DNA from: Chryseobacterium sp. H1D6B | Lineage (GTDB): Bacteria > Bacteroidota > Bacteroidia > Flavobacteriales > Weeksellaceae | Assembly (NCBI RefSeq): GCF_029892445.1 | Contig: NZ_JARXVJ010000001.1 | Span: 3,472,001 to 3,536,000 of the forward strand | DNA: 64,000 bases | Direction: 5' to 3' | In this document: piece by piece, positions 1-64,000 of the stretch | Layout of the letters: each line of letters begins with the position of its first letter | Numbering within the stretch: the first letter of the stretch is position 1 | Notes under the pieces: generated by a model | Told to the model about the DNA's origin: nothing | The model's input: only the letters and a program-made list of their open reading frames with translations | Database searches by the model: none | Made by a program: the position numbers and the translations under genes

Positions 1-228
1 CCAATGGAGAAAGCTGAAACTGCTGAATTTTATTTTGATTTTTTTTCAATAAGTAAAAATAAAAGAAAGAATGGAAATACCAATAAATTTTTATTATCAG
101 ATATAGTATTCTTAGTAAACAATGATGAAAAGTATATTCTTATACATCAAATTAGGTGCAGAGTAGATTTACGTCCGGATGCACCCAGACAAGTGCATCA
201 TCGCATCCGGACAAAGCATAATGATTAA
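1..228 (+). pseudogene. Possible LytTR-domain fragment, cut by window edge
   Basis: The frame is open from the window edge, so the true start may lie outside; the first ATG is at base 4. Residues around FLLSDIVFLVNNDEKYILIH resemble the first strands of a LytTR DNA-binding domain. The roughly 70 residues that should follow are missing. Instead there is a short Arg/His-rich tail that runs through an inverted repeat (arms 173-182 and 203-212). A good terminator follows at once. I read it as a truncated or decayed 3' end, but a chance open frame cannot be excluded. Confidence 0.28.
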
Positions 229-260
229 AGCCTGAAATTTTAAAACTACAGGCTTTTCTT
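227..260. terminator. Bidirectional rho-independent terminator
   Basis: Arms AAAGCCTG (227-234) and CAGGCTTT (249-256) are followed by a T-rich stretch. It sits between the open frame ending at 228 on the plus strand and mreB ending at 312 on the minus strand, so it can serve both. Confidence 0.7.
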
Positions 261-311
261 CTTAAGGGTAACGATTAAATCGTACTATATGAGGAATAAT
301 TTTATAAAAAA

Positions 312-1340
312 TTAACTGCTCATAAGGAATCTAAACTTATTTATATTTTTAAGTGCAATACCGGTTCCGCGTACAACAGCTCTTAAAGGATCTTCAGCAA
401 CACATACGGGCAGTCCGGTCTTTCTGTGTATTCTGTCAGCAAGTCCGTTGAGCAGGGCACCGCCTCCGGCAAGATAGATACCGGTTTTGTAGATGTCTGC
501 CGCAAGTTCGGGCGGAGTCAGAGAAAGTGTTTCCAAAACAGCGTCTTCAATTCTCATAATAGATTTATCAAGTGCTTTGAAAATTTCCTTATAATTCACC
601 ATAATTTCTTTTGGTTTCCCCGTGATTAGATCTCTTCCCTGTACAGGAATGTCCTCTAAAGGATAATCCAGTTCTTCCAATGCAGAACCTATCTCAATTT
701 TTATTCTTTCAGCGGTTCTCTCACCGACATATAAATTATAGTATGATCTTAAAAAATAAGCAATATCATTGGTAAATACGTCACCTGCTATTTTTAGAGA
801 TTTGTCACAGACGATACCTCCAAGTGCAATAACTGCAATTTCAGTAGTTCCGCCTCCGATATCAATAATCATATTTCCTTCAGGATTTTGAACGTCAATA
901 CCAGCTCCGATGGCAGCTGCCATTGGCTCATAGATCAGTTTTACTTCCTTGGCATTTACCTTCAATGCAGAATCTTTAACTGCTCTTTTTTCAACTTCAG
1001 TGATTCCTGAAGGGATGCATATTACAATTCTCAGCGCTGGCTGTATAAATTTACCCCTGATTCCAGGGATCTGTTTAATGAATTCCTTAATCATATGTTC
1101 AGAAGCATGAAAATCTGCGATGACTCCATCCTTTAACGGACGTATCGTTTTAATATTTTCATGGGTTTTCCCCTGCATAAGTTTAGCTTGTTCTCCAACC
1201 GCAATAGGCTTTCCTGTTGTGCGGTCAATAGCGACAATAGAAGGCTGGTCAATGACAATTTTGTTATTATGTATGATCAGCGTATTAGCGGTTCCAAGAT
1301 CCATTGCGATCTCCTGCGTAAACATATCAAATAACCCCAT
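312..1340 (-). CDS. mreB: Rod shape-determining protein MreB
   Basis: Bacterial actin homologue that polymerises under the inner membrane and positions the elongation-phase peptidoglycan machinery. The 342-residue length is normal for MreB. The actin-fold nucleotide motifs are in order: phosphate-1 DLGTANTLI near residue 16, phosphate-2 DIGGGTTEIAVIALGG near 160, and the adenosine motif LAGGGALLNGL near 290. The Glu-Pro-Met-Ala-Ala-Ala segment typical of MreB precedes phosphate-2. The usual partners mreC, mreD, pbp2 and rodA are not next to it: upstream is a 200-bp gap and then a two-component system. It is therefore a stand-alone copy, perhaps a second mreB paralogue, although the sequence looks fully functional. 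Confidence 0.93.
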   Translation of the reverse strand: MGLFDMFTQEIAMDLGTANTLIIHNNKIVIDQPSIVAIDRTTGKPIAVGEQAKLMQGKTHENIKTIRPLKDGVIADFHASEHMIKEFIKQIPGIRGKFIQPALRIVICIPSGITEVEKRAVKDSALKVNAKEVKLIYEPMAAAIGAGIDVQNPEGNMIIDIGGGTTEIAVIALGGIVCDKSLKIAGDVFTNDIAYFLRSYYNLYVGERTAERIKIEIGSALEELDYPLEDIPVQGRDLITGKPKEIMVNYKEIFKALDKSIMRIEDAVLETLSLTPPELAADIYKTGIYLAGGGALLNGLADRIHRKTGLPVCVAEDPLRAVVRGTGIALKNINKFRFLMSS

Positions 1341-1567
1341 CTTTTCATTGTTTTATTAGACTGCAAAGTACGGCTTTCTGCATTGATATAGATACTGGCA
1401 GACTTACCAATAGAAGTTAAAGTTGTGTTAATTATCCTTATGAATGAATTAAATCTTCCTGACTTTTAGAAAATAATTCTGTCCTTGATGCTTAGTGTTT
1501 ATTTAATTCTATGAAATTAATAGCAGATAAGAATTTGAAATGTAATACAATTAGTTTAAATTAAATA

Positions 1568-2266
1568 TTATATCGTCTTATTTTTGAGTTCTTTATATTT
1601 TGAACGTCCTATCGGAAGCAATTCACCTGTTTTAAGCAGCAGTCCGTACCGGGTGCCGGGATTGATGAGTATTTTTTCTGCCTGCTGCAGATTAACGAGA
1701 TAGGATTTATGAATCCTTTCAAAACCATCTGGAAGAAGCTGCTGTAAAAGTTCAAGTGACTTATCGTGAAGTTCCTGCTGTCCGTTATTGAGATGGAGTT
1801 CTGTGTAGATTCCCGCTCCTTTGATGTACTTGATCTCAGCAATATTGATCAGACGTACCTGGCCGGATCTCTTTACTGCAAGATATTTGATGCCGTCATC
1901 TGTTTTTGTTGCCGGACTGATAAACCGTGTCAGGGCTTTAAAAAGTCTTTCATGATCAAAAGGTTTGGCAACGAAATCAAGAACTCCATAAGCAAAAGCG
2001 TTGATGGCCTTATCGGTATTGGCTGAAACGATGATCGTATGAAAAGAAGCAGCGACCATCTGTTCCAATACTTCAAAACCATTATCGCCATTAAGGTTCA
2101 GGTCTAGTAATAGCAGGTCTGGAGTGGAGGTTGTAATTTGATCGAGTCCCTTTTGCAGGGAATCGCATATCGTAATATGGACAGGCTTATCCACAAAAAA
2201 TTCAGACGTCATTCGGTGCAGACGGCGGGCGATTCTGGCTTCGTCTTCTATAATCAGTATATTCAT
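1568..2266 (-). CDS. LytTR-family two-component response regulator
   Basis: Cytoplasmic response regulator of 232 residues. The receiver domain (about 1-120) has acidic residues IIEDEAR, the phospho-acceptor Asp in DLLLLDLNLNGDNGF, a switch Ser in TIIVSANTD and Lys in DFVAKPFD. A LytTR DNA-binding domain (about 135-230) has the typical IKYIKGAGIYTELHL and FERIHKSYLVNL stretches. Its start codon overlaps the stop of the upstream histidine kinase by 4 bp (ATGA-type), so the pair is translationally coupled and certainly cognate. The likely target is the divergent outer-membrane gene at 4041, but that is inference from position. Confidence 0.92.
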   Translation of the reverse strand: MNILIIEDEARIARRLHRMTSEFFVDKPVHITICDSLQKGLDQITTSTPDLLLLDLNLNGDNGFEVLEQMVAASFHTIIVSANTDKAINAFAYGVLDFVAKPFDHERLFKALTRFISPATKTDDGIKYLAVKRSGQVRLINIAEIKYIKGAGIYTELHLNNGQQELHDKSLELLQQLLPDGFERIHKSYLVNLQQAEKILINPGTRYGLLLKTGELLPIGRSKYKELKNKTI

Positions 2267-3945
2267 TGTTTTAAAATTTGAATGGAAGAGGCCCAGCCGT
2301 TTTCTGTGGCACCTGAATCAAACGTCCAGTTTTGTCCGTAACTTTCAGTCAGGCGTGCTTTGATATATTTAAAGCCGTTGCCGCCACTACGGTCAGTCAT
2401 TATTTGTCGGTTCTCTGCTATAGTTTCGAAGACATACTGATGACTTTCTTTAGACACAAAATAATGGAGTCTGAATTTAACGGTATTTCCAGGCAGCGGT
2501 TCACTATGGGTAATGCCGTTCTCCAATAATGTATGAATGACAGCCGGCGGTATCAGCTGTGTTTCATCTATTCCGTTTTGTTCCCAGATGTAATTAATCT
2601 CTTTACGGAAACCCATTACGGATACATGGTGTCTGCAGAGTTCCAGTTCCTTTGTTATGGGAATGAGAGTCTGTTCAGAAATTTCGTTCATAATATCAAA
2701 TTCTGCGGCAAGCGCCTGTATAAAACGTGCTCCTTCTTTGGGAGATTCCTCTACCCAGTCCATCATAGAGGTCAGTGTATTTCTTAAAAAATGGGGCTGT
2801 ATATTCTTTTTAAGCAGTTCCAGCTGAAGCCTTGAGGAAAGCAGAATGGCATTCTGATGCTCCGTTTCAATTACGCTTGCACGGATAGAATGAAGATAAA
2901 GCATGCACAATATGATTATTGTAAAACTGATGAACAGCCCATAATCATAAAATATAAACTTGTTTACCAACGCACTTACCAAAAGCCCTGCCAGCACAAT
3001 AAAACCTCCTTTTTCCTTTTGAAAGATGCCGTTCAGCACCACAATAAAAGAGGTGATCAGCATAGCCAGGCTGTAGAGCCGGGCAGTCAGGTCATAATGC
3101 CCGTAATTAAACCAGTAAAGGAATACTAGTGCCACCAGAAGTGCTGCCATTAACCATTTTCCTTTTCTAAAATTAAACTGAATGATAAAATACCAGGGAA
3201 CTAGTAGTGCATTGACAAAGGTCAGCCAGCCTATAATCTCTAATCGTAAGAAAAATTTAGAATAAGGGATATCCACATGGAATTTCAGGTATTCCATAAT
3301 CAGCAAAGCGAAAAACAGCAGACAGATAGTCCCAAAGATCAGAATATCAGGCTGTCTCCGCTTGCTGTTAAGATAAAGAAAAAAGTAATAGACAGCCGCA
3401 ATGAGAAAAGCTCCGGCCATTAAATTCATATAAGCCATTGTGATCAGGGGGCTGGTCAATAATGTTGTGTAGCGGTTTATTTTAAATCCGATGCTACGCT
3501 GTACATCTGGAAAAAGTGATTGTGAGCTCCGCATGGCAACGGTGTGGAGACCGGGCGAAACCAGATTGTCCGGAATCCTGTAGTAACTGGTCTCGGTTCC
3601 CGGTATTTCCGGTTTTCCGTTTTTGGGTATCTGTCCGTTTGTGCCGATCAGTACGCCGTCCCAGTACACTTCAAAAGCACCAAAAGATTCGATTTGGAGT
3701 CCGAGGGGCTGCAGCTCATTTTCCACCGGGCGCAGCTCGAGATATGTCCGCGACCAGAATATTTTATCTGAGGTACTGCCTCTGTTCTGCAGCCAGTCTT
3801 TATCATTATAGTTTTTAGCAGCCCAGGAAGGATTATCACCTGTTTTGTAAACAGGTACCGGCTCTTCATTACGGATGACAGGCGGGTTCAGGAAGCTGAG
3901 CAGTGCCAGCAAAAACATAAAATGATGCATAATGTAAATATACAA
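2263..3945 (-). CDS. 7TM-type LytS-like sensor histidine kinase
   Basis: Inner-membrane sensor kinase of 560 residues. A signal-anchor is followed by an extracytoplasmic beta-rich domain (about 30-155, with WSRTYLEL and FEVYWDGVLIG resembling the galactose-binding-like 7TMR-DISM sensor fold). Seven or so hydrophobic helices follow (about 165-350), then a LytS/YehU-type kinase core. The phospho-acceptor box is KKNIQPHFLRNTLTSM near residue 385; families of this type normally read NPHFLFN, so the final FN is replaced by RN. The N-box is PPAVIHTLLENGITHS, and a GGNGFKYI glycine box ends the ATPase. A second start codon five residues in (MHHFMF) is an equally plausible initiation site. It overlaps the downstream response regulator. 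Confidence 0.88.
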   Translation of the reverse strand: MYIYIMHHFMFLLALLSFLNPPVIRNEEPVPVYKTGDNPSWAAKNYNDKDWLQNRGSTSDKIFWSRTYLELRPVENELQPLGLQIESFGAFEVYWDGVLIGTNGQIPKNGKPEIPGTETSYYRIPDNLVSPGLHTVAMRSSQSLFPDVQRSIGFKINRYTTLLTSPLITMAYMNLMAGAFLIAAVYYFFLYLNSKRRQPDILIFGTICLLFFALLIMEYLKFHVDIPYSKFFLRLEIIGWLTFVNALLVPWYFIIQFNFRKGKWLMAALLVALVFLYWFNYGHYDLTARLYSLAMLITSFIVVLNGIFQKEKGGFIVLAGLLVSALVNKFIFYDYGLFISFTIIILCMLYLHSIRASVIETEHQNAILLSSRLQLELLKKNIQPHFLRNTLTSMMDWVEESPKEGARFIQALAAEFDIMNEISEQTLIPITKELELCRHHVSVMGFRKEINYIWEQNGIDETQLIPPAVIHTLLENGITHSEPLPGNTVKFRLHYFVSKESHQYVFETIAENRQIMTDRSGGNGFKYIKARLTESYGQNWTFDSGATENGWASSIQILKQ

Positions 3946-4040
3946 GGTAATTTGTAAAACATGACGGCAGTTTGAAAGTCTGTAGAGCCGTTCACATGTT
4001 TTTACTGCGGGTGAGAATATCCTCAGTTTAAATTTACAAC

Positions 4041-6416
4041 ATGAAACAGATCGTATTACTCTTTTTAATCATTACAATTTCCCAATATTCTTTTGCACAG
4101 AAAGCACAAATAACCGGAGTGATCCATGAAAAACCGGCCATCGCTGTGCCTTATGTAACCGTAACCTTAAAGGAAAATACGGATAAACTAATTGCAGCCG
4201 CCATTTCGGATAATAAGGGAATGTTCCGGCTGGAGAACCTTCCGGAAGGAAATTATACTATCAGTTATAGTCTTATAGGCTTTAAAACCATCATTAAACC
4301 CGTACAGGTCAGTTCTGGCGGAGTGGTACATCTTGGAACAATACTTTTAGAACCTGATGCAAAATTGATCGAAGAGGTATCGGTAACTTCACAGCGTACA
4401 TCAGTCAGTCTAAAACTAGACAAAAAAGTTTTTGAAGTGGGTAAAGACGTCCTATCTCAGTCAGGGGCGGTAACCGACCTGCTGAATATCGTCCCTTCAG
4501 TAAGCGTGAGTCCCACTGGTGCGATCAGCCTGCGCGGGAACAGCAATGTGCTGGTATTGATAGATGGACGGCGTACGGGTTTGACCCAAGGAAATGCATT
4601 GGAGCAGGTGCCTGCAGATCAGGTGGAACGTGTAGAAGTGATCACGAATCCATCTTCCAGATTTGATGCCGCAGGTTCAGCAGGGATCGTTAATATCATT
4701 TTGAAAAAAAATAAAAAAGCAGGTTTCAGCGGACAATTACGCGTAGTAGGGGGCGTTCCTAATGAGACCCGCGTGAGCCCTAGTATCAACTATAAGTCCA
4801 AAAAGCTCAATTTGTTTGCTACCTACGGCCTTCGCTTATCTGATTATGTCGGTCTGTATACCATGCAGCAGTCCACCGGACTTTTAAGTACGCCGGTTTA
4901 TTTGAACCAAAGGCAGGATGAAAACCGTCATGATAATGCAAAACTGCTCTATTTTGGAGCGGACTACCAGATTAACGATCATAATACCATTACGGCAGCT
5001 TTCATGCGTAATTCGACCCGTGATCATGACAAGACCCGGCTGAACTATTTGTACTCAGGTAAGAACGGTATCATCGACAGCAGTCTGAACAGAAGCGGTG
5101 AATCTTGGGAAAAGCGGAGCTATAATCAGTTGGAATTTAATTATACAAAAAGTTTCAAGCGCCCAGGAAAGAAATTCACGGTAGATATGCAGTATGATTT
5201 TTGGGACAGTGATAAAGAATGGAACTTAGCAACCAGTAAGATTTCACCTTTAGCCGTTACCCTGCCAATGATCAGGACAGGCTCTGTAGGAAGCAGTAAA
5301 GATTTTATGATTAAAGCAGACATGGTGCAGCCTATTGACAGCACTTCTACACTAGAGTTCGGTTTGAAAATGGAGAACCGCAGGGTAAACTCTGACTTTA
5401 TTGCCGAACAGCAGCAAACAGAAGGGTGGGAGATCATCGACCAGATCGACAACCATCTTTTATATAAAGAACTTATTGGAAGTGCTTATGTACAGTTTTC
5501 CGGTAAGCTGAAAGCATTTAGTTATCAGGCTGGTCTCCGCAGCGAGCTTACTCATATCGGTATTGAAGACCGGATGGGCAGCTATACCAACGACAAGAAT
5601 TATAACCGTCTTTTCCCGACAGTAAACATCAGTTATCGTTTTAATGACATAACCACCCTGCAGGGAAGCTACAGCAAAAGGATCAACAGGCCGGGTCTTG
5701 GGATGATCTATCCGTTTAATGAACTCACCGATCTCACTACCCGCTATGTAGGAAATCCGGATCTTAACCCGTCTTATGCTGATGTATTTGAAATAGCTTT
5801 TCTAAAGAACTGGAAGACATTTACTTTTAATCCTTCTTTTTATTATCAGAAGAACAGCGGAGTGATTGAAGACTATACTTATCAGAATGCTGATGGTCTG
5901 TTTATTACAATGCCGGTGAATATCAGCCGTGAAACACGTCAAGGTTTTGAACTGTCAATGCTTTATAATCCAGTAAAATGGCTGCAGGTAAATACCGAAC
6001 TTAATGTATTTCATTATGCTGAGAAGGGAAGTTATCAGAATCAAAGTTTTGATTATTCAGGAAATACTCTCACCGCCCGTTTAAGTACACAGGTGAAACT
6101 TAAGAATAAACTTGCTTTTCAGGCGCTGTATAATTTCAGAGGTGCTAATGCTACTGCCCAAACCCGCGCAGATGCCCTGCATAGTATTGATTTTGGATGC
6201 AGCAAAACTTTTTTAAAAGATAAAGCAACAGTGTCGTTTGATGTGAGCAATCTGTTTGATCTTCGGAAGTTAAAGAGCAGCACCATAGGATCAGATTATG
6301 CGATCAGCCAGACCAGTATTCCCAATGCCGCCCGATACCGCCTGACACTTGTTTACAGGCTGAACCTGAAAGATAACCAAGCAGTCCGCCAGGCCAAAAG
6401 CGGTAACCGTAATTAA
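4041..6416 (+). CDS. Outer-membrane beta-barrel protein (TonB-receptor-like, OMP_b-brl_3 type)
   Basis: Outer-membrane barrel of 791 residues. A Sec signal peptide ends in SQYSFAQ. Residues about 20-105 form a CarboxypepD_reg-like Ig domain (ITGVIHEKPAIAVPYVTVTL...). A plug-like domain (SGAVTDLLNIVPSVSVSPTG, then ISLRGNSNVLVLIDGRR) spans about 125-225. The rest is a long beta barrel with alternating aromatic strands. No separate TonB box is visible and the plug is short, which fits the Bacteroidota family usually annotated outer-membrane beta-barrel family protein rather than a classical siderophore receptor. The gene diverges from the LytTR two-component pair across a 95-bp gap and is the obvious candidate target. 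Ligand unknown. Confidence 0.85.
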   Translation: MKQIVLLFLIITISQYSFAQKAQITGVIHEKPAIAVPYVTVTLKENTDKLIAAAISDNKGMFRLENLPEGNYTISYSLIGFKTIIKPVQVSSGGVVHLGTILLEPDAKLIEEVSVTSQRTSVSLKLDKKVFEVGKDVLSQSGAVTDLLNIVPSVSVSPTGAISLRGNSNVLVLIDGRRTGLTQGNALEQVPADQVERVEVITNPSSRFDAAGSAGIVNIILKKNKKAGFSGQLRVVGGVPNETRVSPSINYKSKKLNLFATYGLRLSDYVGLYTMQQSTGLLSTPVYLNQRQDENRHDNAKLLYFGADYQINDHNTITAAFMRNSTRDHDKTRLNYLYSGKNGIIDSSLNRSGESWEKRSYNQLEFNYTKSFKRPGKKFTVDMQYDFWDSDKEWNLATSKISPLAVTLPMIRTGSVGSSKDFMIKADMVQPIDSTSTLEFGLKMENRRVNSDFIAEQQQTEGWEIIDQIDNHLLYKELIGSAYVQFSGKLKAFSYQAGLRSELTHIGIEDRMGSYTNDKNYNRLFPTVNISYRFNDITTLQGSYSKRINRPGLGMIYPFNELTDLTTRYVGNPDLNPSYADVFEIAFLKNWKTFTFNPSFYYQKNSGVIEDYTYQNADGLFITMPVNISRETRQGFELSMLYNPVKWLQVNTELNVFHYAEKGSYQNQSFDYSGNTLTARLSTQVKLKNKLAFQALYNFRGANATAQTRADALHSIDFGCSKTFLKDKATVSFDVSNLFDLRKLKSSTIGSDYAISQTSIPNAARYRLTLVYRLNLKDNQAVRQAKSGNRN

Positions 6417-6589
6417 ATAGTATATTTAATTTAGCATTTTGATATTGAATCTAATTTCTCTTAAAAAATAATATGGTGTAAAGATGACGGTATTTTTTAT
6501 TAAGCTTATGATACTGTCTAATAAAATTATAATGTAAATTTATGCAGCGGGATTAGAAATTCAATTAAAGCTGATGAAAAATAAGTAAT

Positions 6590-6928
6590 ATGAAAAATAC
6601 ACTGCGGATATTGTTTCAGTTTTTAATGGTTTTTGTATTAGCGACTCTCATAGTTACTTTATATTTTGTATGCAGTTTTGGGGCTCTAGCGGATTCTATT
6701 ACTTTAAAAGCAGTTCTGACGACCATGAAACAATTTAGTCTGGTGATCAGTATTCCAACTTCTATTGTGTTTGTTATCATAGATCTTTTAGTCAAAAAAA
6801 TACGATCGATCTGGCTTTTATATCTAGTTAGGTGCATTATTTTCTTCTCTCTGATATTTTTATTTTGTTTACTTTTTTCATTTTATCTTATATCGAATGC
6901 GCTGCTGGATAATCCTTTTATGAAATGA
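6590..6928 (+). CDS. Small integral membrane protein, unknown
   Basis: A 112-residue hydrophobic protein with three likely transmembrane helices (about 8-30, 48-68 and 80-103) separated by short basic loops, for example VKKIRS. No family was recognised. The start ATG is followed by Lys-Asn, the usual N-terminus for membrane proteins in this genome, and the frame has sensible amino-acid composition. It stands alone between the outer-membrane gene and the serine hydrolase, with AT-rich spacers on both sides. It may be only a lineage-specific membrane protein; no function is assigned. Confidence 0.55.
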   Translation: MKNTLRILFQFLMVFVLATLIVTLYFVCSFGALADSITLKAVLTTMKQFSLVISIPTSIVFVIIDLLVKKIRSIWLLYLVRCIIFFSLIFLFCLLFSFYLISNALLDNPFMK

Positions 6929-7003
6929 TTGAATAAAAAAACAAATAAGCTTTCTTGATATACAAAACTTATTTATTTTTAAGAGACCAAATCTTAAACT
7001 AAT

Positions 7004-8809
7004 ATGAAAACCAAAACTCTTTTTTATGTGGTCCTCTTATTTGGATTAGCGGTACATTCTTTATCAGCCCAAGCAGAGTCTTCATTACAAAATGAAATTG
7101 CTAAAGTAGAATCTGGATTGATGCCTGCTGTACGTTTCGAGGGTGAGCCTCTCTGGACTTTAGATTCCAGAATGAAATATTATAATGTTCCAGGAGTGAG
7201 TATCGCGGTTATTAAAGATTCTAAAGTGATCTGGAGCAAAACATACGGTTTAGCAGATGTAGAATCTCAAATTCCGGTTAATTCAAAAACGTTGTTTCAG
7301 GCAGCATCGATGAGCAAACCGGTGAGTGCTTACGCTGCATTAAAGGAAGTGGAACTTGGGAAATTAAATCCAGATACTGATGTGAATTACTATTTAAAAT
7401 CCTGGAAAATTCCGGAAAATGAATTTACAAAAGAAAAAAAAGTCAGTCTTAAAAATATAATCAGTCATACTGCAGGCTTTACGGTAGGCGGTTTTCCGGG
7501 ATATGAAGTTGGAAAATCTGTGCCTGCACTTGTTCAGCTTTTGAATGGGCAGAGTCCGGCTAATACTCCAGCTGTTTTTGTTGATAAAGTACCGGGGAAA
7601 CCATTCCGGTATTCTGGGGGAGGATACTGCGTGATGCAGCAAATGCTTATGGATATTGAGGGTAAAGATTTCGCAGCTATTATGAATGAAAGAGTGCTTA
7701 CTCCTCTGAATATGAAAAACAGTACTTTCATCCAGCCTCTGCCGGAAGCTCAATCCCAATGGGCTGCTACAGCATATTCCGAGAATGGAAACCGGGTTCA
7801 GGGAAGATATCATACTTATCCTGAGCAGGCACCGGCAGGTTTATGGACTACTGCTGAAGATTATGCAAAATTTGTCATTGATATCCAAAATACACTCAAC
7901 GATAAAAGCCATACGGTCATTTCTAAAAAAATGGCAGAAGAATTTACGAGTCCTTTCATTGAACCTTTTATGGGATTAGGTATTTTTTTGGAAAATAGAA
8001 ACGGACAAGGTTATTTCGGACATGGCGGTTGGAACGAGGGATTTTCCAGCAGGTTTGTAGGAAGTAAAGGCAGCGGCGATGGAGTTGTGATTTTTACCAA
8101 TACCAATAAACCCCAGTTTATAGACGAACTGATCCGTTCGGTTGCCACTGTGTATCAATGGCCGAATTATATGGCACCGATTGATAAAATTTTACCTTTA
8201 ACCCAAAATGATCTGAGCAGCAATATAGGCCGTTACAAATTGGATAAATATGGTTTTTATAAAGTCTATCAAGAAAAAGGAAAGCTGATGGCAGTCAATA
8301 ATGTAGATACTCCCAGAGAGCTCATTAAAGTGGGAGACAATTTTTATGCCCTGCGTGAATGGGATTTTAAAATACAATTTACAAAAAACACCAAAACTGG
8401 AAAGAGAGAGCTTGTACAAGTCCTGCCTGATAAGACTGTCCGGGCAAAAGCCGTTCAGATGAGCAAAGCCGAAAAAACACCTTTGGAGTTAGTTTTGGAA
8501 GGCGGGTTCGAGAAAGGGCTGGAAGCGTACAAGAAAGCCAAAACTGATGATCCCGATAATGAGCAGCTTTCAGAAGGCTCTATTAATGGAACCGGCTATG
8601 CGTTGCTCCGTCAAAAAGATTTTACAAAAGCGATTGATGTTTTCCGAGTGAATACCGTATTGTATCCTGACAGTGATAATGTATATGACAGCCTGGGAGA
8701 AGCTTATCTGAGTTCGGGACAAAAAGATAAAGCCAGACAGAATTATCAAAAAGTACTGGAAATAAATCCTAAACATGAAAATGCGGCCAAAATTTTAAAA
8801 ACATTATAA
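7004..8809 (+). CDS. Secreted class C beta-lactamase-like serine hydrolase with C-terminal TPRs
   Basis: Exported hydrolase of the beta-lactamase / penicillin-binding-protein fold (Pfam Beta-lactamase). A signal peptide ends near SLSAQA. The nucleophile motif is SMSK (residues 102-105). The second motif is YSG at 203-205, in FRYSGGGYCVM, where class C beta-lactamases have YAN; this is usual for the esterase/peptidase branch. The third motif is HGG near residue 345 (GHGGWNEGF). After a beta-rich linker, residues about 495-600 form tetratricopeptide repeats (ALLRQKDFTKAIDVF, YDSLGEAYLSSGQKDKARQN). The fusion is common in Bacteroidota. A D-Ala-D-Ala peptidase or esterase is more likely than a true antibiotic-hydrolysing enzyme. 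Confidence 0.9.
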   Translation: MKTKTLFYVVLLFGLAVHSLSAQAESSLQNEIAKVESGLMPAVRFEGEPLWTLDSRMKYYNVPGVSIAVIKDSKVIWSKTYGLADVESQIPVNSKTLFQAASMSKPVSAYAALKEVELGKLNPDTDVNYYLKSWKIPENEFTKEKKVSLKNIISHTAGFTVGGFPGYEVGKSVPALVQLLNGQSPANTPAVFVDKVPGKPFRYSGGGYCVMQQMLMDIEGKDFAAIMNERVLTPLNMKNSTFIQPLPEAQSQWAATAYSENGNRVQGRYHTYPEQAPAGLWTTAEDYAKFVIDIQNTLNDKSHTVISKKMAEEFTSPFIEPFMGLGIFLENRNGQGYFGHGGWNEGFSSRFVGSKGSGDGVVIFTNTNKPQFIDELIRSVATVYQWPNYMAPIDKILPLTQNDLSSNIGRYKLDKYGFYKVYQEKGKLMAVNNVDTPRELIKVGDNFYALREWDFKIQFTKNTKTGKRELVQVLPDKTVRAKAVQMSKAEKTPLELVLEGGFEKGLEAYKKAKTDDPDNEQLSEGSINGTGYALLRQKDFTKAIDVFRVNTVLYPDSDNVYDSLGEAYLSSGQKDKARQNYQKVLEINPKHENAAKILKTL

Positions 8810-8915
8810 AAAATCAGACCAGATTTTGATTCTATAAAATATACAGCTTTGATATGTTTATTAAGTTGATGAGTCTTAGAAAAAACATGCTATATTTACT
8901 CAAAACTAAAAAATC

Positions 8916-9485
8916 ATGTCAGAACAAAAGAACTCAGATGCAGCCGGCTTTCAGAGTATTGATCTTAAATCTATTTTTATGTTACCATTAACTGCTTTAA
9001 TAGAGGCGGGTTCGGCGATGGCTTTAAATCAGACCAATTTCATGTTAAATCAATGTTTTACTAAAAACGGAGATGTTTATGAACCCATTATGATCAAAAT
9101 GGAACAGACATCAATAGTAAATATTCCACCAGTATCATTAGATGGAAATTCAGGGGCTGCTGCACAAACAGTTAAAACCCAATTTAATTTGCCTATTTTA
9201 ACGATTATTCCATTAAATAGTTTAGCCGTTGATCAGAGTACGATCAGCTTTAATCTGGAAATTACGGGCATTTCTGAAAAAGAAAGTGTAAATAAAAATG
9301 AGGCACCTGAAGCTGAACTATTAGGAAGGTTCATTAATGGAAGTGAAAATCTTAATAATCAAGACAGTTTCAAACCGTCTCTGGAAGTAAATGTACATAC
9401 CGGGCAGCTGCCATTACCCCAAGGCGTGCTTACTATTATTGAAGCATTTTCGAAGTCCATTGTTCCAACGCAAATATTAGCATAG
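8916..9485 (+). CDS. DUF2589 family protein, long form
   Basis: Protein of 189 residues that I assign to DUF2589 (function unknown). The family-like core is PILTIIPLNSLAVDQSTISF, where a hydrophobic strand leads into a conserved D-x-x-x-I-x-F-N pattern. The C-terminal strand LEVNVHTGQLPLPQGVLTII matches the family's habit of ending with a P-x-G-L/V-x-x-I helix. There is no signal peptide and no Cys. An N-terminal amphipathic helix (SIFMLPLTALIEAGSAMALN) precedes the beta domain. It is first of three tightly packed genes; the stop at 9485 is 1 bp from the next start. Probably a cytoplasmic structural or adaptor protein. Confidence 0.72.
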   Translation: MSEQKNSDAAGFQSIDLKSIFMLPLTALIEAGSAMALNQTNFMLNQCFTKNGDVYEPIMIKMEQTSIVNIPPVSLDGNSGAAAQTVKTQFNLPILTIIPLNSLAVDQSTISFNLEITGISEKESVNKNEAPEAELLGRFINGSENLNNQDSFKPSLEVNVHTGQLPLPQGVLTIIEAFSKSIVPTQILA

Positions 9486-9486
9486 T

Positions 9487-9699
9487 ATGATGACAAATCA
9501 AAATATTCCATGTCCTGCCTGCGGCACAGCAATTCAGATTGAAATAAACCAGCTTTTGTCAGGTACTCAATTCTCCTGTCCAAGTTGCGGTTCATTAATC
9601 GGATTAGCATCAGAAGGCCAGCCTCTTGTGCAGGAGATGATAGATAAACTTGAAGAAATTAAGAACAATAGTTCAAAAAAACCTGATAAAGAAAAATAA
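9487..9699 (+). CDS. Small double-CxxC zinc-ribbon protein
   Basis: A 70-residue protein with two CPxCG knuckles: CPACGTAIQIEINQLLSG near residue 8 and FSCPSCGSLIGLA near 31. This is the classical zinc-ribbon layout, so it should bind one zinc. The remainder is a short helix and a Lys-rich tail (EEIKNNSSKKPDKEK). An in-frame ATG pair at the start leaves MM or MT as the first residues. It is sandwiched between two DUF2589 genes with 1-bp spacers, so co-translation and a shared function are likely. No enzymatic domain is present. Confidence 0.75.
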   Translation: MMTNQNIPCPACGTAIQIEINQLLSGTQFSCPSCGSLIGLASEGQPLVQEMIDKLEEIKNNSSKKPDKEK

Positions 9700-9700
9700 G

Positions 9701-10132
9701 ATGATTCCTTTCAAAAAATTTGTTAACTCATTAAATACAGCAGTTATTCAGTCACAAGCAGAATTGGCCGGTTGTAGACTTTCTTCGTTGAGTCATTTTT
9801 TTGAAGATGAACCTGAGCCTGGACATTTACTTTCTCAGCAGCTCCAGCCAAAGCAGATTCAAATTAAAATGCCTGATTCAGAACAAATATTTTCTGTTCC
9901 TTTGATCTCACTAGTGCCGTTGTCTATGCAGGAAATTAAAACAGCAGATGTGACAATAAGATTTGAGATGACGCTTATCAATGATGAACTCTATATAATC
10001 ATAGGCAGCCAGCAGCCAGCAAATTGTTTAAAAGGAAAAATAGAGATTAAATTAGATCCGTTACAAAGCCAAGAAGATTTTGAGCAATTAATTCATTCAT
10101 ATGAGACAACGTTAAAAAGCCAGTTCTCTTAA
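9701..10132 (+). CDS. DUF2589 family protein, short form
   Basis: Protein of 143 residues, second DUF2589 member of the cluster. I chose the ATG at 9701, 1 bp after the zinc-ribbon stop, because an upstream in-frame ATG would overlap the zinc-ribbon gene and add a low-complexity Lys/Asn leader. The family core is VPLISLVPLSMQEIKTADVT followed by IRFEM, parallel to IPLNSLAVDQSTISFNLEI in the long form. It lacks the long form's C-terminal P-G helix and instead ends in a short amphipathic helix. A terminator follows immediately, so the operon is the three genes 8916-10132. Confidence 0.72.
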   Translation: MIPFKKFVNSLNTAVIQSQAELAGCRLSSLSHFFEDEPEPGHLLSQQLQPKQIQIKMPDSEQIFSVPLISLVPLSMQEIKTADVTIRFEMTLINDELYIIIGSQQPANCLKGKIEIKLDPLQSQEDFEQLIHSYETTLKSQFS

Positions 10133-10147
10133 AATAGTATAAAAATA

Positions 10148-10183
10148 AATTGCCTTCATTATTTTGGAGGCAGTTTTTGTTTT
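10148..10183 (+). terminator. Rho-independent terminator of the DUF2589 operon
   Basis: AATTGCCT and AGGCAGTT arms (one G-T wobble) enclose a short A/T loop, followed by TTTTGTTTT. It begins 15 bp after the stop of the last DUF2589 gene. Confidence 0.7.
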
Positions 10184-10267
10184 AGAGAGTCTGTGTTGAA
10201 TTATCCTGAAAGAAAATATTTTGGAACTTCTTCATTAATAATTTTCACTAATTTCATATCTTTAAAA

Positions 10268-10867
10268 ATGATTCCCGAAGAACTTTTAAAGAAATATAAT
10301 GGTAAAGTAAAGGATTACGAAAGCGGAGATTTTATCTATGAGGAAAATACAGAATGCCAAGGGTATTTTCAGATCCTATCCGGGAAAGTAAAGCTTAATA
10401 ATTACAGTGAAGACGGAAAAGAATTTATTCAGAATATCTTTGAAGCCCCGCAGTCTTTTGGTGAGGCCGTACTTTACATAAATGAAAAATATCCAGCCAA
10501 TGCCATAGCTTTAACAGACTGTACTATTATCCAGCTTTCTGCTAAAAATTTCTCAATGTTGTTAAAAGAATATCCGGAATGTTCATTGGAGATTAATAGA
10601 AATCTTTCACGAAGGCTGTATTATAAAATGATAATGTCACAGCATGTATTCTCTAAAAATCCTAATGTGAGGCTCAAAGCTCTAATGGATTATTTTAAAA
10701 ACACCCATTATCTGCAGAAAAATTCAGATAAAGAGTATTTGATTCCGTTAACACGCCAGCAGATGGCTGATCTTACCGGCTTACGGGTAGAAACTGTTAT
10801 CCGGACAATTAAATCCATGGAAAAAGAAAATCTCCTGATCATAAAAAAACGGCAAATCTACTATTAA
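10268..10867 (+). CDS. Crp/Fnr-family transcriptional regulator
   Basis: A 199-residue regulator with an N-terminal cyclic-nucleotide-binding-like beta barrel (about 10-115; YESGDFIYEENTECQGYFQI then FEAPQSFGEAVLYI) and a C-terminal winged helix (LTRQQMADLTGLRVETVIRT is the recognition region). The start at ATG 10268 begins MIPEELLKKY, as in relatives; an earlier in-frame ATG at 10193 would add 25 residues unlike the family and sits beside the previous terminator. There are no Fnr-type N-terminal cysteines, and the cAMP Arg-Ser pair is not evident, so the effector is unknown. It is monocistronic. Confidence 0.85.
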   Translation: MIPEELLKKYNGKVKDYESGDFIYEENTECQGYFQILSGKVKLNNYSEDGKEFIQNIFEAPQSFGEAVLYINEKYPANAIALTDCTIIQLSAKNFSMLLKEYPECSLEINRNLSRRLYYKMIMSQHVFSKNPNVRLKALMDYFKNTHYLQKNSDKEYLIPLTRQQMADLTGLRVETVIRTIKSMEKENLLIIKKRQIYY

Positions 10868-10980
10868 ATAAAAAAGCCGTTTGTGATTGAGATCATAATT
10901 GAAAAATTGGCCGTCATTGTAATTTTGAGAGAAATAAAAAGGGCGATTAATTTTGTGAAAAATTTGAGCTCATATCAGGA

Positions 10981-12132
10981 ATGAAAAGGAAAAAAATACA
11001 AAGACATCATTATTTAAGATTAATTTTAGTTTCAGTTTTAATCAGCATCTGTGCCTCTTTTATGGCTTATTCATTAAAGTTTATTACTGAATATTTTCAA
11101 AAACTACTGTTTCATTTTGCAGAAAATAAGTATTCTATATTCTTTATTTTCCTTCCTACAATCGGAATTACGGCTATTTACTTTTTGAGAAAATACCTTT
11201 TCCTGAACAGGAAGAATAAAGGAATAACAGAGATTTATAAAACTGTTGACCAAAGAAAAGATCATCTGCCCCTTTTTAAAATTCCATCCCATTATTTTAA
11301 TGGATTTCTCACTGTGGTTTTCGGAGGTTCTACTGGAATTGAGGTTTCTACTGTTGTTGCAGCGGCAACAATCGGAAATACTGCTTATGAAAAACATTTT
11401 TCTGCGAATGTTTACAAGCTGGAACTTATCTGTGCTGGGGTTACAGCCGGGGTTGCTGTTTTGTTTGGAAGTCCTGCAGCAGGCTGGCTTTTTGCTATGG
11501 AAGTCATTGCCAGGAAATTTAATAAAACACTTTTTATCAGCTGTACGGCATCAGCTGTTATTTCGGGGATTTTTATTCATTTCCTGAAAAGTGAACCGCT
11601 TCTTGCTTTTGAAATTACAGGATGGAAATGGGCGGCTATTCCGTTTTTTGTGATTTTAAGTTTGTTAGGAGGGATTTTATCTGTTTATTTTACAGTTTTA
11701 GTTATTAAAATTAAAGACTTTTTTTCAGGGATTTCCAATAATTTTTTCAGAGTAAATCTTGGGGCTTTGATGGTAGGAAGCTTGATATTTTGTTTTCCGT
11801 TTTTGTATGGAGACAGCTATCATTCGCTTTCGGAAATTCTGAATCATCCTCAAAGTTATTCTTTCCTGTTCCTCCTTTTTCTGATCCTGCTGAAACCGCT
11901 GGCTTCTTCACTTACACTTGGGGCTGGGGGAGACGGGGGTGTTTTTGCACCCAGTATTGCTGCAGGTGCTTTTCTGGGGTTTACGTTTGCCCATTTCTGC
12001 AATACTTTTTTCGGAACCTCTTTACTCTATTTGAATTTCGTTTTAGTAGGAGCTGCTGCTACTTTGTCGGCCTCTATTTATGCTCCTTTTACGGCGCTTT
12101 TCTTGGTCTGTAATCTGGTTCCTAACGGATAA
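10981..12132 (+). CDS. ClC-family chloride channel/antiporter, C-terminally truncated
   Basis: Polytopic ClC transporter, 383 residues as read. Selectivity-filter motifs are present: GGSTGIEVSTVVAAATIGN in place of the helix F motif, GSPAAGWLFAMEV for helix D/H, and LGAGGDGGVFAPSIAAGAFLG for the helix N motif G-x-F-x-P. The coding frame stops at TAA 12130-12132, directly after LVCNLVPNG, but the same frame then continues with convincing ClC helix R sequence for 33 codons. An in-frame nonsense change has therefore probably removed the last helix. The position of the catalytic Tyr (Tyr445 in the E. coli ClC-ec1 protein) falls in the missing part, so activity is doubtful. Confidence 0.85.
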   Translation: MKRKKIQRHHYLRLILVSVLISICASFMAYSLKFITEYFQKLLFHFAENKYSIFFIFLPTIGITAIYFLRKYLFLNRKNKGITEIYKTVDQRKDHLPLFKIPSHYFNGFLTVVFGGSTGIEVSTVVAAATIGNTAYEKHFSANVYKLELICAGVTAGVAVLFGSPAAGWLFAMEVIARKFNKTLFISCTASAVISGIFIHFLKSEPLLAFEITGWKWAAIPFFVILSLLGGILSVYFTVLVIKIKDFFSGISNNFFRVNLGALMVGSLIFCFPFLYGDSYHSLSEILNHPQSYSFLFLLFLILLKPLASSLTLGAGGDGGVFAPSIAAGAFLGFTFAHFCNTFFGTSLLYLNFVLVGAAATLSASIYAPFTALFLVCNLVPNG

Positions 12133-12231
12133 GTATTATTTTTCCCAATTTTGACAGGTTGTCTGATCTCAAAAAATTTAGCTCAAAAAATCTTACCCTA
12201 TAATGTGTATACCTATACCATGAAAAGCTAA
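12133..12231 (+). pseudogene. Lost C-terminal tail of the ClC gene, same frame after TAA
   Basis: Reading on after the TAA gives V-L-F-F-P-I-L-T-G-C-L-I-S-K-N then LAQKILPYNVYTYTMKS and a stop at 12229-12231. This matches the end of ClC proteins: a hydrophobic helix, then a basic turn, then Pro-Tyr as in the helix R start of ClC-ec1. A single base change from TAT or TAC (Tyr) to TAA explains it. It could be a real mutation or a base-calling error. Confidence 0.7.
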
Positions 12232-12421
12232 ATGCAAAAAAACGAAAATATTTCTCACACTTTTTTTTTGACGGATTAGTGATTTCATCATTTTAAACGT
12301 AATGGAATCATTTTTATAATTGTCTTACTAATAAATAAAATCAAGACTGTAAACTAAATGACCATATCCACGGTGTTTTTTAGTACTTTAGCCACATAAC
12401 ATTTTATTAAAAAATTAATCC

Positions 12422-13513
12422 ATGATAAAACGATTTCTATTCACTTTTCTTGCTTTTTTATCTTGTCAGATAGTGTATTCTCAAACCTTTGACGACAGCT
12501 CTTGCTGGGAATATTTTAAAATTACTAAAGACTTAAAAAACGACAAACCTCTGGACAAAAAAACCTGGAATCAGTTTTTAAAAAATGAAGCGATACAGGT
12601 TTATCTGAACGATCAGGGTGTTGACAGTACCTATATAGAGAATTACAGAAGAGCCATGGAGATCGTCTATATGCCCAAAAACAGTGCTGGACTAGAGAAA
12701 AGACTGAAAGATCCAATGACCAACTGGTGGGTTTATATTGTGAATGAGTATAAGGTAAATGAAGACCAGATGAAAAAATATCTAACCGAAATTCAAAAAG
12801 ATCCTAAACATTATTTTGATACCTGCTATCAATATACCTATCAGATGCTTCCTAAGAAATATCAAAAAAAGGCACCGGAATCTAAAGTGACTATTATTCC
12901 AATACACAACGATGCGCACGTAAAGAATGGCTGGATGGTCTTCACTCTTTTATCAGCCTATTTTCATGATGCCAATAAAATGGGTGCAATGGGAGGCCAC
13001 GAGTTTCATCATGTCTTGAGACCTCAACTTGTATTTGAGACAGAAGATCAGGATAAAGTGATTGTAGGTCTGCTTCAAAGAATTTTGAATGAAGGAAGTG
13101 CTGATTTAGTAGATAAAATATATGAAGGAAAAGATGCGGTAAAACTATTGGAATTTCAGAGAGGAATACGTGAAGAATTCATTGCAGACGGAGCAAAAGT
13201 AATTAAAAATATTGATTCCCTATTGTCTGTAAAGCCATTAGACCGCTCTAAATTAAAGCTGAATAAACTCATTAATATTGGAAACACCAGTGGCCATGTT
13301 CCGGGATGTTATATGTCCAGTATCATAGAAAAAGCAGGCTATAAAAAAGAGCTGGTAAAGCATGTTGATGATCCTTTTGAATTTGTATACTTATATGATA
13401 AAGCATCGAAAAAAGATAAGAATGCTTACGTTCTGTCGGCTGCAACAATGGATCTTGTTCGTGAGCTGGATAAAAAATACAGGCCTAAAGCACGGATTGA
13501 ACAGCATCAATAG
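12422..13513 (+). CDS. Secreted putative Zn-dependent protease (DUF5700-like)
   Basis: Exported protein of 363 residues. A signal peptide ends at IVYSQT. The catalytic zinc motif is HEFHH (H-E-x-x-H) inside GAMGGHEFHHVLRP near residue 200, followed about 35 residues later by ILNEGSADLVDKIY, where the Glu is the expected third zinc ligand of a gluzincin. The overall layout, a helical region before and after with a YMSSIIEKAGYKKELVKH stretch near the end, matches the Bacteroidota family annotated as DUF5700 putative Zn-dependent protease. Substrate unknown. It stands alone with its own terminator at 13534. Confidence 0.8.
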   Translation: MIKRFLFTFLAFLSCQIVYSQTFDDSSCWEYFKITKDLKNDKPLDKKTWNQFLKNEAIQVYLNDQGVDSTYIENYRRAMEIVYMPKNSAGLEKRLKDPMTNWWVYIVNEYKVNEDQMKKYLTEIQKDPKHYFDTCYQYTYQMLPKKYQKKAPESKVTIIPIHNDAHVKNGWMVFTLLSAYFHDANKMGAMGGHEFHHVLRPQLVFETEDQDKVIVGLLQRILNEGSADLVDKIYEGKDAVKLLEFQRGIREEFIADGAKVIKNIDSLLSVKPLDRSKLKLNKLINIGNTSGHVPGCYMSSIIEKAGYKKELVKHVDDPFEFVYLYDKASKKDKNAYVLSAATMDLVRELDKKYRPKARIEQHQ

Positions 13514-13533
13514 AAGAAAACTCATAAATACAG

Positions 13534-13565
13534 AAAGGACAAATCATTGATTTGTCCTTTTTGCT
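13534..13565. terminator. Bidirectional terminator
   Basis: Perfect 12-bp arms AAAGGACAAATC (13534-13545) and GATTTGTCCTTT (13549-13560) with a 3-nt loop, then TTTT. It serves the protease on the plus strand and the GLPGLI remnant on the minus strand. Confidence 0.88.
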
Positions 13566-13570
13566 GTTTT

Positions 13571-13783
13571 TTAATATAAACTTAATTCGATAGGATTGTA
13601 ATTTTTTTCTGCTTCCACAGCATTACGTCTCATAAATTCAATGTCTTCTTTGTTTTCAATAAATTGTTCATGCAGTCTCATCATGCCTGCTGTCCTGTTT
13701 TTAAAAATTTCGGCAGTTTTTTCCTTTGTTATTTTTTTTACATTTCTCGCTATGTTAGCAGATACGCAGATGTATTTATAAAC
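13571..13783 (-). pseudogene. C-terminal remnant of a second GLPGLI-family gene
   Basis: The minus frame ending at TAA 13571-13573 translates to a 3' fragment that aligns without gaps to the last 64 residues of the neighbouring intact gene at 13812: about 42 of 64 residues are identical by eye, and the ends NYNPIELSLY and NYNPIELSIY are nearly the same. No start codon or upstream two-thirds is present, because the fragment is cut 25 bp from the stop of the intact copy. It is the rump of a tandem duplicate after a deletion. Confidence 0.82.
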
Positions 13784-13811
13784 TAGATTCCCAAGCAGTG
13801 TGGGACATTAA

Positions 13812-14591
13812 TTAATAAATACTTAATTCAATAGGATTGTAATTTTTTTCTGCTTCTATTACATTTCTTCTTATCATTTCAAGATCTTCTTTATTTTCAA
13901 GATACTGTTCGTGTACGCGCATTTTGCCTGCAGCCCTATTTTTTAAAAGCTCCCATATTTTATCCTTCGTTGTTTTTTTTGCATTAAGCGATGCGTTAGC
14001 AGATCTGCAGGTATATTTTCTTTTTCTAAAGGTGTAAAGTGTATAATGATAGTCGTCTTTAGCATCATATATTTCAGTTATTAATCCGGGCAGGCCGTTA
14101 AATTTATAGGGCCCGTACTGAAAGGGAATATCAGGAGTGAACCAAGCCGTCCAGATTCTGCCGTATTTGGTGGTTTCCGCTTTCTGGCATTTGAAACCTA
14201 AGACCGTTTTGAATTCGTTTTTGATCTTCCAATTGATACTATTGGGTTCTTCATATGAATAGTCGGCATAGTTAATTTCAGATGTAACATAAATTTTAGC
14301 TGATGTTGTACCAATAGTTTCACGGAAATCTGTTACATACCTCATTCCTTCATCCATAGGGATATTTACTTTTTCTATTTCAAGAGAGTCTGCAATGTAC
14401 TTATTCATATTCTTAAAAAAGGAAGCTTTTTGATTGATCAGGAGAGCAAAGGTTGTTTCCTTTTTATAATCACTGACATTAGAAAGTTTATATTTTAGTT
14501 TATAATCTGCTTCGTAAATTACATCAAATTTTTTCTGAGAAAATAGGAATGTTACGATTAATAAATTAATCAGTAGTATTATCTTTTTCAT
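13812..14591 (-). CDS. Secreted GLPGLI-family protein
   Basis: Exported protein of 259 residues. A signal peptide (MKKIILLINLLIVTFLFSQ) precedes a beta-rich body. The family-naming motif occurs verbatim: FNGLPGLITEIYDAKDDYHY near residue 165. An acidic/aromatic WTAWFTPDIPFQYGPYKF segment precedes it. GLPGLI proteins are Bacteroidota periplasmic or outer-surface proteins of unknown function, often in clusters and next to TonB-dependent receptors. Here the gene is followed only by a remnant of its own duplicate. The length is normal for the family. Confidence 0.88.
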   Translation of the reverse strand: MKKIILLINLLIVTFLFSQKKFDVIYEADYKLKYKLSNVSDYKKETTFALLINQKASFFKNMNKYIADSLEIEKVNIPMDEGMRYVTDFRETIGTTSAKIYVTSEINYADYSYEEPNSINWKIKNEFKTVLGFKCQKAETTKYGRIWTAWFTPDIPFQYGPYKFNGLPGLITEIYDAKDDYHYTLYTFRKRKYTCRSANASLNAKKTTKDKIWELLKNRAAGKMRVHEQYLENKEDLEMIRRNVIEAEKNYNPIELSIY

Positions 14592-14657
14592 TTTAAATAT
14601 TTTTTAGTTAAACAGTAAAGACCGCCAATATATGACGGCCATACTAAATAGTTTCTA

Positions 14658-14873
14658 TTAATGGCTGTAAATTACAGTAATCACGGTAGAACCTGCGTGT
14701 TTAGGACAATTTTCACTATTCAAATCGGTTAGGTAACCGTTTAATTGGGTGTTTGTCATGTGATCTGCAATAGTCTGACTCACCTGAACAACCTTTCCGC
14801 AAGAAGTTCTGAAAGGAAATGCGCTTATCACGCCCGCTGCTAGTAAAGCACCTAGTAAAATTGTCTTTTTCAT
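14658..14873 (-). CDS. Small exported peptide with two cysteines
   Basis: I start it at ATG 14873, giving MKKTILLGALLAAGVISA, a clean signal peptide; an upstream ATG at 14900 would prefix a charged leader. The mature part is only about 50 residues: FPFRTSCGKVVQVSQTIADH, then a spacer, then NSENCPKHAGSTVITVIYSH. Two Cys (about residues 25 and 56) could form a disulfide. This resembles small secreted peptides found in multiple copies in Chryseobacterium, none with a known role. It lies 66 bp upstream of the GLPGLI gene on the same strand and may share its promoter. Confidence 0.65.
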   Translation of the reverse strand: MKKTILLGALLAAGVISAFPFRTSCGKVVQVSQTIADHMTNTQLNGYLTDLNSENCPKHAGSTVITVIYSH

Positions 14874-15262
14874 AATGTGTGTTTTTAATTTCTGGATCAA
14901 AAATATTAAAATAAATCAATTAAAGAAGAATTATTTTTTTATGTTAAGTTGCCTGATAACAGGTGGTGTAAGCTGTTATTTATATTATTACGGGAAAATA
15001 TGAAATTGTTTAAGCGGATGTGATGGGTGGGTTGAAATTTTTCTTGAAGTGGAAAATATTTTGACATAACTTACAAATAATGCGTAGATGATTGTGAGGG
15101 GTGGATATATCTATCTGGGGTTAAGTAGAATTAATTATTAAAATCTTCAAATGATATTTAGAGATTTCTTATCCACTTATCTTCATTATAAAAATATGTA
15201 TTCCCATTGTTGTGAATAAAAAAATAATTGTATTATTGTATAACAAATAAAACACAAACTAA
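14874..15262. other. AT-rich divergent promoter region
   Basis: This 389-bp gap separates the small exported peptide on the minus strand from the lipoprotein on the plus strand. It must hold both promoters. No terminator, repeat or open frame above background was found, and no clear TAnnTTTG box could be assigned. Confidence 0.5.
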
Positions 15263-16564
15263 ATGAAAAAAAAATTATTTATACAGCTTCTGCTGTTCTT
15301 CACTTCGTGCCTTGCTCTCTATTCCTGCATCCATGATGATGTATCTTCTGCAGCAGATCCTGCTTTAAAAGAATATACCAACAAAAGCCTCTGGAAGGAA
15401 GATGAAAAGTATATCAAAAATGTAATGGAGATTTATCAAGCAAATGAAGATAAAATTAAAAAAACAAGCGGAACTCCTTATTGGGATTATGCTTTAACCT
15501 TAGAAAGCTTTGATGAAAGCTTCTTAATGGTTCCTATTGTTGAAGCAGAAAGGGTTGTTTCAGTTATGCAGGTTCCAAGACATGGAAGCAAAATTCGTTT
15601 CTATTATACAAACTTCAAGAGCCAAATCGACTTCTTCCAAGCTCTTATATCTGCGCAATATAAAAAAGCAATTCTTTCAGATGCCCCTGAAGCAGATAAA
15701 ACCATTGTATGTAAGACTGTAACGGTCAGTGTATGGCTTCCCGATAATGAAAGCAATCCTGATCCGGGTTCGGGAGCTGGACATTGGGGAACGCATTCTG
15801 TCATTAAATGCAAACAAGTTCTGGATAATTGTTCGGGTGTTGTAGGACCAGACGGACAATGTATAACTGGTGGTGCTGGGGATCCAGGAGACTTTCCTTA
15901 TCCAGGAGGCGGAGGCGGGACTCCTGAAATACCATTAGAAAACCCGTGCACTAAGTTAGGGGCTCAGACAGCAGATGTTGCTTTTAAATCAAAAACTGAT
16001 TTTTTAAAAACAAAATTCAATGATTCTAATGAAAGTGGTTTTAGAGTAGGAAGCCCCGTTCCCGGATCTGGGCAGACAGGAAATCAGTATCAGCAATTAA
16101 GCAATAAACCAGGGACTAATAATCTTGATTTCAAAATATTTAACACAACAAATGGAATAATGCACTCTCACTATGACGTTTTAATTCCTATATTTTCACC
16201 CGGAGATATTAATCTGTTTATACAGCTGCTTCAGAATGCACAGGCTAATAATATTCCTTTGAGTGAAGTATTTCTTTCTGTAGTTACCAGCCAGGGAGTA
16301 TACCAGTTAAGAGGAGACGGCATTAATGTTGATAATTTGACTATGTATACGGATAATCAAATAGAAACCTTTAATGGTATATATTCAGGAATGATAGGTA
16401 GTCCTAATATTTCAAAAGAAGATCTGCAAAAAGGATTTTTAAAATTCATGAAGGAAAATATGAATATAGATGGAGCAAAACTTTACGAAACAAGCACTTC
16501 AGGAGATAATAAAGAGCTGTACCTAAACGGCAATAATAATTTAGCAAGTGCAACCTGCCCATAA
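15263..16564 (+). CDS. Lipoprotein with Gly-rich linker and JAMM-like motif
   Basis: Exported lipoprotein of 433 residues. The signal peptide ends in a lipobox L-Y-S-C with the lipidated Cys at residue 22, followed by IHDDV. Residues about 25-190 are an uncharacterised alpha/beta part. About 195-222 is a Gly/Pro-rich linker (GGAGDPGDFPYPGGGGGTP). The C-terminal domain (about 225-390) contains IMHSHYDVLIPIFSPGDINL: H-S-H followed after eight residues by S-x-x-D. That recalls the JAMM/MPN metalloprotease signature H-x-H-x7-S-x-x-D, with one extra residue, and NESGFRVGSP upstream could supply the Glu. Catalysis is inference only. The gene at 16580 follows after 15 bp, probably in one operon. Confidence 0.75.
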   Translation: MKKKLFIQLLLFFTSCLALYSCIHDDVSSAADPALKEYTNKSLWKEDEKYIKNVMEIYQANEDKIKKTSGTPYWDYALTLESFDESFLMVPIVEAERVVSVMQVPRHGSKIRFYYTNFKSQIDFFQALISAQYKKAILSDAPEADKTIVCKTVTVSVWLPDNESNPDPGSGAGHWGTHSVIKCKQVLDNCSGVVGPDGQCITGGAGDPGDFPYPGGGGGTPEIPLENPCTKLGAQTADVAFKSKTDFLKTKFNDSNESGFRVGSPVPGSGQTGNQYQQLSNKPGTNNLDFKIFNTTNGIMHSHYDVLIPIFSPGDINLFIQLLQNAQANNIPLSEVFLSVVTSQGVYQLRGDGINVDNLTMYTDNQIETFNGIYSGMIGSPNISKEDLQKGFLKFMKENMNIDGAKLYETSTSGDNKELYLNGNNNLASATCP

Positions 16565-16579
16565 CAAAAAAATAAAGCA

Positions 16580-17161
16580 ATGAAAAAAATATTAGCAATA
16601 TTATTGATTTTAAGTATTAATTCTATTTCGGCGCAGCAGATATTTCCGCTGAATACAAGTAAAATAGATTATTCTAACGGAGATTATTACAAAGATTTGG
16701 ACGGGGAACTTAACCCGTACACTGGAACATGGAAAGGAACATGGGAAGGTAAAACGCTGTACCTTGAATTAAGAAAAATAAAAAAAAGATTTACATCAAC
16801 TTCCGGTAATTATTTCGATTCTGATCAAATAGTAGGCGAACGTAAAGTAATATCTTCTGCCGGGGCTGTTGAAGTTGACAGGATAATCGGTTTTGATGAA
16901 TCTGCTTCGGAGTTTTTAGGTATTTTTGGACAGTACAATAATTTTTCACAAAAATATCTATTATTCCAGCCTAGAAATATGTGTAATGCTACTGCTAATG
17001 TAAATGTAACTTTCAGTAATGCAGAAAAAACACAATTGATTTTACATTTTCAAGAAAACCCTGGGATTCTCACAGAGTCCTGCCATCTTTATAATCAACT
17101 GGCAGATGGAAAAGGATTTCCGTTTAATTTTCCCAAAGACATCGTTTTAACAAAACAATAA
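16580..17161 (+). CDS. Secreted DUF6705-like protein
   Basis: Exported protein of 193 residues with a signal peptide ending ISAQQ. The following LNTSKIDYSNGDYYKDLDGE and NPYTGTWKGTWEGKTLYLEL segments match the family I know as DUF6705 in Flavobacteriia (small lipocalin-like beta proteins). Two Cys lie in the C-terminal half (RNMCNATAN and TESCHLYN) and may pair. It lies 15 bp after the lipoprotein stop and is probably co-transcribed. Function unknown; the family name is recalled from overall pattern rather than a decisive motif. Confidence 0.7.
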   Translation: MKKILAILLILSINSISAQQIFPLNTSKIDYSNGDYYKDLDGELNPYTGTWKGTWEGKTLYLELRKIKKRFTSTSGNYFDSDQIVGERKVISSAGAVEVDRIIGFDESASEFLGIFGQYNNFSQKYLLFQPRNMCNATANVNVTFSNAEKTQLILHFQENPGILTESCHLYNQLADGKGFPFNFPKDIVLTKQ

Positions 17162-17178
17162 TATAATAGTTCTAATAA

Positions 17179-17298
17179 ATAATAAAAGTCAATAATAATA
17201 TTCCAGAATACATTTTAGAAAACCAGCAGGAATATATCAGTCTTTTAAAAGAGCAGATAGAAGTCTTAAAAGAAGAAAACAAGAAATTAAAATCATAA
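17179..17298 (+). pseudogene. Relic of a coiled-coil C-terminus (regulator-like)
   Basis: An open frame after a stop at 17176 and ending at TAA 17296-17298 reads as protein: IPEYILENQQEYISLLKEQI followed by EVLKEENKKLKS, a strong heptad coiled coil. It has no ATG or other usable start. In Bacteroidota the phrase YILENQ-x-EYI-x-LLKEQI-x-x-L-x-x-EN-x-x-L is a common C-terminus of short HTH (XRE/Cro-type) regulators, so I read this as the tail of one whose DNA-binding domain was deleted. Confidence 0.5.
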
Positions 17299-17340
17299 AA
17301 AATATTCTGTTTCTGCCTTAGGAAACAAGATAATAAATAC

Positions 17341-17372
17341 AAAATACCGCTTCCTTGGAAGCGGTATTTTTG
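17341..17372. terminator. Strong bidirectional terminator
   Basis: Perfect 14-bp arms AAAATACCGCTTCC (17341-17354) and GGAAGCGGTATTTT (17357-17370) with a 2-nt gap. It separates the DUF6705 region from the convergent VOC gene. Confidence 0.88.
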
Positions 17373-17410
17373 TTGAGATAGATTTCAATTAATCGAAGAA
17401 AAATAAAAGC

Positions 17411-17806
17411 TTAACTAAACTTTTTCAAAGCCTCAGCACTCACCGGCGTGAAAAAATTAATTAAATTTCCATCCGGATCGCAGAACAAAAGCGATCTGTT
17501 GCCCCAAGGCATTGTCGTAGGCGTCTGGATAATATTGTTTGTTATACCTTTAATTCTTTCGTATTCAGCGTCTACATCAGCAACAAGAAATTCTATGATG
17601 CTGTTTTTGCTGCCTGTGGATGCTGTTAAATTTTCTCCGAACAGTTTCATAGTACGGCTACTTCCTATGGCAAGGGTGATGGAGTCTGTCGAAAGTTCAG
17701 CAAAATCTTCGGTATACCATTGAGCTGTTAATCCAACTGCTTTTTCATAGAATTCAACGGATTGTTTGATGTCTTTTGTGATAAGTCTTAATGAAGCTAA
17801 TTTCAT
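17411..17806 (-). CDS. VOC superfamily (glyoxalase/bleomycin-resistance-like) protein
   Basis: A 131-residue single VOC unit pair. The first beta-alpha-beta-beta-beta module is LRLITKDIKQSVEFYEKAVG; the second is IIEFLVADVDAEYERIKGIT, ending in MPWGNRSLLFCDPDGNLINF, the hallmark G-x-x-x-x-F-x-D-P-D-G-N motif whose Asn/Glu region closes the metal site. Potential metal ligands include the Glu in AELSTDS and the Asp/Asn of the final motif. Such proteins may be dioxygenases, lyases or drug-binding proteins; nothing in the context narrows this down. It is a single gene, convergent with the previous operon. Confidence 0.85.
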   Translation of the reverse strand: MKLASLRLITKDIKQSVEFYEKAVGLTAQWYTEDFAELSTDSITLAIGSSRTMKLFGENLTASTGSKNSIIEFLVADVDAEYERIKGITNNIIQTPTTMPWGNRSLLFCDPDGNLINFFTPVSAEALKKFS

Positions 17807-17954
17807 ATGGTCTGATATTTATATTTACATAATTTTAAACAAAAGTAATGCAGAGCCGTGACAACAGCTTGTCAGGAGATTTGATACTGACTGTGATTTT
17901 TAATTTAGGAAATATGTAATATTTCAGCGGATAAGATTGTCCTTTAATTAACCT

Positions 17955-19364
17955 ATGAATACTACTAAAAACATTTTCTTCTCACTGGGCTTAGCTTTGT
18001 CAGGAGGTACGGCAGCAGGGCAGGAGATCCCGAAATCATTGACTAACACCGTCTGGAAACAGCAGGGCTACGACAGGGTTTTGGAAATAAAAGATTCTAC
18101 CTATTCATACTATAACATCAACAGTGTAGCGTGTAAGGCTCTGGCAGAAGGCATTTTTAACGGCCGTTTCCGGGTAGTATCTTCAAAAAAAGGACAGCTG
18201 GTTTTAAATCCTGGAGGCATCGTCAACTATAACTTTACACCAGTTGATCCGCTTTCGTCAAAATGTACAGGAGAACCAAAAAAAGAAATGTCTTATCAAA
18301 AGAACTTTCAGGTGTTTTGGGAAACGTTTAATGATAATTACGCCTTTTTTAAAGAACGGAATGTAGACTGGAAAGCAATTTACAGCCAGTATTTTCCATT
18401 GGTTCAGGATGCAAAGACCGATCAGCAATTTGCCGGGATCTTAAAGGAGATCATAGGAAAACTGAAGGACGGCCATATCCGCCTTGATCTTCCTGATGCT
18501 TTGAAGGACAAACCTGCTCCTGCAGCAGCTGTTTCTGGAACTGTACGTACAAGACAGGCTTTATTGTCAGATTTAAAAACAAAATATGCCAAAGATTTGA
18601 AATCTTACAACGGAGGGGTACTGGAGTGGGGATTTTTAAAAGACAGTAAAACCGGATATATCTTAATTACAGATATGAATAATTTTGCAGACTATTTTCC
18701 CGGAGACCAGCAGAACACAAAAGAATTCAGCGCTTTGTATGATAAAGTGAGTGAATCTAAAACTCCCCAGCAGATGTTTGATGATGAACTGGCAGGAACT
18801 GAAAAGATCATGAAAACTGTACTTGAGGATCTGAACGGGGCATCTTCGGTGGTCATTGATCTTCGTTTTAATGGCGGCGGGTATGAAACGGTAGCCTTAA
18901 AACTTTTAAGTTATTTTGTGAAATCTAAAAAGAAAGTGCTTTCCATCACTGCAAAAACCAGTACAGGATTCACCCCGAAACAGGATTATACTTTATATCC
19001 GGCACAAAAAGAATTTGATAAGCCGGTCTATCTTCTTCTAGGACCTAGCACAGCAAGCGCCGCAGAGATTTTTGCATTGGGAGCACTGGATTATCCTAAT
19101 ATTACACGCATCGGAAGCAGAACCTCAGGAATATTCTCTGAGATCCTGTGGAAAGAACTGCCGAACGGATGGGAATTCAGCCTCTCCAACGAGATCTATA
19201 CCGATAAAAAGGGAAAAACTTACGAAGGAACCGGGATTCCTGTAACGATAGAAATGGATTACCCAAGAAAACATCCTGATTTTAATAAAAGCTTTTACCC
19301 CGATGAGATCTTCAGGGATAAAGCGCTGGATAAAGTATTGGAACTGGAGAAATTGAGAAAATAG
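17955..19364 (+). CDS. Exported S41-family (C-terminal processing protease-like) peptidase
   Basis: Exported protease of 469 residues; the signal peptide ends near GTAAGQE. An N-terminal beta domain (about 25-100, lipocalin-like) is followed by a helical region, EVFWETFNDNYAFF-type, as in tricorn/S41 proteins (QVFWETFNDNYAFFKERNVD). The catalytic core contains VVIDLRFNGGGYETVALKLL and LLLGPSTASAAEIFALGAL, where Ser of T-A-S-A-A-E is the nucleophile. No PDZ domain is apparent, so it belongs to the PDZ-less S41 branch. Specific substrates are unknown. Single gene. Confidence 0.88.
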   Translation: MNTTKNIFFSLGLALSGGTAAGQEIPKSLTNTVWKQQGYDRVLEIKDSTYSYYNINSVACKALAEGIFNGRFRVVSSKKGQLVLNPGGIVNYNFTPVDPLSSKCTGEPKKEMSYQKNFQVFWETFNDNYAFFKERNVDWKAIYSQYFPLVQDAKTDQQFAGILKEIIGKLKDGHIRLDLPDALKDKPAPAAAVSGTVRTRQALLSDLKTKYAKDLKSYNGGVLEWGFLKDSKTGYILITDMNNFADYFPGDQQNTKEFSALYDKVSESKTPQQMFDDELAGTEKIMKTVLEDLNGASSVVIDLRFNGGGYETVALKLLSYFVKSKKKVLSITAKTSTGFTPKQDYTLYPAQKEFDKPVYLLLGPSTASAAEIFALGALDYPNITRIGSRTSGIFSEILWKELPNGWEFSLSNEIYTDKKGKTYEGTGIPVTIEMDYPRKHPDFNKSFYPDEIFRDKALDKVLELEKLRK

Positions 19365-19417
19365 AGGAGAAGTCACCACATAAGTTTCTGAAAAACAAAA
19401 AGAAACCATAATAGAGA

Positions 19418-19448
19418 AAGTACTGCTTTAACTGAGCGGTATTTTTTA
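19418..19448 (+). terminator. Weak terminator between convergent genes
   Basis: AGTACTGCT pairs with AGCGGTATT with a wobble, followed by TTTTTATT. It is imperfect but correctly placed 50 bp after the S41 stop and before the kinase gene end on the other strand. Confidence 0.5.
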
Positions 19449-19459
19449 TTGGAGGCCGT

Positions 19460-20773
19460 TTATTTTAAAAACCACAATTCAAAACTGCTTCCTTCTTCAA
19501 GTCCTTGGTAGTTGAGGTAGCCTCCATGGGCTTCCATGATGCTTTTGGTAAGGGTAAGCCCGATTCCTGAACCATTGGCTCTCGTTGTAAAAAACGGAAG
19601 AAAAATCTTGTCTTTAATTTCAGGAGTGATACCCGAGCCGTTATCGGTAATGCTTACAATAATTCTGTTATTTTGGGATCTGGCGGTTGTTTTTATGATC
19701 TTTTGCTCTTTTTCAGAAACTGCAGATATGGCATTGAGATAAAGGTTGATAAGGCTCCGCTCAATCATTTTTTCATCCGCTGAAACTATAAAATCTTCTA
19801 TTTCCTGAACGATAGAAATCTTATTTTTTTCAAATTCAGGTTTTAAAAAGCTCAACGCAGATTCAATTATTTTTTTTAGGGAAACGTCTGCCGTAACGGG
19901 TTTAGGAAGTTCTGCCACCTGGCGGTAGTCATCTACAAAGTGCAGGAGCTGTTTAGATTTTGAATTAATAATCATCAGGCTTTCCTTCATTTCCTGCTGG
20001 TCTTCTTTATCTACAGTTTCCTGGTTGCAGAGATATTCCAGATTCTGGATCAGGCTGTTCACCGGGGTCAGGGTGTTCAGAAGCTCGTGAGAGATCACTT
20101 TCATCAGATTGTTCCAGGCCAGCTTTTCTTTCTGTTCGATAATTTTCTGAAGAGACTCCATCGTGATAATGTAAAAACGGTGCTGGGTATTTTTCACCTG
20201 TTTGGTTCTGAGCGAAAATGACTGTTTGGAATTGCCGCGGATCGAAACATCGAAAAATTCCTGTGAACTGCTGTAGCCGGTATCTTCAATGATTTTATAA
20301 AACTCGGGAACTTTCGGTGCATACATTTTCCATGTATTGTATTTGGGAACCTGCAGGATATCGAGAAAAGCATTATTTACATAAAATACATTCCAGTCCT
20401 GATCTTTTTCTGAAAGGATCATCAGCCCTGTCTCCATCTGGTCCAGAATGCTCTCATAAAGCAGTTTGTAAGAAGATAAAGAAAACTGTTCTTCTTTGCT
20501 CTGGTAATATAAACGGACACTTCCGTCGAAAAGTTCTGTTCTGTTTTCTTTTGGAAATAATGAAAAATCTTTATTGCGGATGGAGGAGATGATCTTTTCA
20601 GTTTTTGCAGCCTGAGAAGCCGCGGAGGAATGTATTAAAGCAAGAAAAACAACCATTACTGCCGCAAAAAGAACCCCGTTGATCCATTCCTTTTCTAAAA
20701 AGAAGTGATAGCATGAAATTCCGCTGCTTACTGCAAGTAAGCTGTAGATCAGCCAAGAATAATTATTTCTCAT
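19460..20773 (-). CDS. NtrY-like membrane sensor histidine kinase
   Basis: Inner-membrane kinase of 437 residues, partner of the sigma-54 response regulator encoded upstream on the same strand (113-bp gap). Two N-terminal transmembrane helices (about 5-25 and 30-50) are followed by a PAS-like domain (about 105-210, QMETGLMILSEKDQDWNVFY). The dimerisation/phospho-acceptor box is VISHELLNTLTPVNSLIQNL near residue 228. The ATPase has N-box SLINLYLNAISAVSE, G1 DNGSGITPEIKDKIF and G2 RANGSGIGLTLTKSI. This H-box with HELLNTLTP is characteristic of the kinases that pair with NtrC-type regulators beside efflux genes in Bacteroidota. The signal is unknown, perhaps envelope stress or a toxic compound. 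Confidence 0.92.
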   Translation of the reverse strand: MRNNYSWLIYSLLAVSSGISCYHFFLEKEWINGVLFAAVMVVFLALIHSSAASQAAKTEKIISSIRNKDFSLFPKENRTELFDGSVRLYYQSKEEQFSLSSYKLLYESILDQMETGLMILSEKDQDWNVFYVNNAFLDILQVPKYNTWKMYAPKVPEFYKIIEDTGYSSSQEFFDVSIRGNSKQSFSLRTKQVKNTQHRFYIITMESLQKIIEQKEKLAWNNLMKVISHELLNTLTPVNSLIQNLEYLCNQETVDKEDQQEMKESLMIINSKSKQLLHFVDDYRQVAELPKPVTADVSLKKIIESALSFLKPEFEKNKISIVQEIEDFIVSADEKMIERSLINLYLNAISAVSEKEQKIIKTTARSQNNRIIVSITDNGSGITPEIKDKIFLPFFTTRANGSGIGLTLTKSIMEAHGGYLNYQGLEEGSSFELWFLK

Positions 20774-20886
20774 GAGTTTCCTTATATTTTTTTGCTGTAA
20801 TAATAATTTGATAGCAACTCCTTAATTTAGTTTAATGTCCTGATTGAAATCTCAGGTCTCATATCTATCTCCAGTATCTCATCTGC

Positions 20887-22230
20887 TTATAATCCAAATT
20901 TTTCCATTCTCCTGTAAAGTGCCGCCCGGGAAAGTCCCAGATCTTCTGCAGCCAGAGAAATATTTCCGGTATGTTTTTTCAATGCTTTTTTGATCAGTAT
21001 TTCTTCCATTTCTTCAATGTTAAGATTGATAATGGTATGTTCATCTTCTTCCGGCTGGGGCATTAATAACTGCAGGTTATTATCATTGGACAGAATAACA
21101 CTTCTTTCCAGACAGTGGTCGAGTTCACGGATATTTCCCGGCCATGGATATTTTTTTAAAGCAAGCAGTAAATCATCGGTAAGTGCAAGATGCTGCTGAT
21201 GGTATTTTTGTTTATACCGTTCCAAAAAATAATGGGCTAAAAGACCAATATCTTCCTGTCTCTCCCTTAAAGCCGGAATCTGAATTTCCACAGTATTGAT
21301 CCTGTAATAGAGATCCTGACGGAAACGGTTTTCAGCAACGGCTTTTTTAAGATTTTCATTGGTGGCAAAAATGAAACGGACATCTAATAAACGTTCCTTA
21401 GATTCTCCCAGTCTCGATAATTTTCTGTTCTGGATCAGGCTTAAAAGTTTCGTCTGAAGCTGAAGAGGCAGATTTCCGATCTCATCCAGAAAAACTGTTC
21501 CGTTCTGCGCATTCTCTATTTTTCCGGCATAATCCTGATGAGCATCTGTAAACGCTCCTTTTTTATACCCGAACAGTTCAGATTCAAAAAGGCTCTCCGA
21601 AATACTTCCCAGATCAATATGAACAAACGGCTGGTTTTTTCTTTCAGACTGCTCATGGATAGATTCCGCCAGTACATATTTTCCGGTCCCGTTTTCTCCC
21701 AAAAGCAGCACATTGGCATCGGTGGGTGCTACTTTTCTTATCTGTTCAAGAACTTCCTGCATTTTCAGTGAACGGCTGTCCAATTGATACTGATTATTTT
21801 TCTGGCTCACATTTTCCCATTGGCTGAGCTTCCTGTTTTTTCTGGAAATATCAACAGCAAGATTCACAGAAGCATAGAGTTTTTCATTATTCCATGGTTT
21901 AAGAATAAAATCTGAAGCTCCGTTTTTTAAAGCCTCTACAGCCAGTTCTACTTCGCCGTAAGCTGTCATCAGGATAATGGGAAGATGAGGTTCAAGTGTT
22001 TTGATCTCGTTCATCCAGTACAGACCATCTTGGCCGTTTTCAAATCCCTTTCTAAAGTTCATATCTAATACCACTGCATCGATTTGATTTTCAGTCATGA
22101 ATTTCATGATCTGAGCAGGCTTGCTGAGGGTGCTGACCTGTGAAAAAAATTTCTTGAGCCAGACCCTTGCAGAGAACAGAATATCTTCGTCATCATCTAC
22201 AATCAAAATATGGGCTTCTTTTTTACGCAT
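20887..22230 (-). CDS. Sigma-54-dependent NtrC-family response regulator
   Basis: Response regulator of 447 residues. The receiver (about 1-125) has the phospho-acceptor Asp in DAVVLDMNFRKGF and a long loop after it. The AAA+ sigma-54 interaction domain (about 145-380) has Walker A LLGENGTGKYVLAESIHE (Lys present, usual T/S replaced by Y), the sigma-54 contact loop GAFTDA instead of GAFTGA (a natural variant in active regulators) and Walker B GTVFLDEIGNLP. The arginine region is ALRERQEDIGLLAHYF. A Fis-type HTH ends the protein (ISLAAEDLGLSRAALYRRME). It should activate the divergent exporter operon and, by position of its sites, perhaps itself. Confidence 0.93.
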   Translation of the reverse strand: MRKKEAHILIVDDDEDILFSARVWLKKFFSQVSTLSKPAQIMKFMTENQIDAVVLDMNFRKGFENGQDGLYWMNEIKTLEPHLPIILMTAYGEVELAVEALKNGASDFILKPWNNEKLYASVNLAVDISRKNRKLSQWENVSQKNNQYQLDSRSLKMQEVLEQIRKVAPTDANVLLLGENGTGKYVLAESIHEQSERKNQPFVHIDLGSISESLFESELFGYKKGAFTDAHQDYAGKIENAQNGTVFLDEIGNLPLQLQTKLLSLIQNRKLSRLGESKERLLDVRFIFATNENLKKAVAENRFRQDLYYRINTVEIQIPALRERQEDIGLLAHYFLERYKQKYHQQHLALTDDLLLALKKYPWPGNIRELDHCLERSVILSNDNNLQLLMPQPEEDEHTIINLNIEEMEEILIKKALKKHTGNISLAAEDLGLSRAALYRRMEKFGL

Positions 22231-22283
22231 GCTGTTTTTACGAGTGTATTAAATTTTTGTTTATTAAAAAATGTCCGTTTAAA

Positions 22284-22320
22284 TGTTCATTTCCGAACAG
22301 AAAGTGTCCGATAATGAACA
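22284..22320. promoter_or_regulatory. Two phased 16-bp inverted repeats, likely enhancer sites of the NtrC-type regulator
   Basis: TGTTCATTTCCGAACA (22284-22299) and TGTCCGATAATGAACA (22305-22320) share the form TGT(T/C)C-N6-GAACA. Their centres are 21 bp apart, about two helical turns. A further half-site TGTCC lies at 22272-22276. They sit about 75-110 bp upstream of the sigma-54 -12 box, the usual distance for upstream activating sequences, and just before the regulator's own start. Confidence 0.7.
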
Positions 22321-22384
22321 GTTGGTATCCTGTTCTTAAAAATAATATTCCAGATTTTCAGCCACTTATAGGGTTGTGTTTTTC

Positions 22385-22400
22385 TGGCACTTGTGTTGTG
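22385..22400 (+). promoter_or_regulatory. Sigma-54 (-24/-12) promoter of the exporter operon
   Basis: TGGCAC-TTGTG-TTGT fits the consensus TGGCAC-N5-TTGC with correct 12-bp GG-to-GY spacing; the last C is T. It lies 34 bp upstream of the ATG at 22434, giving a leader of about 20 nt. Together with the upstream repeats and the adjacent NtrC-family gene this is a persuasive match. Confidence 0.72.
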
Positions 22401-22433
22401 TAATTGATTGTAATAAAATGAGTTATCTTTAAT

Positions 22434-23675
22434 ATGGATACGAAAATAGTAAAAAAGAAATCAAAATTAAAATTTGTTTTAGGCGGATTGGCAGTATTAG
22501 TTATAATATCGCTGTCCGGTCTGTATTTCAGCAGGCAGAAAAAAACGTACAATGTTGCAGGGGAAGATATCCAGCTGGACAATGTTACTCGGGGGAAATT
22601 TGAAGATATGCTGATGGTTACTGCACAGACGCAGTCTCTTAATTCATCCCTTGTGAATGTTCTGGAAGGCGGCGCGGTTAAAGAAATTTTTGCAGAAGAC
22701 GGACAGATGCTTACCAAAGACCAGCCCATTGCAAGGGTGTATAATCCCAATACAGAGTTTAACTATATGAATCAGGAAACCGGAATCATGCAGCAGATCA
22801 GCCAGATGAGAAGCACACTCCTTGAACTGAAAAACCAAGAACTGGCTCAGGATAAAGAACTCCTGCTTGCACAGAATGATTACAATACGGCACTGCAGAC
22901 TTATAATCTTCAAAAGCGTCTGTATGATGCAGAGATCGGAAAAAAAACTGATTATGATATCAGTATACAGAACCTTACTTATCAGAAACAGCGGAAGATT
23001 ATTGTAGAAAAAGGATTTTCTAATGAGAAAAATTCCAGAAACTCACAGATGGCCGCAATTAATTCATCAATAGGGCAGATGGATAAAAGTCTTCAGATCT
23101 TACGTTCCAACAAAAATAATTTCCTCATTACAGCACCGGCTTCAGGAAGGCTTTCATCATTCAGTATTTCAGTGGGGCAGAATCTTACCAGCGGCCAGAG
23201 TATAGGGAAGATAGATTTAATGGACGGCTATAAACTGACGGCCAAAGTAGATGAATATTACATCAACAAGCTGCAGAACGGTATCAAAGGAATTCTTGAT
23301 AACGACGGCAGGTCTTATGATGCTGTCATCACCAAAATTCTTCCTGAAGTAAAAGACGGGCAGTTTTTGGCAGAGCTTAATTTCACAGGTAAAAAACCTG
23401 AAAACCTGAAAATAGGGATGACCTTCGGAGTTAAACTAAAACTTTCAGCAGATACCCAGAGCACTATGATTCCCAAAGGAAATTTTTATAAAGACACCAA
23501 TGGAAAATGGATCTTTGTGGTCAAAGGAAATACAGCTGAAAAAAGAAATATAAGACTGGGACGTGAAAATCCGCTGTCTTATGAGGTCGTATCAGGTTTG
23601 AAAGCAGGGGAGACCGTTATTACATCAGATTATTCTGAGCTGAAGAAATATGAAATCCTTACCATTAAAAAGTGA
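22434..23675 (+). CDS. Periplasmic adaptor (membrane-fusion) subunit of an ABC exporter
   Basis: HlyD/MacA-type adaptor of 413 residues that should bridge the inner-membrane ABC permease and the TolC channel. A single N-terminal transmembrane anchor (about 12-32, LKFVLGGLAVLVIISLSGLY). A lipoyl/barrel-sandwich half (SLVNVLEGGAVKEIFAEDGQ, with Gly-Gln-x-Leu) leads into a long coiled-coil hairpin (about 100-210, rich in Gln/Leu). The second lipoyl half is LITAPASGRLSSFSISVGQN, and a beta-barrel with TAKVDEYYINKL follows. The C-terminal membrane-proximal domain ends in GETVITSDYSELKKYEILTI. First gene of the exporter operon, directly behind the sigma-54 promoter. Confidence 0.92.
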   Translation: MDTKIVKKKSKLKFVLGGLAVLVIISLSGLYFSRQKKTYNVAGEDIQLDNVTRGKFEDMLMVTAQTQSLNSSLVNVLEGGAVKEIFAEDGQMLTKDQPIARVYNPNTEFNYMNQETGIMQQISQMRSTLLELKNQELAQDKELLLAQNDYNTALQTYNLQKRLYDAEIGKKTDYDISIQNLTYQKQRKIIVEKGFSNEKNSRNSQMAAINSSIGQMDKSLQILRSNKNNFLITAPASGRLSSFSISVGQNLTSGQSIGKIDLMDGYKLTAKVDEYYINKLQNGIKGILDNDGRSYDAVITKILPEVKDGQFLAELNFTGKKPENLKIGMTFGVKLKLSADTQSTMIPKGNFYKDTNGKWIFVVKGNTAEKRNIRLGRENPLSYEVVSGLKAGETVITSDYSELKKYEILTIKK

Positions 23676-23849
23676 AAAAATAAACAGGCTGAAGCTGTCT
23701 TAAATGATTGAACAAAATCCTTATAAGCTTTACGCAAAAAAAAGAATTATAATTAAAAACGAATATTCATATATTTTAGATTCTTATTACCATCAGCTTT
23801 GAAAGGCTGTAATTGAATAACTAACACTACTAATAAACATACAAGTAAA

Positions 23850-24572
23850 ATGATTAATATTAATAACCTGTCAAAAATATACAATGCAGAAGATGTACAG
23901 ACCCATGCATTGAATGAAGTAAGCCTGAGTATTAAAGAAGGTGAATTTCTTGCCATAATGGGGCCTTCTGGCTGTGGTAAATCAACATTTTTAAATATCC
24001 TAGGGCTTCTTGACACAGCTTCTTCAGGTTCTTATCAATTTGAAGGGGCTGAAATGGCAGGACTGAGTGAAAGAAAAAAATCAGACGTCCGCAAAAAAAA
24101 TATAGGTTTCATCTTCCAGAATTTTAATCTGATCGACGAGTTGACGGTCTATGAAAACATTGAACTTCCCTTAATTTATAACGGAGTTTCTTCTTCAGAA
24201 AGGAGAAAGAAGGTAGAGGAAATTATGGAGAAGATCAACATCGCCCATCGTGCAAAACATTATCCCCAGCAGCTTTCGGGAGGGCAGCAGCAGAGAGCGG
24301 CCGTAGCAAGAGCCTTGGTTACAAAACCAAAACTTATCCTTGCAGATGAACCTACAGGAAATCTTGACAGCAATAATGGAAATGAAGTGATGAATCTTCT
24401 GGCTGAACTCCACAGACAAGGCTCTACGATTGTAATGGTAACGCACTCTTCCTATGATGCAGGCTATGCTTCCAGAATTATCAATATGAAAGACGGAGAA
24501 ATTTTTAATGAAGAGCATGCCTCCCAGAGAAAGGATGTATTTGCAAAAGCAGACGCTAAAGAATTTGAATAG
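23850..24572 (+). CDS. ABC transporter ATP-binding protein (MacB/LolD-type)
   Basis: ATPase of 240 residues. Walker A is GPSGCGKSTFLNIL near residue 36; the Q-loop is in FIFQNFNLIDELTVYENIEL; the ABC signature is LSGGQQQRAAVARALV near 138; Walker B with D-loop is LILADEPTGNLDSNNGNEV; the H-loop His is in IVMVTHSSYDAGYAS. ENIELPLIYNG after the Q-loop is typical of the MacB/LolD/FtsE subgroup that energises mechanotransmission permeases. It lies between the adaptor and the FtsX-like permease and powers the exporter. There is a 174-bp spacer before it, AT-rich and featureless except for a weak CAGC/GCTG hairpin. Confidence 0.95.
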   Translation: MININNLSKIYNAEDVQTHALNEVSLSIKEGEFLAIMGPSGCGKSTFLNILGLLDTASSGSYQFEGAEMAGLSERKKSDVRKKNIGFIFQNFNLIDELTVYENIELPLIYNGVSSSERRKKVEEIMEKINIAHRAKHYPQQLSGGQQQRAAVARALVTKPKLILADEPTGNLDSNNGNEVMNLLAELHRQGSTIVMVTHSSYDAGYASRIINMKDGEIFNEEHASQRKDVFAKADAKEFE

Positions 24573-24632
24573 ATCTATCCGCCGGCTCAAACCAAAATGA
24601 TTTAATAATTCATTATTAATACCCATACAATT

Positions 24633-27047
24633 ATGCTCAATAACTGGCTCAAAATTGCCTTGATCAATTATAAAAAAAATGCGCTGTCCACTATGATCAA
24701 CATATTTGGACTCACGGTAGGTCTTACTGGATTTATGATGATCCTGATGCATTGGAATGATGAGGAATCCTATGAAAAATGGAATCCCAAAAAAGACCAG
24801 ATCTATGCATTTCAGGCCTATTATGCAAAAGAAAAGTCTTATGGAGGGAATATCTCTTATCCGATGGCTTTTAATGCCGTAAAAAGAATTCCTGAGATTG
24901 AAGATTTTATCCTTTTCAACAGTTCGGGGATAGGACTTAAAATGACGACGAAATACACGACTGCTTTTCAGGAAGACGGGTATGCCGTATCAGAGAGCTT
25001 CTTTAATTTTTTTCCTTTTAAAATTATTTCGGGATCAGCAAAAAATGCTTTGAAAACCGAAACTTCTGTTGCTGTTTCTAAACAGACGGCTAAGAAATTA
25101 TTTGGAACGGTGAATGCGGCCGGAGAATCCATAAAATTTGATAATAAAAATTATATTGTTACTGCAGTGTATGAGCTCCCGGAGGAGAACAGCCAGATCA
25201 AACCAGAGTTTATTTTCATTCCAGCAGAACAGCTGAAAGCCGATAAAGAACAATGGGGGAATTATAACTTTGGTTGTTTCTTTATGCTTAAAAAGGGAGC
25301 TGATCCTGCGGTGGTTAAAGAAAAATTTAAAAAAGATATTATAGAACTGAGAGCAGCTCTCGGTGCAAAAGAATCAGGGATGAGTGTACAGCAGTATATG
25401 AACCTCTACGGCCCTGATGATCTCCTGCTTACTCCGCTGGAAGGCCTTAAACTTCATGCAAAATCGTCATGGTTTGGGACGGGAGATTTCAAAACGATCA
25501 TGATCTTATTTACACTGTCTGTTCTGATCCTCGTGCTGTCTGCTATCAATTTTATCAATCTGAAAACTGCAGAAGCATCACAGAGAGCTAAAGAAGTCGG
25601 GGTGAGAAAAGCCCTCGGAGGAACAAGATTTTCATTGATGATGCAGTTCTTTCTGGAGGCTTTCATGATCTGTCTGCTGTCTTACTTTTTAGCCCTGGCA
25701 CTAACCGAACTGCTGCTTCCATCTTTCAATAAGTTTTTTGATAAAGAAATTAAACTGAATGACTGGCATATTTACGCATACTCATTAGCAATGGTCATGA
25801 TAGTGACTTTATTGTCGGGATTAATTCCTGCTTTTTATCTTTCGAGTTTTAAAGCGATTGAAACACTGAAAGGGAATTTCTCAAGAAGCAGACACGGAGT
25901 ATGGCTCAGAAACGGAATTCTTACGCTGCAGCTTGTTATTTCTTCATTTTTTATAATCGGCGGATTGATTGTCCACAGCCAGGTACAATACATGATGAAT
26001 AAAGACCTTGGCTTTAATGGAAAACAAATTATGATGATCACTTTCAGCGAAAATGATCCGAAACCATGGCTGAAATATGAAAGACTGAAAACCGAACTTT
26101 CAAAGATTGAAGGAGTAGAAGCAGTTTCTTATGGGGAAGCAGTAGCAGGAAGCGGGAGGTCAAGTAATTCAAATATAGATTATCAGCAGCAGAGTATCAA
26201 TGCAGAGAACGGATCTATGGACTATGATTATCTCCAGTTTATAGGAGTGAAATTATTAAAAGGGCGGTGGCTGAACCCTGCTCTGGCTTCTGATACTATC
26301 AGCAATGCGATTGTAAATGAGGCGTTTGTTAAAAAATTAGGCTGGACAGATGAACAGGCTTTTCAAAGGAGTTTTAAGCCGGGATTTGATCATAAAAAAT
26401 ATAAAATAGTAGGGATTGTTAAAGATTTTAATCTTAAAAGTCTTAAATACAAAGTGGAGCCTGTAATATTTTTTCATTACAGACAGACAGAATGGAAAAG
26501 ATTTAATGTATACAATATTCAGGTGAAGATCAAACCGGATGATATTGACGGTACGATAAACAGAATTAAAAAATACTGGGGAACCTCAGCAGAGCCTGGC
26601 TATCCTTTTGATTATTATTTTATCAATCAAAAGTTTGCAAAAACTTTTGAACAGTATCAGAAACAGCAGACTTTATTTACTATTCTCAATGCGATGGTAC
26701 TTATGGTGGCTTTATTGGGACTGTTTGCTCTTTCCTCACTGATGATCGAGCAGAAGCTGAAAGATGTTGCTATAAGGAAAACATTGGGAGCATCAGATCA
26801 TATTCTGGTTTTTGGATTGACCCGCCAGTTTCTCTGGATTACTGTGACTGCTGTTTTTATAAGTATTCCGATCTGTTATTATCTGATGAATGAGTGGCTG
26901 AAGGATTTTGCCTACAGAATTGATATGCCGGTCTGGCCTTTTCTTGTCAGTTTCTGTGTGCTGCTCGGATTGACGTTTGCGGTTGTAAGTATCAAAGCTT
27001 ATAAAGCTACGAAAGTGAATCTGGTGAAATATCTGAAATACGAATAA
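24633..27047 (+). CDS. MacB/FtsX-type ABC transporter permease
   Basis: Permease of 804 residues with duplicated FtsX architecture: an N-terminal transmembrane helix (about 20-42), a large periplasmic MacB_PCD domain, then three helices (about 285-305, 340-360, 385-410) with the cytoplasmic loop KTAEASQRAKEVGVRKALGG. A second N-terminal helix (about 430-450), a second periplasmic domain and three more helices follow, with loop MIEQKLKDVAIRKTLGASDH. The repeated R-x-K-E-V-(G/A)-x-R-K-(A/T)-L-G-(G/A) coupling helix is diagnostic. The full duplication in one chain is usual in Bacteroidota. Start at ATG 24633 gives MLNNWLKIALINYKK, normal for the family. Confidence 0.93.
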   Translation: MLNNWLKIALINYKKNALSTMINIFGLTVGLTGFMMILMHWNDEESYEKWNPKKDQIYAFQAYYAKEKSYGGNISYPMAFNAVKRIPEIEDFILFNSSGIGLKMTTKYTTAFQEDGYAVSESFFNFFPFKIISGSAKNALKTETSVAVSKQTAKKLFGTVNAAGESIKFDNKNYIVTAVYELPEENSQIKPEFIFIPAEQLKADKEQWGNYNFGCFFMLKKGADPAVVKEKFKKDIIELRAALGAKESGMSVQQYMNLYGPDDLLLTPLEGLKLHAKSSWFGTGDFKTIMILFTLSVLILVLSAINFINLKTAEASQRAKEVGVRKALGGTRFSLMMQFFLEAFMICLLSYFLALALTELLLPSFNKFFDKEIKLNDWHIYAYSLAMVMIVTLLSGLIPAFYLSSFKAIETLKGNFSRSRHGVWLRNGILTLQLVISSFFIIGGLIVHSQVQYMMNKDLGFNGKQIMMITFSENDPKPWLKYERLKTELSKIEGVEAVSYGEAVAGSGRSSNSNIDYQQQSINAENGSMDYDYLQFIGVKLLKGRWLNPALASDTISNAIVNEAFVKKLGWTDEQAFQRSFKPGFDHKKYKIVGIVKDFNLKSLKYKVEPVIFFHYRQTEWKRFNVYNIQVKIKPDDIDGTINRIKKYWGTSAEPGYPFDYYFINQKFAKTFEQYQKQQTLFTILNAMVLMVALLGLFALSSLMIEQKLKDVAIRKTLGASDHILVFGLTRQFLWITVTAVFISIPICYYLMNEWLKDFAYRIDMPVWPFLVSFCVLLGLTFAVVSIKAYKATKVNLVKYLKYE

Positions 27048-27082
27048 CCGTTTTTAAAATACAGTAATATCAGAACGTACTC

Positions 27083-28381
27083 ATGAAAAATTTTATTTTC
27101 ATATTTTTTGTCGGTCTTTTTCCGGCACAGCAGTCCTGGAATCTGCAGCAGTGCCTGGATTATGCATCAGCCAATCATCCGTTAATAAAACAGGCTGCTG
27201 TTGCAGTACATAAAAATGAAAGGCTGGTCACTGGGGCAAAAGGAATGCTGCTGCCTTCCGTAGAAGCCGGTATGGATCATACCTACAGTTTTGGCTCCTC
27301 TATTAACCAGTCGAGTAATCAGCGGGAAAAACTTAATACACAGTATGACCGCTTTTATGCAAAAGCAGACTGGGAGCTTCTGAACTGGAAAAACTTCCTG
27401 AATATTTCCTTGTCTAAACTCAATAAGGAAACCAGTACTTACAAGCTGAAGCAGGCTCAAAATGAGGTGAAGCTGAACGTCATTCAGATGTTTTTTGCCT
27501 ACCAGAACAGCAGAAGCTGGCTGGATGTTTTAGAGACTCAGATTTCAGGGATTGAAGACCAGATCAAACGCACAGAAAAGGAAGTGGAAATCGGAAGCCG
27601 GCCAAAAAGTGACATATATGATATCAAAGCTAATCTGGGAACTTTACAGGAACAGTGGGTATCTGCGAAAAATCAGCGTGATCTGTCAAAAATTAATCTT
27701 CTTAATGCGCTTGCAGTTACTCAGGATTCTGTTGATTTTGTAATAAGTGATGAAGGAATCTTTTCTGAAACAGAGTTTCAAGATCCGGATTTCACAAAAA
27801 AGTTATTAGAGAAAAATCCAGCATATCAGTCGGTAATGGCAGAGATCAAAGCCCAGGAAAAAAGAAAAGATGCCGCAAGATCAGCTTATTGGCCGACTTT
27901 TAACGGAAGCTACAGCTGGTCGAGTTTTTATAATAAAGTCTTGGGAAAAGATGATATTGGTGCTGTAGGTTTTTCAGACCAGTTTGCACAGAATAAAAAC
28001 CAGTCTTTGAATTTCGGACTCAGCATTCCAATTTTCAATAAATTACAGGTGAAAACAAGTGTAGAGATCGCAAAATTGAATATAATCAACTCTAATTATG
28101 ATAAAGAATTGGTTATTAATACTCTTACACAAAGCATTAATTCAATCAAAGCACAGTTTTTAAATGCACAGGAGAAATATAATCTATTGGATGCTAATTT
28201 TGAAAATCAAAAACTCTCATTTCAGAAATCTGAAGAAAAATATAAAGAAGGGCTGATGGATGCTTATACTTTTTTTGTCGTGAGGAACGGATGGCTGCAG
28301 GCTAATTATAATCTTATCAGCAGTAAAAATGATGTTATCCAGCAGACGGAACTGTTAAAAGTAATGGAAACCGGTTTTTAG
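27083..28381 (+). CDS. TolC-family outer-membrane efflux channel
   Basis: Outer-membrane channel of 432 residues. A signal peptide (MKNFIFIFFVGLFPAQQ) is followed by WNLQQCLDYASANHPLIKQA, the standard TolC opening with L-x-x-C-L-x-x-A-x-x-x-x-P. Two OEP repeats of long helices follow (about 30-210 and 240-430), each with the barrel-strand turn, for example SFGSSINQSSNQ and LNFGLSIPIFNKLQVKTSVE. Last gene of the exporter operon, 35 bp after the permease, followed by a very strong terminator. It completes an adaptor-ATPase-permease-channel set. Confidence 0.93.
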   Translation: MKNFIFIFFVGLFPAQQSWNLQQCLDYASANHPLIKQAAVAVHKNERLVTGAKGMLLPSVEAGMDHTYSFGSSINQSSNQREKLNTQYDRFYAKADWELLNWKNFLNISLSKLNKETSTYKLKQAQNEVKLNVIQMFFAYQNSRSWLDVLETQISGIEDQIKRTEKEVEIGSRPKSDIYDIKANLGTLQEQWVSAKNQRDLSKINLLNALAVTQDSVDFVISDEGIFSETEFQDPDFTKKLLEKNPAYQSVMAEIKAQEKRKDAARSAYWPTFNGSYSWSSFYNKVLGKDDIGAVGFSDQFAQNKNQSLNFGLSIPIFNKLQVKTSVEIAKLNIINSNYDKELVINTLTQSINSIKAQFLNAQEKYNLLDANFENQKLSFQKSEEKYKEGLMDAYTFFVVRNGWLQANYNLISSKNDVIQQTELLKVMETGF

Positions 28382-28399
28382 CTTTAAAATAAAGAAATA

Positions 28400-28438
28400 A
28401 CAAACGGCTGTTTCAGAATTTCTGAAACAGCCGTTTGT
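28400..28438. terminator. Very strong bidirectional terminator
   Basis: Perfect 18-bp arms (28400-28417 and 28421-28438), core AAACGGCTGTTTCAGA, 3-nt loop. It separates the exporter operon from the convergent DUF4249 operon. Confidence 0.93.
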
Positions 28439-28459
28439 ATTGAATAGCAGTATATTAAT

Positions 28460-29263
28460 TTACTGGATTACAAAACTTTTTTTGCTGAGCGTATGTGCAG
28501 AAAAATATCCTAAAGCACCATTGCTGATATTGCTTGGCGGATTAGAAGGAGTAACACCGCCGCCATTATCTCCGGTAATCTGAAGAAGCGCACTGTAATA
28601 AGTAAATATATTGTTATCAATGCACTGCATTTCAACATGGATTGTATCTCCCACTACCACTTTATGGCTGTTGCCGTCCTCATCATTATTAGGAAGAAAC
28701 AGAGGTCTCTGGTTTACTAATCCGTTATTTACATTATCTGAAAATACTTCAAATGTCTTTTTAGGCTTATCATTGATGGTGAAATTAAAAAGATAACGGT
28801 TCCCCAATGCATTGGGATCAGTAAAAACAGGTAAAAGAGTATAAGTTGTTTCACCCCCAAATACAAAAGAATCCTGTGTAAGGCCGTCGAAAGCTACAGC
28901 AGCAGGCATTGTGCTCTGTGCGGTATACTGCTGCCCTTCTGCCTGCACTTTCAGGGTGTAGGTTCTGCCCGATGCACCAATAAAATTTGTCGTCTGGTAT
29001 TTTCCGTCTCCTGCGTACTGTAATGTTTCTGTCTGACCTGTATTATCACTTAAAACCACCTCTGCACCGGTAACTGCAGGATACTGGTTATTTTGTGTAA
29101 AGGCTACAGATTTCGTTATTCTCACAATATATGGCCCGGCCTGATCGGTGATATTACCTTCAATGACAATATTTCCGCCTTGGTTGTCCAGATCCAGGTC
29201 GATTTCTTTTTCACAGGAGTTTAATAAAAACAGGGATAATATGATAAAAAATATATTTTTCAT
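28460..29263 (-). CDS. DUF4249 lipoprotein partner of the TonB-dependent receptor
   Basis: Lipoprotein of 267 residues; the signal peptide has lipobox L-L-N-S-C, then EKEID. The body is a DUF4249-type beta protein (VVIEGNITDQAGPYIVRITK, where N-I-T-D-Q-A-G-P-Y is the recognisable opening), ending in a strand with GALGYFSAHTLSKKSFVI. DUF4249 proteins are Bacteroidota surface lipoproteins encoded beside CarboxypepD-type TonB-dependent receptors and are thought to work with them in uptake. Here the receptor ends 3 bp upstream, so the pair is one operon. Ligand unknown. Confidence 0.88.
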   Translation of the reverse strand: MKNIFFIILSLFLLNSCEKEIDLDLDNQGGNIVIEGNITDQAGPYIVRITKSVAFTQNNQYPAVTGAEVVLSDNTGQTETLQYAGDGKYQTTNFIGASGRTYTLKVQAEGQQYTAQSTMPAAVAFDGLTQDSFVFGGETTYTLLPVFTDPNALGNRYLFNFTINDKPKKTFEVFSDNVNNGLVNQRPLFLPNNDEDGNSHKVVVGDTIHVEMQCIDNNIFTYYSALLQITGDNGGGVTPSNPPSNISNGALGYFSAHTLSKKSFVIQ

Positions 29264-29266
29264 GAT

Positions 29267-31600
29267 TTAAAATTTGAAATTATAAGTGATGTTTGGTACC
29301 CAGCGGAATAACGAGGTCTGCATGGCACGGGTAGTTCCCGGATTATTCGGATTGTCTTCAAAAGTAATGGTATAGGCATTTTCACGGCCGTATACATTAT
29401 AAATTCCGAATGACCAAGAACCTTTGAAACGTTTTGTAGATTCCGGTTCATAGGTAGCACTTAAATCCATTCTGTGATAAGCCGGCATTCTGTCAGCATT
29501 TCGGTTGCTGTACTGGAATATAGTCTGCCCGTTGAGTTCATACTTCCCTGTAGGGAAAGTAACAGCATTTCCTGTACTGTAAAGAAACAACCCTGAAACA
29601 GACCATTTTTTATTCAGTTCATACGTGGCTACTATAGAAAGGTCATGGGTTTTATCCATTCTAGCATTATACCATTCATTGTCATTGATGCCGTTTATTT
29701 TTCTCTCGGTTTTAGACAAGGTATAAGAAATCCAGCCTGTCAGTCTTCCGCTTTTCTTTTTGGCGATCAGTTCAAGACCGTAAGCTCTTCCTTTTCCAAA
29801 TAATAGTTCGCTTTCTACATCTGCAGCGGTATCAAATGAGATTTGTGCCCCATTTTTAAAATCAATCTGGTTCTGCATAGATTTGTAATATACTTCAGCA
29901 TTGATTTCATAGTTGTTGTTACTGAAATTTCTGCTGTATCCGGCGCTGATCTGGTCTGCAATTTCCGGTTTTACTGTATAGCTGCTCCCAATCCACTGGT
30001 CGGTAGGATTTCCGCTGCTGCTGTTGCTCAACAAATGAAGATTCTGTGTATTTCGGGAATATCCTCCTTTTACGCTGCTTACTTCATTGATCCGGTAATT
30101 TGCTGTAATACGGGGTTCGAGGTTGACATATGTTTTCCCGAATTTTCCTTTTTCTAAATACCGGCTGTCTGTAAGAACTCCGTCGTTATAAGTATTAAAC
30201 GTATCACCGCCTAAAACACTGAATCCGGAAACTCTTAAACCATAATTAACGGTCAGCTTTTCTGTAGCTTTAAAGTCATCATTGATATAGACTGCATTTT
30301 CCCATGAATATCTCGGATTCCTTGGAAAACTGCTCACACTCGTACCTGAAGCACTGCTCGGTGTAAGGGTGTGATAAATAGACTGCAGCCCGAAACGTAC
30401 TGAATGTTTATTTCCTGCAAACCATGTGAAATCCTGTTTAAGGTTCCAGTCTTGTATCTTTGAATTTAAACCGAAGGTATTGTCATTGCTTTCCAGACTG
30501 ATTTTGTAATCATAATCGCTGTAAATTAATGAAGTGTTAGAAAACAACTTGCTGTTGATAATGCTGTTCCATCGAAGCGTTCCTGTAGTATTTCCCCAGT
30601 CTGTAGCGAAAGTTTTGCCTATTCCCAAAACATCTCTTCCAAAATATCCTGACAGATAAAGACGGTTGTTCTCGTTGATCTGATAATTTGCTTTTAAATT
30701 AAGATCATAAAAATATAGTTTGCTGTCTTTAAAATCATCAGTTCCTCTAAGAAATAGATCGGCATATGTTCTTCTTCCTGAAACAATGAATGATGATTTT
30801 TCTTTTTGGATCGGACCTTCTACACTCAGCCTGCTGCTGATTAAGCCGATTCCTCCATTGACGTTATAATCTTTATTATTTCCATCTTTCATTTTTACAT
30901 CCATTACGGAAGAAAGACGTCCTCCGTACTGAGCCGGACTGTTTCCTTTGATAATGCTTGCATCTTTTAAAGCATCGCTGTTAAAAGTACTGAAAAATCC
31001 CAGCAGGTGAGAAGCATTATAAACAGGGGCTTCATCCAGTAATATCAGATTCTGATCTGTGGCACCTCCTCTTACGCTGAATCCGCTGCTTCCTTCACCG
31101 TTGCTTTTAATACCCGGTAACAGCTGGATGGTCTTCATAATATCCTTTTCTCCGAATAAGACAGGCAGTTTTTCTATATTTTTGATACTTAAAGTCTCAG
31201 TACCCATCTGAGCAGATGAAAGGTTTTTATCTTTTTTTACTCCGGAAATAATTACCTCATCAATGTTTCCGGTTCTTTCCTGCACTTCCTGGTTGAGGGG
31301 AAGATCCAGTTTGATGTTCTGGTCAACTTTTACAGTTTTTTCAAAATCTTTGTAGCCTGGATAAGAAATGATCACGGTGTAGTTTCCTTCCGGCAGTGAT
31401 AAGGAATAGAAGCCGTATTCATTAGCAATAACATTGATCGAGGGATCTTCAGCTACTTTTACGGCCACTCCGATCAGCAGTTCGCCGTTCTTTTGGTCTT
31501 TTACAGTTCCGCTTACAGAGTATTTTTGCTGCGCTACAGCTAAAGTACTGAAACAGAGAGCCGCTGAGGCCGCGGCAATTTTAAAAAAAGATGTTTGCAT
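29267..31600 (-). CDS. TonB-dependent receptor with CarboxypepD-like N-terminal domain
   Basis: Outer-membrane receptor of 777 residues. Signal peptide ending AVAQQ. A CarboxypepD_reg-like domain (about 25-110; VSGTVKDQKNGELLIGVAVK). A plug (about 125-235; IEKLPVLFGEKDIMKTIQLL, then NGEGSSGFSVRGGATDQNLI and LLDEAPVYNASHLLGFFS). Then a 22-strand-type barrel ending in RWVPNITYNFKF with the C-terminal Phe that BamA recognises. The FGE-x-D motif in the plug is typical of receptors that pair with DUF4249. The substrate cannot be read from sequence. It leads the operon with the lipoprotein at 28460; a long 5' gap lies upstream. Confidence 0.92.
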   Translation of the reverse strand: MQTSFFKIAAASAALCFSTLAVAQQKYSVSGTVKDQKNGELLIGVAVKVAEDPSINVIANEYGFYSLSLPEGNYTVIISYPGYKDFEKTVKVDQNIKLDLPLNQEVQERTGNIDEVIISGVKKDKNLSSAQMGTETLSIKNIEKLPVLFGEKDIMKTIQLLPGIKSNGEGSSGFSVRGGATDQNLILLDEAPVYNASHLLGFFSTFNSDALKDASIIKGNSPAQYGGRLSSVMDVKMKDGNNKDYNVNGGIGLISSRLSVEGPIQKEKSSFIVSGRRTYADLFLRGTDDFKDSKLYFYDLNLKANYQINENNRLYLSGYFGRDVLGIGKTFATDWGNTTGTLRWNSIINSKLFSNTSLIYSDYDYKISLESNDNTFGLNSKIQDWNLKQDFTWFAGNKHSVRFGLQSIYHTLTPSSASGTSVSSFPRNPRYSWENAVYINDDFKATEKLTVNYGLRVSGFSVLGGDTFNTYNDGVLTDSRYLEKGKFGKTYVNLEPRITANYRINEVSSVKGGYSRNTQNLHLLSNSSSGNPTDQWIGSSYTVKPEIADQISAGYSRNFSNNNYEINAEVYYKSMQNQIDFKNGAQISFDTAADVESELLFGKGRAYGLELIAKKKSGRLTGWISYTLSKTERKINGINDNEWYNARMDKTHDLSIVATYELNKKWSVSGLFLYSTGNAVTFPTGKYELNGQTIFQYSNRNADRMPAYHRMDLSATYEPESTKRFKGSWSFGIYNVYGRENAYTITFEDNPNNPGTTRAMQTSLFRWVPNITYNFKF

Positions 31601-32264
31601 TCAGTTTATTTTAATGTAGTAGAGTTTTGTAATATTAATTATAGTTTATTGATGTTAAATTAATTGGGCAGTATAGTGAATTATTTGAACAGAAATTCAT
31701 ACTGGAAATACCAATTTAAACGATTGGCCATTTTTTTTGGACAGGTACATTTTTAGGAAACTCCGCTGGCAAAGATAAAAGCAACTTACCGTAAAAAATA
31801 TAGTTATACTGAAAATTATTGTTTTTTTAATAAGAAGAACCTGCTCATGTAGTAATTAGGCTGAAGGTCTGGTTAAGCTTATCGAGATGAAATAGCTATA
31901 AATGATGATCAAAAGTAAAAGAATCGTCGGCAGTAGAGTGGAGCGGTATATCACTGCCGGAAGCCAGAATACCTATACTCATACTGGTAGGAAATGTAAA
32001 AGGGGAGATTACAGGTATTCTGAAATTTTTCATAGTATTTTTAAATTTGATGGGATGAAACAGATATTCATAGAGCATTATTTAAATTAAAAAATCTAGT
32101 TTCAATCTTACATATAACAGTTTAAACAGTAAAATATTGTTTAGCGGTAAAAAAAATATGAAAAATGCTGAAATATAAGGCTGGTATTAGTTTTATATTC
32201 CATTTAATAAGTCGCTAAAAGAGTGGAATTAATTTAAACAGATGGTTTAATACAGTTTAAAAAA
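31601..32264. other. 664-bp gap with inverted-repeat cluster
   Basis: This is the promoter side of the receptor gene (minus strand) and the 3' side of the ferredoxin operon. It has no protein gene I can support: two overlapping small frames at about 31896-32090 are shadows of the structured element described separately. The remainder is AT-rich and unremarkable. Confidence 0.5.
31918..32025 (+). ncRNA. Structured element with a B12-box-like segment (candidate riboswitch remnant)
   Basis: Arms CGGCAGT (31928-31934) and ACTGCCG (31953-31959) form a hairpin, immediately followed by GGAAGCCAGAATACCT, which resembles the conserved 3' B12 box of cobalamin riboswitches (AGCCAGGAGACCTGCC). CAGAATACCT (31965-31974) is repeated as its exact complement AGGTATTCTG at 32013-32022, which could act as an expression platform. 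The 5' riboswitch core (GGGAA...GGTGAAA...CC) was not found, and no plus-strand gene follows. A decayed remnant or an unrelated RNA are both possible. Confidence 0.25.
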
Positions 32265-32301
32265 AGCGGGAAATAATCTGAATTTCAGATTATTTCCCGC
32301 T
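32265..32301. terminator. Terminator of the superoxide-dismutase operon
   Basis: Complementary stretches AGCGGGAAATAATCTGAA (32265-32282) and TTCAGATTATTTCCCGCT (32284-32301) form a long perfect hairpin 20 bp past the ferredoxin stop. Confidence 0.85.
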
Positions 32302-32322
32302 CTATAGTTCTTTTATATATCT

Positions 32323-32676
<354 letters not shown>

Positions 32677-32752
32677 TCAATCTTTTAATTCTATTATTAA
32701 ATATATATAATCCTGCAATAATTACACCGTTGATGAGTCTTTGAGCCTCAAT

Positions 32753-33316
32753 TTATAGATGATGATGGATTATTTTTTCTATTCTGTTTGTTGTTGCGAT
32801 ACTGATCAGCCTGTCCAGTTTATCGGCATACAATGGAGAGATTTTATTTTCATGATCAAACAAAGAAGTTCTGATCATAGGAACGCTGTAGGGAAGCGGC
32901 CATGCGCGTAATGATTTTGCAACAGCATCCATGGCATTAATTCCCTGCATGGCCTGCAGACCATCTGCCCAGCACGCAAGTCCTATCGTTTTATCCGTAA
33001 GATACGGCTGGTGCTGGTCTGCAGTAATTTCAAGCCAGTCCAGGCAGTTTTTCATTACCCCCGGAATGCTTCCGTGATACAGTGGTGCCAGCCAGAAATG
33101 AATATCTGCATCCAGAAAAAGCTGGGTCATGCGTTCTACGGCCAAAGGGGTTTTAGTAAGAGTGATATCATACAGAGGAATACCAGAGTCTGCAAGAGCA
33201 AAAATTTCATGATTGATACCCAGTATTTCCAGTTTCTCTGTAAAGTATTTGGAGAGAAGGCCTGAAGTTGACTGAGATCTTCTTTCTAATGCTCCGTTAA
33301 ATATAATTGCTTTCAT
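32753..33316 (-). CDS. NAD(P)H-dependent FMN reductase (SsuE/Azr-type flavodoxin fold)
   Basis: Flavin reductase of 187 residues. The flavodoxin-like fold begins MKAIIFNGALERRSQSTSGL, with the S-x-x-S-x-x-x-(S/T)-x-L phosphate-binding loop of the NADPH-dependent FMN reductase family. A second flavin contact, LAPLYHGSIPGVMKNCLDWL (P-x-Y-x-x-S-x-P-G-x-x-K-N-x-x-D-W), is the signature of the SsuE/ArsH branch. No Cys active site. It lies 6 bp from the DUF2480 gene in the sod operon and probably reduces flavin or quinone during oxidative stress. Confidence 0.9.
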   Translation of the reverse strand: MKAIIFNGALERRSQSTSGLLSKYFTEKLEILGINHEIFALADSGIPLYDITLTKTPLAVERMTQLFLDADIHFWLAPLYHGSIPGVMKNCLDWLEITADQHQPYLTDKTIGLACWADGLQAMQGINAMDAVAKSLRAWPLPYSVPMIRTSLFDHENKISPLYADKLDRLISIATTNRIEKIIHHHL

Positions 33317-33322
33317 TTTATT

Positions 33323-33823
33323 TTAATTTTTGAAGATGACTTTAGGCATGCCTGCTTCACCGTACATCAGGCTTTTAACCAATGGTTTCAGCAGCAGGGA
33401 GGCTAAAAGGTAAAGGGCCGGATCAATATCAGGTCTTGCCTTTACCACTACTTTTTGGTTTTTATATTGATTCAGATCTGCATTCATTAGATTCTTTTTC
33501 CAGAAATCCAGCAGCATAGCTTCAGGACTGTTTAAATCGACGTAAAGGGCGTGTAAATGCAGTTTTTCAATTAACATCATGTAGGCCCATGGAGGGATAA
33601 TAGCATCTTCAGAACAGATAACAGCCACTGCTTTTCCATTGTAGATGGAAAAATCCGCTTCAGAAATAGATTCTTTAAACTCTTTTTCCTTAACGATCAT
33701 TCCCATGAAAAGATGTTCTTTAATATCCAGAACTACGACTTCCATTTTAGGTTTGTAGTCTAAAAGATCAATTGTTATTATTCCTGAGGCTTCTACTTTA
33801 TTAATGAAAACTTTTTGTTCCAT
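33323..33823 (-). CDS. DUF2480 family protein
   Basis: Protein of 166 residues. The Bacteroidota DUF2480 family is recognised by INKVEASGIITIDLLDY, then LDIKEHLFMGMIVKEKEFKE and AVICSEDAIIPPWAYMMLIE, with a conserved Cys/Ser-x-D-A-I-I-P-x-W-A-Y-M. The family is near-universal in Bacteroidota and has no known function. Its place here, between superoxide dismutase and a flavin reductase with 6-bp and 26-bp gaps, links it to redox or iron-sulfur stress. The Cys in VICSEDA may matter. Confidence 0.88.
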   Translation of the reverse strand: MEQKVFINKVEASGIITIDLLDYKPKMEVVVLDIKEHLFMGMIVKEKEFKESISEADFSIYNGKAVAVICSEDAIIPPWAYMMLIEKLHLHALYVDLNSPEAMLLDFWKKNLMNADLNQYKNQKVVVKARPDIDPALYLLASLLLKPLVKSLMYGEAGMPKVIFKN

Positions 33824-33849
33824 GATGAGTAGTATTTATGATAGATGAA

Positions 33850-34485
33850 TTAATTGTATGATCTGATTTTAAAAAGGGCTTCTTCATATTTTTTTTCAAC
33901 AGAAGACCAGTCCAGTACTGACCAGAAGGCATCCAGATAATCTGCTCTTTTGTTTTGATACGCTAAATAGTAAGCATGCTCCCATAGGTCTATTCCAAGA
34001 ATAGGAAAACCTCTATTAACAGGCTGAATATCCATCATGGGATTGTCCTGGTTGGGAGTTGAGCTGACAGCTAGAGAACCGCTGAATTTTATATACAGCC
34101 AGACCCATCCAGATCCGAACTGGCCGAGACCTGCTTTTTTCATTTCAGCTTTAAGATTTTCCAAACTTCCAAAAGCCGTAATAATGGCTTCGTTTAATTT
34201 TCCTTCAGGATTTAATTTCGGCTGCGGGGCTAAGATTTCCCAAAATAAAGAATGGTTGTAATGTCCGCCACCGTTATTTCTTATGGCAGGGCTGTATTCG
34301 CTTACCCTCTGCAGGATAGATTCCAGATCCGGAACTGTTTCACCCGTTTGTGCAAGAGCCGCATTCAGATTATCAACATAAGCTTGATGATGGCGCTGAT
34401 GGTGGATATTCATTGTCTCTTTGTCCAAAAAGGGTTCTAGTGCGTCATACGCATAAGGAAGCTGTGGTAGTTTAAAAGTAGTCAT
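33850..34485 (-). CDS. sodA: Superoxide dismutase (Fe/Mn)
   Basis: Enzyme of 211 residues that dismutes superoxide. The start at 34485 gives MTTFKLPQLPYAYDALEPFL, the standard SOD N-terminus; an in-frame ATG 19 codons earlier is implausible. Metal ligands are present: His in NIHHQRHHQAYVDNLNAAL, His in GGGHYNHSLFWEIL, and Asp/His in ILGIDLWEHAYYLAYQNKRA. No signal peptide, so it acts in the cytoplasm. It is first gene of a four-gene redox operon whose promoter carries a palindromic operator. The metal (Fe or Mn) cannot be decided by eye, so the symbol is tentative. Confidence 0.93.
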   Translation of the reverse strand: MTTFKLPQLPYAYDALEPFLDKETMNIHHQRHHQAYVDNLNAALAQTGETVPDLESILQRVSEYSPAIRNNGGGHYNHSLFWEILAPQPKLNPEGKLNEAIITAFGSLENLKAEMKKAGLGQFGSGWVWLYIKFSGSLAVSSTPNQDNPMMDIQPVNRGFPILGIDLWEHAYYLAYQNKRADYLDAFWSVLDWSSVEKKYEEALFKIRSYN

Positions 34486-34512
34486 TATATTGATTTTTTG
34501 ATTTTGATATTT

Positions 34513-34558
34513 CAAAGGTACTATTATTTTTAAATTAAACAACTTTTTAGTTGTTTAA
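34513..34558 (-). promoter_or_regulatory. sod operon promoter with overlapping palindromic operator
   Basis: On the minus strand TACCTTTG (34513-34520) matches the -7 box TAnnTTTG and TTG (34540-34542) the -33 box, 19 bp apart. The TTG lies inside the 24-bp palindrome TTAAACAACT-tttt-AGTTGTTTAA (34535-34558). A repressor bound there would block sigma-A, which points to the divergent SufR-like gene. Confidence 0.72.
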
Positions 34559-34636
34559 TAGGTTTTGATGTTGTATGCTGTAATTCATTGTAAATTATTG
34601 TTTTAAGCTTTAGAATCAGAGGTTATAGAAAATGAC

Positions 34637-34664
34637 TATATTTGTTGTTAGAAATAAAACAACT
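34637..34664 (+). promoter_or_regulatory. Promoter and second operator before the SufR-like regulator
   Basis: TATATTTG (34637-34644) is a plus-strand -7 box. Overlapping it, GTTGTT (34644-34649) and AACAAC (34658-34663) form an inverted pair; AAACAACT (34657-34664) repeats the half-site of the sod operator exactly. It suggests autoregulation. No clear -33 TTG was found at standard spacing. Confidence 0.55.
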
Positions 34665-34677
34665 AAAATATTGTCAA

Positions 34678-35298
34678 ATGAAAAAGCCGGCAGCGGAGCG
34701 CATTTTGATGTTTTTAAAGATGAGAGGGGAAGCCACTTCACTTCTTATTTCTGAAGAATTATCTATCACAAAAGAAGGCGCAAGAAAACATTTATTAAAC
34801 CTTGCAGAAGAAGGATTAATTGTATCTGTTGCTAAAAGTGAAGGGGTAGGGCGCCCTTCTACTTATTATACGCTTACAGAAAAAGGGCTGTCGCAGTTTC
34901 CTGATACTCATGCGGATGTTACCGTACAGCTTTTGAGATCTGTGAAAAATGTTTTAGGGGACAATGCATTGGATTTACTGATCAATGACCGTGAAAAGAT
35001 CACTTATCAGCGGTATGAAAAAGCATTAATGAAAGCATCATCATTAGAACAGCGTCTTGATATTTTAGCAGAGATCCGAAGCCGGGAAGGATATATGGCG
35101 GAATGGAAAAAAGAAGGGAAAGAATATTTTCTTATAGAAAACCACTGTCCGATCTGTGCCGCAGCCAGCGAATGCCAAGGGTTCTGCCGTGCGGAATTAT
35201 CTAATTTTCAGACTTTAATCGGTTCAGAATATAAAGTAGAAAGAATTCAGCACATTCTCTCAGGCGGACAGCGCTGTATGTATAAAATTAGCGGATAG
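34678..35298 (+). CDS. SufR-like Fe-S-sensing winged-helix repressor
   Basis: Regulator of 206 residues. The start at ATG 34678 gives MKKPAAERILMFLKMRGEAT; an earlier ATG at 34642 lies within the operator. A winged helix (about 5-75) reads LLISEELSITKEGARKHLLN for the recognition helix and GRPSTYYTLTEKG for the wing, as in the DeoR/ArsR-like SufR family. A C-terminal cluster motif is HCPICAAASECQGFC (Cys spacing x2, x5, x3), and a further Cys lies in QRCMYK, which fits an Fe-S cofactor as in cyanobacterial SufR. Divergent from the sod operon, with shared operator sequence. The predicted role is repression relieved by oxidative or iron stress. Confidence 0.85.
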   Translation: MKKPAAERILMFLKMRGEATSLLISEELSITKEGARKHLLNLAEEGLIVSVAKSEGVGRPSTYYTLTEKGLSQFPDTHADVTVQLLRSVKNVLGDNALDLLINDREKITYQRYEKALMKASSLEQRLDILAEIRSREGYMAEWKKEGKEYFLIENHCPICAAASECQGFCRAELSNFQTLIGSEYKVERIQHILSGGQRCMYKISG

Positions 35299-35691
35299 AT
35301 TTCTTTTATATCCCATTCTAGTGCTGGATTGAAAAAATAAAAGGAGATTCAGCAGAATACATTATTCATATTCTATTTTTTTTAAAATTCTATAGGTAAT
35401 CATTGACCTGCTTGGTAAACTGGCAGCTGTACATATAAAATGTCCGGCTCTTTCCTTTATATGTCTATAAAAAATAAAATTTAGTTTTAGATTGGTCTTT
35501 TTCGAAATTTTACTAAGAATAATAGCAGCCGGGAAACATGTTTTTTCTTTAAAATATTTCTAATTACAAAATTATATATTGTTGATTTCGTTAGGCTGAC
35601 TCGTAAAAAATATAAGATGAAATTTAATTTTAATGAAAAATATTTTTTTTAATCGTTTTATTTCGTAACATTTTTTTGGAATGGGGAACTT
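35299..35691. other. 393-bp AT-rich spacer
   Basis: This gap lies between the SufR-like gene and the sigma factor. I see no open frame, terminator with perfect arms, or repeat. The 3' half must hold the sigma-factor promoter, which I could not assign. Confidence 0.5.
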
Positions 35692-36210
35692 ATGTATAAA
35701 TCAATACCCTTGAAAAAGACAGAACTGGAATTGGAATTCGAAACAAAGCTCAAAGAATATAAACTTTTGATCTATAAAGTCTGCAGGATGTATAAAGATA
35801 ACGATGATGATATCCAGGATTTATACCAGGAGATTATTATTCAGTTGTGGAAGTCCTTTCCAAAATTTAGAGGTGAATCAAAATTCAGCACCTGGCTTTA
35901 TAGGATCGCTCTTAATACTGCTTTAACGAGCTATTCTAAGCAGAAGCGCGCTATACAGACCAGTGATGTTGAACTGTACAATATACAAATGCCCTACGAG
36001 GAGGATATAGGGTTAAAAGAGGAACAGCATCAGCAGTTGCACACTGCTATACAGCAGCTGAACGATGTGGAAAAATCGATTGTGATCCTCTACTTAGAAA
36101 ATAAATCTTACGATGATATGGAAGAAATCTTAGGGATCAGCAATGCCACCTTAAGAGTGAAAATGAACAGAATTAAAGAAAAATTAAGAACCCTTACCAA
36201 TAATAAATAA
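35692..36210 (+). CDS. ECF-type RNA polymerase sigma factor
   Basis: Sigma factor of 172 residues. Region 2 is YKDNDDDIQDLYQEIIIQLW followed by KSFPKFRGESKFSTWLYRIA (the conserved region 2.2-2.4 core); region 4 is LNDVEKSIVILYLENKSYDD then MEEILGISNATLRVKMNRIK, a helix-turn-helix for -35 recognition. No region 1 or 3, so ECF subfamily. The stop is 1 bp before the start of the next gene, a membrane protein that is likely its partner. Target promoters unknown. Confidence 0.92.
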   Translation: MYKSIPLKKTELELEFETKLKEYKLLIYKVCRMYKDNDDDIQDLYQEIIIQLWKSFPKFRGESKFSTWLYRIALNTALTSYSKQKRAIQTSDVELYNIQMPYEEDIGLKEEQHQQLHTAIQQLNDVEKSIVILYLENKSYDDMEEILGISNATLRVKMNRIKEKLRTLTNNK

Positions 36211-36211
36211 T

Positions 36212-36817
36212 ATGGAATTAGATACATTAAAAAACAATTGGAATACAATTTCTGTAGATATAAACAGAGATGAATTCGATATTATTTCTGCAACAAAAAA
36301 AGAAATGACGTCTCCCTTAGCCAGACTAAAAAAAAGAGCAACAAAACAAACCAAAATTTTGCCGGTTCTTTTCGCTTTTTTAGTTGTAATCGCTGCTAAA
36401 GTTCCTAATGCTGCTGATAGTTTTTTGATTTGGACAGCTTTGGTTATCCTGCCCATAACAACAATTTATTACTATTTCAATTTAAAATTAATCAGTGAAT
36501 TAGAATTGTTTAAAGGCTCGGTAAAAAATGATATTCAAACCAAGATAAAAAGACTGATTAATAGTAATATGATCTATCTTATTTTCATCCGGGCAGTTTT
36601 TGCAGTGCTGATTATTTTATTTGAACTCTTTCTCCGTGATAATAGATCTAATTTAATTCCGGGACTTGAAACCATGAAAACAATTGTTTTTCCATTAAGG
36701 CTGGTTATCTATGCTGGAATCCTTATAATCCATTATTTAATAAGCAGCTATACATTTAACTTGTACTTTGGAAAGCACATAAAGCAGCTGAAAAGTATAC
36801 TGGCCGATATGCAGTAA
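36212..36817 (+). CDS. Membrane protein, probable anti-sigma partner
   Basis: Integral membrane protein of 201 residues. A cytoplasmic N-terminus (MELDTLKNNWNTISVDINRD; D/E-x-L-K-x-x-W-N is the usual opening of these Bacteroidota proteins) is followed by four likely transmembrane helices (about 48-66, 70-88, 112-134, 148-172). Tight coupling to the ECF sigma gene suggests it tethers the sigma factor at the membrane, although it lacks the zinc-coordinating H-x3-C-x2-C of ZAS anti-sigma factors. No family name recognised. A terminator follows at 36824. Confidence 0.75.
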   Translation: MELDTLKNNWNTISVDINRDEFDIISATKKEMTSPLARLKKRATKQTKILPVLFAFLVVIAAKVPNAADSFLIWTALVILPITTIYYYFNLKLISELELFKGSVKNDIQTKIKRLINSNMIYLIFIRAVFAVLIILFELFLRDNRSNLIPGLETMKTIVFPLRLVIYAGILIIHYLISSYTFNLYFGKHIKQLKSILADMQ

Positions 36818-36823
36818 TATATC

Positions 36824-36855
36824 ATCCCTCTGGAATAATTTCTGGAGGGATTTTT
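36824..36855 (+). terminator. Terminator of the sigma-factor operon
   Basis: ATCCCTC (36824-36830) and GAGGGAT (36845-36851), followed by TTTT. It also faces the end of the minus-strand AraC gene at 36882. Confidence 0.75.
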
Positions 36856-36881
36856 CAGCCGGATATGAAATTATTAATAGT

Positions 36882-37841
36882 TTAGCCCGCTGAATATTTC
36901 TTTGGTTTCATACCGATGTGCTGTTCAAAAACTCTTGAAAAATGGCTGAGATTTGTAAATCCTAATTGATATCCTGCTTCAGAAACAGTAAGTTTATTTT
37001 CTCTTAAAAGTCTCGCTGCTTCCTGTATCCGCATCGATTGGAAATATTCAAAAATACCCTTACCAAAAGTCTGTTTAAAAAGCTTCCGCATTTTAGGTCC
37101 GCTCATTCCTGCTTCCTGAGCCAGTGATGCAATATGGGGAGGCTGGTCTAAGTTCTTCTGCAATTGAACTTTGACAGCATAGATCGCTTTAATATCTTCA
37201 ATATGCATACTGCTTGTAGGGAGAGACTCACGCTGTGTAAGCAGGGCAAAAATATAGCAGAGTAATTCTTCACATTTCAATCTGGAGTAATGGCTTTCCA
37301 GACTTTCCGGGACAGGCTGGTTAAGAATTTCACTGGCAGTTTTAATAATTTCTGGTGAAATACCTGTCTCAAACACAAAATTATCCTTAGTTCCTAGAAT
37401 ACTTTCTACCACGGGATGGTTTATATTGCTGAAAAGCTGACGCAGATACTGTCTTGAAACTGCAATGGTCACGCTCCGGAATAATGTATTTGAAGGCATT
37501 GACATAATGGATGAAACGGCATGCATACAGATCAGTACACTCGCTTGTTCTGCTGACAGCTGCTCTTCCTGATGTACAGCGGATGGAAAAACACCGCTCA
37601 GCAAAAAAACAACATCTTCCTGCCCTTCAGCTAATTTATTGGTACGCTCAATGAAAATATCCTCTTTGAGATGATAATTTCTGATCATCATACGGAGATC
37701 ACGTCCCCAAGAAAAGCCGGTAATATAGCCGCTGCCTTTAGTTTCTGGAATATAAATAAACCTTCCCTGTATCGAAGCACCTATTGCTCTGGCAAATTCC
37801 TGCGTAATTCCAGATCCGTTGTCAGTGATTGATATTTTCAT
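36882..37841 (-). CDS. AraC-family transcriptional regulator
   Basis: Regulator of 319 residues. The C-terminal AraC/XylS DNA-binding domain (about 215-317) has both helix-turn-helices: PPHIASLAQEAGMSGPKMRK and AARLLRENKLTVSEAGYQLG, ending in FTNLSHFSRVFEQHIGMKPK. The N-terminal 200 residues form a sensing domain of the kind found in PchR-like regulators (GRFIYIPETKGSGYITGFSW). It is divergent from the TetX-like monooxygenase gene with a 96-bp shared promoter region and may control it. Confidence 0.9.
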   Translation of the reverse strand: MKISITDNGSGITQEFARAIGASIQGRFIYIPETKGSGYITGFSWGRDLRMMIRNYHLKEDIFIERTNKLAEGQEDVVFLLSGVFPSAVHQEEQLSAEQASVLICMHAVSSIMSMPSNTLFRSVTIAVSRQYLRQLFSNINHPVVESILGTKDNFVFETGISPEIIKTASEILNQPVPESLESHYSRLKCEELLCYIFALLTQRESLPTSSMHIEDIKAIYAVKVQLQKNLDQPPHIASLAQEAGMSGPKMRKLFKQTFGKGIFEYFQSMRIQEAARLLRENKLTVSEAGYQLGFTNLSHFSRVFEQHIGMKPKKYSAG

Positions 37842-37892
37842 TTGTGACTATTTTAATATCATTTACGGTTATTTTATCTATAAAAGTATAAA

Positions 37893-37900
37893 TAATTTTG
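37893..37900 (+). promoter_or_regulatory. -7 box of the TetX-like gene
   Basis: TAATTTTG matches TAnnTTTG and lies 37 bp before the ATG at 37938. A TTG at the exact -33 spacing is not present (TTA instead). It is close to the divergent AraC start, so the two promoters overlap. Confidence 0.5.
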
Positions 37901-37937
37901 TATTTGTAAATGAGAAATTTAATTAATACAAAAAATT

Positions 37938-39119
37938 ATGATAGTAGAAAATAAAAAAATAGCTGTGATTGGAGGCGGGCCCGGAGGATTAACTGTTGCA
38001 AGATTATTACAGAAGGAAGGAATAGAAGTAAAAGTATATGAACGGGATGCTGATCAGAATTCCAGACAGCAGGGATCTACACTGGACCTCCATTACGGGA
38101 CTGGTCTCAAGGCTTTGGAGACTGCCGGATTGATGGATGAATTTAAGAAATATTACAGGCCCGGAGCAAATAAAGCAGTAGTGGTAAGCAGTAATATGGA
38201 TATTTTATTTGATGAACATGAAGAAAAGTCTGAGGAGGGCTTTGGCGATGAATATTTCCGCCCCGAAATAGACCGCGCTCCTTTACGTAATCTCCTTATA
38301 GACTCATTGACAGAAGGAAGTATTGTTTGGGATTCCAAATTTTCTGAGATGAAGCCTTCAGGAACCGGCTGGGAGATCTTCTTTGAAAATGGAACAAGCG
38401 CTTATGCCGATCTGGTGGTAGGAGCAGACGGAGCTAATTCTAAATTAAGAAGGTATGTGACAGATATTCCAGCCGTATATTCAGGAGTAACCTCTATTGA
38501 AGGAAATATTTACAATGCGTCAGTCAATGCACCTAAGCTTTGGAAGCTGGTAAAAGGAGGAAGCCTGTTTGCTCTGGAAAATGGAAGGACGATCTGTTTT
38601 ATTACTAAAGGGGATGGTACGCTTACTTTTTTAATTGGATTAAAAAGACCGGAAAACTGGCTGGCAGATTCAGGAGTCAACTGGGGAGACCGGGTTTCTG
38701 TTACAGCATGGTTTAAAAAGGAATTTTCAGACTGGAGTAGAGACTGGGAGGAATTATTCTCTACTGATTCGATGGCTATAGTGCCCCGTCCGTGGTATCA
38801 TTTTCCGTCTGACCAGCATTGGGAAGCGTTGGCCAATCTTACGATAATCGGAGATGCCGCCCACCGGATACCTGCGTATGCCGGAGAAGGAGCGAATCAG
38901 GCATTGGCCGATGCCGTGGATTTGTACGAAGCTTTGTGCTATGAAGAGTATGAAAGTATTCAAGAGGCAATAGCTTCTTTTGAGCAGAAAATGTTTAAGC
39001 GTTCTGCTGTTTCAACAGAAGAAAGCCTGCGGAATACAGAAGGATTTCACACAGAAAATAATTTACAGTTTTTAATGAATCTTTTTGGAAGAGCTGAAAC
39101 CCCTCATATTCCAAAATAA
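37938..39119 (+). CDS. TetX-like FAD-dependent monooxygenase
   Basis: Flavoprotein hydroxylase of 393 residues, para-hydroxybenzoate hydroxylase fold. FAD binding: KIAVIGGGPGGLTVARLLQK (G-x-G-x-x-G) and VYERDAD; the second motif is DLVVGADGANSKLRRYVTD; the third is LTIIGDAAHRIPAYAGEGAN. The length and start (QGSTLDLHYGTGLKALETAG) are as in TetX. TetX residues that hold tetracycline are not conserved by my alignment: the Gln192 position appears as Tyr and the His234 position as Thr (GTLTFLIGL against GALHFGISF). A different substrate is therefore likely, such as a phenolic compound or another antibiotic. It is flanked by an AraC regulator. Confidence 0.88.
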   Translation: MIVENKKIAVIGGGPGGLTVARLLQKEGIEVKVYERDADQNSRQQGSTLDLHYGTGLKALETAGLMDEFKKYYRPGANKAVVVSSNMDILFDEHEEKSEEGFGDEYFRPEIDRAPLRNLLIDSLTEGSIVWDSKFSEMKPSGTGWEIFFENGTSAYADLVVGADGANSKLRRYVTDIPAVYSGVTSIEGNIYNASVNAPKLWKLVKGGSLFALENGRTICFITKGDGTLTFLIGLKRPENWLADSGVNWGDRVSVTAWFKKEFSDWSRDWEELFSTDSMAIVPRPWYHFPSDQHWEALANLTIIGDAAHRIPAYAGEGANQALADAVDLYEALCYEEYESIQEAIASFEQKMFKRSAVSTEESLRNTEGFHTENNLQFLMNLFGRAETPHIPK

Positions 39120-39178
39120 AGAGCCGGAACAAATTATAATAATCAATACGTTCTTTTTTATTTTAACAAGAAAAAAGA

Positions 39179-39212
39179 AAAACCTTCAGATCATAACTGG
39201 AGGTTTTATTTG
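39179..39212 (+). terminator. Terminator after the TetX-like gene
   Basis: AAAACCTTCAG (39179-39189) pairs with CTGGAGGTTTT (39197-39207), one G-T wobble, followed by ATTTGTTT. The rest of the gap to 39445 is AT-rich with no other feature that I can support. Confidence 0.7.
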
Positions 39213-39445
39213 TTTCCATAATATTATAAAGTATTATGTATTAAATAGAATTAAAGGATGGATTTCTTTCAGCGAATGTTAATTTTAGTTAATGTTTTGT
39301 ATGATTAATGACTCTAAAACAATTAATTTTCTAAAAAAACATATAATGTTGTTGAAGAAGTAATATTTATTAACATTAATCGTTATATTTATGCGAACTT
39401 TTTTAATTCCTAAACAAAAATGAATTAAAACATCATAACTTTTAA

Positions 39446-40507
39446 ATGACAAGTAAAATCATCGGCGTAGGTAACTACATCCCCTCAGAAACTATCACTA
39501 ATTTATTCTTTGACAAACATAATTTTATCAATAAAAGCGGGCAGTCATTAATAGAGAGTAATGAAATTATTGCCCGTAAACTAAAAGAGATTACAGGTAT
39601 TGAAGAAAGACGGTATGCCCATAATGAACAGGTAAATTCCGATCTAGGTTTACTTGCAGCACAGGCGGCTATAGAAGATTCAGGAATTGATCCCGAAACA
39701 TTAGACTATATCATATTTGCCCATAATTTTGGAGATGTCCGTTTTGGCACAATCCAGTCGGATGCAGTTCCCAGTCTTGCTTCAAGAGTAAAACACCTTT
39801 TAAAGATCAAAAATAATTTCTGTGTAGCATACGATGTATTATTTGGATGTCCCGGATGGATTGAAGGAGTTATACAGGCTAATGCTTTTATTAAAGCAGG
39901 TATTGCTAAAAGATGTTTAGTAATCGGGGCGGAAACACTTTCCCGCGTTGTAGATATTCATGACAGAGACAGTATGATCTATGCAGATGGAGCGGGAGCG
40001 GCTGTTCTTGAAATTAATAATGAGGATGACTCAGGTATTAAGTCCCACCTTTCTGCTTCCTATACACTAAACGAAAAAGATTATCTGTTTTTTGGTAAAT
40101 CATATAATAATGAGAGCTGTCCAAGTGTAAAATACATCAAGATGGAAGGCCGGAAAATATATGAATTTGCACTTCTAAATGTGCCGAACGCCATGAAGAA
40201 ATGTTTTGATGACAGTGGATATACCATCGATCAGCTTGACAAAATAATTATACATCAGGCCAATGAAAAAATGGATGAGGCTATTGTAAAGCGTTTTTAT
40301 CAGCTGTATGATACTCCAATGCCGGAAGATATAATGCCTATGGTAATCAGTAAACTAGGAAACAGCAGTGTGGCTACAATTCCATCTCTTCTTACCATGA
40401 TTTTAAAAGATGAATTAGCATCCCATAAAATTAAAAAAGGAGATATCGTCTTATTTGCTTCTGTAGGAGCAGGTATGAATATCAATGCATTTGTAAATAA
40501 GTTCTAA
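39446..40507 (+). CDS. 3-oxoacyl-ACP synthase III family enzyme (FabH-like)
   Basis: Thiolase-fold condensing enzyme of 353 residues. The catalytic triad Cys-His-Asn is intact: Cys135 in VLFGCPGWIEGV, His near residue 270 in IIHQANEKMDEA and Asn near 310 in SKLGNSSVATIPSLL. It starts MTSKIIGVGNYIPSETITNL, with the insertion after IPSE seen in Bacteroidota KAS III paralogues, longer than FabH. Such paralogues prime specialised lipids or polyketides as well as fatty acids. The next gene, a methyltransferase 33 bp downstream, may act on its product or be unrelated. Confidence 0.9.
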   Translation: MTSKIIGVGNYIPSETITNLFFDKHNFINKSGQSLIESNEIIARKLKEITGIEERRYAHNEQVNSDLGLLAAQAAIEDSGIDPETLDYIIFAHNFGDVRFGTIQSDAVPSLASRVKHLLKIKNNFCVAYDVLFGCPGWIEGVIQANAFIKAGIAKRCLVIGAETLSRVVDIHDRDSMIYADGAGAAVLEINNEDDSGIKSHLSASYTLNEKDYLFFGKSYNNESCPSVKYIKMEGRKIYEFALLNVPNAMKKCFDDSGYTIDQLDKIIIHQANEKMDEAIVKRFYQLYDTPMPEDIMPMVISKLGNSSVATIPSLLTMILKDELASHKIKKGDIVLFASVGAGMNINAFVNKF

Positions 40508-40540
40508 ATTAAAGAATACAATACATAAAATCATCCGTCT

Positions 40541-41308
40541 ATGCCTTGGAATCCAGATGTTTATAATGAATTTAAAAATATCCGTTATCAGCCTTTCTAT
40601 GACTTAGCAGCTCTTATTGAACCGGCAGAGTCGGCGAGAGCGGTTGATCTTGGATGCGGTACAGGGGAGCAGACTGCTATTTTAGCAGATCAATTTAAAG
40701 AAATACATTTTACAGGAATTGATTCTTCAGCAGAAATGCTTGATAAATCTAAATCCTTAGAAACTGATAATTTACAGTTTCGCCAGTCTACAACGGAAGA
40801 AATATTGGATTCAGGGGAAAAATGGGATCTGATCTTCAGTAATGCAGCTTTACAATGGTCAAATGATCATAAAGTATTATTCTCTAGATTAGCAGATCAT
40901 ATCAATCCAAAAGGACAGTTTGCAGTTCAGATGCCTGTACAGACAGAAAATCTGCTTAATAAACTTCTTTTAGATTTAGCCTCAGAAGAACCTTTTAAGT
41001 CAGATCTTAAAGGTTTTAAGAGAGAATCTCCCGTTCTAAGTATTGATGAATATGCACAGATCTTATTTGACGGCAGACTTAAGGATATTCAAATTATGCA
41101 GAAAGTATATCCTATCATTGCAGAAGACCATGATACGCTTTATAATTTCATTTCAGGTTCAGCTTTAATTCCTTATATGGAACGTTTAGAAGGCGGCCAG
41201 AAAGAATTATTTATCAAAACATACAAAGAAAGGATAGCGGAACATTTTCCTAAACTTCCCGCAATATATGCTTTTAAAAGAATTTTACTTTACGGAAGAA
41301 AAGCTTAA
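40541..41308 (+). CDS. SAM-dependent methyltransferase (trans-aconitate methyltransferase-like)
   Basis: Class I methyltransferase of 255 residues. Motif I is AVDLGCGTGEQTAILADQFK near residue 35; the acidic residue of motif II is in FTGIDSSAEMLDKSKSL; motif IV is WDLIFSNAALQWSNDHKVLF, with S-N-A-A-L-Q-W typical of the Tam-like group. An N-terminal WNPDVYNEFKNIRYQPFYDL matches trans-aconitate 2-methyltransferase. The true substrate is unproven. It shares an operon with the KAS III gene, ending at a clear terminator. Confidence 0.88.
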   Translation: MPWNPDVYNEFKNIRYQPFYDLAALIEPAESARAVDLGCGTGEQTAILADQFKEIHFTGIDSSAEMLDKSKSLETDNLQFRQSTTEEILDSGEKWDLIFSNAALQWSNDHKVLFSRLADHINPKGQFAVQMPVQTENLLNKLLLDLASEEPFKSDLKGFKRESPVLSIDEYAQILFDGRLKDIQIMQKVYPIIAEDHDTLYNFISGSALIPYMERLEGGQKELFIKTYKERIAEHFPKLPAIYAFKRILLYGRKA

Positions 41309-41317
41309 AAAATACAG

Positions 41318-41350
41318 AAAAGCCTTACTCAATTAAGTAAGGCTTTTTTT
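41318..41350 (+). terminator. Strong terminator
   Basis: AAAAGCCTTACT (41318-41329) and AGTAAGGCTTTT (41336-41347) with a 6-nt loop, then TTT. It ends the KAS III-methyltransferase operon and faces the small minus-strand gene at 41389. Confidence 0.9.
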
Positions 41351-41388
41351 ATTAAAAAAGATGTTTAAATAATATTTTGTGGTATAAG

Positions 41389-41520
41389 CTAAAGAACAGC
41401 ACCTTTACCTTCGTTTTCTTTATTTTGTTTCTTCACTGCTTTATCTGCTCTTTTTTCTTTTATTGTTTTTGCAGGTAATGTTTTATCAGATTTCTTCTTC
41501 CCGTCTTTTTCTTTTGCCAT
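41389..41520 (-). CDS. Very small Lys-rich protein
   Basis: A 43-residue open frame, MAKEKDGKKKSDKTLPAKTI then KEKRADKAVKKQNKEN and a short tail ending GAVL. It is almost entirely charged (Lys, Glu, Asp) with no Cys or hydrophobic core, likely disordered, and basic enough to bind nucleic acid. The compact codon pattern without stops and a well-placed start suggest a real gene; I know of similar short MAKEK-type proteins in flavobacteria. Function unknown. Confidence 0.5.
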   Translation of the reverse strand: MAKEKDGKKKSDKTLPAKTIKEKRADKAVKKQNKENEGKGAVL

Positions 41521-41729
41521 TATTTTTCTTTTTATAATAACAAAGTTCCCCCATAAAAAAATAGAAAGCTTGTAACCGTCTTTGTTTTTGCTGCATAATT
41601 CACAGATATTGATAAACTAAAAGATAATCAGGGATTTAAAATTGGAAAAAGATTAAAATGCATAACTTTGGGTAGAGTTTGCAGTTCCGCAATAGTATCA
41701 ATAAAATTGTGTTATCGTAAAAAGAACTA

Positions 41730-42290
41730 ATGAAGTTATACATAAAATATATGGTAAGTCTTCGATGTAAGATGGTGGTACATGAGGAGCTGAAAGAGCT
41801 GGGACTAAGACATGCTGTCGTAGATCTTGGAATAGTAGAACTTTTGGAAGATATTACAGAACAGCAGCGGGAAATTTTAAAAGAAAACTTACTCAAATCC
41901 GGGCTCGTACTGCTGGATGATAAGAAAAGTATTCTGATAGAAAAAATAAAAAATGTAATTACGGAAATGATCCATTACTCTGAGGAACTTCCAAAAGAAA
42001 ATTTTTCGGATTATATAAGCAGTAAATTAGGATACGATTATACTTACCTTGCCAATACATTCTCTGAAGTAAAGGGAATTACCATACAGCATTTCATTAT
42101 CGTGAATAAAATTGAGAAAGTAAAAGAACTGCTTTTATATGATGAACTCAATCTTACACAAATATCTTATAAATTGAATTACAGCAGTGTAGCTCATCTT
42201 TCCAATCAGTTCAAAAAGATAACAGGACTCTCGCCGTCTTTTTATAAGCAGCTGAAGCAGAAACGCAGAAATAATCTGGAAGACCTGTGA
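41730..42290 (+). CDS. AraC-family regulator with short HMA-like N-domain
   Basis: Regulator of 186 residues. The C-terminal AraC HTH (about 95-180) reads FSDYISSKLGYDYTYLANTF for the first helix-turn-helix and LNLTQISYKLNYSSVAHLSN for the second. The N-terminus MKLYIKYMVSLRCKMVVHEE then LKELGLRHAVVDLGIVEL has the beta-alpha-beta look of a heavy-metal-associated domain. One Cys remains where metal-binding HMA domains have C-x-x-C (here S-L-R-C), so metal binding is uncertain. Single gene. Targets unknown. Confidence 0.85.
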   Translation: MKLYIKYMVSLRCKMVVHEELKELGLRHAVVDLGIVELLEDITEQQREILKENLLKSGLVLLDDKKSILIEKIKNVITEMIHYSEELPKENFSDYISSKLGYDYTYLANTFSEVKGITIQHFIIVNKIEKVKELLLYDELNLTQISYKLNYSSVAHLSNQFKKITGLSPSFYKQLKQKRRNNLEDL

Positions 42291-42397
42291 TCATACGTGG
42301 GATATATATAACCTTTTCATAAGGATCTGCAGCATGACGTATGCTGAAGAAGCCATATTTGTAAAGTAATAATTCAATTACAGAAAATACTCCAATT

Positions 42398-42616
42398 ATG
42401 GATACAGATCACAACAAAGGAAATGATGGTTTTAAGATGCCGGAAGACTGGAAATTATTATCAAAACAATTGAAAGAAAAGTTTTCATTATTAACAGATT
42501 CAGACTTAAGGTTTGAAGTGGGTAAAGAAGGCGATCTGCTCAGCAGAATGGGTTACAAATTAAGTAAAAACCGTGAACAGGTGATGGATATTATCAAAAA
42601 AACAAATTTGTCATAA
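42398..42616 (+). CDS. CsbD-like small stress protein
   Basis: A 72-residue acidic/basic helical protein: DWKLLSKQLKEKFSLLTDSD followed by LRFEVGKEGDLLSRMGYKLS. The W-x-x-x-x-x-(Q/K)-x-K-x-x-x-x-x-L-T-D-x-D-L pattern with a following G-K-x-x-x-L-x-x-x-x-x-x-x-L is that of the CsbD (UPF0337) general-stress family. Function unknown beyond stress induction in other bacteria. A hairpin terminator lies at 42682. Confidence 0.72.
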   Translation: MDTDHNKGNDGFKMPEDWKLLSKQLKEKFSLLTDSDLRFEVGKEGDLLSRMGYKLSKNREQVMDIIKKTNLS

Positions 42617-42681
42617 ATCGTTTTTAAATAATATGATCGAGTAGAAGATAACATATTTTTTTAAGAGTTTAAAATTGAAAG

Positions 42682-42710
42682 GATAGAGACTTAGATGTTT
42701 CTATCTTTTT
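42682..42710 (+). terminator. Terminator after the CsbD-like gene
   Basis: GATAGAGAC (42682-42690) pairs with GTTTCTATC (42697-42705) through one wobble, followed by TTTTTTATT. Confidence 0.65.
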
Positions 42711-42724
42711 TATTAAGCCTGTCA

Positions 42725-42994
42725 TCATATCACGTCATAATTATCAACAGTCGTTACAAAATAATGTTCAATTGTTTCTTTAGCGGCAGTACAAAGTTCT
42801 AATAATGCTGAATGCGTTAGTTTTTCTGCTGGAATATCATCAGAAATATCAATTATATATTCTGTTACAATTTCAACATCCATAAGATCAGACTGCATAA
42901 GATCATTCAAAGAATTTAAATTAGACTGTTCACTGAATAAAGGCATTTTCCGGCTGATGGAATCTTTAAATTTATATAAATGGATCGTTTTCAT
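42725..42994 (-). CDS. Hypothetical protein, 89 residues
   Basis: Small soluble protein with the opening MKTIHLYKFKDSISRKMPLF and an acidic middle (DLMDVEIVTEYIIDISDDIP). No Cys, no signal peptide, no transmembrane helix; secondary structure looks mixed with a C-terminal helix (SALLELCTAAKETIEHYF). It is not a family I recognise. Its reading frame is free of odd codons and faces a terminator, so it is likely to be a gene. Confidence 0.55.
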   Translation of the reverse strand: MKTIHLYKFKDSISRKMPLFSEQSNLNSLNDLMQSDLMDVEIVTEYIIDISDDIPAEKLTHSALLELCTAAKETIEHYFVTTVDNYDVI

Positions 42995-43362
42995 TTTAGA
43001 TAATTTAGAATTTTTTGGATTCTTTGTTTGATAATTGATCTTCCGGTTATTGTAGGATTTATCTTACACTATACAAATTGGACAAGAATTTCATTCCTAT
43101 CCAATCATTTCATTCTTTGTGATATTTTAATAGTCTATAATCCTTGAGCTTTGTAACTACTTTTTTTGCTATATAAAGTATGTGTTTTAATCTTGTTAAA
43201 AAGAGAGCTCTCTTCTTACTTTGAAGTCCAGTGCTGCATAGAGTAATTCAGAATAGTTGCAGTACAAAGTTGGAATTAAAATAGAAGGGAGTATTGCAGA
43301 TTTATAAAATATATTTGCATAAATCACATGTTTTCTAATTTAAAATTGAACTATCAGACATT
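42995..43362. other. 368-bp AT-rich spacer
   Basis: Between the hypothetical gene and the oleate hydratase terminator. It carries the minus-strand promoter of the hypothetical gene and no other supported feature. Confidence 0.5.
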
Positions 43363-43400
43363 AAAAAGACTGCTTGTATCTACAAGCAGTCTTTTTTTTC
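43363..43400. terminator. Strong bidirectional terminator
   Basis: Perfect 16-bp arms AAAAAGACTGCTTGTA (43363-43378) and TACAAGCAGTCTTTTT (43381-43396), 2-nt loop. It ends the oleate hydratase gene on the minus strand. Confidence 0.9.
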
Positions 43401-43418
43401 AATTTTTTATTGAATCGA

Positions 43419-45359
43419 TCAGCCTTTTATTCCTGAAAGCCAGTCTTTGAATTTATGAACCTGCTCGGCAATGAAAGATTCCTGTTCTTCTTCCTCTTCA
43501 GCACCCGCAGGCAGAATATGTTCAAAATAAGTTCCTTTCAATACTTTACGCAGAAGGCCTTCTCCTACAAATGATTTGTCGTCATTCAATGTTTTTGCCG
43601 CTTTTAATAGGTGGCGGATATCGTACTGTAACGGATTGATATCCGGAACCTGTTTATTAAGATTTAATAATTCATAGACTGCAATTCTTGCTGTTCTTAC
43701 TGAACTTTCCATTGTAAATACCACATCATTATTGGTTTCTACAAACTGTCCTACCAGCCCTAAATTCTTACATCCTTCAGGAACCACTCTCGGACGGTCT
43801 CCTTTAGCTCTCGGCATAAACATAGAAGTAATATAAGGCATGAAAGAGGTACGGACGATGGTATTTTCAACCACATTATTCAGCTGGTCAATAATTCCTA
43901 AATGATGACATAATTCCGCAAGAATCTCATCTCCTGTACAGGCAGGCATTGTTTTTTTGATGTAATTTCCTTCCTTATCCATGAACAGGGCATATACCCA
44001 AAGTACAAGAATATCATCCGGCTGTTCCGGGAAATGCGGCTGTCTGTTGCAGGTAAAACTCATCAGCCAGTCAGAATCTGTGATCGTAATAATTCCTCCG
44101 GTAACCGTTTTTCCGGAATAAGGATCATTCACAGAATATTCTTTCAATTTCTCAACCAACGCAGAAGGTCTGCAGGTTAAGGTAGCTGATTCCCAAGATG
44201 ATTTTTCAATATTGCTGCAGAATTTTTCCGGATGTCCGAAAACTTCAGATTTCGCAGCCAGATTTTTCCACAGCTTCCAGCCTGCACTTTGTCCGCTGGT
44301 GCTGTTGTCTATGGAAATAATCGGTGCCGTTTTATTATTGCCGTAGAAGGTGTCTTCTGTCATTGAACCTGTGGTTACAATTACATAATCATTTTCACGA
44401 ACGGGAAGTGTTGTTTCCTGACCGTTGTGTTCAGTGATAATTCCTTTTACAGTTTTTCCTTCTGTATTGATCTGTATATCGAGATCTTTGATCAGTGTAT
44501 TCAGCTGGATCTTCACTCCCTTTTCCTGTAAGAACTTACGTAAAGGCGTTACAAAAGTATCGTACTGGTTGTATTTTGGAAATACTAAAGAAGACAGATC
44601 GTTCAGCCCGTCAATAGCATGAAGGAAACGGTGCATGTATAATTTAAGTTCAAGAAGGCTGTGCCAGTTTTCAAAAGCGAACATCGTACGCCAGAACGTC
44701 CAGAAATTGCTGCTTAAGAAAGATTCGCTGAAATAATCTTCAATGGTGGTATTATCCAGTTCTTCTTTATTTTTTAATAAAAGTTTTACGATGGCAAGCT
44801 GGTCCATTTTTGCCAGTCCGAATTTGCTGAAATCTTTTATCGCTCCTTTATTATGAATAAGCCTTGCTTTGGAATAATTGGAATCGTTGTCGTTAATTAA
44901 ACGGTATTCATCCAGAACACTGTATGGAGCGGGCATTTCAAAGGCTGGAATATCCTGGAAGATGTCCCAGAGGTTTTCATACGTCATATCCATTTCACGG
45001 CCGCCGCGGATGATGTAGCCGTCTTCTGCGTTTCCGGCTCCGTCTAAAGATCCGCCGTCGATATGCAGCTGTTCAAGAAACGTGATATTTTCTGCAGGAA
45101 TATGTCCGTCACGAATAAGATAATATGCGGCAGACATTCCTGCAATTCCGCTTCCTACGATATATATTTTGCTGTCGGTATATGATTTAGGAGGAATTCC
45201 TTTATTGCGCTGGTAATTTCCGATCTGGTCAGAAAATGGCATTGCTTTTTGCGGTGTATTCCGCTGCTGTTCTTTACTTGAGTCAGGTTCGTGGTTCACG
45301 TGTCCGTATTCAGGAGAAGCATTTAATACTTTTTCGAATTTTGAAGTGATTTCTTTCAT
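43419..45359 (-). CDS. ohyA: Oleate hydratase
   Basis: FAD-dependent enzyme of 646 residues that adds water to the cis-9 double bond of oleic and related acids, giving 10-hydroxy fatty acids. The start at ATG 45359 gives [20 protein letters not shown], as in known hydratases; an in-frame ATG 31 codons earlier lies in the spacer. FAD site: [20 protein letters not shown]. Other recognisable stretches are [40 protein letters not shown] and [13 protein letters not shown]. Soluble, no signal peptide. A divergently unrelated AraC gene sits immediately upstream on the same strand and may respond to free fatty acids. Confidence 0.95.
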
Positions 45360-45455
45360 TAGTTTAAGTATTTTAATTATATAGTAAAGATAGGAGTACG
45401 CTTTAATTCTTTTATAATCCCAAACTCGTTTATGCTGTACTGAAATTCCCATTTC

Positions 45456-46343
45456 CTAAAAAAGCTGCTGTTTCCTGTATTCAGAAGGAGATAGGAAAGC
45501 ATACTTTTTAAAAAATCTTCCAAATGCTGACAAAGAGCTGAAGCCGATGTCATATGAAATATCAGAAATTGTTTTTTCCGGATTTCCAAGCTGTACATAA
45601 GCTTCCTTCAGCAGATAATCATCAATGATCTCATGAGGAGTTTTTCCTGATGCTTTTTTTACGATGCTGATAAGATGCTTACTTGAAACAAATAATTGAT
45701 CTGCATAATACTGGACATCTTTATGTTTGGTGATCTGGTTCTGGGTTAATTCTGTGAACTTAAAAAATAAACAGTTGTCTTTTTGAAGATCATTTTCCTG
45801 TTCATTTTTTTCAGTATCTACTATTTCTGCGGTTTCCAGGAGGAGATTAAAGATAATTGTTCTAATAATATCCTGAGAAAAACAGCCTGTTCTTTTGGAG
45901 GCATCCTGCAGATAGGATAATAATCTGAATAACTTTTGAGACTGGGTTTCGTTTGACCTGATAACACTGAACGTTGAATTTCTGAACAAAGCCAGCTGGT
46001 CAATGAAAAACGGATTTGAAATATTTTTAAGTAAAAAATTCTTGTCGAAGAAAAGCAGTTTCATTCTGAAATCTCCGCTGGTATATAAAAATTTAATGAT
46101 CGTAGAGGGTGCGCATACTAAAAACCCATTTTCAGAGATGCTGTATTCTGTGCTGTCTATCTCTACTTTAATGTTTCCTGATGTACAGATGCATAAAGCA
46201 TAGAAATCTATCCGGAATGGAGCCTGCGGGAATTTAAAAATAGAATTTCCAGAAGAAATATAATACGGACGATGACAGTCTACACCGTAAAATGATAAGG
46301 TTTCCTGTAATTTTTCGTAGGGTTTTAAATTCATTCTGGTCAT
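45456..46343 (-). CDS. AraC-family regulator upstream of oleate hydratase
   Basis: Regulator of 295 residues. An N-terminal cupin-like effector domain (RIDFYALCICTSGNIKVEID, with SISENGFLVCAPSTIIKFLY) and a C-terminal AraC DNA-binding domain: DVQYYADQLFVSSKHLISIV for the first HTH and KTISDISYDIGFSSLSAFGR for the second, ending FKKYAFLSPSEYRKQQLF. It lies 96 bp upstream of the oleate hydratase start on the same strand, so it may be co-transcribed with or regulate that gene. Ligand unknown. Confidence 0.9.
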   Translation of the reverse strand: MTRMNLKPYEKLQETLSFYGVDCHRPYYISSGNSIFKFPQAPFRIDFYALCICTSGNIKVEIDSTEYSISENGFLVCAPSTIIKFLYTSGDFRMKLLFFDKNFLLKNISNPFFIDQLALFRNSTFSVIRSNETQSQKLFRLLSYLQDASKRTGCFSQDIIRTIIFNLLLETAEIVDTEKNEQENDLQKDNCLFFKFTELTQNQITKHKDVQYYADQLFVSSKHLISIVKKASGKTPHEIIDDYLLKEAYVQLGNPEKTISDISYDIGFSSLSAFGRFFKKYAFLSPSEYRKQQLF

Positions 46344-46380
46344 TATAGGCTGTCTTTAATACAATTTAGATTTAAAAATA

Positions 46381-46409
46381 AAAATCCACAACTTAAAGTT
46401 ATGGATTTT
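46381..46409. terminator. Hairpin between divergent-oriented units
   Basis: AAAATCCA (46381-46388) and TGGATTTT (46402-46409), with an inner AACTT/AAGTT pairing. It lies 43 bp downstream of the gene at 46452 on the minus strand and so probably terminates it. Confidence 0.55.
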
Positions 46410-46451
46410 AATAGTACTTTATTATGACGAATGTCTTGTTTAGAATCTTAA

Positions 46452-46853
46452 CTAATGAATCTTTATCAGATTTAAAGGTTCTTTTCCAAATAAAGACGAG
46501 AATATGTTTTGGAACTCGTGGATATACTTGCATCTTATCGAGTTGCCATATATTTTGAGACCATCTACAAGCTTTCTGGAACTTAAGTCTATATCGTATT
46601 TGATAAAAGCCTCAGGTCTTTCGTAGCGGATGGTTTGAGCAGAACTGTACGTTCTTGAAAAACCGAATTTTTCTAACCAGTCTTCGGTTATTTGTATCGG
46701 CTTAATAGACAGTGCGGGAACAGAAACACTATGAATATCATTTTCAATTTTTACAAAATAATCTTTATCATTATTCTGAAATATCTCAATAATGGTAAAA
46801 ATTTGATTTTTGTATTCTACTAAATTTTTAATTTTAAGATCAGCAACGTTCAT
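46452..46853 (-). CDS. Hypothetical protein of a Bacteroidota accessory family
   Basis: A 133-residue protein. LKIKNLVEYKNQIFTIIEIF at the N-terminus (a small beta barrel opening, like L-R-I-G-N-x-V-x-Y-x-G in relatives) and ALSIKPIQITEDWLEKFGFS in the middle (I-K-P-I-x-I-T-E-x-W-L-x-K-F-G-F) are diagnostic of a common Bacteroidota family, often in mobile or accessory regions, without known function. The C-terminal YIHEFQNIFSSLFGKEPL (Y-V-H-x-L-Q-x-L-x-x-x-L-x-G-x-E-L) completes it. Complete length for the family. Confidence 0.75.
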   Translation of the reverse strand: MNVADLKIKNLVEYKNQIFTIIEIFQNNDKDYFVKIENDIHSVSVPALSIKPIQITEDWLEKFGFSRTYSSAQTIRYERPEAFIKYDIDLSSRKLVDGLKIYGNSIRCKYIHEFQNIFSSLFGKEPLNLIKIH

Positions 46854-47038
46854 AATATTTTGTGTTAAGGTTATTAATATTAGGTAAGGAATCTAGTTGC
46901 AAATACTATGCCTCTCGTTGTGTTTTTTCTTTAATATATAGTAAATATTTTAGAATTGTTTAATCTTATAATTAATTATGACTTACTATATAAGGAATAT
47001 TAAGAGGAAGAAAAGTGAATTAAATAAAGTGAATCTCA

Positions 47039-48241
47039 TTACCAGGAAGGCTTAGATGCTTGTGTCTGATTACTAAGTGTTAACACAAAAGAAAGACTTA
47101 TAGGAAATATAAGAAAGAGGATGAAAATATTCCATGAGGTACCGTGCAGAAGGTATCCCGTTCCGCTTCCTAAAATGCTGGATCCGAAATAATAAAAAAG
47201 CCAATAGATTGAAGTAGCAGAAGATTTCCCCTGTTTTGCGTGTAAAGCCGTCATCTGGCTTGCCATTGTATGGGCCGCAAAAAAAGAAAGTGTGAGCAGT
47301 CCCAGACCGAAAATGACGATATAAATGTTTTCTGAAAATAAAAGAACAGTTCCCGCGGCCATAAAGACAATCGATCCTTGAAGGATATTTTTCTGAAGAT
47401 ACCTTTTTGACAGCCTGCTGGTGATCATCGTACCAAAGACCCCGAAAGTATACATCAGGAAAATAAAAGCAATATAAAAATGATTTAAAGAAAAAGGAGC
47501 ACTTTCCAGGCGGAAGGTCAGATAATTATAAATGCTTACAAAAGTTCCCATCAAAAGAGCAGCAATGAAATACAGACGGAGCATGTAAGAATCTGTCAGA
47601 AAGCTCCTCATCTGTTTTATTTTCAAAGAATAATCTATTTTTTGAGGGTTGAAAAATTGAGAGTCAGGAAAAAGTTTCCAAAAGATAAGGCCAAGAATAA
47701 GGCTTTCGATCCCGATGATTAATACGGCATTTCTCCAGCCAAATTCACCTGCTAAGATAGTAGCCAGAATTCTTCCGCTCATGCCCCCGATCGTATTACC
47801 GCTGAGATACATACTGATCGCAAGTCCTACAACGGATATTTTAACTTCTTCAGTAAGATAAGCCAGAGCTACAGCAGAAACTCCCGAAATGACGAAACCT
47901 TTCAAAACACCTATCACGATGAGCAGAAAAAGACTCGGAATGCAGGTTGAAATAATTGTAAGTAATGCAGAAGAAATCAGAGAAAATACCATCAGTTTTT
48001 TCCTTGAATAGCTGTCTGCTTTAAAGGCGAAAAATAAAAGACCTGCAGCCATCCCGATCGTTGCTGAGGAAACCAGCATCGAGCTGTCTCCAACGGTGGT
48101 GTGAAAATGATCTGCTGCAATAGGAAGCAGGGGCTGAAAAAGATAAAGCTGGGCAAATACAGAAAGACCTGAAAAGAAAATACATAATTTTATGTTTCGA
48201 AAACGGAGGCTTTTTTTATCTGCTTTTGCTGTTGTATTCAT
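47039..48241 (-). CDS. MFS transporter (arabinose-efflux/YnfM-like)
   Basis: Inner-membrane major facilitator of 400 residues with 12 predicted helices. Helix 2-3 loop AFKADSYSRKKLMVFSLISS corresponds to the G-x-x-x-D-R-x-G-R-(K/R) motif A, here with A-D-S-Y-S-R-K-K. A central cytoplasmic loop separates residues about 190-215. The YLSGNTIGGMSGRILATILA stretch in helix 5 (G-x-x-x-G-x-x-x-G-x-x-x-G) marks a drug:H+ antiporter type motif C. Closest to the E. coli YnfM/YdeE-like exporters. The next gene upstream is an AraC regulator on the same strand, likely its controller. Substrate unknown. Confidence 0.9.
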   Translation of the reverse strand: MNTTAKADKKSLRFRNIKLCIFFSGLSVFAQLYLFQPLLPIAADHFHTTVGDSSMLVSSATIGMAAGLLFFAFKADSYSRKKLMVFSLISSALLTIISTCIPSLFLLIVIGVLKGFVISGVSAVALAYLTEEVKISVVGLAISMYLSGNTIGGMSGRILATILAGEFGWRNAVLIIGIESLILGLIFWKLFPDSQFFNPQKIDYSLKIKQMRSFLTDSYMLRLYFIAALLMGTFVSIYNYLTFRLESAPFSLNHFYIAFIFLMYTFGVFGTMITSRLSKRYLQKNILQGSIVFMAAGTVLLFSENIYIVIFGLGLLTLSFFAAHTMASQMTALHAKQGKSSATSIYWLFYYFGSSILGSGTGYLLHGTSWNIFILFLIFPISLSFVLTLSNQTQASKPSW

Positions 48242-48349
48242 AATCTTATGGACAGTTTTTTCCAGAATGTAAATTTCTGAATAAATTCTTGATCTGTAAA
48301 GGATCTGCTTTAAATAATATGGATAAGCTAATGTGATTTTGGACAGCTT

Positions 48350-49330
48350 TTATTTTGATAAACTGTCCCTGGACTGCATTATATTGATGTATTCTGAAGG
48401 CGTAATTTTTTCGATTTGTTTAAAAACCCTGTTAAAGGTTGACTGATTAGAAAATCCGGCCTCAGTATAAATATACATTAAAGTTACTTTTTCAAGATCA
48501 TTTTCGTCCAGCAGTTTTTTTACATAATTTATCCTGTACAGATTCAGGTAGTTATTAAAGTTTGGATAACCGTGATACCGTATAGCTTTTGAAATATAGC
48601 TGCTGTTCACATCCATTGAAGCAGATAATTTGGATATGTTATAGTTCACATCTTTATAAGACTGTTTATTTACCATAATAGCTTCAATCTTTTCGAACAG
48701 CTCTTCTGCCAAAAGTATTTCTTTTTCATCTAAAGTATTGGTTTTGGCTTCCAGCTCCTGTTTGATTTCGATTTCCTGATAGATCTCTTCCTTTCTTATT
48801 TTGTCCTTGAAATAGATGATAAGTGAAATGACCGCAAAGTTGGAAATAACCAGGAAAGTATCTGTAATTTTCACGTCTTCTTTGCTGTGTATCTCAAAAT
48901 GAAAATCAAAATTTTTAGAAATAATGTAGCCCATTACGATATTCAGGATTACAAACAGACTGTAAAGCACCACATATTTTCTCGAAAAAAATACATAGGC
49001 ACCCAAAGGGATGGGGAGGAGCCATACAAAACTTGCCACCGAATTATCCCAAAAAGCCAGCATGATAAAAAAGTTGTAAAAAGCCGCCAGTATCATATAA
49101 GTATGAACAAGAACGTTGATGGAATAGCTTTTACGGACAATAAAATATGAATAAGAAAGAAAAAACCAGCCGCCGAAAAGATACCAGGACATGGTTTTGT
49201 CATAAATGAAAAAAGTAAAAATAAGAGCAAACACAAAAAGAACAAAAGACATTAAAATAGTATAGTAATGAATGAGATCTCTTTTGTATCTCTCAATCTT
49301 TTGGAGTTTTGTGTTTTGTGTAAGCATCAT
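48350..49330 (-). CDS. Membrane-anchored AraC-type regulator
   Basis: A 326-residue protein whose N-terminal half is membrane-embedded: about six hydrophobic helices between residues 20 and 180 (LIHYYTILMSFVLFVFALIF is the first). The C-terminal half has an AraC-family HTH domain: NYNISKLSASMDVNSSYISK for the first HTH and YIYTEAGFSNQSTFNRVFKQ for the second, ending in TPSEYINIMQ. A long charged linker (about 185-215) joins the two. Such one-component membrane regulators sense an extracellular or membrane signal. It lies 108 bp upstream of the MFS gene and probably regulates it. Confidence 0.85.
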   Translation of the reverse strand: MMLTQNTKLQKIERYKRDLIHYYTILMSFVLFVFALIFTFFIYDKTMSWYLFGGWFFLSYSYFIVRKSYSINVLVHTYMILAAFYNFFIMLAFWDNSVASFVWLLPIPLGAYVFFSRKYVVLYSLFVILNIVMGYIISKNFDFHFEIHSKEDVKITDTFLVISNFAVISLIIYFKDKIRKEEIYQEIEIKQELEAKTNTLDEKEILLAEELFEKIEAIMVNKQSYKDVNYNISKLSASMDVNSSYISKAIRYHGYPNFNNYLNLYRINYVKKLLDENDLEKVTLMYIYTEAGFSNQSTFNRVFKQIEKITPSEYINIMQSRDSLSK

Positions 49331-49728
49331 TAGTCAGATCATTTTATATAGAAAATTAAAACCAGTTTAATAGGCTGGTTTTATAGTATGTATTTAAATG
49401 GCGGAGTGTGTTTTTGATTAAATTTCGTCTTTATATTCTATTTAGACGGTCATTTTATTTAATTTTTAAAATTAACAGTATTTTTTTTGGTTGTCGAAAT
49501 AATTTTATGAACTGCAAAGATAGGAAGTGTTCGTGAAATTAAATAATTTGTATAGTTTTCTTTAATTTTTTTTAATTAAAATAAATAAAATAAATGTTAA
49601 CCAATAATAAAATAAAAAAGGGAATGAATAGTTTTTATTCATTCCCTTTTACTAGTGCTATTGTCTTCTCTGCTTAAAACGCTCAATCAATTTTTTTTTA
49701 TTAAAATTGAAAATTTATTCTACTTATT
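49331..49728. other. Spacer with terminator at 49616-49650
   Basis: The 398-bp gap holds the promoter of the membrane AraC gene (minus strand) at its left end. At the right are perfect arms AAAAGGGAATGAATA (49616-49630) and TATTCATTCCCTTTT (49636-49650), a strong bidirectional terminator for the secreted-protein gene at 49729. The middle is very AT-rich with nothing else supported. Confidence 0.8.
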
Positions 49729-50472
49729 TTATGTCTTAGAAATTACAATTGAAGCTAAATCTACAGTATTGGGTACGGTAGAACTACAGTAGATGGCCAC
49801 TCTTAATTTATTGCCATCCTGAAGAGAACCCGACCAAAATAATATATTGCCGTTATCTCTGTCAGCAAGAGAAATACCTGACCTGGTATCTCTTGTAAGA
49901 TCTGTCCAGGTTGTACCGCCGTTGGTACTTATTTGTAATTTAGCTATTATGAACCAGTTATCGCTGCCTCCAGTTATTGCATGTAAGTTGGCTGATTGGA
50001 AATTAACAGTATATACTCCGCCTTCACCTGTAGGAATAGTAAATACGGTTCCATCCCACGCATTGAAAATATCATTTTTTTCATTGGTCAGCTGAACAGC
50101 TGCGACATTCACTAACTGGAGATTTTGTCCGGGTACCGCGCTTGCACTCAGCACCTGCTTTGATGCTCCTATATTATCCACTAACTGCTGCCAATTTGTT
50201 CCATTGAATTTATAAATATTATCTGCTTTTACAGCAGCTGTTCCAGAGCCGGAATTAATTAGCTGGTATACCATCATTCCTTTTACGGGACTAGGTACCG
50301 TTACAATATCTGTTGTACTCTTTAAAGAAATACGGGGAAGAATGAATGCCTTATTGGAAGCACTCAGATCAAGGACAGCAGAAGGGTTGGGATTTGCAGT
50401 ACCTATTCCGACCTGAGAATGCGCCGCTGCAGCTATTGCAATGGCCGATAATAATAAAAATTTTTTTTTCAT
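49729..50472 (-). CDS. Secreted surface-type protein with VGIGT-x-NP start
   Basis: Exported protein of 247 residues. Signal peptide MKKKFLLLSAIAIAAAAHSQ, then VGIGTANPNPSAVLDLSASN, the opening motif of a widespread Bacteroidota secreted group that resembles phage tail-fibre trimers. A helical to beta region (IYKFNGTNWQQLVD; the K-F-N-G-T-N-W pattern is typical) precedes a C1q/TNF-like jelly-roll C-terminus (VFTIPTGEGGVYTVNFQSAN). No adhesion activity is proven. The protein is related in design to the longer one at 54152. Confidence 0.8.
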   Translation of the reverse strand: MKKKFLLLSAIAIAAAAHSQVGIGTANPNPSAVLDLSASNKAFILPRISLKSTTDIVTVPSPVKGMMVYQLINSGSGTAAVKADNIYKFNGTNWQQLVDNIGASKQVLSASAVPGQNLQLVNVAAVQLTNEKNDIFNAWDGTVFTIPTGEGGVYTVNFQSANLHAITGGSDNWFIIAKLQISTNGGTTWTDLTRDTRSGISLADRDNGNILFWSGSLQDGNKLRVAIYCSSTVPNTVDLASIVISKT

Positions 50473-51111
50473 TTTGTGTGTTTTATAATAAATATTAGAA
50501 CTAGGGAAGTGAAATAAAACCCAAGCTGTTCATTTTTTAAATTTATAAATATTATTTATTTACGCCTAAATTTTAGGAAATAAATGAAGAATAATATTTT
50601 ATTATTTATAAAAATTATTTTTAATAAGTTTCATTAAAAATGTATGTAAATACATATTGATTTTCTGCCTCAGAATAAACAGGCTGGTGCTTGGCTGGGG
50701 TTTTTTTTCCATTTTTGTGTGTTTGAAAATCAAAATAATTTAAATACTGCTTTTTAATAGGGAAAAAATAGTATTTTAAAAAAAAAAATATTCTGACTCT
50801 TGAAACTCTTCTTATCAAATATCATGCCTTTTTTTTAATAAGTGGTGTCAGTCATTGATTTTTTTAACTTTAATGATTACAGGAATCTGACGATTTCATT
50901 AAAGGTGTAATGACCAAATATACATTGGGAAATAGATAGTAAATTCCATTATTATAATAGATTTTATTAAAAATAAATAGAGGTTTATAATACTTCTAAT
51001 CTTAAATTTCTCTATACAGAAAAGGCCCTGTCTGATGTATTAAGAGAATAGAACTGTGGCTTGTGCAAAAGATAATCTTTTTAATTCATAATTATTTAAA
51101 AGATTGATCGG
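50473..51111. other. 639-bp AT-rich gap
   Basis: Promoter of the secreted protein (minus strand) at the left. A possible 65-residue frame at 50621-50818 lacks a convincing start, signal or family motif and I do not annotate it. No terminator with good arms or repeat unit is seen. Confidence 0.45.
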
Positions 51112-51441
51112 TCATTCAATATTGAAGGCTGATATCAATCTTTTCAAATATTCATCTTCCTTTAAAACTTTATCATAAGACTGTCTGGCATAGGCAGGCG
51201 AAAGCTGATAGCTGTCTGGATTCTGATCTTCATATTCAACATGCTGGTGAAGATGAAGGGTATATTCTTTAATATAATTTTCAATTGCCTTTCTCCTCTT
51301 TTCACATAAGGTACAGCTCTTTATTTTTTGTAAAGAATTTAATATGAATGATTTATTATCATTAAAACTAATAATAGTAGATAGAAACGGTATAGTATGT
51401 TTACCCTGCTGTACGGAATGTTTGTCATCTTCAAAAATCAT
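51112..51441 (-). CDS. Hypothetical protein, 109 residues
   Basis: Soluble protein with CTLCEKRRKAIENYIKEY near residue 43, a C-x-x-C followed by a basic amphipathic helix and a His-rich stretch LHLHQHVEYEDQNPDSYQ. The two Cys and nearby His could bind metal, but the order (C-x-x-C then His about 25 residues on) does not match a family I know. It follows the decayed response regulator on the same strand across 176 bp. Plausible gene. Confidence 0.5.
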   Translation of the reverse strand: MIFEDDKHSVQQGKHTIPFLSTIISFNDNKSFILNSLQKIKSCTLCEKRRKAIENYIKEYTLHLHQHVEYEDQNPDSYQLSPAYARQSYDKVLKEDEYLKRLISAFNIE

Positions 51442-51617
51442 AATATGGTAAAAGTTTTTAGTTATTGATAAAATATAAACCAGTCACACTCGTTAAACTT
51501 GTTTTTTTTCAATTCAAAAACCTAACCAAAATTTTCAATATAGACTATAAATGTAATTTTATAACCGATTTATGTAATGAAATATTCAATAAAGATATTT
51601 TTATGTTGTTTTTTATT

Positions 51618-52233
51618 TTAATGCTGGTTTTTATACACCTTAATTAATTCTGCAATATTTTTAATGTTAAGCTTTTCAAAAACTCTTTTTTTATAGGTAC
51701 TTATGGTAGACATTTGTAGGTTTAATGCATTGGCTATTTCTAAATTTCCCTGTCCGTCTGCCAGCAGCTGGAATATTTCGTATTCTCTTGAAGACAATTT
51801 TTCTGCGGTATTATTTTCCTGAAACTTCTCGATAAAAAAACTGACCAGGTCTGCAGGATAATAAGATCCTTTTTCTAAAATTGTTTTTACGGCAGTTTTG
51901 ATTTCTTCCTCTGAGCTCTGTTTGCTCAAATAGCCTTCTGCACCTTCTCTGATATATTGTATGGCAATATCCTTTTCATGACCTGAAAAAATAAGAATCT
52001 TAAGGTCGTTCTGAATCATTTTTAGATCAGTAATCATCTTCTTGTATCGGGTTCCCGGCATATCAATATCCAGCAGCAGCAGATCATAACTGATCTGAAT
52101 CTAAAGCCTTCTTTACCTGTTCATAGTTTTCTGCGAAATTTATTTGTAATGCAGGATAGGCTGATTCTAAAACTAGGGCCGTTCCTGCACGTACTACATA
52201 GTGATCATCAGCAATTAATATTTTTTGATTCAT
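51618..52233 (-). pseudogene. Frameshifted LuxR/NarL-family response regulator
   Basis: Two frames together make one regulator of about 205 residues. The 5' part (ATG 52233, stop TGA 52084-52086) reads MNQKILIADDHYVVRAGTAL and so on, a receiver start with the acidic pair, and stops after 49 residues at ...KKALDSDQL. The rest continues from 52088 in the next frame as YDLLLLDIDMPGTRYKKM, which contains the phospho-acceptor Asp, and ends with a LuxR HTH (SSREYEIFQLLADGQGNLEI, then STISTYKKRVFEKLNIKNIA). One extra base (or two missing) near 52084-52090 disrupts it. Start at 52061 alone would lack the acidic pocket and phosphorylation site context. Confidence 0.85.
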
Positions 52234-52265
52234 GTGTATTAATTTTAATAAGGGTTATATTTCCT

Positions 52266-52871
52266 TTATATAAAGTAGGCGTTTTTTTTCTGTACAGGAT
52301 CATTAATAAAAAGAGTTTTGCTGCCTGCGGATAGGTTAGACAGGTCTTTACTGTGGAATGCGATATGAATTTTTTTCTGTGTGTTGTTTTGATCCTTGTA
52401 AATGATATAATTATAGTTGCAGTAATACCTTCCTGACTTCATCTGTACGTAGTTAATATGAGCAGAATAGAGTTTTATCGCAACAAAGTTTTTGACAATT
52501 CTTTTGAGGAAATGATCTCCGTCTTTAGATAGAATTTTTGTTTCTTTCTTTTCATTAAATACCCTTGGAAATCTATTTTTTATAAGGATTTTCTTTTCCT
52601 CATAAGTGTTATAAATAATGATGCTGTCATTAACCGGAGTTCCTGTAAAATCACCAAAATGCAGGTGGTTGATCTGGAATTTGTCATTCGTAATAAAAGA
52701 GGCTCCGTCATACCTTACTAATCCATTTTCAGTGGTGATGCATATAAATCCGTATGTATCCTTAGCACTGCTTTGAGGGAGCCCGTTATCTATATTGTAC
52801 CAGCTGGAAATATAACGCTGTCCGTACAGACTTATAAATAAAAAGACAAAACATAATGCTAAACCCTTCAT
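52266..52871 (-). pseudogene. N-terminal fragment of a propeller-type sensor histidine kinase
   Basis: A 201-residue frame with signal peptide MKGLALCFVFLFISLYGQ and then ISSWYNIDNGLPQSSAKDTY, GFICITTENGLVRYDGASF. The first repeat of the two-component-regulator beta propeller (W-Y-x-x-x-x-G-L-P-Q-x-S-x-K/D-x-x-x-G-F-x-W-(I/L)-x-T-E-N-G-(I/L)-x-R-Y-D-G) is unmistakable. Such sensors are normally 700-1000 residues, with propeller, Y_Y_Y domain, a transmembrane helix and histidine kinase; all that is missing, and the frame ends 32 bp before the response regulator. A large internal deletion is the simplest explanation. As a free product it would be a small secreted protein. Confidence 0.8.
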
Positions 52872-53606
52872 AATAGAGATGTATCGCCGCTGAATGACGC
52901 ATTTAATGTAATAAAAAATTGAAACTGATTGTATCGCAGGAGATTAGGAAAGATGAGAAAAAATACATTATGATCATTTAAGATTTTATGTTTTTTAGTG
53001 TTTTTGGATTGATTATATTCTTTAGAATGTGTAAAAATAGTGATTTTATACGCATAAATCATTACGGTTAGATTTATTTTAATATGAATTTTAATCAGAC
53101 TTGATTTGTTTTTTGAAGCAATCTATTAAAGCTCGATTTCTTTTTATTAAGTTAATTTATTATTTGATAATTATAGATATTATCCTGATGTTCAAAATAG
53201 AGCACCTCAAACTTCTCTTGTCGCTCATAGCTTAAAGTTATTATTACAGATTTCTACTGTGTACATAAATTATTGTACAGGACTGTAGTATTAATTCTAC
53301 AATCAGTATTATTTTATTCTACAAGAATTTTTTTTATTTTATTTCTTTCGTTTCTATTTTTGCTATAAGTTTATCAGGCAGCTTAATGAGTCTGTTTTAG
53401 TATCAAAAACGGTTTTAGAAGCACAATTGAGCTATCCCAGAATCAAAAGGTCTCTCTATTAAAGAGATCTTTTGTCTTTTAATGGAATAATATATGATAA
53501 TGATTAATTGATTTAATTATTGAGAGTTAAATATTTGTCTTTGGCCAGGGGCTGGAATGTAGGTAATATTCTGGCCTCTATTTTGTTTTAAATATTAAAA
53601 CACAGT
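52872..53606. other. 735-bp gap with orphan terminator at 53444-53478
   Basis: Promoter side of the sensor fragment (minus). CAAAAGGTCTCT (53444-53455) and AGAGATCTTTTG (53463-53474), with one wobble, form a terminator followed by TCTTTT, but no gene precedes it on the plus strand within 500 bp. A 20-bp imperfect palindrome TGTACATAAATTATTGTACA is at about 53259-53279. Either a lost gene or a small RNA could have used the terminator. Confidence 0.5.
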
Positions 53607-53816
53607 ATGAAAAAAGAAAATTTTAATCACTTAGTAGGTAAAACCCGGGGTGAAGTTAAAACAGAATTGGGAGACGGATTTAATTATTTTACGAACCAGA
53701 TCTGGACTTATGAAATTGGAAAGACCTGGATTGGAAAAAGAATTATTCTCTCTGTTACTTTTAAAGACGGAAAAGTGTCTTCTGTAGAGGTTCACAAAAC
53801 ATTCCGTAAGTGTTAG
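53607..53816 (+). CDS. Hypothetical 69-residue protein, SmpA-like pattern
   Basis: Compact frame MKKENFNHLVGKTRGEVKTE then LGDGFNYFTNQIWTYEIGKT and VSSVEVHKTFRKC. The L-(V/I)-G-K-(T/S)-x-x-E-V-x-x-x-L-G opening with a central I-W-T-Y strand resembles SmpA/OmlA-type beta-lactamase-inhibitor-like folds used by small Bacteroidota proteins, here cytoplasmic (no signal peptide). Function unknown. Single Cys at the C-terminus. Confidence 0.62.
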   Translation: MKKENFNHLVGKTRGEVKTELGDGFNYFTNQIWTYEIGKTWIGKRIILSVTFKDGKVSSVEVHKTFRKC

Positions 53817-54151
53817 TATGAAGCCTATAAAATTATTATTGTCTGCAGATTGGAAATTATTCTGTTTTTAATGACCATAATAAAAATTCATTTTTACTTT
53901 TACCGCATATCTTATTTAAATATTTCCAAAATTGTTCTTGAATTTATTTAATTCCTTTTGTTGAGGACGCCAGCGCATACTTGTGTATGATTGTGTTTTG
54001 TGGAGTAATTAATGTTAATTCACCATTTATAATGCAATATTGTTGGTGTTTTATCGTTATTTTTTGTTAATATGGCAATTGATTTTGATTTTTAATGATA
54101 TTTTTTATACATTTACTATAACCGAACACTAATAACCAAAAACTCGATTAT
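53817..54151. other. 335-bp promoter region
   Basis: Very AT-rich spacer before the secreted-protein gene at 54152. A TACATTTA sequence about 40 bp upstream of the ATG differs from TAnnTTTG only at the last base. No terminator for the small gene before it was found. Confidence 0.4.
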
Positions 54152-55444
54152 ATGAAAAAACTCTCATTATCTATTGTAATTACTGCTATGGCTTTTTCAT
54201 TTAAGGTCAGCGCTCAAGTAGGGATTAATACTCCAAATCCCGCGTCAACACTGGATCTGACAGCTAAAAACCCAACTGGAGTAACTACCAATGTAGACGG
54301 TCTCTTGGTGCCGCGCGTAGACAGGCAGCGGGCCCAAAGCATGGCTGCAGTTCCTGTTTCTACCTTAATATATGTAAATGATATTTCTACCGGAACACAG
54401 ACCGGAACAGCAATTAATATAGATGCCGTAGGACATTATTCTTACAACGGGACAGCATGGACTAAACTTACGCCCGCCGCTGTTAATATTTACAATTCAA
54501 ATGGAACCCTTACCGGCAACAGGGTGGTAACACAGGGTGCCAATACATTAGCCTTCACAACCACAGCTGTTAATGGATTTTCTGTAGCAGGAACCAATTT
54601 TTCAGTAGACGGAACTAATAACAGGGTAGGGATAGGAATTGCTGCACCTCTAGCAAGACTGCATGTAGACGGCGGAGAATCCCGTTTCAGTTCTACTACT
54701 TCACAATGGGGACTGTCACCATCCACGGGTGGAACTACAGGTTCCGCCAATTCTCTTGAAATTATTGACCGTGTAAATAGTATACGGAGAATGATATTAA
54801 ATGATAACGGGGATGTTTCATTAGGAGGTAATATCGGTTCAAATTCCGGATTAGGAGTGATCTCAATACGAACCGGGAGTGTGGGGGTAGGCATTATTGC
54901 TCCTACCAACACATTGGATGTAAATGGGACTGCCCGTGTGAGAACGATGGCTCAGGCTGCGGGTACAACAGTGGTATCTCCGGTATATGCCGATCCTACA
55001 GGTGTGCTAGTGAAAGCATCTCCTACAGCTACTTATGGAGGACTTACTTCGAATAGTGTTACCGTTGCAAGTGGTGCTACCGGGACATTGATTACCGGGA
55101 TGGTTGATGGTGCTGTTTATAAGGCTGTTGTTATAGATGCTGATGGTTGTGTATATACTGCTGTTGCAGAATATTTAGTTACTAATTCTTCTTTTAACGG
55201 TAGTTTTGCCATCAAAGGGTTAGATGGACTTTTTAGTCCTAGTAATACTAAGGGTCCTACCTTTACAGAAACAAACAGAACGACCACCGGCGTTACATGG
55301 ACCGGCAAGCCTACCTGTCAGGATGGTGGAGACAGTACTGCTCTAAATTATACTTTAGTAATGCCTTCAGCAGGAACAATAAATGTGACGAATAACGGAA
55401 ATGTTTCCAGAGCTTATTCAATAACGCTTACAAGACTTAATTAA
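54152..55444 (+). CDS. Secreted surface-type protein with VGINT-x-NP start
   Basis: Exported protein of 430 residues. A signal peptide ends VSAQ; VGINTPNPASTLDLTAKNPT follows, the same layout as the gene at 49729. Then come LLVPRVDRQRAQSM and IDAVGHYSYNGTAWTKLTP, a repetitive middle (NRVGIGIAAPLARLHVDGGE is a second VGIG-x-x-x-P copy; SVGVGIIAPTNTLDVNGTAR a third) and a C-terminal beta domain. The repeated V-G-(I/V)-G-I-x-x-P-x-x-x-L-(H/D)-V units resemble tail-fibre trimerisation repeats. It is likely a surface or secreted structural protein. Confidence 0.8.
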   Translation: MKKLSLSIVITAMAFSFKVSAQVGINTPNPASTLDLTAKNPTGVTTNVDGLLVPRVDRQRAQSMAAVPVSTLIYVNDISTGTQTGTAINIDAVGHYSYNGTAWTKLTPAAVNIYNSNGTLTGNRVVTQGANTLAFTTTAVNGFSVAGTNFSVDGTNNRVGIGIAAPLARLHVDGGESRFSSTTSQWGLSPSTGGTTGSANSLEIIDRVNSIRRMILNDNGDVSLGGNIGSNSGLGVISIRTGSVGVGIIAPTNTLDVNGTARVRTMAQAAGTTVVSPVYADPTGVLVKASPTATYGGLTSNSVTVASGATGTLITGMVDGAVYKAVVIDADGCVYTAVAEYLVTNSSFNGSFAIKGLDGLFSPSNTKGPTFTETNRTTTGVTWTGKPTCQDGGDSTALNYTLVMPSAGTINVTNNGNVSRAYSITLTRLN

Positions 55445-55545
55445 TTTAAACTTTTATCATATTTCTGATTACCCCTCATAATAAGAAATGTGAAAGACTT
55501 ATAATCCTATTATTTAGATACTTAGATTCTAATACACAAATACAC

Positions 55546-55575
55546 AAGCCGGATCTATGTATCCGGCTTTTTTAT
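55546..55575 (+). terminator. Terminator after the secreted protein
   Basis: AAGCCGGAT (55546-55554) and ATCCGGCTT (55561-55569), 6-nt loop, followed by TTTTTAT. It also faces the minus-strand DUF1349 gene. Confidence 0.85.
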
Positions 55576-55649
55576 TGAAAAAAAACCTCCCAAAAAAATC
55601 GAGAGGTCAAATAAAAATTGACTATATATTGAATGAAAATCCAATCAGG

Positions 55650-56294
55650 CTATTTGTTGTTTTCAAGCCATTTCAGCCTGCGTTCATCCGGAAGATGTTT
55701 TACGCTGAAATTCTCAAAAACTGCATTGAAGCCGTTCCCGTCAGGGCATGCGGCCATCAGTCCCACCATAACAGGAGTATTATCCTGAAGATGTGCATTT
55801 CTCATCATGATGTAATTTTTATCATCAAAAGAGTAGAAAAGCTCTACGGCATCAAGCCTTCTTACAGCTTTTATCCATACAGCTGGAGGTGTTTTGTCTA
55901 GTGTGATGACACTCCAGTCACTTGTTGTATGAGTAACAACAGTACTTAAGTTATATTTGCCGTCTACGTATTCAATTCCTGCCTTGATGTAATGGTCCTT
56001 GTCAATTCTGAGCATCAGTCCCATCTGGTCAAACCGGGCAATGTAATTTCCTGTGATCTTTACTTTGGCCTCAAACTCGCCGCCGTAAGTAGTGTAATAA
56101 AAAGGAGCATCATCTACCGTAAAGCCGTAATGAGAAATTCTCCAGTAATCGCTCTGCGGAGTAACAAACATGGATAATTTATTATTTTTGATCTCCCATT
56201 TTTGAGGTTCATTAAACCAGGTCATTTTTTCTAATGTCTGTGCAAAGCTTTTTTGAACGAGTAATAGTGCACAGCCTAAAAATATTCTTTTCAT
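55650..56294 (-). CDS. Secreted DUF1349 protein (concanavalin-like fold)
   Basis: Exported protein of 214 residues; start at ATG 56294 gives MKRIFLGCALLLVQKSFAQT, a signal peptide, three codons after an alternative ATG. DUF1349 pattern: MTWFNEPQKWEIKNNKLSMF at the start, then DYWRISHYGFTVDDAPFYYT, YIARFDQMGLMLRIDKDHYI (Q-x-G-L-M-(V/L)-R-x-D-x-x-x-(W/Y)-(I/V)-K-x-G) and GLMAACPDGNGFNAVFENFS. The fold is a laminin/glucanase-like jelly roll; carbohydrate binding or hydrolysis is possible but not shown. Confidence 0.85.
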   Translation of the reverse strand: MKRIFLGCALLLVQKSFAQTLEKMTWFNEPQKWEIKNNKLSMFVTPQSDYWRISHYGFTVDDAPFYYTTYGGEFEAKVKITGNYIARFDQMGLMLRIDKDHYIKAGIEYVDGKYNLSTVVTHTTSDWSVITLDKTPPAVWIKAVRRLDAVELFYSFDDKNYIMMRNAHLQDNTPVMVGLMAACPDGNGFNAVFENFSVKHLPDERRLKWLENNK

Positions 56295-56390
56295 GAGTAA
56301 CAATCTTCGGATGAATCTGACTTATTGATTAAGCTTAGCAAAAGTATCACTTAACAAGTACATCATCAATACTTATAAATAACCATTTTT

Positions 56391-57143
56391 ATGGAAATAT
56401 TAGAAACGCTGAACAAAACACTGCTCAATAAAAATTCAAACCAGAAAAATAAATGTCTTCTGGATACAGCCTCCTATAAACAGACAGCTTTGATGTATTC
56501 TCAAATGGAAAATACAATTTCTGTTCTAAGTGATATGCAGGCCAATAAAAGCTATGTGTTTAAATCTGAAGCCGCTGTAGAATTAGGATTGGCGATGGAT
56601 GAAAATCCGGTAGAAATTGATTCCATCTGGGAAGAAGAGATCTTAAGAAAAATACATCCCGATGATAAACTCAAGAAATACATCCACGAATTACGCTTTT
56701 TTAAGCTGCTGGATTCCATGAAACCTGAAGAACGTATCCATTACAACGTGGTATCAAGAATCCGTATGAAGGATAGATGTAATGAATACAGATTTGTAAA
56801 GCACCGTATGTTTTATATGTATTCCCCTTATAACGGTAAGTTGAGGTTTGCTCTTTGTTTATATAGTATTGCCTTAGACCAGTCCATTGGAATACCTTCT
56901 GATTTTCTGATTATCAATGCTGCAAAAGGAGAAGTAATAGTAGAAGATAAGCTTAATTATAAAAATATTTTATCTCAAAGAGAACTAGAAGTTTTAAAAT
57001 TTGTAGGTGAAGGGTATACGAGTAAAGAAATTGCCGATGCGCTGTCTATTAGTACCAATACAGTAAGCCGTCACAGACAGAATATTCTGGAAAAGCTGAA
57101 TGTGAAAAATTCTATAAAAGCATTTAAGGAAAGTTTCCATTAA
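56391..57143 (+). CDS. LuxR-family transcriptional regulator with PAS-like N-domain
   Basis: Regulator of 250 residues. The LuxR/GerE HTH is at the C-terminus: LSQRELEVLKFVGEGYTSKE then IADALSISTNTVSRHRQNIL. The preceding 170 residues are helical to mixed (YNVVSRIRMKDRCNEYRFVK and HRMFYMYSPYNGKLRFALCL resemble a PAS fold that reads a cytoplasmic signal). No receiver domain. It is divergent from the DUF1349 gene and not adjacent to a kinase, so it may be a one-component regulator. Confidence 0.88.
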   Translation: MEILETLNKTLLNKNSNQKNKCLLDTASYKQTALMYSQMENTISVLSDMQANKSYVFKSEAAVELGLAMDENPVEIDSIWEEEILRKIHPDDKLKKYIHELRFFKLLDSMKPEERIHYNVVSRIRMKDRCNEYRFVKHRMFYMYSPYNGKLRFALCLYSIALDQSIGIPSDFLIINAAKGEVIVEDKLNYKNILSQRELEVLKFVGEGYTSKEIADALSISTNTVSRHRQNILEKLNVKNSIKAFKESFH

Positions 57144-57415
57144 TGTTATTTTGGTGGCTTGTATTTTAGATATAGACTGTTAAATTTTCGTTTTTTAGTG
57201 TTTTTAATGTATTTTTTTCTCCTATTTTATGAAATTATATTCAATATATTAATATTAATTAATTGATAATATAAAATAATTACAACATTGAATAATTTGA
57301 TTTTCAGGCTATAAGATTAAAAATATGATATACATATTAAATTTCAATTGAAACGGCTTTAAACCGATATGAAATAATCTTATATTTGTTTATTAAACCA
57401 CTAATAATACTAAGG

Positions 57416-58669
57416 ATGGACATTAACTTTGAAACCGCTACGTTTAAGGACTTTGAGAATATACCAGGGTATAATATGATGCAACGTGCAGATATTTATT
57501 ATGATTTTCTAGACTATATGAAATCTAACGGACATCAGTACAGATTGAGAAATAATACAGCCTGTAATTCTGTAATCAATGTTGGTAACGATGAAACAAC
57601 TAAAGATTATATAAGTTTTGTTACCAGCGACTATTTGGGATTTACGCAGCACCCAAAAGTAAAACAAGCTGCCATTGAAGGGATTGAAAAATATGGAACA
57701 GGAACAGCCGCGACGCCGCTTATCGGCGGGTATTTCTCTTATCATAATGATTTAGAAAAGAAAATATCTTCTTTCTTCGGCAGACAAGAAGATGAAGCGG
57801 TAGTTTTTACTACAGGGTATACAGCCAATAGTGCAACACTACAAATCTTACTGCAGAAAGAAGATATTGCAATTGTAGACATGGCTGTACATGCAAGTGT
57901 ATATGAGGGATGTATTCTTACGAACAGAAAAACATTTCCACATAATAATTTAGAAGCTTTGGAACAGATTTTGAAGACATCAGAAAACCAATACCGGACA
58001 AAACTCGTAATTATAGATGGAGTGTATTCTCAGGATGGTGATGTTGCTCCCTTAAAAGAGATATATGACTTGGTAAAGAAATATAATGCTTTCTTAATGG
58101 TGGATGACGTACATGGAGTAGGAATCCTTGGAAAGACAGGAAGAGGAAGTTTAGAAGATACAAACCTGCTTGATAAAGTAGATATAATTACCGGAACATT
58201 TAGTAAGACATTTGGTAATTTAGGTGGATATGTGATAGCAGATAAAAGACTTGCTACCTTTATAAGGTTTCAGTCCCGCCAGCAGATATTTTCTGCAACA
58301 GCGCCGCCGTCTTCTGCAGGAATCCTTAAGGCTATTGATCTTATCGATGAAGAACCTCAATGGAGACAAAAGCTTTGGACGAACATAAACTATTTTAAAA
58401 AAGGTCTTAATGATTTAGGCCTGGATACAGGAACAACGTGTTCAGCAATTGTTCCGGTAAAAATAGGAGATCCTCATATTACAGGGGATGTAGGAAAAAT
58501 GCTGATAGACCACGGAATTTATGCGAATTCCATAATATATCCCGCTGTAGCGAGAAAAGATGCACGTATAAGAATGTCTGTAATGGCAACCCATGAAAAG
58601 GAGCATCTTGATAAAACGCTCAATGCATTTGAGGATATCAAAAATAAATTGCATATTGCAAAAAAATAA
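57416..58669 (+). CDS. Alpha-oxoamine synthase (serine palmitoyltransferase / cysteate acyltransferase-like)
   Basis: PLP enzyme of 417 residues, class II aminotransferase fold; start at ATG 57416 (MDINFETATFKDFENIPGYN) rather than 30 nt earlier. The Schiff-base Lys is in ITGTFSKTFGNLGGYVIADK; the PLP-stacking His is in AIVDMAVHASVYEGCILT; the substrate-loop Asp-x-His is in LMVDDVHGVGILGKTGRGSL. GTGTAATPLIGGYFSYHNDL matches the alpha-oxoamine synthase family that makes 3-ketosphinganine or cysteate-derived capnine, and also AONS/KBL. In Bacteroidota that do make sphingo- or sulfonolipids the first two are likely; biotin synthesis is less likely without other bio genes. The next gene, TetR, starts 5 bp on. 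Confidence 0.82.
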   Translation: MDINFETATFKDFENIPGYNMMQRADIYYDFLDYMKSNGHQYRLRNNTACNSVINVGNDETTKDYISFVTSDYLGFTQHPKVKQAAIEGIEKYGTGTAATPLIGGYFSYHNDLEKKISSFFGRQEDEAVVFTTGYTANSATLQILLQKEDIAIVDMAVHASVYEGCILTNRKTFPHNNLEALEQILKTSENQYRTKLVIIDGVYSQDGDVAPLKEIYDLVKKYNAFLMVDDVHGVGILGKTGRGSLEDTNLLDKVDIITGTFSKTFGNLGGYVIADKRLATFIRFQSRQQIFSATAPPSSAGILKAIDLIDEEPQWRQKLWTNINYFKKGLNDLGLDTGTTCSAIVPVKIGDPHITGDVGKMLIDHGIYANSIIYPAVARKDARIRMSVMATHEKEHLDKTLNAFEDIKNKLHIAKK

Positions 58670-58674
58670 TAAAA

Positions 58675-59310
58675 ATGCCTAGAAAAGTTGTGCAAGGTCC
58701 CATACGGGATAAAGAAAAAACCAAACAAAAGCTGTTGGCCGCAGTTGGAAAAATTTTAAGAGTAAAAGGCTATTCGGGATTAAAAGTAAGCAAGATCGCG
58801 CAGGTAGCCGGTTTTGACAAAAAATTAATATATGAATACTTCGGAAGTACAGATAAACTTATTGATGAGTATATCAAGTCACAAGATTATTGGAGTAAAT
58901 TAAACCAAGAGAATGTTCCTGTTGATTTTTCAGACGGAGGTAAAGAACTTTCTAAAGTGGCTATCCTGAATCAATTTGATAATCTAAAGAAAAACAAAGA
59001 ACTTCAGAAGATTATACTTTGGGGGCTTTCTGAAAGTAAGCCTATTCTTAAGAAAATTGCAGATGATAGAGAGGAGATGGGAGAACAACTTTTGACAAAT
59101 ATCATTGATCCATATTTCGGAGAAGAGTCTACAAGATACCGCGCTATTGCTGCACTTCTTGTTTCTGGAGCTTATTATCTGAATATGTACACAGCACACA
59201 ATGCAAGCAAATTCTGCGGTATTGATCTGAAGACCGATGAAGGCAGAAAAGAAATTGAAAAAGCGATTGTTGAAATTATTGATTTCGCTTACGAAAAAAA
59301 GGCTCATTAA
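58675..59310 (+). CDS. TetR-family regulator
   Basis: Regulator of 211 residues; the HTH is near the N-terminus (TKQKLLAAVGKILRVKGYSG, then LKVSKIAQVAGFDKKLIYEY FGS). The C-terminal ligand domain is helical and typical of Bacteroidota TetR proteins (SGAYYLNMYTAHNASKFCGI). The start ATG lies 5 bp after the alpha-oxoamine synthase stop, so the two genes are one transcript, and the regulator may feed back on lipid synthesis. No ligand can be named. Confidence 0.9.
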   Translation: MPRKVVQGPIRDKEKTKQKLLAAVGKILRVKGYSGLKVSKIAQVAGFDKKLIYEYFGSTDKLIDEYIKSQDYWSKLNQENVPVDFSDGGKELSKVAILNQFDNLKKNKELQKIILWGLSESKPILKKIADDREEMGEQLLTNIIDPYFGEESTRYRAIAALLVSGAYYLNMYTAHNASKFCGIDLKTDEGRKEIEKAIVEIIDFAYEKKAH

Positions 59311-59387
59311 AAATTTTTCTGTTTGGTCAGAAAGTAAATTTTGTAATAATTTGAAGTTTTAAATTTTCAAATTAAAACTATATTTCA

Positions 59388-59402
59388 TATTTTTGACCAA
59401 TG
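59388..59402 (+). promoter_or_regulatory. -7 box directly before the dnaX start
   Basis: TATTTTTG (59388-59395) matches TAnnTTTG and lies only four bases before the ATG at 59400. Transcription should begin at or a base or two before the ATG, so the dnaX mRNA may be leaderless. No -33 TTG was found at the usual distance. Confidence 0.5.
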
Positions 59403-60485
59403 GAAAATTTCATAGTATCTGCAAGAAAATATCGCCCTCAAGAGTTTGACACTGTTGTTGGACAATCTCATATTACAGATACTTTAGAACATGCTATTGA
59501 AGAAAATCAGTTAGCACAAGCTCTGCTGTTTTGTGGACCTCGTGGCGTTGGTAAAACAACTTGTGCCAGAATTCTGGCCAGAAAGATCAACGAAAAAGAT
59601 GGTTCCGTTTCAGAAGACGGCTTCGCTTACAATATTTATGAATTAGATGCTGCATCCAACAACTCTGTGGATGATATCAGAGAATTAATAGATCAGGTAC
59701 GTTTTGCTCCTCAGGTCGGTCAATATAAAGTATATATTATCGATGAGGTGCATATGCTGTCTTCTGCCGCCTTCAATGCCTTCCTTAAAACACTTGAAGA
59801 ACCTCCTGCACATGCTATTTTCATATTAGCGACTACGGAGAAACACAAAATTATTCCAACCATATTATCGCGTTGCCAGATCTATGATTTCAAAAGAATC
59901 ATTATTGAAGATATCCAGAGCCATTTAAGACAAATTGCTGAAAAGGAAAATATTCAATACGAAGATGATGCGTTATATCTTATCGCCCAAAAAGCTGATG
60001 GTGCATTAAGAGATGCCCTTTCTATTTTTGACAGACTTTCTACATTTTCCCAGAAGAATATTACTTTAGCAAAAGCCGCCGAAGTACTTAATATTTTGGA
60101 TTATGACCAATATTTGAATATTGTAGATCTAGCCAAAGAAAATAAAATCCCCGAAGTACTCTTTGCTTTTAATGAAATTGTAAAAAGAGGTTTTGATTCC
60201 CATATTTTTATTGCAGGATTAGGGAATCACTTTAGAGATTTAATGATGGCTCAAAATGCAGCTACCATCAATCTAATTGAAGTAGGTGAAAAAACAAAAG
60301 CGAAATTTGTAGAACAAGGGCAGAAATGGAACGCACAGCAGTTAATAGATGCTGTTGAAATATGCAACCACGCAGATATCAATTATAAGAATTCTAAGAA
60401 TCCCCGGCTTACAGTAGAAATTGCTTTAATGCAGCTGACTTCTCTGACCTCTGGTTTAGATGTTTCTAAAAAAAAAAATTCTTAA
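59400..60485 (+). CDS. dnaX: DNA polymerase III subunit gamma (short dnaX product)
   Basis: Clamp-loader ATPase. The frame as read is 361 residues: Walker A LLFCGPRGVGKTTCARILAR, Walker B YIIDEVHMLSSAAFNAFLKT, sensor-1 TEKHKIIPTILSRCQIYDFK, and the gamma-specific lid. The zinc module between residues 55 and 85 has no Cys (KINEKDGSVSEDGFAYNIYE), as in other Bacteroidota DnaX. The frame ends SKKKNS-stop two codons after an A11 tract at 60468-60478; the domain that binds DnaB and the polymerase core follows in the -1 frame. The short form equals a gamma subunit. Confidence 0.95.
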   Translation: MENFIVSARKYRPQEFDTVVGQSHITDTLEHAIEENQLAQALLFCGPRGVGKTTCARILARKINEKDGSVSEDGFAYNIYELDAASNNSVDDIRELIDQVRFAPQVGQYKVYIIDEVHMLSSAAFNAFLKTLEEPPAHAIFILATTEKHKIIPTILSRCQIYDFKRIIIEDIQSHLRQIAEKENIQYEDDALYLIAQKADGALRDALSIFDRLSTFSQKNITLAKAAEVLNILDYDQYLNIVDLAKENKIPEVLFAFNEIVKRGFDSHIFIAGLGNHFRDLMMAQNAATINLIEVGEKTKAKFVEQGQKWNAQQLIDAVEICNHADINYKNSKNPRLTVEIALMQLTSLTSGLDVSKKKNS

Positions 60486-60518
60486 TACTAGCCCCGTTTC
60501 TTCATGAGAAAGCAACGG
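60468..60518 (+). promoter_or_regulatory. A11 slippery tract and downstream hairpin in dnaX
   Basis: Eleven A residues (60468-60478) in the gamma frame read AAA AAA AAA AAT TCT TAA. A -1 slip gives AAA AAA AAA AAA TTC TTA ATA CTA, entering the tau frame. A stem-loop CCG-TTTCT-tcatg-AGAAA-CGG (60494-60518, with a bulge) lies 15 nt downstream. The same strategy (A-rich slip and early stop) makes gamma and tau from dnaX in E. coli (ribosomal) and Thermus (transcriptional slippage at an A tract). Confidence 0.6.
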
Positions 60519-61102
60519 TAAAACTTCCGGAAAAACCACAAGAGAAAAAAGAGGAAAAAATTGAAAAGCCTCAAATTTCAGAAGGAGTTACGTCTGAAGA
60601 AGTTATCGTTAAAAAAACTTCCAAACCATTATCAAGACCGGGTATTTCATCGGGCTTCAGTATCAATTCTTTTTTAAACAAAGAAGAAAAGGTGGAAGTC
60701 GTGGAAAATCATATTACTAGGACTGATAATCTTCCGAAAAACCATTTTACAGAAACCGATCTTCAAATGGAATGGAATTTGCTGTTGAAACAACTTCGAA
60801 CTAATGATCCTTTTGTCTTTAATGCAGTTAAAGCATTCAAGCTGGTGAAACTGGATGAACATATCGTTCAGGTTTTATATCCTTCAGATTCAGCAAAAGT
60901 TGAATTCGATAAGATAAGCGGAGATTTCTTTAATCATTTCAAAAGAAAAGTGCATAACTATTCTATCGAAATTGAATTTAAAAGAGATTATGAAAACCTT
61001 AAGATAGAGGTGGTTACAAAGAAGAAAGTATTTGAAAAATTCATTGAGATAAATCCTTTACTAAAAGATCTTGATGATTTAATGAAGTTTGATTTGACAT
61101 AA
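60479..61102 (+). CDS. dnaX: C-terminal (tau-specific) part of DnaX in the -1 frame
   Basis: The -1 frame from 60479 reads FLILAPFLHEKATVKLPEKP, then a Lys/Glu-rich linker (QEKKEEKIEKPQISEGV) and a domain with GISSGFSINSFLNKEEKVEV and ETDLQMEWNLLLKQLRTNDP, ending LLKDLDDLMKFDLT. This is the usual C-terminal layout of Bacteroidota DnaX. The joined protein 59400-61102 would be about 567 residues, a normal tau length. It has no start of its own, so it needs the slip; a tract of 12 or 9 A would fuse the frames permanently. Confidence 0.85.
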   Translation, partial: FLILAPFLHEKATVKLPEKPQEKKEEKIEKPQISEGVTSEEVIVKKTSKPLSRPGISSGFSINSFLNKEEKVEVVENHITRTDNLPKNHFTETDLQMEWNLLLKQLRTNDPFVFNAVKAFKLVKLDEHIVQVLYPSDSAKVEFDKISGDFFNHFKRKVHNYSIEIEFKRDYENLKIEVVTKKKVFEKFIEINPLLKDLDDLMKFDLT

Positions 61103-61522
61103 TTTTTATATATTTGTCGAATATTTGTATAAAAAAAATACAAAAACAAAAAAAATAACTATTTAAAAAGTTAAAAAATAGACGATTTCAGAGCATAAAA
61201 AAGTGGAAAAATTATTTATCCCATATCTGTCTAACTTTAAAAACCAATTTGGTTTTACACCTGCTTATTACTTAAGCAGTTATTTTAGCTTTTCGTTTAC
61301 CTATCAAAGAAATTTTAGAAGTTATCACCGATTTTATTGGTATTACTAATTCAATTTCTTTCTCAAAAAATACAGGAAAACTAGTATTCTCTATCAATTC
61401 CTGATTTCATAACAATTTTTGAACGGCATTTTTTGGAAAGAATTATAAAAGTAAATTTTATAATGAAAGGACTATTGATGTACAATTTTAAAAAATAAAT
61501 AATAATAAAATACCTTAACGAT
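61103..61522 (+). promoter_or_regulatory. 420-bp leader of the DAHP synthase gene with promoter, hairpins and a mini-ORF
   Basis: A promoter TTG (61089-61091)-N17-TATATTTG (61109-61116) sits at the dnaX stop, giving a leader of about 400 nt. In it AAAACCAA-t-TTGGTTTT (61240-61256) is a perfect palindrome and CTGCTTA/TAAGCAG (61261-61279) a hairpin followed by TTATTTTAGCTTTT. Just before the gene, an 11-codon frame MKGLLMYNFKK (61463-61498) contains Tyr and Phe codons. An aromatic-amino-acid attenuator is possible, but this is inference. Confidence 0.35.
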
Positions 61523-62602
61523 ATGAATTTAAAAGATTTAAAAAGCGACTGGATCAAAGAGTTTCCACAGCCAATGATAATTGCAGGACCTTGTAGCGCA
61601 GAAAGTGAAGCGCAGATGCTGGAGACGGCTAGAAGAATTAAAGAAACCAATGCACAGGTACCTATTTTCCGTGCAGGAATCTGGAAGCCCCGTACAAAAC
61701 CTAATGGTTTCGAAGGAGTAGGAGTGATCGGGTTAAACTGGCTTAAAAAAGTAAAAGAAGAATACGGCTTTAAAACAGCTACAGAAGTGGCCAACGCACA
61801 CCACGTATTTGCCGCTTTAGAAGCTGATGTAGATATTCTTTGGATCGGGGCGCGTTCTACTGTAAACCCTTTTACAGTTCAGGAAATTGCAATGGCATTG
61901 AGAGGGACAGATAAACTCGTATTGGTGAAAAATCCAGTAAATCCAGATCTGGCGTTATGGATTGGAGCTTTAGAAAGACTTCTAGGACAGGACATTAAAA
62001 ATCTTGGTGTTATTCACAGAGGATTCTCTACCTACCAAAAAACGAAATACAGAAATAATCCGAACTGGCAGATTGCTTTAGATTTCAAAAGCCAGTTTCC
62101 CAATATTCCTATGCTGATCGATCCCTCTCACATCTGTGGAAACAGAACTGGGCTGGCGGATATTACACAGGAAGCAATGAATGTAGGCTACCAGGGAGCA
62201 ATTATAGAATCTCACTGTAATCCGGATGAAGCTTGGAGTGATGCTTCACAGCAGATCACGCCAGAGGTATTGGCTGAATTGATCTCTAATTTAAAAATAA
62301 GAAATACTGGATTAGCAGGATTTGAAGGTGAAATGGGAAGACACAGAACATTAATCTCTGATCTTGATTTCCAGTTGATCGAGCTTCTTTCCCAGAGAAT
62401 GAAGATTTCAGAAAAAATAGGTAAGCTTAAAAAAGAGAACGATATTGCCATTTTCCAGCCTGAACGTTGGAAAGTAATTACTGAATATGCAGGTCAGAAA
62501 GCCAAAGAAACAGGAATGTCTCAGGATTTTATCGAGAAAGTTTTCAAAGCAATCCACGAAGAATCTATTGAAGTACAAAATAATATCATGATAGACAGGT
62601 AA
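61523..62602 (+). CDS. Bifunctional DAHP synthase / chorismate mutase
   Basis: Fusion of 359 residues that begins the shikimate pathway and the phenylalanine/tyrosine branch. N-terminal DAHP synthase (type I-beta, KDO8PS-like): MIIAGPCSAESEAQMLETAR near residue 17, then RAGIWKPRTKPNGFEGVGVI, GARSTVNPFTVQEIA and LIDPSHICGNRTGLADITQE for PEP, metal and E4P contacts. The C-terminal AroQ-type mutase (about 265-355) reads MGRHRTLISDLDFQLIELLS and QRMKISEKIGKLKKENDIAI. The order (DAHP synthase, then mutase) is the Bacteroidota version; the mutase domain is expected to mediate feedback inhibition. Confidence 0.95.
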   Translation: MNLKDLKSDWIKEFPQPMIIAGPCSAESEAQMLETARRIKETNAQVPIFRAGIWKPRTKPNGFEGVGVIGLNWLKKVKEEYGFKTATEVANAHHVFAALEADVDILWIGARSTVNPFTVQEIAMALRGTDKLVLVKNPVNPDLALWIGALERLLGQDIKNLGVIHRGFSTYQKTKYRNNPNWQIALDFKSQFPNIPMLIDPSHICGNRTGLADITQEAMNVGYQGAIIESHCNPDEAWSDASQQITPEVLAELISNLKIRNTGLAGFEGEMGRHRTLISDLDFQLIELLSQRMKISEKIGKLKKENDIAIFQPERWKVITEYAGQKAKETGMSQDFIEKVFKAIHEESIEVQNNIMIDR

Positions 62603-62608
62603 AAGAGA

Positions 62609-62636
62609 TAGGGCTTAGATTTTCTAAGCCCTAAAT
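62609..62636 (+). terminator. Terminator before rsgA
   Basis: TAGGGCTTAGA (62609-62619) and TCTAAGCCCTA (62623-62633), 3-nt loop. It has a weak T run (AATTCTTATATT), so it may be an incomplete terminator. Confidence 0.7.
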
Positions 62637-62639
62637 TCT

Positions 62640-62647
62640 TATATTTG
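62640..62647 (+). promoter_or_regulatory. -7 box of rsgA
   Basis: TATATTTG matches TAnnTTTG and lies 11 bp before the ATG at 62659, implying a very short leader. It overlaps the end of the preceding terminator. Confidence 0.5.
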
Positions 62648-62658
62648 CACCATATAAT

Positions 62659-63585
62659 ATGAAAGGAAAAATCATTAAATCTACAGGAAGCTGGTATCAG
62701 GTTTTGGAAACGGGAACTGATAAAATTTTCGAGGCCAGAATTCGCGGCAAATTTAAATTAATTAAAACCAGGCTTACCAATCCGCTTGCTGTAGGAGATT
62801 TTGTGGAATTTCAACTGGAACAGGATGATGTTGCATGGATTACAAAAATAGACCCGCGCAGAAATTATCTTATCCGGAAGTCTGTCAACCTTTCAAAAGA
62901 AGCCCACATTATTGCATCCAATATTGACCTGGCATGTTTTATTTTTACTCTGAAACATCCCGAAACATCTCTAGGTTTCTTAGACAGATTTCTGGCCTGC
63001 TGCGAAGCGTACAACATAGCGCCATTGATTTTGTTTAATAAAATGGATGTATTGAATGATGATGAAATAGAACTTGTAAAAGATATAGAATTTCTTTATC
63101 AGGAAATAGGATACAGCACTTTATCTATTTCTTCCTATTCTAAACTTAATTTAGAAGATCTGAAAAATCTGCTGAAAGACAGAACTTCTGTTTTCTTTGG
63201 ACATTCCGGCTGTGGAAAATCTACTTTAGTGAATGCCTTACAGCCAGGATTAAATTTAAAGACCTCTGAAATATCAGATACCCATCTTAAAGGAAAACAT
63301 ACCACCACTTTTGCTCAAATGCACTTTTGGGATTTTGGCGGAAACGTTATTGATACTCCTGGAGTAAGAGAGTTTGCGATGATCGATATAGAAAAAGAAG
63401 AAGTACAGCATTATTTCCCTGAAATTTTCAGAAAAAGAAAAGAATGTAAGTTTCACAACTGTCTTCATGTTAATGAACCGAAGTGTGCCGTTCTTGATTC
63501 TTTAGAGACTGGAGAGATTCAGCATTCAAGATATTCTACCTATATAAAATTGATGGACGAGGCGGAAGAAGCTGCCCAAAAATAA
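62659..63585 (+). CDS. rsgA: Ribosome small-subunit-dependent GTPase A
   Basis: Circularly permuted GTPase (308 residues) that assists late 30S maturation. The OB fold comes first (MKGKIIKSTGSWYQVLETGT). The G motifs are in permuted order: G4 LILFNKMDVLND, G5 STLSISSYSKLN, then G1 VFFGHSGCGKSTLVNALQP, G2 KGKHTTTFAQMHFWDFGG and G3 VIDTPGVREFAMID. The C-terminal zinc knuckle is CKFHNCLHVNEPKC (Cys, His, Cys, Cys). All complete. Not in an obvious operon. Confidence 0.95.
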   Translation: MKGKIIKSTGSWYQVLETGTDKIFEARIRGKFKLIKTRLTNPLAVGDFVEFQLEQDDVAWITKIDPRRNYLIRKSVNLSKEAHIIASNIDLACFIFTLKHPETSLGFLDRFLACCEAYNIAPLILFNKMDVLNDDEIELVKDIEFLYQEIGYSTLSISSYSKLNLEDLKNLLKDRTSVFFGHSGCGKSTLVNALQPGLNLKTSEISDTHLKGKHTTTFAQMHFWDFGGNVIDTPGVREFAMIDIEKEEVQHYFPEIFRKRKECKFHNCLHVNEPKCAVLDSLETGEIQHSRYSTYIKLMDEAEEAAQK

Positions 63586-63612
63586 ATCAAAATAAGATAA
63601 ACGAAATATAAT

Positions 63613-63650
63613 ATACGCCTGTTTTATTTATTAAACAGGTGGTGTATTTT
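63613..63650 (+). terminator. Terminator after rsgA
   Basis: CCTGTTT (63618-63624) and AAACAGG (63633-63639) with an 8-nt loop, extended by imperfect ATAC/GTAT, followed by TTTT. Confidence 0.7.
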
Positions 63651-63708
63651 ATTTAAGTAATTCAAGGGATAGGAATTAGAAGAATAATTTGCAAAATGCC
63701 GATCAATA

Positions 63709-63731
63709 AAAAACCCAGCCGAAGCTGGGTA
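63709..63731 (-). terminator. Minus-strand terminator with tetraloop
   Basis: ACCCAGC-CGAA-GCTGGGT (63713-63730) is flanked by a T tract only on the minus strand (GCTGGGTTTTTT). It ends a minus transcript, but no minus gene lies within 300 bp, so an RNA gene or antisense transcript is suggested. Confidence 0.6.
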
Positions 63732-63877
63732 AAAACTAATAACCATGAAAACTCAAATTAAACATGAGAATCGGAATAGAATAAACAATTACTGTGCCAA
63801 CATGAGTTCATCATTTCTTAATAAAAGTTATTTTTATGTTAAAGAATATTTAAAATAAAAACAAAAGATATTTTTTG

Positions 63878-63885
63878 TAATTTTG
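63878..63885 (+). promoter_or_regulatory. -7 box of ndk
   Basis: TAATTTTG matches TAnnTTTG and lies 23 bp before the ATG at 63909. The -33 position is A-rich without a TTG. Confidence 0.55.
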
Positions 63886-63908
63886 CGCCATTAAAAAAAT
63901 ATACAGTT

Positions 63909-64000
63909 ATGTCTAAGATTACATTTACGATGATTAAGCCGGATGCTGTTGCAGACGGGCATATTGGAGCTATATTAGGTAAGATTTCAGAAGGAGGTTT
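63909..64000 (+). CDS. ndk: Nucleoside diphosphate kinase (5' end only)
   Basis: The first 30 codons run off the window: MSKITFTMIKPDAVADGHIG then AILGKISEGGF. The T-x-x-M-I-K-P-D-A-V opening is the conserved NDK N-terminus including the Lys that contacts phosphate. The enzyme transfers the gamma phosphate between nucleoside triphosphates and diphosphates through a His later in the chain, outside the window. Confidence 0.93.
   Translation, partial: MSKITFTMIKPDAVADGHIGAILGKISEGG

Follow-up and report, generated by a model that had tools for sequence, protein, structure and literature searches.

Sigma-54 control of FtsX-type ABC permeases has already been predicted, and the kind of switch that we describe here is thus known. 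In its available part, the 2025 PLoS One paper in question (PMC12316311) predicts sigma-54 promoters in silico before genes of FtsX-like ABC permeases (COG0577/COG1136), FtsX-type antimicrobial-peptide permeases of Bacteroidota included, and presents this as the first evidence for such a link. Enhancer sites, a cognate activator and an exporter locus do not figure in that part of the paper, whereas at the locus reported here an activator, its enhancer, a probable loop site and the target occur together. In Flavobacterium psychrophilum, a related flavobacterium with one sigma-54 and three activators, sigma-54 promoters (motif SM4) were mapped and one of them was mutated; the selected promoters presented in the available part of that work drive chaperone, envelope and gliding genes, and there is no such ABC exporter circuit among them (PMC9723704). 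The portion of Francke et al. (2011, PMC3162934) open to searching mentions neither Bacteroidota nor ABC exporters under the terms that we used. Our search of the literature for such an exporter circuit in Elizabethkingia or Chryseobacterium returned nothing specific.

Activators of the NtrC/ZraR type consist of a receiver, an AAA+ domain and a Fis-type helix-turn-helix (HTH), and they work from pairs of dyad sites lying about 100 bp upstream, with an IHF bend site in between. The circuit described below shares the activator layout, the paired dyads and a putative intervening bend site, but it differs in the site itself (TGTYCG-N4-CGRACA), in having an ABC exporter as its target and in its -12 element, where GT is the usual pair. 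Bce-type systems of Gram-positive bacteria, on the other hand, place an FtsX-superfamily exporter beside a response regulator and a two-helix kinase with almost no extracellular loop. Here, too, an FtsX-superfamily exporter, a short-loop kinase and a response regulator are found together; however, the kinase belongs to another family, the regulator is a sigma-54 activator and not of the OmpR type, and the exporter has a periplasmic adaptor and TolC. The darobactin exporter DarBCD and MacAB-TolC are among the nearest named relatives of the adaptor, ATPase and permease, all of which score under the curated cut-offs, and they differ in that the permease here is a duplicated ADOP-like protein without a fused ATPase.

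The locus lies on the single 4.56-Mb contig of Chryseobacterium sp. H1D6B, in the window, by which we mean the whole 64-kb stretch of DNA that was analysed. Its features are collected in Table 1. We conclude, with high confidence, that they make up a sigma-54 two-component circuit dedicated to a single target, the exporter operon.

Table 1. Features of the exporter locus and of the small-RNA candidate at the end of the window.
Feature	Position	Strand	Basis
Sensor histidine kinase, 437 aa; N-terminal membrane region, PAS, HisKA, HATPase_c	19460..20773	-	Pfam; hydropathy
NtrC-family response regulator, 447 aa; receiver, sigma-54 AAA+, Fis-type HTH	20887..22230	-	Pfam; motifs
Enhancer site 1, TGTTCATTTCCGAACA	22284-22299	none	at least 90% conservation in 11/16 columns (53 representative loci)
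Enhancer site 2, TGTCCGATAATGAACA	22305-22320	none	at least 90% conservation in 10/16 columns (53 representative loci)
IHF-like site TTTCAGCCACTTA, one mismatch from consensus WATCARNNNNTTR	22356-22368	+	conservation; putative function
Sigma-54 -24/-12 promoter TGGCAC-TTGTG-TTGT, TGGCACTTGTGTTGT	22385-22399	+	motif match; GG invariant in 53 representatives
Periplasmic adaptor, HlyD/MacA type	22434..23675	+	Pfam HlyD_3; closest NCBIfam model DarC, under cut-off
ABC ATPase, MacB/LolD/DarD type	23850..24572	+	Pfam ABC_tran
Permease, duplicated MacB/FtsX-type, ADOP-like, 8 predicted helices	24633..27047	+	MacB_PCD x2 + FtsX x2
TolC-family outer-membrane channel	27083..28381	+	Pfam OEP
Multicopy small-RNA candidate, about 69 nt	63773 to 63705	-	promoter, terminator, recurrence
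Sigma-54-type promoter TTGGCACAGTAATTGT	63785-63799	-	window's only other exact promoter match

By its Pfam content the exporter is a tripartite system of the MacAB-TolC type, with an adaptor, a MacB/FtsX-type permease, an ATPase and TolC, and the PDB relatives of its adaptor and permease are MacA and MacB. It is not MacB proper (PRK10535), as the ATPase and the permease are separate proteins and the permease is duplicated. The ADOP family model (TIGR03434, cut-off 622) matches the permease over nearly its full length with 236.7 bits; this is under the cut-off, although the layout is alike. The darobactin exporter models likewise fall below their cut-offs (DarC 157.7 of 450, DarD 286.1 of 375 and DarB 113 of 700).

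The divergently transcribed gene encodes a response regulator with PF00072, PF00158 and PF02954 domains, a Walker A and a Walker B motif, and a GAFTDA loop, which is a single-residue variant of the GAFTGA type. A receiver, an AAA+ domain with a GAFTGA-type loop and an HTH define the NtrC family, and all of them are present; the closest PDB entry, 4l4u, belongs to the same family. The genome has one rpoN gene (Sigma54_DBD match, E 3.3e-52) and four full-strength NtrC-type sigma-54 activators. The earlier note had read the gene as an NtrC-family activator with a GAFTDA loop and its kinase next to it, everything from the sensor to TolC lying within 9 kb; open reading frames, Pfam matches and motifs agree with this, and the stretch from kinase to TolC (19460-28381) measures 8.9 kb.

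In the kinase, HATPase_c and PAS are recognized by Pfam, while HisKA falls slightly under its cut-off. By hydropathy, residues 34-52 form a clear helix and the hydrophobic stretch at about 7-25 is weaker; the membrane region probably consists of two helices with a loop of about 6-8 residues, and the N-termini of the orthologues are alike. So short a connection between the helices would leave the kinase with almost no periplasmic sensing part. Its signal would therefore be intramembrane, or cytoplasmic via the PAS domain, or come from a partner such as the exporter.

Activators of the NtrC family bind dyad sites arranged in tandem, about 80-150 bp ahead of their promoter. In the gap between the divergent genes (22231-22433) we found two 16-bp imperfect palindromes, spaced 21 bp from centre to centre, the first of them 54 bp before the regulator start. 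They lie 65-101 bp upstream of TGGCAC and, counted from the predicted start, cover about -127 to -91. The motif TGTYC-N6-GAACA gives three strand-hits in the window, all at these two sites, against 0.25 expected, and for the pair taken as a single pattern the expectation in the 64-kb window is 0.00. In its generalised form the site is TGTYCG-N4-CGRACA. The two repeats and the 21 bp between their centres were described correctly in the earlier note, as was their place upstream of the promoter; its distance of 75-110 bp did not hold. A chance origin of promoter and sites is ruled out by the expectations in the window and by the cross-genome controls reported below. We also considered other, isolated occurrences of TGTYC-N6-GAACA in the genome, several of which are identical repeats, and the paired architecture was found at none. 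One such sequence, TGTTCTTTCCAGAACA, has identical copies on the contig at 1075925, 1082805, 2105576, 2112186 and 2889937 (G000:C1), two pairs of which are about 6.6-6.9 kb apart; these copies probably belong to a repeated element or rRNA operon and are not regulator sites.

Conservation was examined in 80 orthologous loci, 81 with that of the window, from Chryseobacterium, Epilithonimonas, Kaistella, Elizabethkingia, Soonwooa, Cloacibacterium and Flavobacterium, of which 53 representatives were aligned. The regulator and adaptor genes are divergent in 80/80 orthologous loci, the order permease-ATPase-adaptor-regulator-kinase is kept in 78/80, and the TolC gene is part of the operon in 44/80. 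The enhancer sites are spaced by 21 bp in 72 of the 81 loci and by 22 bp in the remaining 9. The conservation upstream of the orthologous operon that the earlier note proposed as a check was thus clearly found, for the sites and for their spacing as well as for the gap to the promoter.

As palindromic sites between divergent genes could work both ways, it is conceivable that these sites mainly autoregulate the regulator and kinase genes, with exporter activation through the -24/-12 element as a secondary effect. We consider this unlikely. The gap between site 2 and the TGG of the promoter is 62-69 bp in all 81 loci, whereas the interval separating the sites and the regulator ranges from tens of bases to more than 1-2 kb, owing to another gene that occupies exactly this place in about 20 species. 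A fixed distance to the promoter combined with a variable distance to the regulator indicates that it is to the adaptor, and not to the regulator, that selection ties the sites. Nevertheless, given their divergent position, the enhancer sites may have an added effect on the regulator gene itself. The gene inserted between enhancers and regulator (L060, L063, L066, L069, L072, L073, L076-L079, L082, L085, L089, L094, L099, L102 and L106) encodes a YhcG-type PDDEXK nuclease (DUF1016) or an AAA_14/DUF4143 ATPase, and both are present in L099. In other species it is missing or decayed, and the enhancer sites always remain by the adaptor.

A sigma-54 promoter is defined by GG at -25/-24 and GC at -13/-12 with ten bases between them. 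The adaptor promoter has the GG and the spacing, and its -13/-12 pair is GT, not GC: the -12 element is TTGT, a single-base departure from the textbook TTGC. It ends 34 bases ahead of the adaptor ATG, as the earlier note had it, and the transcript start is predicted at about 22411. Exact matches to this promoter number two in the 64-kb window, against 0.14 expected by chance. Since the -12 element strays from the GC consensus, and since sigma-A promoters of Bacteroidota are hard to spot by eye, one might suppose that the -24/-12 match is fortuitous, that the operon is read from a sigma-A promoter and that the palindromes are bound by some other repressor or activator. This seems very improbable to us. 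The -24 GG is 100% conserved in the alignment (n=53 representatives), so the possibility of its loss in orthologues, on which the earlier note would have given up the promoter, did not materialize. TTG is nearly invariant and the spacing is exact across genera, and the -24 element is also present at orthologous loci that a strict regular expression had missed. Moreover, the regulator that co-occurs with the palindromes is a sigma-54 activator, and in more distant parts of the phylum the sites precede even better promoters, such as TTGGCACAGTAATTGAC. The -13/-12 pair in the 81 loci is GT in 65, AC in 8, GC in 6 and TC in 2, and this suggests that the classical -12 C is dispensable at the exporter locus in this lineage.

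Between the enhancers and the promoter, near -49, there is a further conserved element, the IHF-like site. A bend site in such a position is often used for looping from NtrC-type enhancers. C22359, A22360, T22366 and T22367 are invariant and A22368 is 98% conserved in the 53 representatives, and the core CA-N5-TTR is present in 81/81 loci, nearly always equidistant from the promoter. The consensus is matched with no more than one mismatch in 55 of the 81 loci, and exactly in 13. Two HU/IHF-family proteins are encoded in the genome, and a protein of this family may bind the site. Across the phylum the site is convincing in Flavobacteriales only, and beyond that lineage the signal is weak (8/33 against 2.8 expected). 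The circuit had been called complete in the earlier note, and while all the elements that it named are indeed present, this conserved loop site had been overlooked.

Among the 53 representatives, 90% identity is reached in none of the 18 columns that precede site 1 and in none of the first 27 spacer columns that follow site 2, and this contrast with the conserved columns sets sites and promoter apart from their own surroundings. That the conservation reflects recent common descent only, and not function, is hardly credible and is already contradicted, for although many of the 80 loci come from closely related species, 90% positions are found in the sites and the promoter and in none of these 45 flank and spacer columns, and the architecture is retained in Flavobacterium loci with a regulator 53-54% identical as well as in loci further out in the phylum.

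We assessed co-occurrence in each of 118 genus genomes. Of these, 46 have the regulator, and the adaptor is found in the identical 46. The enhancer pair was found in 44 genomes and the enhancer together with the promoter in 40, in both cases exclusively among the 46 regulator carriers, at one place each and beside the adaptor; neither pattern occurs in the 72 genomes without the regulator, and reversed control patterns gave 0 and 1 matches in the 118. A wider regulon was considered and rejected: there is no second enhancer-plus-promoter place in the 118 genomes, and a single pair per genome. Such co-occurrence of regulator, adaptor and enhancer, at one place per genome, argues for a dedicated single-target circuit, and the switch very probably activates a single membrane export pump. 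Anatomy, geometry, conservation and co-occurrence are all matters of computation here, as is the absence of the enhancer pair from any other place in these genomes. A separate observation concerns four genomes (G019, G051, G063 and G113) with stop codons within the regulator, due either to decay or to assembly errors. The enhancer-promoter pattern and the adaptor persist in them, the latter at full length in G019, G051 and G113 but not in G063, whose completeness is low.

A close relative of the regulator is encoded in 102 of 395 genomes of the phylum, and exporter genes are divergent to it in 54 of 60 sampled loci. With one mismatch allowed, TGTYCG-N4-CGRACA is present in 22 of the 60 upstream regions, against 0, 0 and 1 for controls and 1 for genic DNA, and several loci have complete pairs followed by very good promoters, for example TGTTCGATATCGAACA and then TTGGCACAGTAATTGAC. 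The arrangement thus predates the genus, and related modules of this enhancer type are found across the phylum. In about half of the deeper loci we did not find a clear site of this type, and there it would have drifted or been replaced. Wherever a site with up to two mismatches is present, every activator with a readable C-terminus has an LYRR-type recognition helix, and in the sampled loci of LYRK and LYNK activators no such site was found. Absence of the site where the helix is not of the LYRR type supports the regulator as its binder, a correlation confounded by relatedness.

The second exact promoter match of the window belongs to a different element, near the end of the window. This promoter is invariant in 12 aligned loci, the 130-bp intergenic block around it is found in 60/60 genus genomes with up to 97% identity, and the match is unlikely to be due to chance. 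The predicted start, 63773, falls on the edge of a stretch that has further copies in every genome, and this stretch looks like a multicopy small RNA. Its body (42-70 nt) recurs with other promoters and terminators, with three exact-core copies in this genome; some copies have sigma-54-type promoters, in some a TAnnTTTG box is present, and tRNA-like sequence precedes two of them. The 3' end is a terminator, ACCCAGC-UUCG-GCUGGGU, with a UUCG loop. A search of Rfam with the candidate gave no match at curated thresholds. Within the body, window positions 63734-63751 are reverse-complementary to a start-codon context, AACTAATAACCATGAAAA. Several real genes of this genome (L231, L232, L233 and L234) have this context at their starts, with 1-2 mismatches, and a role of the small RNA in masking translation starts is suggested. 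This candidate may be more novel than the exporter circuit.

As to the exporter circuit, a plausible sequence of events can be proposed. The membrane kinase would detect an envelope or exporter-related signal and phosphorylate the divergent regulator, whose dimers would then bind the palindromes near -119 and -98, which lie two turns apart on the same helix face. Position, conservation and family suggest that the bound dimers assemble an AAA+ ring. An HU/IHF-type protein probably bends the DNA near -49, and the GAFTDA loops would reach the sigma-54 polymerase, which the ring would remodel at -24/-12. Transcription of the adaptor, ATPase, permease and, here, TolC would follow from the predicted start. 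The near lack of a periplasmic part in the kinase invites the further question whether the exporter itself is the sensor, with substrate load signalling to the kinase and from there to the exporter operon only; the circuit would then be a phylum-wide sigma-54 counterpart of Bce flux-sensing, an idea that we consider doubtful.

What the locus offers for Bacteroidota is a cleanly delimited sigma-54 circuit, in which the activator, the enhancer motif, the probable loop site and the single target operon can each be named. In this way the genome-scale prediction that sigma-54 controls FtsX-type ABC exporters would become a specific mechanism with known sequence elements.
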